Virus record (IMG/VR): IMGVR_UViG_3300009034_000825
Span: 1-22,901 of that record
Strand: one strand, 5' to 3'
Source of the DNA: a virus
DNA: 22,901 nucleotides
Shown: one piece after another, positions 1-22,901 of the stretch
How positions within the stretch are numbered: the stretch's first letter is position 1
Layout: each line of letters begins with the position of its first letter
Position numbers and translations under genes: made by a program
The notes under the pieces: model-generated
Database searches by the model: none
What the model was told of the DNA's origin: nothing
Seen by the model: only the letters and a program-made list of their open reading frames with translations

Positions 1-1059
1 ACCGCACTCATCACAAACTTCGAATCAAACCAACAATACATAAACATCTTCGGCCACCTGAAACCGCGCCAACCCAAAAAGTGGACAAGCCGAGAAATCA
101 TAGTAGCCCGCGACGAAATCAGCAAAAACCCCACAATAAAAGCCACAGGACTAATGGGCCCCATAACTGGCGGAAGATCCGACTTAATAGTCTGCGACGA
201 CATCATAGATGAGGAAAACGTCCGGACACGACTGCAAGTTGAAAAAGTTTCAACATGGTTCAACAAAGTCCTCTATCCAACGCTTTATCCTTGGGGAGGC
301 ATCATAGTCATCGGCACCAGATGGAGCTACGCTGACGTTTACGCGGGACTACTTGAAAAATGGCCACACGACATGAAGCAAGCTGTCCAAGAAGACGGTT
401 CTGCACTGTGGCCCGAATACTGGAGTTTAGCTAAACTCGAAGAACGACGCAATGAGATTGGCACCATATTCTTCAACTGCCAATACCAGAACGACCCGAC
501 TGGAATGGAAGGCGCACTGCTGAAAAGTGAGTGGCTACATTCATATGATGATGAACCCTCAAAAGACGTAATCAAATTTGCTGGCGTTGACCCCGCTTTA
601 GGCGAAGGAGACTTACAAGCAATAGCAACAGTCGGCTATGACCGCATCAACAAACAAGCATATCTTATGGAAGTGTGGAGTGACAAAGCCGATTTTCCCT
701 TGTTCCTACGGAAACTTCGCCAACTACATTTAACACATAACTACGCAAAAATCTATCTTGAATCAAACGCCTTCCAAAAAGTGTTAACATTCATTCCCGA
801 ACTCAGACAAGGCTTACCTATATCTCCAACAGTCACAGACACTAACAAAGAACGCAGATTCATCGCAATGAGTAGCCACTTTGAAGCCAAACGAGTTTTA
901 GTTAACCCGTTTGTGAATAGCCGGAAACATGAGTTTTGGAGTGAATGGGTGCAGTTTCCAAGAGCGCAATACGACGACGCGTTGGACAGCACAGAAATTG
1001 TGTTGCGGAACGTGATTAAAGTCGGTAAAGGTTACGGAGTCAGTTTCATAGAGTGGTGA
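1..1059 (+). CDS. terL: Terminase large subunit, C-terminal part (5' end outside window)
   Basis: This is the packaging motor ATPase/nuclease that pumps viral DNA into the prohead through the portal. The frame is open from base 1, so the start and the Walker A motif lie upstream. A Walker B-like stretch, LIVCDDIID, is at about nt 184-210. It is followed by a coupling motif, IIVIGTRW, at about nt 304-327. The RNase H-like nuclease domain shows its acidic residues in order: FAGVDPALG (Asp near nt 589), IYLES (Glu near nt 760) and a DDALDS segment near nt 973-990. This order of motifs is typical of phage and archaeal-virus TerL. The TGA stop lies 3 nt before the next gene, whose SD (GGTGA) overlaps it. 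The portal follows after three small genes, the usual order. I am confident of the family; how much is missing upstream is unknown. Confidence 0.93.
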   Translation, partial: TALITNFESNQQYINIFGHLKPRQPKKWTSREIIVARDEISKNPTIKATGLMGPITGGRSDLIVCDDIIDEENVRTRLQVEKVSTWFNKVLYPTLYPWGGIIVIGTRWSYADVYAGLLEKWPHDMKQAVQEDGSALWPEYWSLAKLEERRNEIGTIFFNCQYQNDPTGMEGALLKSEWLHSYDDEPSKDVIKFAGVDPALGEGDLQAIATVGYDRINKQAYLMEVWSDKADFPLFLRKLRQLHLTHNYAKIYLESNAFQKVLTFIPELRQGLPISPTVTDTNKERRFIAMSSHFEAKRVLVNPFVNSRKHEFWSEWVQFPRAQYDDALDSTEIVLRNVIKVGKGYGVSFIEW

Positions 1060-1062
1060 AAA

Positions 1063-1440
1063 ATGGGAAAACGGGAAATTGTAGAAGACTTTGAACGTGA
1101 ACTGAAACGCAGAATCCGTTCATGCTTGCCCGGTGAAGAACCGCAAGAAACTGGCTGGATTTCTTCAGAGGCCGAGCAGAAAGTGGCGGCAGACGTTGAA
1201 CGCAAATTAAAACGGGGAGTCATACATGCGGAAGATACGCAGCAAACAGTTGGTTCTCCTTGGATTTCAAAAGAAACTGAACAGAAAATTGCGGTAGATT
1301 TTGAGCGAGAATTGCGCGTTCGCGCTGACGTTGCCACGGAAAAGTCGCCTAAACCGTTACTTCCGCGAATTCAAGAAGCAGTGGAGCAAATTAAAGATTA
1401 TGTAGTTTTTCAGTTGCGCAAGGATTTTGGTGACAAATGA
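1063..1440 (+). CDS. Hypothetical protein with 35-residue tandem repeats
   Basis: I do not recognise this 125-residue, highly charged protein. Its sequence is built on a repeat with a period of exactly 35 residues. The helical core D-F/V-E-R-E/K-L-K/R occurs at residues 9-15, 44-50 and 79-85, and a WIS.E.EQK(V/I)A.D lead-in occurs at residues 32-44 and 67-79. The C-terminal quarter (about residues 95-125) is different and contains IQEAVEQIKDYVVFQLRKDF, probably another amphipathic helix. The whole is likely alpha-helical. Translation starts at an ATG 3 nt after the terminase stop with GGTGA just upstream, and its TGA overlaps the next gene's ATG (ATGA). The place between terL and portal is often used by small packaging or accessory genes, but no role can be assigned. 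Confidence 0.8.
   Translation: MGKREIVEDFERELKRRIRSCLPGEEPQETGWISSEAEQKVAADVERKLKRGVIHAEDTQQTVGSPWISKETEQKIAVDFERELRVRADVATEKSPKPLLPRIQEAVEQIKDYVVFQLRKDFGDK
1156..1330 (+). repeat. 105-bp-period tandem repeat within the gene at 1063
   Basis: Two tandem copies (from nt 1156 and nt 1261) begin with tggatttc and encode WIS-x-E-x-EQK-(V/I)-A-x-D-(V/F)-ER-(K/E)-L. An earlier partial copy lies at about nt 1075-1110. The period is 105 bp (35 codons). The copies have diverged at third positions more than in the protein, so the repeat seems to be kept by selection and is not a recent slippage event. Confidence 0.75.
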
Positions 1441-1586
1441 CTTGGTATCAATGTAGCGCATGCAGCAAATCCGTTGGTTGCCGATTCCGCGCTAACCATA
1501 AGAAGATCGCTAAAATCAAGCGGATGCGTGACTGCCCCGAATACGACTATAAACCGCACACTCGGTTGCGGGCAACATTCAAGTGA
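1437..1586 (+). CDS. Small cysteine-rich (zinc-finger-like) protein, 49 aa
   Basis: This small gene starts with an ATG that overlaps the previous stop as ATGA. The protein begins MTWYQCSACSKSVGC, giving a CxxC pair and a third Cys close by, followed by a basic middle (KKIAKIKRMRD) and a single late Cys (CPEY). This arrangement could bind one zinc ion, and the basic part would suit nucleic-acid contact, but neither is shown. Tight coupling to its neighbours on the same strand supports a real gene. Function unknown. Confidence 0.6.
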   Translation: MTWYQCSACSKSVGCRFRANHKKIAKIKRMRDCPEYDYKPHTRLRATFK

Positions 1587-1591
1587 AAACA

Positions 1592-1735
1592 ATGGGACGA
1601 ACTGTTCATATATGCCCTAACTGTGGTGGACGCGGAGGTTGGACATTTTGTGGATCAAGAGAGCTAATTCATCTAGATTGTGGATATAGAATTACTTTTG
1701 AAGAGTGGATGAAAGCGAAAAGGGTGAAAAAATGA
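1592..1735 (+). CDS. Small zinc-ribbon protein, 47 aa
   Basis: The ATG is 5 nt after the previous stop. The protein has CPNCGGRGGWTFCG (residues 8-21) and LDCG (residues 29-31), a compact four-cysteine zinc-ribbon pattern, followed by a short helical tail FEEWMKAKRVKK. The last codons of this gene also carry the SD of the portal gene (AGGGTGA), and its TGA overlaps the portal ATG (ATGA), so the two are translationally coupled. Its place directly before a portal that itself carries Cys4 modules is suggestive, but the function is unknown. Confidence 0.65.
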   Translation: MGRTVHICPNCGGRGGWTFCGSRELIHLDCGYRITFEEWMKAKRVKK

Positions 1736-3396
1736 CTTTCCGTAGTCGCTTAACAAACGTGGTGAAGCGTGTTCAGCTAGGTGTAAGCGCAGCCATAGGT
1801 GGACAAAGCTTCGTTCAAAAACAGTTAACCAAAGCCTTGTATCGAATGGGTTATGGCAGCAAGCGTGCGCCAGCCTATGCAGGCAGAACCATACCGCCTG
1901 GTAAAATTGTTGAGCCACAATGGGACTACAAAATCTTATATCGAGAAGCGCAGACACACCACATTCTGCGTCGGATACATGAAGCAATCATAAGAGAATG
2001 CACCCGAGTCGGCGGAACAGTTGAACCCCGCTTCCTGTCTAAATGTAAGAAATGTGGCACAGAATACATGAAAGAACTTGACAGATGCGAAAGCGAGGAA
2101 TGTGGCGGAGTAACCGTTAAGCCTGATCCTACACAGCGAAGCATGCTACAGGACTTCATTAAGAACCCTAACCGAGACAACGAGTGGCTTCAACTTTTAA
2201 CTTCGTTGCTGCGGTTTGAGTTGGCTGTTGACGACTGGTATCTACTGGTAGAACAACAGAAAGCCACATTGGATTTGAAGCCGTTTGGAACCGCCGAAAA
2301 ACTTGACACAAACGTGTTAACCGTTAGAGTCTTAGACAGCCGTTACATGCGTGTCTGCGCAGACGACTACGGCAACTTGGGCAACGAAGAGTTTTTCTGT
2401 CCTGGCTGCTACGACGGAATCAAAGGCGACAAAAGTTTCGACCTAAACTACTACAAAACACATGGCGGCAAATGTCCCGACTGCGCTGGCGAGTTGATAG
2501 AAACGGTTTACATCTGGCGAGAAGCAGAAAGTTCTACGATTAAAGGACGGTTTGGCAGAGACGAAGTTATCCACAGCAACATGTGCAGTCAGCTACCGCA
2601 TATTTATGGAGTGCCTAAAACTATCGCTGCTTTGCGTCCCTTACATATTCTGCGTCACATGGCGAGATTCAACTTAGAAAACTATGGACGCGGCAAAGTA
2701 GACAAGCTAATCATCATATCTGGAATGAGCCAAGACGACGTAAACCAGATGCGAAAAGACATAACCCAACAAGCCGAGGAACATGTTGAACGCAGCCTAG
2801 TCACTGGTCAACGAGGCGCACCTAAACTTCATGTTCCTTGGATAGGTTTGGAACATGAGAAAGCCAGCGTAACCGTAGTTGATGCTATGCCCGACTCCGA
2901 GAAGATGCAGAGCATCGAATGGTACAAACAACACGCAGAAGACGTATGCTCCATCTGGGGAGTGACACCGAAGTTTGAAGGCATAGCTGAAGCAGGCAAA
3001 CAGGGCTTACGCATGGTTATAGACGTAGACAACAATGTGACGCGGAGCTATCAGAAAAGTTTGACAGACGTTTTCGATGAGGAACTGTGGCCTAAATTTT
3101 TGGGTGTGACTGATTGGGTTTGGCGTTTCGGCGAGATAGAGGAACGCGACGTGAAGCTTGATGCTGAAACCAAAGAAATCAATGTGCGCACGGCGATTGC
3201 GGCGGCTAACGCTAAAATGAATGTGGAATTGGAGGAAACGGGCAACTTGAAAGTCAGCGGCAAACCGCAACCGCGTGAACCTTTTGAAATGCCTTTTCAA
3301 GAGAAACCGAGTGGGGAACGTAGTGAAGAGGAGAAGGTTTGGGCAAAGCCTAAAAGCAAAAAGAAACGGAAAGGTTTCCTAGTTTACGAGGTGTAA
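1732..3396 (+). CDS. Portal protein with two embedded Cys4 zinc-ribbon modules
   Basis: The portal is the ring at one capsid vertex through which DNA enters and leaves; it docks the terminase and later the neck. I chose the ATG at 1732 over one 27 nt upstream because AGGGTGA lies just before it and it overlaps the previous stop (ATGA). That gives 554 residues, in the normal size range. Portal-like features are the N-terminal HHILRRIHEAIIRECTRVGG segment, a long helical region around DVNQMRKDITQQAEEH, and CSIWGVTPKFEG...KQGLRMVIDVDNN...YQKSLTDVFDEELWP near residues 405-455, resembling the portal stem and crown region. Two four-cysteine modules are unusual: C105/C108/C119/C124, and C223/C226/C248/C251. 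The C-terminus is Lys-rich. Confidence 0.85.
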   Translation: MTFRSRLTNVVKRVQLGVSAAIGGQSFVQKQLTKALYRMGYGSKRAPAYAGRTIPPGKIVEPQWDYKILYREAQTHHILRRIHEAIIRECTRVGGTVEPRFLSKCKKCGTEYMKELDRCESEECGGVTVKPDPTQRSMLQDFIKNPNRDNEWLQLLTSLLRFELAVDDWYLLVEQQKATLDLKPFGTAEKLDTNVLTVRVLDSRYMRVCADDYGNLGNEEFFCPGCYDGIKGDKSFDLNYYKTHGGKCPDCAGELIETVYIWREAESSTIKGRFGRDEVIHSNMCSQLPHIYGVPKTIAALRPLHILRHMARFNLENYGRGKVDKLIIISGMSQDDVNQMRKDITQQAEEHVERSLVTGQRGAPKLHVPWIGLEHEKASVTVVDAMPDSEKMQSIEWYKQHAEDVCSIWGVTPKFEGIAEAGKQGLRMVIDVDNNVTRSYQKSLTDVFDEELWPKFLGVTDWVWRFGEIEERDVKLDAETKEINVRTAIAAANAKMNVELEETGNLKVSGKPQPREPFEMPFQEKPSGERSEEEKVWAKPKSKKKRKGFLVYEV

Positions 3397-3400
3397 CAGA

Positions 3401-3664
3401 ATGGGCGAATTCAAAAAGCGAATAAAAGAAGAATGTGAACAAATCTGCAACCTATTTGAGTTGTACCCACAAAGATATAGAAACAGAACTCAAAGTGAAG
3501 AAAGGCTGATGGAGTTTGTTGCGGAAATAGAGAAAGAATTTGAGGAAGCTTTGAATAAGAGCCTCAACAACGCAACACATAAAGGCTGTTTGATACCGAT
3601 TTATGCGCTTCGTGAAAAGTGGTTTGGAGATTTGGAGCAAAAACCGTGGCTGATGCTAACGTGA
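3401..3664 (+). CDS. Small helical protein of a family also found at 22128-22597
   Basis: An 87-residue protein, probably helical, that begins MGEFKKRIKEECEQICNLF and ends ALREKWFGDLEQKPWLMLT. The SD is GAGGTG, 9 nt before the ATG. The start (MGEF.KR) and the late W/F-containing segment resemble two genes on the opposite strand at the far end of the window (MGEFEKRL... and MGKLQKKI...), which suggests a small virus-specific family. I do not know its function. It lies between the portal and the MuF-like fragment; in other viruses such places hold small head or accessory proteins. Confidence 0.65.
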   Translation: MGEFKKRIKEECEQICNLFELYPQRYRNRTQSEERLMEFVAEIEKEFEEALNKSLNNATHKGCLIPIYALREKWFGDLEQKPWLMLT

Positions 3665-3695
3665 AGTTAAGGTTGTTGAAAGAAGAGTAGCAACT

Positions 3696-4028
3696 GTGTA
3701 TTTGCAGCGATTGGCTCCTTTGATTCGCGCAGTAGAAGCTGTGCAAGCAGTTCAGAAAGCCAAAAAACGCAAACCACCAACACGCCCTGGCGTAACATTC
3801 TTCAGCGAAGCTGACACTTGGCTGTTCAACGCACGTGCAGACACCAAAGTTTGTCGCTTATGTCGTCTCTACGAACAATGGGGCGAAATCCGCGGAGATC
3901 AACTGCGCACAGAATTTCCTTATCTCAAAATAATTGACGAGAACATGATTGCTGGATCAGAACCAGACGGTAGAGGTTTGGTTCATCCGAATTGTAGGTG
4001 TTTTCTCACAAGGTTGTTAGCCACATGA
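3696..4028 (+). CDS. MuF-like minor head protein fragment (C-terminal cysteine/HPNCRC domain)
   Basis: A 110-residue protein starting at GTG. It has a basic N-terminal part (KAKKRKPPTRPG) and then RADTKVCRLC (C53, C56), ending with GLVHPNCRCFLTRL (H97, C100, C102). The CxxC...HPNCRC pattern is the signature of the C-terminal part of SPP1 gp7/Mu gpF-type minor head proteins, which usually follow the portal, as here. The family is normally 250 residues or more, so this is a short form lacking the usual N-terminal region. The frame stays open for about 12 codons upstream (to nt 3660) but has no better start. It overlaps the next gene by ATGA. A role in head morphogenesis or DNA ejection is inferred from family and place. 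Confidence 0.65.
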   Translation: MYLQRLAPLIRAVEAVQAVQKAKKRKPPTRPGVTFFSEADTWLFNARADTKVCRLCRLYEQWGEIRGDQLRTEFPYLKIIDENMIAGSEPDGRGLVHPNCRCFLTRLLAT

Positions 4029-5245
4029 GTGAACTTGCCGATTTGATTCCCCCACAGCTACGGAAGAAACTTCAGAAACAGATACTGGCGTTTCTTGAGC
4101 AGAAGCAACAAGAATCAGAGATTCCCCTAGAATTTGATGAACAAGCCATATTCAACGAAGCCTACCGCATCGCATTAAACGCTATAATCAAACAGTTAGA
4201 CGCTGTCACTAAACAGTTAGCGCATAAAGTTAAGCAACCTAGCAAACCACACGACCACAAAGGCGATGTGCTATACCCGAACCGTCTACATCCAACATAC
4301 TGTAGCTTGCGCACAGCACAAATCAAAGAAGACCAGATCACCGATTTAGTGCATGATGCAACGAAGATTCAAGGCGTAACCGTTGACGATTCTGCGATAG
4401 GTGACGGCAAAGTTTTGAAGTACAGTGCTTCAAGCACTAAACTAGAATATGCCGATGACGATGACACGGAATATACCGATGCTGAAGCTATTGCGGCGGT
4501 TGAAGGCGAAGCGACCTTAAATTTAAGCGGCATTGTAACTCTGGCCAACGACTTGAACATGGGTGGCTACGACATCAACTTTGATGCGCCCGACGACTTC
4601 ATAGACTACAAAGCAAGTGCAACAAAACATTACGCTTTTTATTTGGGGGGTATAGAACAGGCGCGTATCACAGTTCTCAGGACCCTTCTTATTGACACGA
4701 TTGGCGAGTTGACGGCGGCGGCAGGCGTAACAATAGACGGTGTCCTTCTGAAAGACGGAGGCGCAACGCTAACAAATGATTTGGATGTTGGAACTGCTAG
4801 CAAAATCTTGTTTAGCGATATCGGTTTCAGGCGTGGTTCAGCAAGTTGGATTTATTTGAGAAATGCTGCCGATACGGCGTATAAAGGTTTGATGATGGGT
4901 GCGTTGAAGGCTACTTCTTTTGAGTCTAATGGTGTTAGTAATTTCATAATAAAGAGTCGTGCTATTGTTAGTGGTGTGATAAGATTGGATGCGTATGACG
5001 TTGGAGCGTCTGGTTGGGAAACTGTGGCTTGTGCTTATAGTCATGCTACGCAACCCTATTTTGATATTCTAAAAGGCGGCGACATCACCATGCTCGACCA
5101 GAAAATGATGACATTAGGAACCTACACGGATGCGCAACGCCCAGCAGCGGGAACAGCTGGAAGAATCATATTCAACACAGATGATGGACAACTTAACGTT
5201 GACGACGGCACGAACTGGACGTTGCCTGACGGAACCGCGACTTAG
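4025..5245 (+). CDS. Fibre-like virion protein
   Basis: A 406-residue protein. I use the ATG at 4025 (ATGA overlap with the preceding stop) over an ATG 27 nt upstream. The first 80 residues are helical and Gln/Lys-rich (LRKKLQKQILAFLEQKQQ). A linker with HDHKGD and LHPTYC follows, then a long beta-rich, Gly/Asp/Thr-rich part with NDLNMGGYDINF and TNDLDVGTASKILF. The end, TYTDAQRPAAGTAGRIIFNTDDGQLN, is a type common at the tips of phage fibres. A head or tail fibre used for surface contact is the most likely role. The segment at about nt 4780-5070 has much more T and G on the coding strand than the rest of the gene, which fits exchange of a receptor-binding segment. Confidence 0.55.
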   Translation: MSELADLIPPQLRKKLQKQILAFLEQKQQESEIPLEFDEQAIFNEAYRIALNAIIKQLDAVTKQLAHKVKQPSKPHDHKGDVLYPNRLHPTYCSLRTAQIKEDQITDLVHDATKIQGVTVDDSAIGDGKVLKYSASSTKLEYADDDDTEYTDAEAIAAVEGEATLNLSGIVTLANDLNMGGYDINFDAPDDFIDYKASATKHYAFYLGGIEQARITVLRTLLIDTIGELTAAAGVTIDGVLLKDGGATLTNDLDVGTASKILFSDIGFRRGSASWIYLRNAADTAYKGLMMGALKATSFESNGVSNFIIKSRAIVSGVIRLDAYDVGASGWETVACAYSHATQPYFDILKGGDITMLDQKMMTLGTYTDAQRPAAGTAGRIIFNTDDGQLNVDDGTNWTLPDGTAT

Positions 5246-5258
5246 AGGAACCGCAAAA

Positions 5259-5723
5259 ATGGCTGAAAATGACACTCAACTGACGACGAAGTACGAGTAC
5301 GACTTAACCAACGAAACAGCGACAATCCTATACTACTTGGATACCGCGCAAGTTAGTGAATGGCATTACGAAAACGGAAGAGTCACTGTAGGCGAAAGAA
5401 CTGTTCCCACGGAAGTCACGTTGCAGCAAGCGTTAGAAGTAGATCGTGTGACGACGGAGTGGGTGGCGGTTATCCGCAGATACTTTCAGCCTACTGTCAC
5501 CATAACAAGCCAATTTGAGTATGAAGTCGAAAAAGACGATGAAAAAGTGGTTGCAAGCCTTAAAGTCAACGGTGTGGGACTTGTGAACAACGACTTTTGG
5601 CTTAAAGAAACGAACATGATAACATATAATCCTCGTCCAGCTTTAGATTTGGATTGGGGGGACTACGTTGTTTTGTGGCAGGGAATCCATAAACACTTCA
5701 ACGACACAATCATGAGTTTTTAA
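5259..5723 (+). CDS. Hypothetical protein, 154 aa
   Basis: The frame is open from further upstream, but the ATG at 5259 follows AGAGGAA by a normal distance and begins just after the fibre gene's stop, so it is preferred. The protein (MAENDTQLTTKYEYDL...) is acidic and mixed alpha/beta, with alternating hydrophobic strands (TATILYYLDTAQ, TVTITSQFEYEV) and aromatic residues near the C-terminus (DYVVLWQGIHKHF). It lacks cysteines, signal peptide and membrane segments. I do not recognise it; its place among head genes suggests a virion or assembly role. Confidence 0.65.
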   Translation: MAENDTQLTTKYEYDLTNETATILYYLDTAQVSEWHYENGRVTVGERTVPTEVTLQQALEVDRVTTEWVAVIRRYFQPTVTITSQFEYEVEKDDEKVVASLKVNGVGLVNNDFWLKETNMITYNPRPALDLDWGDYVVLWQGIHKHFNDTIMSF

Positions 5724-5734
5724 GGTGACTTAAA

Positions 5735-5968
5735 ATGAGTTTAGAACAAACAGCAACATTGATAGAGGCAAAACTTCGGAAAATACAGGAAACTGGCTAT
5801 AAAATAGCGCATCTATGCGAACTTGTGAAGACTGTTCATTCGATTAACGGCGACGTTTTCCAATATAATACCGAGGACAAGCAAAAATTGATTCAACATG
5901 CGCAGACAAGTCAAGTTCAGTTGGAGCAGTTCGTAAGCGAACTTCACGACTTGATTTTTCCAAGCTAA
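5735..5968 (+). CDS. Small helical hypothetical protein, 77 aa
   Basis: ATG with the SD AGGTGA 6 nt upstream. The protein (MSLEQTATLIEAKLRKIQE...) has two amphipathic helices, about residues 3-32 and 47-74, separated by a short NGDVFQYNTED turn, and looks like a helical hairpin. It is not recognised. It lies directly before the prohead protease gene in the same reading frame, separated by one stop codon and about 18 nt. Confidence 0.6.
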   Translation: MSLEQTATLIEAKLRKIQETGYKIAHLCELVKTVHSINGDVFQYNTEDKQKLIQHAQTSQVQLEQFVSELHDLIFPS

Positions 5969-5986
5969 CTTAATGTTTATAGGAGT

Positions 5987-6964
5987 GTGATTGATTTCCC
6001 ATTTGGAAAATGGCCGAACTTTCAAGCATGCAAAACCGACATGATGGGTCCACCCAACAATTACGACGAAGAAACAGCCGAAAAAACATGTGGCAAACTG
6101 CAAACCCGACTAGAAGGAAAAGAAGCGTTTAAACTGTTGAAAAGCGTGGGAAACCGCCGAGTCATAGCGCAATACATCCACGTTGAAAACGTTGATTTAA
6201 TGAAAGACATAATTCCCATGCGTCGAATGAAAGAAGCGTTAGAAGATTTGAAAAGTTGGGACCCACGGTACCTTAATGTGAATTGGCGACATACAAGTTG
6301 GCAAATTGGACATCCACTGTGGAGCTTCACTGACGCAAACGGAACGATCCACAAAACTGAAATTGACGAGTACGGGTTTTGGGGGATCACTGAAATCCGC
6401 AACGACGGCTACAAAATGGCGGATAAAGTGTGGAATCAGATTCTCGTTGGCGAACCGATTGGAGCAAGCGTAGCCATAGACTTCACAGAAGACGCTATTA
6501 AGTTAACTAAAGACGAAGTTGTTAAGCGAGGTTTACCCAAGCAATGGGAAGGCGCAAACTACTATGACATCCCCTTAAGCTTCATTGAACCTTGGAGCGA
6601 AACACCTACACCAGCAAACCAATATGTCACTGCGGCTCAGGTATTGGCGAAAGAAATCTGTGAGCCATGCGTCAAAGCACGGGCTAAATGGTATCTGGAA
6701 AAGGGAATATGCAACAATATAACGGAAGCCTTGGCTAGAGCAAGACACTTCTTCATAAGATACAACGAGAAAGAATCTAAACTGAAAGCTATGACTTGGG
6801 AACAATGCATCGAAGAGGCACAGAACAATCCTAACGTCGACGATCCTGAAGCGTTGTGCGGTTGGCTGAAGGCACATGGACCGAACGCGCCCAAAAAGGA
6901 GTACCAACTTTTCAGTCTCGAAGAAAAAGAAGAAATGTTAAGCCTAGTCAAATCGTTCAAATAG
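5987..6964 (+). CDS. Prohead protease, XkdF-like serine protease
   Basis: This probably processes the scaffold and head proteins during capsid maturation. The central domain has VNWRHTSWQIG (H102) and VGEPIGASVAIDF (S161), matching the His...Ser pattern of herpesvirus-type/XkdF-like prohead proteases. At the N-terminus is a KWPNFQAC (C15)...YDEETAEKTCG (C35, G36) motif often found in front of such proteases; a second version, TWEQC (C274)...DDPEALCG (C291, G292), lies near the C-terminus. A further cysteine set (C225, C228, C242) precedes it. Its position before scaffold-like and capsid genes agrees. The start is unclear: AGGAG (5981-5985) is only 1 nt from the GTG at 5987 and 4 nt from the in-frame ATT at 5990. 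The reading frame itself is certain because the N-terminal motif is conserved. Confidence 0.75.
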   Translation: MIDFPFGKWPNFQACKTDMMGPPNNYDEETAEKTCGKLQTRLEGKEAFKLLKSVGNRRVIAQYIHVENVDLMKDIIPMRRMKEALEDLKSWDPRYLNVNWRHTSWQIGHPLWSFTDANGTIHKTEIDEYGFWGITEIRNDGYKMADKVWNQILVGEPIGASVAIDFTEDAIKLTKDEVVKRGLPKQWEGANYYDIPLSFIEPWSETPTPANQYVTAAQVLAKEICEPCVKARAKWYLEKGICNNITEALARARHFFIRYNEKESKLKAMTWEQCIEEAQNNPNVDDPEALCGWLKAHGPNAPKKEYQLFSLEEKEEMLSLVKSFK

Positions 6965-7005
6965 ATTTTTAGCCGTTTAGGGTAGCCTAACTCACTCAAA
7001 AACAC

Positions 7006-7025
7006 TATGTCTCTACGCAGACATA
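7006..7025 (+). terminator. 7-bp inverted repeat followed by TTTTA (terminator or operator)
   Basis: TATGTCT (7006-7012) and AGACATA (7019-7025) form a perfect 7-bp stem with loop CTACGC, followed at once by ttttatag. It lies 42 nt after the protease stop, in a region with no gene. A hairpin plus T-run would suit termination. Because its right arm overlaps a TATA-like sequence, it could instead be an operator for the capsid operon. Confidence 0.4.
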
Positions 7026-7033
7026 TTTTATAG
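7023..7033 (+). promoter_or_regulatory. Possible archaeal TATA-like promoter element for the scaffold/capsid genes
   Basis: The sequence atattttatag resembles an archaeal TATA box and sits in the only sizeable gap (about 200 nt) before the scaffold and major capsid genes, which need high expression. It would place the transcription start near 7055-7060 and give a leader of about 100 nt. No clear BRE is seen. This is inference from position and a degenerate motif. Confidence 0.3.
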
Positions 7034-7099
7034 TCACTTATGTGGCGTATGATGCCCTAGAAAGGGAAAACAAAACGGACAAGCGGAACGCCTGCGGTT

Positions 7100-7126
7100 A
7101 TGGCTTAAGCCTTTTTTCGCAAGGCC
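7100..7126 (+). other. Possible leader hairpin with alternative pairings
   Basis: ATGGC (7100-7104) can pair with GCCAT (7124-7128), while GCCTT (7109-7113) can pair with AAGGC (7121-7125); the second arms overlap, so the two stems exclude each other. A T6 run (7112-7117) lies inside. It is in the presumed leader of the scaffold/capsid transcript. Stability and function are unknown. Confidence 0.25.
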
Positions 7127-7161
7127 ATGCTGGGTCCAACAACAAAATGGAGTGATGTCTT

Positions 7162-7725
7162 ATGAAAAAATTTAGACAGGACGAGGCAGCACCAGAAGAA
7201 GCTTCAGGTCCAGGAACAGGCGAAGAAACACATGAATGTGAAGAAGGCAAAGTCTGGGATCCTGAAACCGAACAGTGCGTAGTTCCTGAAGAGTCAGAGC
7301 CAGACATAGACACTGGCGAAGCTCCACAACTCGAAGGCGAAAGCGCAACCACCGTGAAAGGTCAACCTAAAAACCTCATGGACGCCATAATCCGCACAAT
7401 CCGCCAAATGAACGAAGAAATGTACAAGAAACTGCGCGCAGAAACCCAGCGAGACATAGAACGAATCCGAAAGGAAATCGCAGGTGAAGCAGAAACGGCT
7501 TTGCGGAAGAGCGTAGGGTTAGAAGTTGACCCAGCATTACGTCTCAGCGACTTCAAGAGGATGATGCGCGAGTACCAGTTAGACGCTGCAACCAAGAGCC
7601 ATAGATCACCCAAGAGTCCAAGCGCAGGCGTGGGACCAGACGGCAACACTAAGAACGCAGGCAAAACAACGCAAGCCAAGAAGATAGAGTCGCTCCTCAA
7701 AGAATATAAAGGAGCGGAAAACTGA
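7162..7725 (+). CDS. Scaffold-like capsid assembly protein
   Basis: A 187-residue acidic and then basic helical protein immediately upstream of the major capsid gene, the classic scaffold position. The ATG follows GGAG by 9 nt. The N-terminal part is Glu/Pro-rich and disordered, with one small cysteine module, HECEEGKVWDPETEQC (C29 and C44). A long helix follows at about residues 72-115 (IRTIRQMNEEMYKKLRAETQ and onward), then DPALRLSDFKRMMREYQLD, and a Lys/Ser-rich C-terminus. Scaffolds usually direct procapsid growth and are cleaved or expelled; the adjacent protease fits this. Its stop shares one base with the capsid ATG (TGATG), so the two genes are coupled. The family is inferred from composition and place, not from a diagnostic motif. 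Confidence 0.6.
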   Translation: MKKFRQDEAAPEEASGPGTGEETHECEEGKVWDPETEQCVVPEESEPDIDTGEAPQLEGESATTVKGQPKNLMDAIIRTIRQMNEEMYKKLRAETQRDIERIRKEIAGEAETALRKSVGLEVDPALRLSDFKRMMREYQLDAATKSHRSPKSPSAGVGPDGNTKNAGKTTQAKKIESLLKEYKGAEN

Positions 7726-9005
7726 TGCCAACCTACCAACCGATAACTTTTGATGACTTCTTAGAACGGTTCTACAAGGCCATAGGCCCAGACGCTGAAC
7801 GCGATCCAGAGATACAGTCTTTGCTTAAAACAGATGACAGATACGACTTCGGTAGCACAGACTACTTCAACCCAGTTTACAGCGCAAAAGTCAGCTTGGA
7901 AGCGTTGACACGAAACACCGTGTTATACAAGGTTTTGCCGAAAACAAGCTACTTCGACAAAGGCGACTCGTTGCACTACATCAGCAGCGACCCAACGGTT
8001 CTCGAAGAATATTTGGGCGACGAAGGAACCATGTTCAGCAGCGACACCAACATCCCAACCATCGCCGACATCGACCACGTTTGGCCAGCAGTCTACCACG
8101 TAGGCTTCGAAGACACAAGAATCGCCAGAGAAATGAGCAAGTTCCAAGCAGAACCCAAAACAGACTTAGACTTCCTGCGCGAATACTTCATGACTTTCTA
8201 CGCAAACGGCATAGACGAGCAGCTGGCTGGAGTCCAACTCAGTAGCACAGTCCACGGCGTGGACACGCCAGCAACTTCAACGAATGCTACCATAGAGTGC
8301 ATCGACAGAATGATAAGCAACAGCACAGAATCTGGCGCAACAAACCACGTCAGCCTAGCCACAGACGGCGACATCTTCTGGCAGAAACAGAACTTAACTG
8401 GCACAGAAACAGCAGTCATCGACAGAAGCGCAGTCACATGGGCAGACGCCCAAATCAAGTTGCCAACAACTGCGGGAACAGAAGAAAGCTACAACATCTT
8501 AGACGAACTAGACGACTTGATGGCAACCGCGCTAGTCTACGCGCCGACGGCAGAACGCAACTACATAGGATTATGCAGCCCAAAAGCCTTAAATAAAATC
8601 CAAGACGAACTTGACCCCAAACAAAGATTTCTGGAATTTCCGATGGACGTGTACCAAACACTTGAAGGCGTAAGCACAAGACCAGGCGCGTTGGGAGGCA
8701 AATTCAGCGTCGCAGCCCTAGCGATTTGCGGAGTCAAAGTGCCGTTCTTCACAAGCCCATACTTGAGTGGCGTCAGCACAAGCTGGGTTTGGGAAAATAG
8801 CGTCTACACCACTGGCGGAGTAGGCAACATCTATTTGGTGAACATGGACAACATTGAAATCAGACACCTAATCCCAATCACGTACGCGGAATTCCCGAAC
8901 TACAGCGACTGGATACTGGGCAACAGACACAGCATCTTCAGTGCAATGCAGCTTTTGTGCCGAAACTTCGCTTGCCACGCAGCTCTAAAGTATATAGCAG
9001 CTTAG
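7725..9005 (+). CDS. Major capsid protein, HK97 fold
   Basis: A 426-residue protein after the protease and scaffold, expected to form the icosahedral shell. The ATG has AAAGGAG upstream within the end of the scaffold gene. An N-terminal helical part (FDDFLERFYKAIGPDAERD) is followed by STDYFNPVYSAKVSLEALTRNTVLYKVLP, resembling the N-arm and E-loop entry of HK97-type capsid proteins. Later come FYANGIDEQLAGVQ (spine-helix type), a TALVYAPTAERNYIGLCSPKAL segment, and a C-terminal beta part ending in a helix-rich tail. The length is normal for the family. Codons end mostly in C or A, like the neighbouring virion genes. There is no direct catalytic signature to check; the call rests on overall pattern, size and gene order. 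Confidence 0.8.
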   Translation: MPTYQPITFDDFLERFYKAIGPDAERDPEIQSLLKTDDRYDFGSTDYFNPVYSAKVSLEALTRNTVLYKVLPKTSYFDKGDSLHYISSDPTVLEEYLGDEGTMFSSDTNIPTIADIDHVWPAVYHVGFEDTRIAREMSKFQAEPKTDLDFLREYFMTFYANGIDEQLAGVQLSSTVHGVDTPATSTNATIECIDRMISNSTESGATNHVSLATDGDIFWQKQNLTGTETAVIDRSAVTWADAQIKLPTTAGTEESYNILDELDDLMATALVYAPTAERNYIGLCSPKALNKIQDELDPKQRFLEFPMDVYQTLEGVSTRPGALGGKFSVAALAICGVKVPFFTSPYLSGVSTSWVWENSVYTTGGVGNIYLVNMDNIEIRHLIPITYAEFPNYSDWILGNRHSIFSAMQLLCRNFACHAALKYIAA

Positions 9006-9020
9006 TAGGAGGAGAGTTCA

Positions 9021-9452
9021 ATGGGCGCAACAAAAGAATCTAAAGACCGGATAGTGCGACAGTGCACGAAAGGACGTTACTTGCGGCTGAACGTTCAAGC
9101 AATCTTGGACAGCCACGCTGGGCCAGCAACACAGTATATGGCAATTGGCATTGCACCCGCCAAATGCACAGTAACTAAAATCAGCGTCAACGCCCGAACT
9201 TATCCTAACTACGCTACGTCTTCAACTTTTGACGTTTACAAAGCAGTCATCGGCGGCACTGACGTAACGCTTTGCACGCAAATAGACGTGAACAACAAAA
9301 CGGCTGAAACAGAAATCGAAGCTACGTTGACAGCAGCCAACGTTGATTTGCTTGAAGGCCAGCTGATCTACGGCAAAATCGTTACAACTGGAGTTGAAAC
9401 AACTGCCCTCGCCAACTTTGTGTGTCGAGTAGAATATACGCAAACAGAGTAA
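9021..9452 (+). CDS. Probable capsid decoration/cement protein
   Basis: A 143-residue, beta-rich protein directly after the major capsid gene, with a strong SD (GGAGG 8 nt before the ATG). It begins MGATKESKDRIVRQCTKGRY and contains alternating strands such as CTVTKISVNARTYPNYATSS and IEATLTAANVDLLEGQLIYG, with no helices of note, signal or membrane segment. Short beta proteins in this place commonly bind the capsid exterior and stabilise it. I do not recognise a specific family, so the function is inferred from context. Confidence 0.5.
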   Translation: MGATKESKDRIVRQCTKGRYLRLNVQAILDSHAGPATQYMAIGIAPAKCTVTKISVNARTYPNYATSSTFDVYKAVIGGTDVTLCTQIDVNNKTAETEIEATLTAANVDLLEGQLIYGKIVTTGVETTALANFVCRVEYTQTE

Positions 9453-9462
9453 ACATCGTTTT

Positions 9463-9493
9463 AGCAATATTGCTGTAAACAACCCTCTTTTTT
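9463..9493 (+). terminator. Palindrome plus T6 run after the decoration gene
   Basis: A perfect 12-bp palindrome AGCAATATTGCT (9463-9474) lies 11 nt after the decoration-protein stop, followed by a T6 run at 9488-9493. Archaeal termination depends mainly on T-runs, and a symmetrical palindrome could also bind a dimeric protein. The 206-nt interval between genes makes this a plausible end of the capsid transcript. Confidence 0.35.
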
Positions 9494-9514
9494 AAGTCTA
9501 AACAGGTCACAAGG

Positions 9515-9637
9515 GTGCAACCATCCGCGAAAGAGACAGTAGTCGATGGAGTAGCGGACACTTCAAGAATGGTCCACAGCCCAAATCAAACTCATGATGA
9601 GTATTTGGGTTTGTGGTGTAAAGTTCTTGACCGATAA
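9515..9637 (+). CDS. Possible small gene, 40 aa
   Basis: A short frame starting at GTG (AGGT about 7 nt upstream) in the otherwise empty 206-nt gap. The product (MQPSAKETVVDGVADTSRMV...) ends HDEYLGLWCKVLDR and is acidic with no recognisable motif. The frame is open and on the same strand as its neighbours, with the next gene 21 nt later, but such a short frame can arise by chance. Confidence 0.35.
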   Translation: MQPSAKETVVDGVADTSRMVHSPNQTHDEYLGLWCKVLDR

Positions 9638-9658
9638 AAAAAGTTAGGAGAGAATACT

Positions 9659-10393
9659 ATGGCTTTAGGCGACGCAGCTTGCCCCTTATTTGCCACCCCG
9701 TCTGTGGGTTTCGCCTACAGAATGAAAGGCACCTTATACATCAACGCTTCAACCACCACCGAAACCGTTGGTGCACTCAAATTCGGAACATTCGGCAGTC
9801 CACAAGTGTACACAACCGATGAAGTGTTTGAAATTCATGGCAGACTTGGAAGCGGAACAGAAAGCAAACCGTTGCTCAGAGTTAGAAACAGCGCATACGC
9901 AGATGGAGCCATGACAACAGGCCAAGTTGTCGCAATACAATCATTAGCGTACGGAACATCAACAAACAACGTCTACGAACTTCAAGCCGTCCAAGGACAC
10001 TGTGGTATCAAAGGAGCGTCAAGCCTGTTGGCAAGCGGGCACATGCGGGCCGCATACTTTAAAGTTGAAGACTTAGGACATGACTTAACCGCGGCATCTG
10101 GAAGCTTTATCTGTCCCTTATGGATGGAGATGCAGTTCAGTAGCGGCTCAACATTCAACGGTAATGTCTATTGGATAAACTTCAGCAAATACGGTAGCGA
10201 AACATCATTGTATGGCGATGCAGTGTTCCGCTTTGAAGACTCATCGGGCGGCGGGTGGGCTACAAACTTGTTTGAATTCCAGTACCAACGCGCACCATTA
10301 GACGCCACGGCGCACGGCAGCGGAGAAGCGGGCAGAATCAAAGTGAAGCACGGTTCTACCACATGTTATCTCCACTTGTTCACAAACACGTAG
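9659..10393 (+). CDS. Beta-rich virion protein, fibre or head-surface type
   Basis: A 244-residue protein starting at ATG with GGAG 8 nt upstream. It is rich in Gly, Ser and Thr, with many beta strands (KGTLYINASTTTETVGALKF, GNVYWINFSKYG) and repeated Gly-Ser turns such as LGSGTESKP. The end, GRIKVKHGSTTCYLHLFTN, resembles C-terminal tips of phage fibre or adhesin-type proteins. I see no catalytic motif, signal or membrane segment. It lies downstream of capsid and decoration genes and upstream of a zinc-ribbon gene. A virion surface component is the best guess. Confidence 0.5.
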   Translation: MALGDAACPLFATPSVGFAYRMKGTLYINASTTTETVGALKFGTFGSPQVYTTDEVFEIHGRLGSGTESKPLLRVRNSAYADGAMTTGQVVAIQSLAYGTSTNNVYELQAVQGHCGIKGASSLLASGHMRAAYFKVEDLGHDLTAASGSFICPLWMEMQFSSGSTFNGNVYWINFSKYGSETSLYGDAVFRFEDSSGGGWATNLFEFQYQRAPLDATAHGSGEAGRIKVKHGSTTCYLHLFTNT

Positions 10394-10403
10394 GTGACTT
10401 ACC

Positions 10404-10520
10404 ATGAAAAACCCGCATTTCGTATGTTCAAAATGCAAACATGAATGGCCTACAAACGAAGACAACTACTGTCCTAAATGTGGTTCTCCAGCGCAACTCG
10501 ACATAATAGACAAAGGTTAA
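10404..10520 (+). CDS. Mini zinc-ribbon protein, 38 aa
   Basis: An ATG with AGGTGA about 6 nt upstream opens a 38-residue frame: MKNPHFVCSKCKHEW...NYCPKCGSPAQ, a textbook CxxC...CxxCG zinc ribbon taking up most of the protein. The pattern is strong enough to accept it despite its length. It ends 5 nt before the TTG start proposed for the next gene. Zinc ribbons of this size are common in archaea and their viruses; the partner is unknown. Confidence 0.65.
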   Translation: MKNPHFVCSKCKHEWPTNEDNYCPKCGSPAQLDIIDKG

Positions 10521-10525
10521 AAAAG

Positions 10526-10891
10526 TTGAAGGCACGCAAAATCAACGTCAAACCGTACACGTTCAGCGTAGAAATCGAAGCGCAAGACGGAACCATCAAA
10601 AACAAAACGTTCACCTACAACGTAATAAAAAGCATTGAAAACATTGTTTTAGCGAACAACCCTCAACAAACAACACAACTTTTGTCACATCAAGAGGCAT
10701 TACACATTGACAAGATCATGGATAAATTTAGACACGCTGACGGATGTGCGGTACATCTCGAAGAAGCAGAGTTTCAAACGATTAGACAACGCTTCAGCGA
10801 ATTCAGAGGGTTTGGCGTTCACGATATAGAGCTTTGCCGACGCATAGAAGACGCTGAACAAGTTGACATGGAAGAGAAACCGAAGAAATAA
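10526..10891 (+). CDS. Conserved-looking hypothetical virion-region protein, 121 aa
   Basis: The frame is open from inside the zinc-ribbon gene, where a GTG at 10478 is possible, but the TTG at 10526 lies just after that gene's stop with AAAGGTT upstream and is preferred. The protein begins with a short beta part (YTFSVEIEAQDGTIKNKTFT), continues with helices (NVIKSIENIVLANNP, LSHQEALHIDKIMDKFRH), and ends with an acidic helix pair (HLEEAEFQTIRQRF, HDIELCRRIEDAEQV). The layout of small beta start plus helical tail is seen in small proteins of phage structural clusters, but I cannot name a family. A T6 run follows at 10897-10902. Confidence 0.6.
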   Translation: MKARKINVKPYTFSVEIEAQDGTIKNKTFTYNVIKSIENIVLANNPQQTTQLLSHQEALHIDKIMDKFRHADGCAVHLEEAEFQTIRQRFSEFRGFGVHDIELCRRIEDAEQVDMEEKPKK

Positions 10892-10914
10892 TCCCCTTTT
10901 TTAGTTCAACCATC

Positions 10915-10926
10915 AAGGAGGTGATC
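10915..10926 (+). promoter_or_regulatory. Very strong Shine-Dalgarno site lacking a normal start codon at the right distance
   Basis: AAGGAGGTGATC is an extended match to the anti-SD end of 16S rRNA. The only near canonical codon in frame, GTG at 10921, lies inside the site itself. The in-frame codon 8 nt after GGAGG is ACG (10930-10932), the same spacing as at the decoration gene (GGAGG, 8 nt, ATG). Confidence 0.6.
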
Positions 10927-11163
10927 TCCACGTCTAAACGTGTAGAAAAAACCGAGGAAGAAGCTCCGAAACAATGCCCATTCTGCAATCCAAAGCAGAA
11001 CATGGTGCAAGTTAGACTCGGCGGAGCCGTAGCAACGCGAAAAAACGCCGTAACAGGCTTGAAATGTCCTGAATGCGGGTTTCTAGCGTTGTTTGATCAC
11101 CGAGTCACCTCGTCGATCCGCATAGCGAATCGGGAGGTAACGTCAACAGTTAGGTTCCTTTAA
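10921..11163 (+). CDS. Zinc-ribbon protein, up to 80 aa
   Basis: The product has CPFC (C19, C22) and CPECGF (C49, C52) spaced by 26 residues, a full zinc-ribbon; between them lies a basic beta segment (MVQVRLGGAVATRKNAVTG). The C-terminus (FDHRVTSSIRIANREVTSTV) is beta-like and basic. I give the GTG at 10921 as the outermost start, but it overlaps the SD. Translation may really begin at the ACG at 10930 (77 residues), which is optimally spaced. A Met at residue 28 would lie inside the zinc ribbon and is unlikely. Function unknown; nucleic-acid or protein binding is possible. Confidence 0.65.
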   Translation: MISTSKRVEKTEEEAPKQCPFCNPKQNMVQVRLGGAVATRKNAVTGLKCPECGFLALFDHRVTSSIRIANREVTSTVRFL

Positions 11164-11179
11164 GGAGGAAAAAAACAAA

Positions 11180-11584
11180 ATGAGTAAAAAAACCAAGAAG
11201 AAAGTAGTAGCAAAACCTGTAGCGAAACCAAAAGAAGAAGCGAAAATCAAGTCAGTAACGCCGACAGAAGCATTCACTGGAGAAACTGAAGCCGTAGTAG
11301 AGGCACCCACAGAAGCCGAAACACCACTGGTTCTTGAAGACTCTATTCTTTCAAAAGACAAAGACATAGTGACTAAAGAAGCAGAGCCAATAATTGAGAA
11401 ACCACCAAACGAAAAAGCAGCCATGAAAGAACCCGAAATCGTCAAAATCGGTCAAAAACAGTTTCTACTGGTCAGCCACAAAACCAAACCACTACTGCAA
11501 GAATCAGAAGTCTCTATGGAACTCAAACGCATGCTCAGCAACTTAGAACTTGGTGCCGAAATAACCATTAAAAGAGTGGAATAA
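11180..11584 (+). CDS. Lys/Glu-rich protein with disordered N-terminal half, 134 aa
   Basis: An ATG with GGAGG 11 nt upstream. Residues 1-85 are a low-complexity Lys/Glu/Ala/Thr/Pro region (KKTKKKVVAKPVAKPKEEAK, then TEAFTGETEAVVEAPTEAET), most likely disordered. Residues 86-134 form a small folded part: VKIGQKQFLLVSHKTKPLLQ and VSMELKRMLSNLELGAEITI. It is not recognised. The charged, Ala/Pro-rich start could act as a flexible linker or bind nucleic acid. It sits between a zinc-ribbon gene and a lectin-like gene, separated by 16 and 4 nt. Confidence 0.6.
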   Translation: MSKKTKKKVVAKPVAKPKEEAKIKSVTPTEAFTGETEAVVEAPTEAETPLVLEDSILSKDKDIVTKEAEPIIEKPPNEKAAMKEPEIVKIGQKQFLLVSHKTKPLLQESEVSMELKRMLSNLELGAEITIKRVE

Positions 11585-11588
11585 ACCG

Positions 11589-12662
11589 ATGCGCCACAGC
11601 GGACACCGCAAAACAAATTTCATAAAAGACGAATTCGCCACAGCCTACGACACTGGATTATGGGGTGAAATAACGTCTGGCACAGGAGCAGTCAGCATCT
11701 CAAGCGGAGAACTGAAACTGAACACGCCAGCCAACAACGACGTAGCAGGGTTAGCCAGCGACAGACCGTGGTACCTCAGAAACATCCGAATAAAATGCAA
11801 CGTAGACGTAGCTACAAGCGCACCAGCAAGATCAGGAATCGTTTTAGCTAAGACGCAGACGACAACAGCGAACCCAGAAACGTTGAACGACAGCATAAGA
11901 TTCTACTTAGATGCTGTCAACAGCAAATACGAACTGAAAACAGATGTTGGCGGAACAGAGAAAACGGCTTACACTGGAAGCTGGACAGACGGGGACGGAC
12001 AACTGCAACTGGACATTCAGCCAGACGGTTTCTTCCAACTGTACGAAGACACCACTTTGCGAAGAGTCGGAAGCATACCTTTAACGGACAGCGCAACAGA
12101 AGACATCTTCACACTCTACATCCACTTATACGCACTAGGTTTGACAGGCACACTGGGCTATGGACTCTTAGACAACTTCCAACTAGACTTTGATGAATCA
12201 CCAACACTAATATCTGGAAGTGGCGTTAGACGAGCGACGATGCAAAACAACACACCAGTCTGGGGACGCTTAGTAGACCAGTCAGCACAAGATCTGTTTG
12301 AAACAGACCACCCCTACACCGACACGCCGACGCAACGTGTGGTTCTCAGTAGAGACGTCCACAAATTCCAGTTAACCGAAATAAGAGCCTACATGAACTC
12401 AACGAATGCTGTAACCAGTGGATTCTCGCTTTACGGAGATGCACAGGCCGACGACATCCACTCAACGTCAAGCATGTTCTACTACCAAGCCAACACCACC
12501 ATAAGCAAAACCACGCCATACCTCAAAACCTTCAAAGACACAAGCATGGGAGCAACAGGCGTACTAGAACGTCCAGGACAGATATGGTTCAACCAAGACT
12601 GGAGCGGCGCGCCAGGCGACACAACAGGCATGGTTGTATTCATTGGTAAAGAGGTTGAGTAA
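11589..12662 (+). CDS. Virion protein with concanavalin/LamG-like lectin domain
   Basis: A 357-residue protein likely to bind glycans. Residues 11-205 look like a concanavalin A-like lectin/glucanase sandwich: FIKDEFATAYDTGLWGEITS, then SISSGELKLNTPANNDVAGL, several strands, and a closing GLLDNFQLDFDESP strand. The second part (about residues 215-357) is another beta domain containing QNNTPVWGRLVDQSAQDLFE and VFIGKEVE at the end. No catalytic acid pair of a glycosidase is evident, so binding is more likely than cleavage. The ATG is 4 nt after the previous stop with a weak SD; the stop abuts the next GTG. Attachment to host surface sugars is inferred. Confidence 0.55.
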   Translation: MRHSGHRKTNFIKDEFATAYDTGLWGEITSGTGAVSISSGELKLNTPANNDVAGLASDRPWYLRNIRIKCNVDVATSAPARSGIVLAKTQTTTANPETLNDSIRFYLDAVNSKYELKTDVGGTEKTAYTGSWTDGDGQLQLDIQPDGFFQLYEDTTLRRVGSIPLTDSATEDIFTLYIHLYALGLTGTLGYGLLDNFQLDFDESPTLISGSGVRRATMQNNTPVWGRLVDQSAQDLFETDHPYTDTPTQRVVLSRDVHKFQLTEIRAYMNSTNAVTSGFSLYGDAQADDIHSTSSMFYYQANTTISKTTPYLKTFKDTSMGATGVLERPGQIWFNQDWSGAPGDTTGMVVFIGKEVE

Positions 12663-12917
12663 GTGGCTGACTTAACGGAAACAGTGAAGTATCGAGGCGG
12701 AATGCGAGGCAGCGGACTCAAATATTTGGTGATGGAAGTGGATTCAGCGACTGCCGCCGACACCGTTACCGTAGGCGAACTAACGGCAATCAAAGACACA
12801 GTAGCCATTAGATTAGACACTGGCGCGGAAGTTGACTGCACAGAAGCAACAAACGTAGTGACCATTGGTTCTGGACCCAGTTCGACGCCCATGATGATTA
12901 CAGTGTCGGGATGGTAA
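12663..12917 (+). CDS. Small beta-rich virion-region protein, 84 aa
   Basis: A GTG start directly after the previous stop, with GAGG 8 nt upstream. The protein (MADLTETVKYRGGMRGSGLK...) is made of short beta strands (YLVMEVDSATAADTVTVGEL, AIKDTVAIRLDTGAEVD) rich in Thr, Val, Asp and Gly. It could be a small decoration or fibre-base protein; the family is not recognised. It is probably co-translated with the lectin-like gene. Confidence 0.6.
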   Translation: MADLTETVKYRGGMRGSGLKYLVMEVDSATAADTVTVGELTAIKDTVAIRLDTGAEVDCTEATNVVTIGSGPSSTPMMITVSGW

Positions 12918-12918
12918 A

Positions 12919-13065
12919 TTGCCGTACAAAGACCCTGCGAAACAAGCTGCCTATCAGAGAGAATGGCAACGTAAGTATCAGAGGAAATGTAGAGAAGAAT
13001 TAAAACGATTGAGAAAAGAGAATAGGTGGCTAAAGCGTGCCTTACAGCAACCAAACCGAAGTTGA
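12919..13065 (+). CDS. Small basic helical protein (MPYKDP... type), 48 aa
   Basis: A TTG two bases after the previous stop opens a 48-residue frame: MPYKDPAKQAAYQREWQRKY, then a run of Arg/Lys/Glu helix ending WLKRALQQPNRS. The MPYKDPxKQxxYxREW opening is a recurrent motif at the N-terminus of small phage proteins and of HNH-type proteins, which makes a real gene likely despite the TTG start and weak SD. It overlaps the adaptor gene by 29 nt, and its own coding sequence supplies that gene's SD (AGGTGG). A DNA-binding or assembly role is possible; no HNH residues are present. Confidence 0.6.
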   Translation: MPYKDPAKQAAYQREWQRKYQRKCREELKRLRKENRWLKRALQQPNRS

Positions 13066-13708
13066 AACATGGGGCCAAATATCCAGCAGCGACTTAGGAA
13101 ACATAGGCTACAGCTACGTCGACACAGTTGCCTACCTCATTACAGTTGCAGACCGTGCCATAGACGACTACTGCGATCAACCAGACGGGTTCTTTGAACC
13201 AGGTGGCGTAGAAATTCAACAGGAATATCATGACGGCGTGGAAGCTGGCGAATACAACATTTTAACGTGGTTCGCGGCTAGCCTCAAACGCAGACCTTAC
13301 ATCCGCCTAGAATACACGCCAGTTTTAAGCGTCACAGCACTAGAAGAGAACACAAGTGGCACAACATGGACTGAGCGTACTGAAGGAAGAGACAACGACT
13401 ACTTGGTTATTGAACATGGCGTACGCTACTTACGCAACATTCCTAAATACAAATACAAAAACATCAGAGTCACCTACAAAGCAGGCTACTCGACAACGCC
13501 GGGAAGAATCAACGAATGTAGCGCACGTTTGGCAGCGGCGATAGCGCAGAGAATCATAGATTCTAAAAAGAGAGACAACGTATCATTAAGCGGCATGAGT
13601 GTAGGCAAACCAGTTGAGTTTGTGGGTTTGGCGAAGGCTTCTTTCACATCTGACTTGAAAAGTTTGGTTAGACGCTACCGAAGAAAAGTGCCAGTGAAAT
13701 TGCTGTAG
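13037..13708 (+). CDS. Head-tail connector/adaptor (gp6-like)
   Basis: A 223-residue protein likely to form the ring bound below the portal. The N-terminus has helices (TEVETWGQISSSDLGN, VDTVAYLITVADRAIDDYCD) as in HK97 gp6/SPP1 gp15-type adaptors. A beta section follows (RRPYIRLEYTPVLSVTALEE), then NIRVTYKAGYSTTPGRINEC and helices ARLAAAIAQRIIDSKKRD. The V-x-YKAGY...P...A sequence is a typical feature of this family. The C-terminus is basic (VRRYRRKVPVKLL). GTG start with AGGTGG 7 nt upstream. The gene is far from the portal, but this position before the tail genes is usual. Confidence 0.7.
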   Translation: MPYSNQTEVETWGQISSSDLGNIGYSYVDTVAYLITVADRAIDDYCDQPDGFFEPGGVEIQQEYHDGVEAGEYNILTWFAASLKRRPYIRLEYTPVLSVTALEENTSGTTWTERTEGRDNDYLVIEHGVRYLRNIPKYKYKNIRVTYKAGYSTTPGRINECSARLAAAIAQRIIDSKKRDNVSLSGMSVGKPVEFVGLAKASFTSDLKSLVRRYRRKVPVKLL

Positions 13709-13740
13709 GCTTTGCTGTTTATCAAGCCACATGGGAGTAA

Positions 13741-15285
13741 GTGGCAACTATGAGTAGTTTTGGTGAGATTGCTTCAGGAAGTAAAGGCTATTCAGCTTGG
13801 GCGTTAGATGTTGAACACGCCTTAGGTGATGGCAACCCAGCGCAGGGGCCTCAGTACATAATTTTCAAAGACGGTGCTTCCTCATACAAGGCACGTAGTG
13901 GGTTAACTGGCAAGATTCCCAGTTGGGGAAGCGACTCTAACGCGTGTGACCTCATAAACAACGCCATCGACGACTTATATGACACAAGCGATGCAGACTC
14001 AGGCAACCGAATAGGCGGAACCATCTGGTTTGCGCCAGGCTACTACTACATCGACGATACAATTTACATCAAAGAAGACGTGCAGTTGACAGGTGGCATC
14101 AGAGGCGGAAGAGAAAGCGTCAAAATCCTGTTGGAAGACGGCGCAGACTGCACCATGATCCGCAACCCAACAGTCACAGGCTACCCATACATCTACGGCA
14201 TGGCCATTTCAGGCTTAACGTTAGACGGCAACCGAGCCAACCAAACAGACAACACGATAGACGGAATCGCCATCCAAAACCCCGGTTTCCTCCGGATAGA
14301 AAACGTGTGCGTCACAAACATTCGCCGCAACGGCATACGAATCTGGGGAGCAGACAACGCTGGCGAACACACTAAGATTCTGAACAGTCTGATTTACAAC
14401 TGCGGCGTTGCTGGCGTAGTCGACGGCGACGGCGTTAAAGTTGAATATTACCAATATGACGTTGACATCGAAAACTGCAAGATACATCACTGCGAAGGCA
14501 ACGGAATCCGCCACGACACAGGCGGCTGGATAACCGGAAACAGCATCTGGCACAACACTGAAAGAGGCATAATGGTGGGCGAGGGCGGAGGCACAGGTCT
14601 CTACCACATTCAAGACAACATCGTTGACAACAACAAGCTGTCCGCAATATACCTCTACAACACGTGCTTAGACAGCGTTATCACAGGCAACACGATGGCA
14701 GCTGGGGCAACATGCACACGCTACGGCATATACCTCAGAGACTGCAACAACATAATACTCAAAAACAATATAGCAAGAGATCGTCAAGATACTCCAACTC
14801 AAACAGTCGGCTTCTACATCGACACTGGATGTTCAAAAATCACGATGAAAGGCAACCGAGCATACGGCAACACCGCTGACCAATACCGCTTCTACTCTGG
14901 AACAGACAGCGAATGGGATGGACATAAAGGATGCCCAAACACGCTTGACCTCAGCGGCGCAGCAGTTTCAAATGAGTTCATCATGCACACTCAACAAGAT
15001 CTCTACGTGACGATGGTAACAATTCTTTACGCGGAAGCTTCAAGCGCAGACGCTGGCGTAACAATCTCTATAGGAAGCATGCCTGGACATTCACCGACTT
15101 ATCTTTACACTGGCACCAGCGAAGTGAGCAAAGCGTTGTGGTACACGAAGAAGCTTATTGGAACCGATTTGGCGAACCACACTGTTGCAGCGGGCGACAC
15201 GATTGTCTGTAGCACGGCAGGCGGCAAAGTTGGCACTGGAGCAGTCCGCTTCATAGTTGACTATCTAACTGGTTTAACCATCTAA
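13741..15285 (+). CDS. Tailspike 1, right-handed beta-helix (pectate-lyase-like)
   Basis: A 514-residue protein with a short N-terminal part, then GGTIWFAPGYYYIDDTIYIK at about residues 93-112, the usual first turn of pectate-lyase-superfamily beta-helices. Many parallel turns follow: ISGLTLDGNRANQTDNTIDG, IENVCVTNIRRNGIRIWGAD, ILNSLIYNCGVAGV, ENCKIHHCEGNGIRH, TGNSIWHNTERGIMV, IQDNIVDNNKLSAIYLYNT, ITGNTMAAGAT and LKNNIARD. The last ~125 residues are a separate beta domain. Such proteins bind and often cut host surface polysaccharide; catalytic residues cannot be judged by eye. GTG 13741 or ATG 13750 could start it; GGAG lies 3 and 12 nt away respectively. Confidence 0.8.
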   Translation: MATMSSFGEIASGSKGYSAWALDVEHALGDGNPAQGPQYIIFKDGASSYKARSGLTGKIPSWGSDSNACDLINNAIDDLYDTSDADSGNRIGGTIWFAPGYYYIDDTIYIKEDVQLTGGIRGGRESVKILLEDGADCTMIRNPTVTGYPYIYGMAISGLTLDGNRANQTDNTIDGIAIQNPGFLRIENVCVTNIRRNGIRIWGADNAGEHTKILNSLIYNCGVAGVVDGDGVKVEYYQYDVDIENCKIHHCEGNGIRHDTGGWITGNSIWHNTERGIMVGEGGGTGLYHIQDNIVDNNKLSAIYLYNTCLDSVITGNTMAAGATCTRYGIYLRDCNNIILKNNIARDRQDTPTQTVGFYIDTGCSKITMKGNRAYGNTADQYRFYSGTDSEWDGHKGCPNTLDLSGAAVSNEFIMHTQQDLYVTMVTILYAEASSADAGVTISIGSMPGHSPTYLYTGTSEVSKALWYTKKLIGTDLANHTVAAGDTIVCSTAGGKVGTGAVRFIVDYLTGLTI

Positions 15286-15301
15286 TTTCGGTGGGAACGA
15301 A

Positions 15302-15712
15302 ATGGACCCTGCTAAATGGGATTACATGCGTTGGGACAAGTTTCGATGGGACGTGTTCCGCCCAGATTTTGACGACCTAGTTGAAAACGTCGAAAACGCA
15401 AGCACCCCAACCTTCGCAGACATCGTTAGCCGCGTAGAACACGCTAAGTCGCCAACATTCACGGATTTAATCGCAAAAATCGAAGACTCGAAAGCCCCTT
15501 CTTTCGCAGATTTGGTTACACAGATAGAAAACGCGAATCCACCTTCAAACCCATTTGACGTTTTGGTGGAGCGCATCGAAAGCGTGTCGCCTAAAAGTTT
15601 AGGAGGCATCGACCCCTGCATCGCAGGCGGATTCCGCACCGGACGGATACGTTGCGGCTGCTACCTTCCTTTATTTGATGAGCTGCTAGAGATAATAGAA
15701 AAAAGTGGCTAA
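15302..15712 (+). CDS. Short protein of WDxxR and 15-residue repeats between two tailspikes
   Basis: A 136-residue protein with a GGTGGG SD 6 nt before the ATG. It begins with three 5-residue repeats (KWDYM-RWDKF-RWDVF, Trp at 6, 11, 16). Then come units starting at F23, F38, F53 and F68, exactly 15 residues apart, with pattern F-x-D-(L/I)-(V/I)-x2-(I/V)-E-x-(A/S)-x2-P. A looser unit follows at F85 and a further one at the C-terminus (FDELLEIIEKSG). A Gly/Cys section (CIAGGFRTGRIRCGC) precedes the last unit. It is not recognised. Its stop is 2 nt before the TTG of tailspike 2, so it may be an adaptor or chaperone for the spike; that is inference. Confidence 0.7.
   Translation: MDPAKWDYMRWDKFRWDVFRPDFDDLVENVENASTPTFADIVSRVEHAKSPTFTDLIAKIEDSKAPSFADLVTQIENANPPSNPFDVLVERIESVSPKSLGGIDPCIAGGFRTGRIRCGCYLPLFDELLEIIEKSG
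15368..15592 (+). repeat. 45-bp-period tandem repeat in the gene at 15302
   Basis: Four units of exactly 45 bp begin at nt 15368, 15413, 15458 and 15503; a fifth begins at 15554 after a 6-bp insertion. The encoded consensus is F-(A/T/D)-D-L-V-x-x-I-E-x-A-x-x-P-T. Nucleotide copies are clearly diverged, so the repeat is old. Confidence 0.75.
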
Positions 15713-15714
15713 CC

Positions 15715-17370
15715 TTGGGACATCACAAAACTTTCGCTGAAAACGAAAAAATTCCAACCGAATACATCAACTATTGGCGCGACTACCGCAAATACGACAC
15801 CTACGCGGAAATCGTGGCTGCCGTGTCTGGTTTCGGCGCGTCAGACATGTTTAAACGTTACCTCTGCGTCGCTGATGGATACGAATATTACTGGAACGGA
15901 ACCGACCTCGTGAGGATTCCGTCTGCGACTGGCGGCGGAGGAAGCGCAGCAAAAGGTAACTATTCATACTTGATTTACAAAAGCGGTTCTGATTACTACG
16001 CTGAAGACAGCGACGGCAACGTGGTTTATGGTGGCTCTGGTGACGCTGGCGGAGTAGATGGAGCCGACGCCTCTGCGGTGATACAAGCAGTTATAGACGC
16101 AGAACCAACAGGAATCATATTTTTGAAAGGAGGCACTTACGACGTTAGCAACGCTTCTCTCAAACTTCAAAATGACACAGCCTACCATTTTAGAGGAGAA
16201 GGAAAAGCATTCACCATTCTTAATGCGGGAAACGCAGCAGATGCCAAAGTTTTTGAAATTGTAGATTCTGGCAATTACCCAAACCACAACAAAAAACATC
16301 AAATTGAAGATTTATGTATGTGTGCCTACAATGGATATGGAATACATTGTGACTTCGCGAACCACGCTCAAAATAGCCTTCAAGTAACACCGAGATTTAC
16401 GCTTTCTCATCTGCGATTCGGTAAAGCCGAAGACGGTTTATATTGTAAATACGGCATGAAAATTAATGGCATCTACAAGCCAGTGATTAACGATATTGAA
16501 ATCCATGGCTATGCCGCCGACTCAATAGGGATTTGGCTTTTAACTACTAACACAGGCAGTTTGGCGTGTGGGGACGGTAGTTTTGTTGCGGTTCGTATAG
16601 AACTGTGGGGAACCGATGGAACGGGTATTTTATTTGATGCCACTGGCAGTGCGACCTCTGCCGTTAACCTACTGAATTTCTATGACTACGAATGTTTGGG
16701 TAGTTCCACGGCCACTGGATTGTACTTCAAAGCAAACGACAAGACTAAAGGCCATTTACAGATGATGTACTTTTACGGTTTCAGACTTGAATACATCGGT
16801 ACGGGAATCAAACTGGAGGGGTCGCCAACTTCTACCAGCGTGCAAACAATTAAGAACATCGTGTTTGACGCTGGAGACGTAGGTTGCCAAACACTCAACG
16901 TAAACGGAATAGGAACATTCGCCTACTTTGGTACAGGCATCACGTTCAGAAATTGTAACTTCTACCAAAGTGACATTGATTTATCGAATATGTTGGCAAG
17001 CCCAGCGGCTTCTGGCCGTTTCCACTTTGACAAATGCTATAACGGCGAAAGCATTGTTCTCGGCTCAGCAGATGTGGATTTATACTTCCACGATTGTGTT
17101 GGAGGACTTTATGTAAAAGACACAGTATTGTACAGTAGTGGCAAATCAACGGGAACAGGAGCAGAACAAACGATAGCACACGCCTTAACATTAACTGGCG
17201 ACGCTATTGCACCTGACCGAGTGATTTTAACTCCCAACGATGATGGAGTAGCTACGCTTTATGAAAGCACAGCCGCTGACACCACAAACATTTACGTAAC
17301 TGCGACCAACGCTAAAGCTTACACGTGGCAAGCTTTTGTGGACAGCGAAGAAATACACATCGCCAGGTGA
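15715..17370 (+). CDS. Tailspike 2, beta-helix protein
   Basis: A 551-residue protein. The N-terminus (HHKTFAENEKIPTEYINYWR and a domain ending YLCVADGYEYYWNGTDLVRI) looks like a virion-anchoring part, followed by a Gly-rich hinge (GGGGSAAKG). Then ADASAVIQAVIDAEPTGIIF...GGTYDVS at about residues 117-145 opens a right-handed beta-helix with turns such as LSHLRFGKAEDGLYCKYGMK and IGIWLLTTNTGS. The C-terminal ~75 residues (GTGAEQTIAHALTLTGDAIA... ending TWQAFVDSEE) form a small beta domain seen at many spike tips. It differs from tailspike 1, suggesting two receptors or enzymes. The TTG start is 2 nt after the upstream stop with only a weak SD, implying coupled translation. Confidence 0.75.
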   Translation: MGHHKTFAENEKIPTEYINYWRDYRKYDTYAEIVAAVSGFGASDMFKRYLCVADGYEYYWNGTDLVRIPSATGGGGSAAKGNYSYLIYKSGSDYYAEDSDGNVVYGGSGDAGGVDGADASAVIQAVIDAEPTGIIFLKGGTYDVSNASLKLQNDTAYHFRGEGKAFTILNAGNAADAKVFEIVDSGNYPNHNKKHQIEDLCMCAYNGYGIHCDFANHAQNSLQVTPRFTLSHLRFGKAEDGLYCKYGMKINGIYKPVINDIEIHGYAADSIGIWLLTTNTGSLACGDGSFVAVRIELWGTDGTGILFDATGSATSAVNLLNFYDYECLGSSTATGLYFKANDKTKGHLQMMYFYGFRLEYIGTGIKLEGSPTSTSVQTIKNIVFDAGDVGCQTLNVNGIGTFAYFGTGITFRNCNFYQSDIDLSNMLASPAASGRFHFDKCYNGESIVLGSADVDLYFHDCVGGLYVKDTVLYSSGKSTGTGAEQTIAHALTLTGDAIAPDRVILTPNDDGVATLYESTAADTTNIYVTATNAKAYTWQAFVDSEEIHIAR

Positions 17371-18232
17371 GCTGTTAGATTTAACGTATTGTGGAAGGTT
17401 TGGTTGGCTTAAAATGGGAGATGCAAGTGTAACACTCCGAACGTTAACAGTCGCGGGTTCACGCGATACTACAACTGGGTGGCGCGTTCCCTTAACTTGG
17501 CCCACCAGCACCATAGACATGGTAATTTTGCCAAGGGGTTCGCCACTTTTCCGTCTGGTGCCAGGCGTTTATGCGCATGAAGACGCAGTTGGGTTGACAG
17601 CCGATGTGGTGTTACATGGCGACCAAATTGAAGACAGTTCTAGCAGATATTTTGAAGTAGCATCCGAACCTAAAGACCATTATTTTTTAGATAGTCTCTA
17701 TTTTCGCGAGTGTCAACTACATGAACTTCCTATATGGCAGGCTTCACCTGGTTCAGCTACGTGGAAAACTTCACCTAACGACCCAAGAGAAAGATCCAAA
17801 ACGTGGATCGACACCTACGCCAGAGATGCACAAATCACGAAAGACGACGGTTCCACACAAGCTAGTTGGGCCTGCATCTTCGAGGGGTCACCTTACCCCC
17901 TCAGCAAAGAGTTTCGCGCCGCGTCGAGTCCAGTTTTTGGATTGTATGTAGTTGGTGAACCGAACAGCACACCCATGATGGACCCTGTCAGCCAAGCTCC
18001 TTATGGCTACGAAGAGCATGTGCCTATTTACATTAACACGGTGGACAGCACCGACGTGACTGGGACGGCGTTGCATTGGAAAATGAAAGCTGAACTGCGC
18101 TATGTGGCTGAAACGTATCCAACTGGCAGTTTGCGCAGCGTCGGCAGAGAAACGCCTGAACCAGTTCATTTGGGCGGCATGGTCATGTACCAAAGCAGAC
18201 ACACCTTGAATTATAGGAGGGACACAACTTAG
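17336..18232 (+). CDS. Probable neck/tail-terminator-like protein
   Basis: About 285-298 residues. A late segment (APYGYEEHVPIYINTVDSTD...LHWKMKAELRYVAETYPTGS LRSV) resembles tail terminator/completion proteins that cap the tail at the neck, and the end (VMYQSRHTLNYRRD) is a final beta strand. The first half is beta-rich and not recognised. The start is uncertain: TTG 17336 lies inside tailspike 2; AGGTGA at 17365-17370 points to a start just after, where the in-frame codons are CTG (17372), TTA (17375) and so on; ATG 17414 is further in. The resulting N-terminus (LLDLTYCGR) resembles the next gene's (LVSLTYGHG). The function is held with modest confidence. Confidence 0.5.
   Translation: MWTAKKYTSPGELLDLTYCGRFGWLKMGDASVTLRTLTVAGSRDTTTGWRVPLTWPTSTIDMVILPRGSPLFRLVPGVYAHEDAVGLTADVVLHGDQIEDSSSRYFEVASEPKDHYFLDSLYFRECQLHELPIWQASPGSATWKTSPNDPRERSKTWIDTYARDAQITKDDGSTQASWACIFEGSPYPLSKEFRAASSPVFGLYVVGEPNSTPMMDPVSQAPYGYEEHVPIYINTVDSTDVTGTALHWKMKAELRYVAETYPTGSLRSVGRETPEPVHLGGMVMYQSRHTLNYRRDTT
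18216..18220 (+). promoter_or_regulatory. Shine-Dalgarno GGAGG whose properly spaced in-frame codon is TTA
   Basis: GGAGG is followed by GACACAAC (8 nt) and TTA (18229-18231), which overlaps the preceding TAG stop. The first canonical in-frame codon, TTG at 18259, is 38 nt away. The spacing matches other well-formed starts in this window. Confidence 0.55.
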
Positions 18233-19107
18233 TTTCATTAACGTATGGACATGGATACTTGACGGACTGCGACGACACCACAGGCTGGAACGCCAACCAC
18301 AGCGCAGACCCGTTAACAAGTCTTTCGCTTGCAGTTGTTTATGGCGACCAATTCCGCATAATAGGCACATGCGATGCTGCGGCAGACGAATATGTTTACT
18401 ACGAAAAAGACATCCCCGACATCCTCAGCAACACTTACTCGAAATATTTGTTAAGGTGGAGAACAGGCAACAGTTCAGCGGGTTTAGGCGCGAAAGCGCA
18501 AATCTATTTTTCCGACTTAACGACGCAAACCATTCTAGGCGACCCTAACCCAGAATACAGCACAACTTGGCAAATTGCAAGCGGCACAGTGACAGCAGAC
18601 AAAACAATAGGTTCGTTAAGGCTTTGGGCAGACGACTATCCTAACTCAGTTGCGGCTGGCGAAAGCCACGTTTACTACGACTTTTTCTTGCTGTATAAAG
18701 CCCCATTCACGTTGCCAAACATAGCGGGTGGAATGAACATAGACTTTCCGCCACGCGAAGCCATATTGCAACCGCCAGGCAGAGATGTGAACATTACACA
18801 GAATTTAGGCACAGAATCGGCGGTCGTAAACATTGGTTGCGACTTAGATCAGAACACGTGGAAGCGTTCAGGCGACACCATAGACGGGCAAGTGTTTCTG
18901 GACATATTGCACAACCGAAGCAGCGAGCCGTGGCAGTGGTTGGACACGGGAAGCCACCAATTCAAAGTGTCCGTTCACCCAACTTTTCGGTGGCTGAACA
19001 ACGGCGACGGAAGCACATCTCGGCTACTAGACCTCGTTTTGAAGGAATACAGTTTAGGCGACAAAAGCAACGAAACCTACCTCGAAAGATATGGGATAGG
19101 ACTATAA
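18229..19107 (+). CDS. Tail protein: N-terminal jelly-roll domain plus Dit-like C-terminal domain
   Basis: The N-terminal ~165 residues look like a carbohydrate-binding jelly roll: LTDCDDTTGWNANHSADPLT, SKYLLRWRTGN and a closing HVYYDFFLLYK strand. The C-terminal part has PPGRDVNITQNLGTESAVVN IGCDL, then DGQVFLDILHNRSSEPWQW and SRLLDLVLKEYSLGDKSN. This resembles distal tail or baseplate ring proteins (Dit- or gpU-like). It would link tail to hub and bind host glycans. I set the start at 18229 because GGAGG is 8 nt upstream and the protein then begins LVSLTYGHG, similar to the preceding gene; the codon is TTA, so TTG 18259 is the conservative alternative. The stop is 1 nt before the next ATG. 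Confidence 0.6.
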   Translation, partial: LVSLTYGHGYLTDCDDTTGWNANHSADPLTSLSLAVVYGDQFRIIGTCDAAADEYVYYEKDIPDILSNTYSKYLLRWRTGNSSAGLGAKAQIYFSDLTTQTILGDPNPEYSTTWQIASGTVTADKTIGSLRLWADDYPNSVAAGESHVYYDFFLLYKAPFTLPNIAGGMNIDFPPREAILQPPGRDVNITQNLGTESAVVNIGCDLDQNTWKRSGDTIDGQVFLDILHNRSSEPWQWLDTGSHQFKVSVHPTFRWLNNGDGSTSRLLDLVLKEYSLGDKSNETYLERYGIGL

Positions 19108-19108
19108 C

Positions 19109-19375
19109 ATGAATGGTGGCGACGCCGTTTTGCTGTCTGTTGTGGTTTCTGTCGTGTTGATTGCCACAGGAGCCATCGACTTAGACTGGCAACTTGTCAG
19201 CTACAGATACAGCGAATGGCACCGCACGATAGACTACTGGGAATACAACCCTTTTCTGAAGATAAATTGGTGGTTGGCTTACGCTTTGAATGTGTTGCGT
19301 GTGGCTGGTGGGTGTTTGCTGTTGGGTTTCATGTTAAGCGAGTTGAGGTATCGGCTGGTGAAAAAACGTGGCTGA
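19109..19375 (+). CDS. Small membrane protein, two predicted transmembrane segments
   Basis: An 88-residue protein. A first hydrophobic segment is at residues 6-23 (AVLLSVVVSVVLIATGAI). A polar Trp/Tyr-rich loop follows (DLDWQLVSYRYSEWHRTIDY), and a second membrane segment is at about residues 55-77 (WLAYALNVLRVAGGCLLLGF). The end is basic (RYRLVKKRG). It begins 1 nt after the Dit-like gene and overlaps the next by 8 nt. Small membrane proteins in tail clusters can be holins or ejection components, but nothing here decides that. Confidence 0.65.
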   Translation: MNGGDAVLLSVVVSVVLIATGAIDLDWQLVSYRYSEWHRTIDYWEYNPFLKINWWLAYALNVLRVAGGCLLLGFMLSELRYRLVKKRG

Positions 19376-19652
19376 AACTGCGGTAAGCTACGTTTTCGCT
19401 TGGCACGCGCTATCTGATGCTTGCCCAAAATGTAGGGCGTTGAACGGTAGAGAATGGCACGACCAAGACTTATTTCAAGACGTTCTATGGGACCCTATTC
19501 ATGGCAACCTGTGGGACCTAAATGTTGACCGCAGCCTAATGCATGGTGGAAGCGGAACTTGCCGTTGCCAACTTGAAGTAAGGATTCATGTAGATGTTAA
19601 CGCTGTCCCCAGCTACGTAGAGCTTGTGGAACTAACAGAGATGTTGACATAA
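19368..19652 (+). CDS. Second MuF-like cysteine module protein, 94 aa
   Basis: A GTG start overlapping the membrane-protein gene by 8 nt. The protein has AWHALSDACPKCRALNGREW (C19, C22) and HGGSGTCRC (H59, C65, C67), i.e. CxxC-xx-LNG followed by His and CRC. This is the same type of pattern as in MuF-like minor head C-terminal domains and in the gene at 3696, though here it lies in the tail cluster. In some viruses such a module occurs fused to larger tail or toxin proteins. Its TAA shares a base with the next ATG (TAATG). It may work together with the following hydrophobic protein. Confidence 0.6.
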   Translation: MAETAVSYVFAWHALSDACPKCRALNGREWHDQDLFQDVLWDPIHGNLWDLNVDRSLMHGGSGTCRCQLEVRIHVDVNAVPSYVELVELTEMLT

Positions 19653-19981
19653 TGGTCCTGGTTCAAACGACTTTAGACGGTGCGAGATTGGAAACAAACA
19701 AAATCTTGCGCAATCTTGAGAACATAGAACTGAAAGCTTTGGCTGCAACAAGCGCGCTTCAAGGAACTTTAGGAATAGCGCGTAGGTTAACTGGAGACGA
19801 AAATCTTCAGCGTGGGATGGCAACTATGCAAAGAACTGTTGGGGTTGCCCAACAACTCACAATCGCGTTAACGACTCTTCAAGCTGCGCGTATGGCTGCT
19901 GGCGATCCGTTGGCTTGGGTGACTGCTGGTTTAGCTGTTGGTGGAGCAACGTTAAGTTTGTATGATGTGATTGGAAGATGA
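19652..19981 (+). CDS. Small helical/hydrophobic protein in the tape-measure position, 109 aa
   Basis: The protein starts with an amphipathic helix (TTLDGARLETNKILRNLENI), continues with Ala/Leu/Thr-rich helices (LAATSALQGTLGIARRLTGD, TVGVAQQLTIALTTLQAARM), and ends in a hydrophobic segment AWVTAGLAVGGATLSLYDVI. Helical Ala-rich composition with a C-terminal hydrophobic segment resembles a fragment of a tape-measure protein, and it is located just before the hub gene. At 109 residues it would specify only a very short tail. An ejection or membrane-pore protein is an alternative. It overlaps the hub gene by ATGA. Confidence 0.6.
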   Translation: MVLVQTTLDGARLETNKILRNLENIELKALAATSALQGTLGIARRLTGDENLQRGMATMQRTVGVAQQLTIALTTLQAARMAAGDPLAWVTAGLAVGGATLSLYDVIGR

Positions 19982-21624
19982 CTATTCCAGTTTACAAAAT
20001 TGAAACTTACACTGGTGCGGTTTTAGACCACACTATAGAGAAAGAGGCAAACGTTTACTTTAAAGAAATTATCACAGACGGTATCGGTCATTTTAGTTTC
20101 ACGGTTCCAACCAAAAAGAACGGCAACTACAAGTACGACGACATTGCGTTAAACGACAAAGTAAAAATCTGGATGGGCTACGACAGCGTCAGCGGTAATC
20201 CAGACTTCATAGGGAAAGTTGGGAAAATATCGGCTTCTCTTTCCCCTTACTTGCGTGTGATCTCTGATTTAAGTCAAGGCGAAATTCTGCTGAGACGCTT
20301 CAAAAAGAATAAGATGTATAGTGGAACTGGAGCCTCTACCATAGTCACGGAATGGGCTACCGACCTATCACTTGGCACTGGAGACATCACGGCAGACGCT
20401 ACAGCAGTCACTCTGGAAGTTCAAACCAAAAGCTATTTCGATTTGTTGCGGTGGATAAGTGACTACTGGGCCTCAGCTGGCAGTCAGATCAAGAAAGACT
20501 TCTATGTAGATGTGGATAACGACCTTGTGTGGAAAGCCAGACCTTTCAGAAGCGGGGCCTCAGTTGAAACGTTGACGGTAGGCGACAATATACTCAGCTA
20601 CCAAGTTTTAAGAGATATCGACGCCATTAAGAACGATATTGTTGTTTATGGCGCGCCAGAGAAACACTATCCTTCAGACAAAGACTTATACACAGAGCAG
20701 GATGCTTCTGAAACTTGTGCAGATGACGGTTGGACTATCAACAACGGAACACCTACTTTGTCTTGGTCAACAACTAAGGTTGTGGGTAACGAATCTCTAA
20801 GAGGTCAAACCACAGCAACAACTCTTTTTGTAGCAAACAGCCTTCCAGGAGTCACCAGTATAGACTGCACATCATGGAAAAAAAACAGCTACAAAGGCTT
20901 GCATTTCTGGGTTCACTTAAACTCAAGTGCCAGTGTTATAGCTGACATAATTATGAATGTTCGCGTGTTGTCTCCAGACACTTCAAACTATTGGGGTGCA
21001 TATTTGAATGGGTTGGGAAAAACAAGGGTTTCCGCTATGGATCAGTGGTTCGAGTTTGATTTGCCTTTCGTGTGGAACGCAGATGTTTTCACCGATCCAG
21101 TTTGGGATATTAAAGTAGGTAGCCCTGACTGGAGTAACGTTAGGGGCGTTCAGTGGTATGTTAACTTTAGTGGAGGAGGCACTTCAAACCTACGCATAGA
21201 TGGCATGTATTTCCGAAACGCGCCTTTCTCTGGAACTGCAACCGACGCTACATACAGTCAAAGGGATTTAGAAGTGACAGACGAAAAGTTGCTTAGTGAC
21301 AGCGACTGCGAGAAGCGCGCTGAAACGATTCTTTACATGAAGAAAGATCCGCCGGTTCAAATTGTCGTGACTACACTTGGAAACATGAACATTCTGGTTG
21401 GCGACCGACTTAGCATGACCATTCCAGCCGAAAACATCAGCGCAGCAAACTACGACGTTATCAGTGTAGAACATTCTATTTCAAGTCAAGGATTCATAAC
21501 GAAGGCAACTACGTTGGACAGTGCAAACATTAGGCAGCCGGTAACCCAAGATTCCATAATGCTATTAAGCGACTTGAATAGACAACTTAAAGAACTGTCG
21601 ATAGATGAGAAGCTGATAAGATAA
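19978..21624 (+). CDS. Baseplate hub/tail-associated protein with inserted jelly-roll domain
   Basis: A 548-residue protein. The N-terminal 230 residues (VYKIETYTGAVLDHTIEKEA, GHFSFTVPTKKNG, NDKVKIWMGYD, FIGKVGKIS, then VYGAPEKHYPSDKD) and the C-terminal 130 (CEKRAETILYMKKDPP VQIVV, NILVGDRLSMTI, NYDVISVEHSI) together match the split layout of tail hub proteins of the gp27/gp44 type. Between them, residues about 242-418, sits an extra beta domain beginning CADDGWTINNGTP and ending NLRIDGMYFRNAPF, typical of carbohydrate-binding jelly rolls. It should form the tail tip and contact the host. ATG start overlapping the previous TGA. No peptidase or lysozyme domain is seen. Confidence 0.7.
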   Translation: MTIPVYKIETYTGAVLDHTIEKEANVYFKEIITDGIGHFSFTVPTKKNGNYKYDDIALNDKVKIWMGYDSVSGNPDFIGKVGKISASLSPYLRVISDLSQGEILLRRFKKNKMYSGTGASTIVTEWATDLSLGTGDITADATAVTLEVQTKSYFDLLRWISDYWASAGSQIKKDFYVDVDNDLVWKARPFRSGASVETLTVGDNILSYQVLRDIDAIKNDIVVYGAPEKHYPSDKDLYTEQDASETCADDGWTINNGTPTLSWSTTKVVGNESLRGQTTATTLFVANSLPGVTSIDCTSWKKNSYKGLHFWVHLNSSASVIADIIMNVRVLSPDTSNYWGAYLNGLGKTRVSAMDQWFEFDLPFVWNADVFTDPVWDIKVGSPDWSNVRGVQWYVNFSGGGTSNLRIDGMYFRNAPFSGTATDATYSQRDLEVTDEKLLSDSDCEKRAETILYMKKDPPVQIVVTTLGNMNILVGDRLSMTIPAENISAANYDVISVEHSISSQGFITKATTLDSANIRQPVTQDSIMLLSDLNRQLKELSIDEKLIR

Positions 21625-21639
21625 CCACTACCCAAAACT

Positions 21640-21653
21640 TTAACTTCGGTTAA
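21640..21653 (+). terminator. Hairpin with cUUCGg tetraloop after the hub gene
   Basis: TTAAC-TTCG-GTTAA forms a 5-bp stem closed by C-G around UUCG, an unusually stable loop, 15 nt after the hub stop. It is followed by CCCAAAATTGGGG, another small inverted repeat, but no long T-run. It could be an RNA processing or stability element before the last plus-strand gene. Confidence 0.3.
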
Positions 21654-21681
21654 CCCAAAATTGGGGCGTTAGGTGAGTTCG

Positions 21682-21906
21682 TTGACTGACCGAGAAATTG
21701 TGTTTTGGATTTTTGTCGTAAACTTGTTTGTTGCTTTCGTTGCTGTATGGAGTACCTTTGCGGAGTTGACTTTGTGGCAGTTGATTGTCTACGTTTATCC
21801 TTTGGTTCTGAACGTGTGTGGGGTAGCGTTGGCGTATTGGGTTGCGAAAGACGGGAAAGAAATTGACCGTTTAGTTGAAGAAGTGATTCTGAAGCTGGAT
21901 AAATGA
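21682..21906 (+). CDS. Two-helix membrane protein, holin-like
   Basis: I prefer the TTG at 21682 because AGGTGA (21671-21676) is 5 nt upstream; a GTG at 21673 lies within that SD. The 74-residue protein has two membrane segments, about residues 5-26 (IVFWIFVVNLFVAFVAVWST) and 33-54 (LWQLIVYVYPLVLNVCGVAL), and a charged C-terminal tail (VAKDGKEIDRLVEEVILKLD). Size, topology and location at the end of the tail genes resemble a holin or another small virus membrane protein; no lysis enzyme is next to it, so this is only a suggestion. It is the last plus-strand gene before a convergent junction. Confidence 0.6.
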   Translation: MTDREIVFWIFVVNLFVAFVAVWSTFAELTLWQLIVYVYPLVLNVCGVALAYWVAKDGKEIDRLVEEVILKLDK

Positions 21907-21948
21907 GTTTTTGTGCAGTCTAACAACCGTCAGCGACAGCCCTCTACT

Positions 21949-22116
21949 TTAATCATCATAATCCCAATATTTTGTCAGCGAAAAGTCGTGGTTATTTAAT
22001 ATTTCTTTAGCTTTGCTACAAACCGCACACTCTTTTTTGTTGTGTTGCCCCTCAATATAGAATTCCGAGAGATGTTTAATTACCTCTGCAAAAGTTAATT
22101 CTTCAAAACGCTTCAT
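21949..22116 (-). CDS. Small CxxC protein, 55 aa
   Basis: On the minus strand. I prefer the ATG at 22116, preceded by AGAGGAA at normal spacing, over a GTG at 22140 that would overlap the previous gene. The protein (MKRFEELTFAEVIKHLSEFY...) has an N-terminal helix, then KKECAVCSKAKEILNNHD with one CxxC, and an acidic aromatic end (KYWDYDD). A dimeric zinc site is possible. Function unknown. It is the last gene of the minus-strand run and converges on the gene ending at 21906. Confidence 0.55.
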   Translation of the reverse strand: MKRFEELTFAEVIKHLSEFYIEGQHNKKECAVCSKAKEILNNHDFSLTKYWDYDD

Positions 22117-22127
22117 TTTCTGTTCCT

Positions 22128-22382
22128 CTACTTCAACCACCGCTCAAACCATTCTTGGTTTGCTTTCGCTCGTTCCCAATCTGACTTATATTTGCCTTCC
22201 ACGAACATGGACACAAAATCTTGGCGCATCTCCTCAACAACCTCCAAAACGTTTGGCTTTAACCCAACTTCGATTACTCCCGCACACTCCGCCCTATTGG
22301 ATGGTCCAAACTCGCCCACGTAACACAAATCATGCGCTTTCTTGAACTCTTCCTCTATTTTCTTTTGTAGTTTTCCCATCAT
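22128..22382 (-). CDS. Small helical protein of the MG(x)KKI family, 84 aa
   Basis: The minus-strand frame starts ATGATGGG; either Met is possible and the second matches the MG start of its relatives. The SD is GGAGGTGG inside the end of the upstream gene. The protein begins MGKLQKKIEEEFKKAHDLC, has a loop (VGEFGPSNRAECAG), then EVVEEMRQDFVSMFVEGKYK and a Trp-rich end QEWFERWLK. It resembles the neighbour at 22379 and the plus-strand gene at 3401 in its start and its aromatic end. Not recognised further. Confidence 0.6.
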   Translation of the reverse strand: MMGKLQKKIEEEFKKAHDLCYVGEFGPSNRAECAGVIEVGLKPNVLEVVEEMRQDFVSMFVEGKYKSDWERAKANQEWFERWLK

Positions 22383-22597
22383 TCACCACCTCCAAACCAC
22401 CGAAGAAATTTGTCGTATTCTATACAGATATATTTGATAGCGGGTTTAGGTTCATTCGGCGACACCCAACTTACATGTGAACCTTCTTTCAATTCTTTTT
22501 TGGCTTCTTCAATAAGAAATGAAATGGCACAACTTTGGTCGTCATCAGTTTCGTATTTATCGAAGATTTTAACTAATCGTTTCTCGAATTCTCCCAT
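22379..22597 (-). CDS. Small protein of the MGEF.KR family, 72 aa
   Basis: Minus-strand ATG at 22597 with GGAGGTGG about 10 nt upstream. The protein begins MGEFEKRLVKIFDKYETDDD, nearly the same opening as the gene at 3401 (MGEFKKRI), continues with CAISFLIEEAKKELKEGSHV, and ends with YDKFLRWFGGGE. Its last codons (GGAGGTGGTGAATGA) encode the SD of the next gene and overlap it, so the two are coupled. Function unknown; a relative of 3401 and 22128 by eye. Confidence 0.6.
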   Translation of the reverse strand: MGEFEKRLVKIFDKYETDDDQSCAISFLIEEAKKELKEGSHVSWVSPNEPKPAIKYICIEYDKFLRWFGGGE

Positions 22598-22615
22598 CGC
22601 TTCTAAACCACCTCC
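22598..22615 (-). repeat. Repeated 15-bp gene-junction sequence, copy 1 (22601-22615)
   Basis: TTCTAAACCACCTCC on the plus strand, i.e. GGAGGTGGTTTAGAA read along the genes. It is identical to 22762-22776. Each copy holds the last codons (GAG GTG GTT TAG region) of one gene and the SD of the next. Confidence 0.6.
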
Positions 22616-22761
22616 ACTCTTCCATTCTTAATGACTTTCATCTTTCTCTTACCTGAACCGAGTTGTTTTTCAATTTTCAAAAGTCGCTTCGTCTTACATT
22701 CCATGCACTCATGAACTTCGTAGTATTCCTGAACTATCCAAATATGGTTACATTCAGACAT
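22603..22761 (-). CDS. Small Cys/His (zinc-finger-like) protein, 52 aa
   Basis: A minus-strand ATG at 22761 preceded by GGAGGTGG in the end of the upstream gene. The protein reads MSECNHIWIVQEYYEVHECM ECKTKR..., giving C4-x-H6 and C19-xx-C22, a likely Cys3His zinc site, followed by a basic tail (GSGKRKMKVIKNGRVEVV). It is short but has a good SD, a zinc motif and tight spacing on both sides, so I accept it. Function unknown. Confidence 0.6.
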   Translation of the reverse strand: MSECNHIWIVQEYYEVHECMECKTKRLLKIEKQLGSGKRKMKVIKNGRVEVV

Positions 22762-22776
22762 TTCTAAACCACCTCC
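22762..22776 (-). repeat. Repeated 15-bp gene-junction sequence, copy 2
   Basis: Identical to 22601-22615 (GGAGGTGGTTTAGAA along the genes). A shorter related form, GGAGGTGGTGAAT, is at the 22379/22382 junction. Confidence 0.6.
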
Positions 22777-22901
22777 TCCTTTTTGTAAACGACCTTTCGC
22801 CCCTCTTTATCAACGAACACTAACTTGTCAAACTGATCCAAGAACTCCTTAACCGTGAAACCACTTATCTTAACTGTTCTGTCACTGAACTCGATTTTGT
22901 C
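22764..22901 (-). CDS. Small protein, C-terminal 45 residues (5' end outside window)
   Basis: The minus-strand frame is open from the window edge to a TAG at 22764-22766. The visible part (DKIEFSDRTVKISGFTVKEF...) has a beta strand, a helix (TVKEFLDQFDKLVFV) and a basic end KEGRKVVYKKEEVV. The stop is 2 nt before the next gene's ATG, and the final Glu-Glu-Val-Val codons supply its SD. The family is not recognised. Confidence 0.6.
   Translation of the reverse strand, partial: DKIEFSDRTVKISGFTVKEFLDQFDKLVFVDKEGRKVVYKKEEVV

Follow-up and report, generated by a model that had tools for sequence, protein, structure and literature searches.

Paired zinc-ribbon-like Cys4 sites mark a portal protein lineage that is apparently specific to archaeal tailed viruses

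Introduction

Why should the portal protein of a tailed virus carry two sets of four cysteines, each spaced as in a zinc ribbon, and is this a peculiarity of one virus or the property of a lineage? The question arises from a 22,901-nucleotide stretch of viral DNA (IMG/VR record IMGVR_UViG_3300009034_000825, positions 1 to 22,901; hereafter 'the window'), in which a sequence-only reading had recognised two Cys4 modules built into a putative portal and had suggested that they might serve ring stability or the binding of terminase or small partners. Portal sequences diverge so far that kinship is mostly visible in structures only. In the proteins described here, the eight presumed zinc ligands hold constant even as identity over the remainder of the portal drops to about 20%, and with them one clade of archaeal tailed viruses, which includes haloarchaeal, methanogen-associated and other members, can be recognised simply from sequence. 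Their conservation points to a metal-dependent step when the portal vertex is assembled. Portal folds and zinc ribbons are both familiar; we have found no description of the two paired as what a portal lineage conserves best, nor did a literature search, with a coverage that leaves out most subscription journals and bioRxiv preprints, return any open-access paper on structural zinc in portals.

Results and Discussion

The portal gene and its two Cys4 sites

The frame at 1732–3393 is open throughout, with an alternative GTG start upstream at 1705 (1705–3393), and, as judged by profile matches and a predicted fold, its product is a portal (Table 1). It matches PHROG portal families with E 3e-9 (phrog_18178), and residues 262–419 match the Pfam family Phage_portal (PF04860) with 26.5 bits and E 4.5e-6, below the cut-off of 39.1. 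A search of PDB sequences, whether with the single protein or with a profile, returned no portal and only weak matches at the level of chance. AlphaFold2 was run twice, with 14 and then with 26 sequences, and the second model is a monomer of moderate overall quality (mean pLDDT 75.2, pTM 0.62). In a comparison of the predicted structures with PDB entries, portals or portal-containing necks filled all of the first 50 places, with Z scores of 14.4–20.8 over about 240–330 residues; the top match was phage 812 (Z 20.8, rmsd 5.7 over 308 aligned residues), and the HK97 portal and the archaeal HFTV1 portal scored 17.2 and 16.8 respectively. The gene lies in a head-gene module, downstream of the large terminase (TerL) and upstream of protease-like (5987–6964) and capsid-like (7725–9005) genes. 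The earlier identification of the protein as a portal is thus borne out by the PHROG matches, by the predicted fold and by the position of the gene behind TerL. An artefact of frame or assembly can be set aside: the frame is open, the portal fold spans both flanks of the inserts and the relatives share the same frame.

Table 1. Features of the portal locus, in window coordinates.
Feature	Coordinates	Strand	Details
Large terminase TerL, cut by the left end of the window	154..1059	+	phrog_38, E 3e-65
Small Cys-rich ORF between TerL and portal	1437..1586	+	49 aa, 4 Cys
Small Cys4 ORF between TerL and portal	1583..1735	+	50 aa; weak zinc-ribbon matches only
Portal protein gene	1732..3396	+	554 aa, ATG start; PHROG, Pfam, AlphaFold2 fold, downstream of TerL
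Zinc-ribbon-like site 1	2044..2103	+	C105-x2-C108-x10-C119-x4-C124; insert in N-terminal wing lobe (predicted)
Zinc-ribbon-like site 2	2398..2484	+	C223-x2-C226-x21-C248-x2-C251; insert in N-terminal wing lobe (predicted), upstream of stem helix
Predicted stem helix, end of N-terminal wing lobe	2617..2688	+	Residues 296–319; secondary structure of model, domain order of T4 gp20
Short ORF after portal, CxxC...HPNCRC	3696..4028	+	Like the end of a MuF-type head protein; head-morphogenesis phrog_4728, E 0.07, weak

All eight cysteine codons lie exactly where the two modules had been placed, in one open frame: 2044–2046, 2053–2055, 2086–2088 and 2101–2103 for site 1 (CKKC-x10-C-x4-C), and 2398–2400, 2407–2409, 2473–2475 and 2482–2484 for site 2 (CPGC-x21-CPDC). 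Each site comprises two pairs of Cys/His ligands, as in zinc ribbon and zinc knuckle domains. No Pfam zinc family scored above its cut-off in the portal, DUF7129 alone appearing below cut-off at E 0.035. Mean pLDDT is 87–91 at site 1 (10-residue blocks covering residues 101–130) and 82–93 at site 2 (blocks covering 221–260). When the protein was shuffled 20,000 times, 0.7% of the shuffled sequences contained one such Cys4 arrangement and none contained two; the conservation of the ligands is far stronger evidence than this test of composition.

Conservation of the ligands among relatives

Relatives gathered from IMG/VR, from one contig of a Thorarchaeota MAG and from INPHARED came down to 29 non-redundant portals, whose pairwise identities have a median of 28%. 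When the columns of the whole protein are ranked by relative entropy, the first seven places go to seven of the eight ligands. Among the 27 relatives that could be evaluated, C105 is present in every one, C119, C223 and C248 in 26 each, and C108, C124 and C226 in 25 each, with a histidine in place of C226 in one more; none of the other cysteines of the window portal is conserved across relatives. The remaining ligand, the fourth of site 2, is Cys in 15 and His in 12 of the 29 portals, Asp in one and, as aligned, absent from one. Its Cys/His state changes three times on the maximum-likelihood portal tree, in which the long branches of vir335, HCTV-5, vir519, L051 and L048 are placed uncertainly, and at least two of these changes are forced by well-supported branches. 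The residues between the ligands are poorly conserved, and the spacer between the two pairs of site 1 can be as short as about 10 residues or exceed 70, with the ligands retained. The proposal had been staked on conservation in homologues, and on this point the outcome is clear: they keep the ligands as their best-conserved columns.

Substituted ligands are exchanged for other zinc ligands, the exceptions being one degenerate portal (L048) and the loss of a site in two others. Of the latter, L051 keeps site 2 (CDSC...CPDH) and is without site 1, where one stray cysteine is left; the portal of vir335 (Methanomassiliicoccales), a homologue of the window portal at E 4e-5, keeps site 1 and wholly lacks site 2. 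To judge from these sequences, Cys4 sites change as whole units, vir335 lacking only the second and L051 only the first. The degenerate portal (L048:2350-4131), for which no close full-length relative was found, reads CPLD...CPVD and CEQH...CEED, with Asp at three positions and His at one; its sites may be decaying, or may bind metal in an unusual way.

Haloarchaeal portals of the Druskaviridae type were collected in a separate scan with the HCTV-5 portal, which gave 24 loci and 13 non-redundant sequences. All eight cysteines are invariant in 13 of 13, and the 620-residue HCTV-5 portal contains exactly eight cysteines, all of them site ligands.

Distribution of the lineage

The portals of the Druskaviridae (HCTV-5, HVTV-1, HCTV-1 and HCTV-16, of Haloarcula) resemble the window portal in having all eight cysteines in the same order, at about 20% identity to it, and differ in a longer site 1 spacer. 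They are annotated as 'portal' alone, with metal unmentioned, and a published study grouped them among marine archaeal virus portals, its portal tree setting them beside magroviruses and marine Thaumarchaeota viruses (PMC8651126). The window portal falls in a clade with them, with homology over the portal and both Cys4 sites. Closer in sequence is the portal of vir519 (Methanofastidiosa; mangrove sediment), which is 26% identical (E 3e-25) and has both sites, and which, unlike the window protein, carries a C-terminal MuF-like extension.

A tblastn search of 50,697 phage records with the related portal L031, at E up to 1, matched archaeal viruses only, namely vir519 (E 7e-34), Druskaviridae (HCTV-5, E 5e-13) and vir335; the same records gave vir519 as the sole match to L024. 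Marginal matches of the window protein itself (E 0.04 and above) were to the portals of Drs3 and of Rhodococcus phage Trina, both without the sites, and to a cyanophage protein, which was discarded because it is not a portal and has no CxxC. Among predicted viral structures (BFVD), the best match was the portal of an uncultured archaeal virus (E about 1e-30), followed by that of HVTV-1 (about 1e-29), the next standing at 1e-17. A genome scan with a close profile found no relative, and one with a broader profile found a single contig in a Thorarchaeota MAG, from one of 227 genomes of that phylum. This contig (L041:1-13437) has terminase, portal, protease-like and capsid-like genes in order and looks viral; its link to a host is by binning only.

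No CxxC pair occurs in 13 other portals, those of HK97, lambda, T7, P22, T4, Mu, Trina, HFTV1, Drs3, Hardycor1, phiCh1, psiM2 and HGTV-1, which agrees with the earlier remark that most well-studied portals are without zinc sites. Since all of these lack them, the sites are dispensable for being a portal as such; and since HFTV1, Drs3, Hardycor1, phiCh1, psiM2 and HGTV-1 are themselves archaeal, the trait belongs to one lineage rather than to archaeal tailed viruses in general. The HFTV1 portal (gp13), whose structure is known, shares the portal fold with the window protein and has three cysteines only; a direct profile comparison between it and the window portal family gave no match. The zinc-portal lineage has so far been found only in archaeal tailed viruses and uncultured viruses and is apparently archaea-specific, because the named relatives are archaeal and no bacterial phage is among the clear matches, most members being uncultured. 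The sequence-only reading, which took the cysteines for a theme of one virus, therefore understated the case: the Cys4 sites characterise an entire clade of portals from archaeal viruses. The sites also occur in HCTV-5 and HVTV-1, both of which are isolated viruses, so that the idea of a zinc portal is directly testable.

Position of the sites in the portal fold

In T4 gp20 the wing is formed by residues 70–254 and 378–450, with stem and clip between them (PMC4493910). The wing contacts the capsid and the clip contacts the terminase, in T4 (PMC4493910) and likewise in HK97 (PMC10359639). Contacts with terminase and with channel DNA are made through the clip, channel and tunnel loops in T4 (PMC4493910) and through the clip in HK97 (PMC10359639). 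The HK97 profile aligns with the window portal over the wing end, stem and clip, and the hhalign match reaches neither Cys4 site; it sets window residue 259, eight residues after site 2, against HK97 residue 163, before the stem. The best reading of the predicted structure is that both sites are inserted in the wing, in its N-terminal lobe, and not in the terminase-binding clip, a placement that follows from the model, from the stem helix that comes after site 2 and from the order of the domains. The sites presumably lie at the surface. The HK97 portal has no paired cysteines, and its wing hairpins would be short where the window portal family has ribbons.

Presumed role of the sites

We infer that the metal is very probably zinc and that the sites act in stiffening the wing and docking it at the vertex. 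Each site would bind one Zn2+ through Cys4 (site 2 in some relatives perhaps through Cys3His), so that the metal holds the insert together. Both wing inserts would be exposed and too short to form a hydrophobic core, which zinc would replace. Two such ribbons would stiffen the wing in each of the twelve subunits, and a stiffened wing could support assembly of the ring and its seating against the capsid, and probably the scaffold too, at the portal vertex. In sum, the sites are probably structural zinc ribbons in the N-terminal wing lobe that make the wing rigid and help to seat the ring in the capsid vertex. More tentatively, the vertex as a whole might be metal-dependent, with 24 zinc ions per ring and a collar of wing knobs that docks the ring to capsid or scaffold; it is conceivable, at a similarly speculative level, that the same docking role is performed without zinc in the bacterial portals tested and by a separate interface protein in HFTV1.

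The main rival to a structural role is that the ribbons mainly dock a specific partner, such as a capsid pentamer, the scaffold, a portal-interface protein or an adjacent MuF-type protein, rather than stabilising the wing. Small zinc ribbons are frequent interaction modules, the wings of T4 and HK97 contact the capsid, and the wide variation in the length of site 1 is what an exposed knob would be expected to show; moreover, an ORF with the MuF-like pattern CxxC...HPNCRC follows the portal in the window and at the same place in the relative L002, and MuF-like domains occur as fusions to related portals. The poorly conserved residues between the ligands speak against one conserved partner surface, however, and no partner emerged from the analysis. 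We regard partner docking as a serious possibility that falls short of being probable, and both roles could hold together.

That the ribbons instead contact DNA or terminase during packaging is, in our judgement, improbable. Zinc ribbons can bind nucleic acid and the portal is part of the packaging motor, but both sites are predicted to precede the stem helix, within the N-terminal wing lobe, and the corresponding contacts of T4 and HK97 are made elsewhere; the earlier hint at terminase binding finds no support here, the clip being the docking place of terminase.

Redox disulfides or a rubredoxin-like iron centre in place of zinc would be in keeping with the CxxC pairs, which are found in both, and with the anoxic habitats of the hosts of some relatives, vir519 among them. 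Because the eighth ligand alternates between Cys and His, however, there can be no conserved disulfide at that position and a metal site is indicated instead; His at this frequency would also be unusual for rubredoxin, spacing and flanks vary, and the same sites occur in haloarchaeal viruses. Both variants thus seem very unlikely, an iron centre being the less likely choice of metal. Chance cysteines without function, for which it can be said only that unrelated CxxC motifs exist in proteins, are ruled out by the conservation of the seven top columns, the invariance in the haloarchaeal portals and the HCTV-5 portal with no cysteine to spare.

Neighbouring genes

The two small Cys-rich ORFs upstream of the portal had suggested zinc as a wider theme of the packaging vertex. 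Both ORFs exist, but neither of the two nearest relatives shares the theme: in L002 no small Cys-rich ORF stands between the genes, TerL ending at 1127 and the portal starting 39 bases on, at 1166, and in L009 there is no ORF with three or more cysteines between TerL and portal. Conversely, the interval between TerL and portal in HFTV1 (L040, 2053–3793) holds several small zinc-finger ORFs, and the portal there has no zinc site. As they are missing from L002 and L009 yet present in HFTV1, the small Cys-rich ORFs are not tied to the portal's own sites.

The TerL end of L009 (1574–2962) is like that of the window, and the TerL of L002 (81–1127) looks different, even with a portal that is 59% identical; a terminase swap within the packaging module is possible. 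Elsewhere in the window, a second short ORF, at 19368–19652 and distant from the head genes, shows a CPKC...CRC pattern reminiscent of how a MuF protein ends, and paired CxxC-type motifs recur in two more small Cys-rich ORFs, at 10921–11163 and at 22603–22761 (minus strand), the former with a rubredoxin-like Pfam match below cut-off (E 5e-4).

Three relatives (L020:2085-4886, L021:1539-4316 and L024:4422-7358) encode portals of 926–979 aa fused to a MuF-like part and to a C-terminal portion that looks like an ADP-ribosyltransferase; in HCTV-5, a gpF-like protein and an ADP-ribosyltransferase are annotated as separate neighbouring genes. In a further relative, the portal gene (L049:3974-6847) contains an intein-like insert that starts inside the most conserved motif, where ...VIESGR is followed directly by CLIGRTTIWTTEGSKKISKLQKGDYVW...
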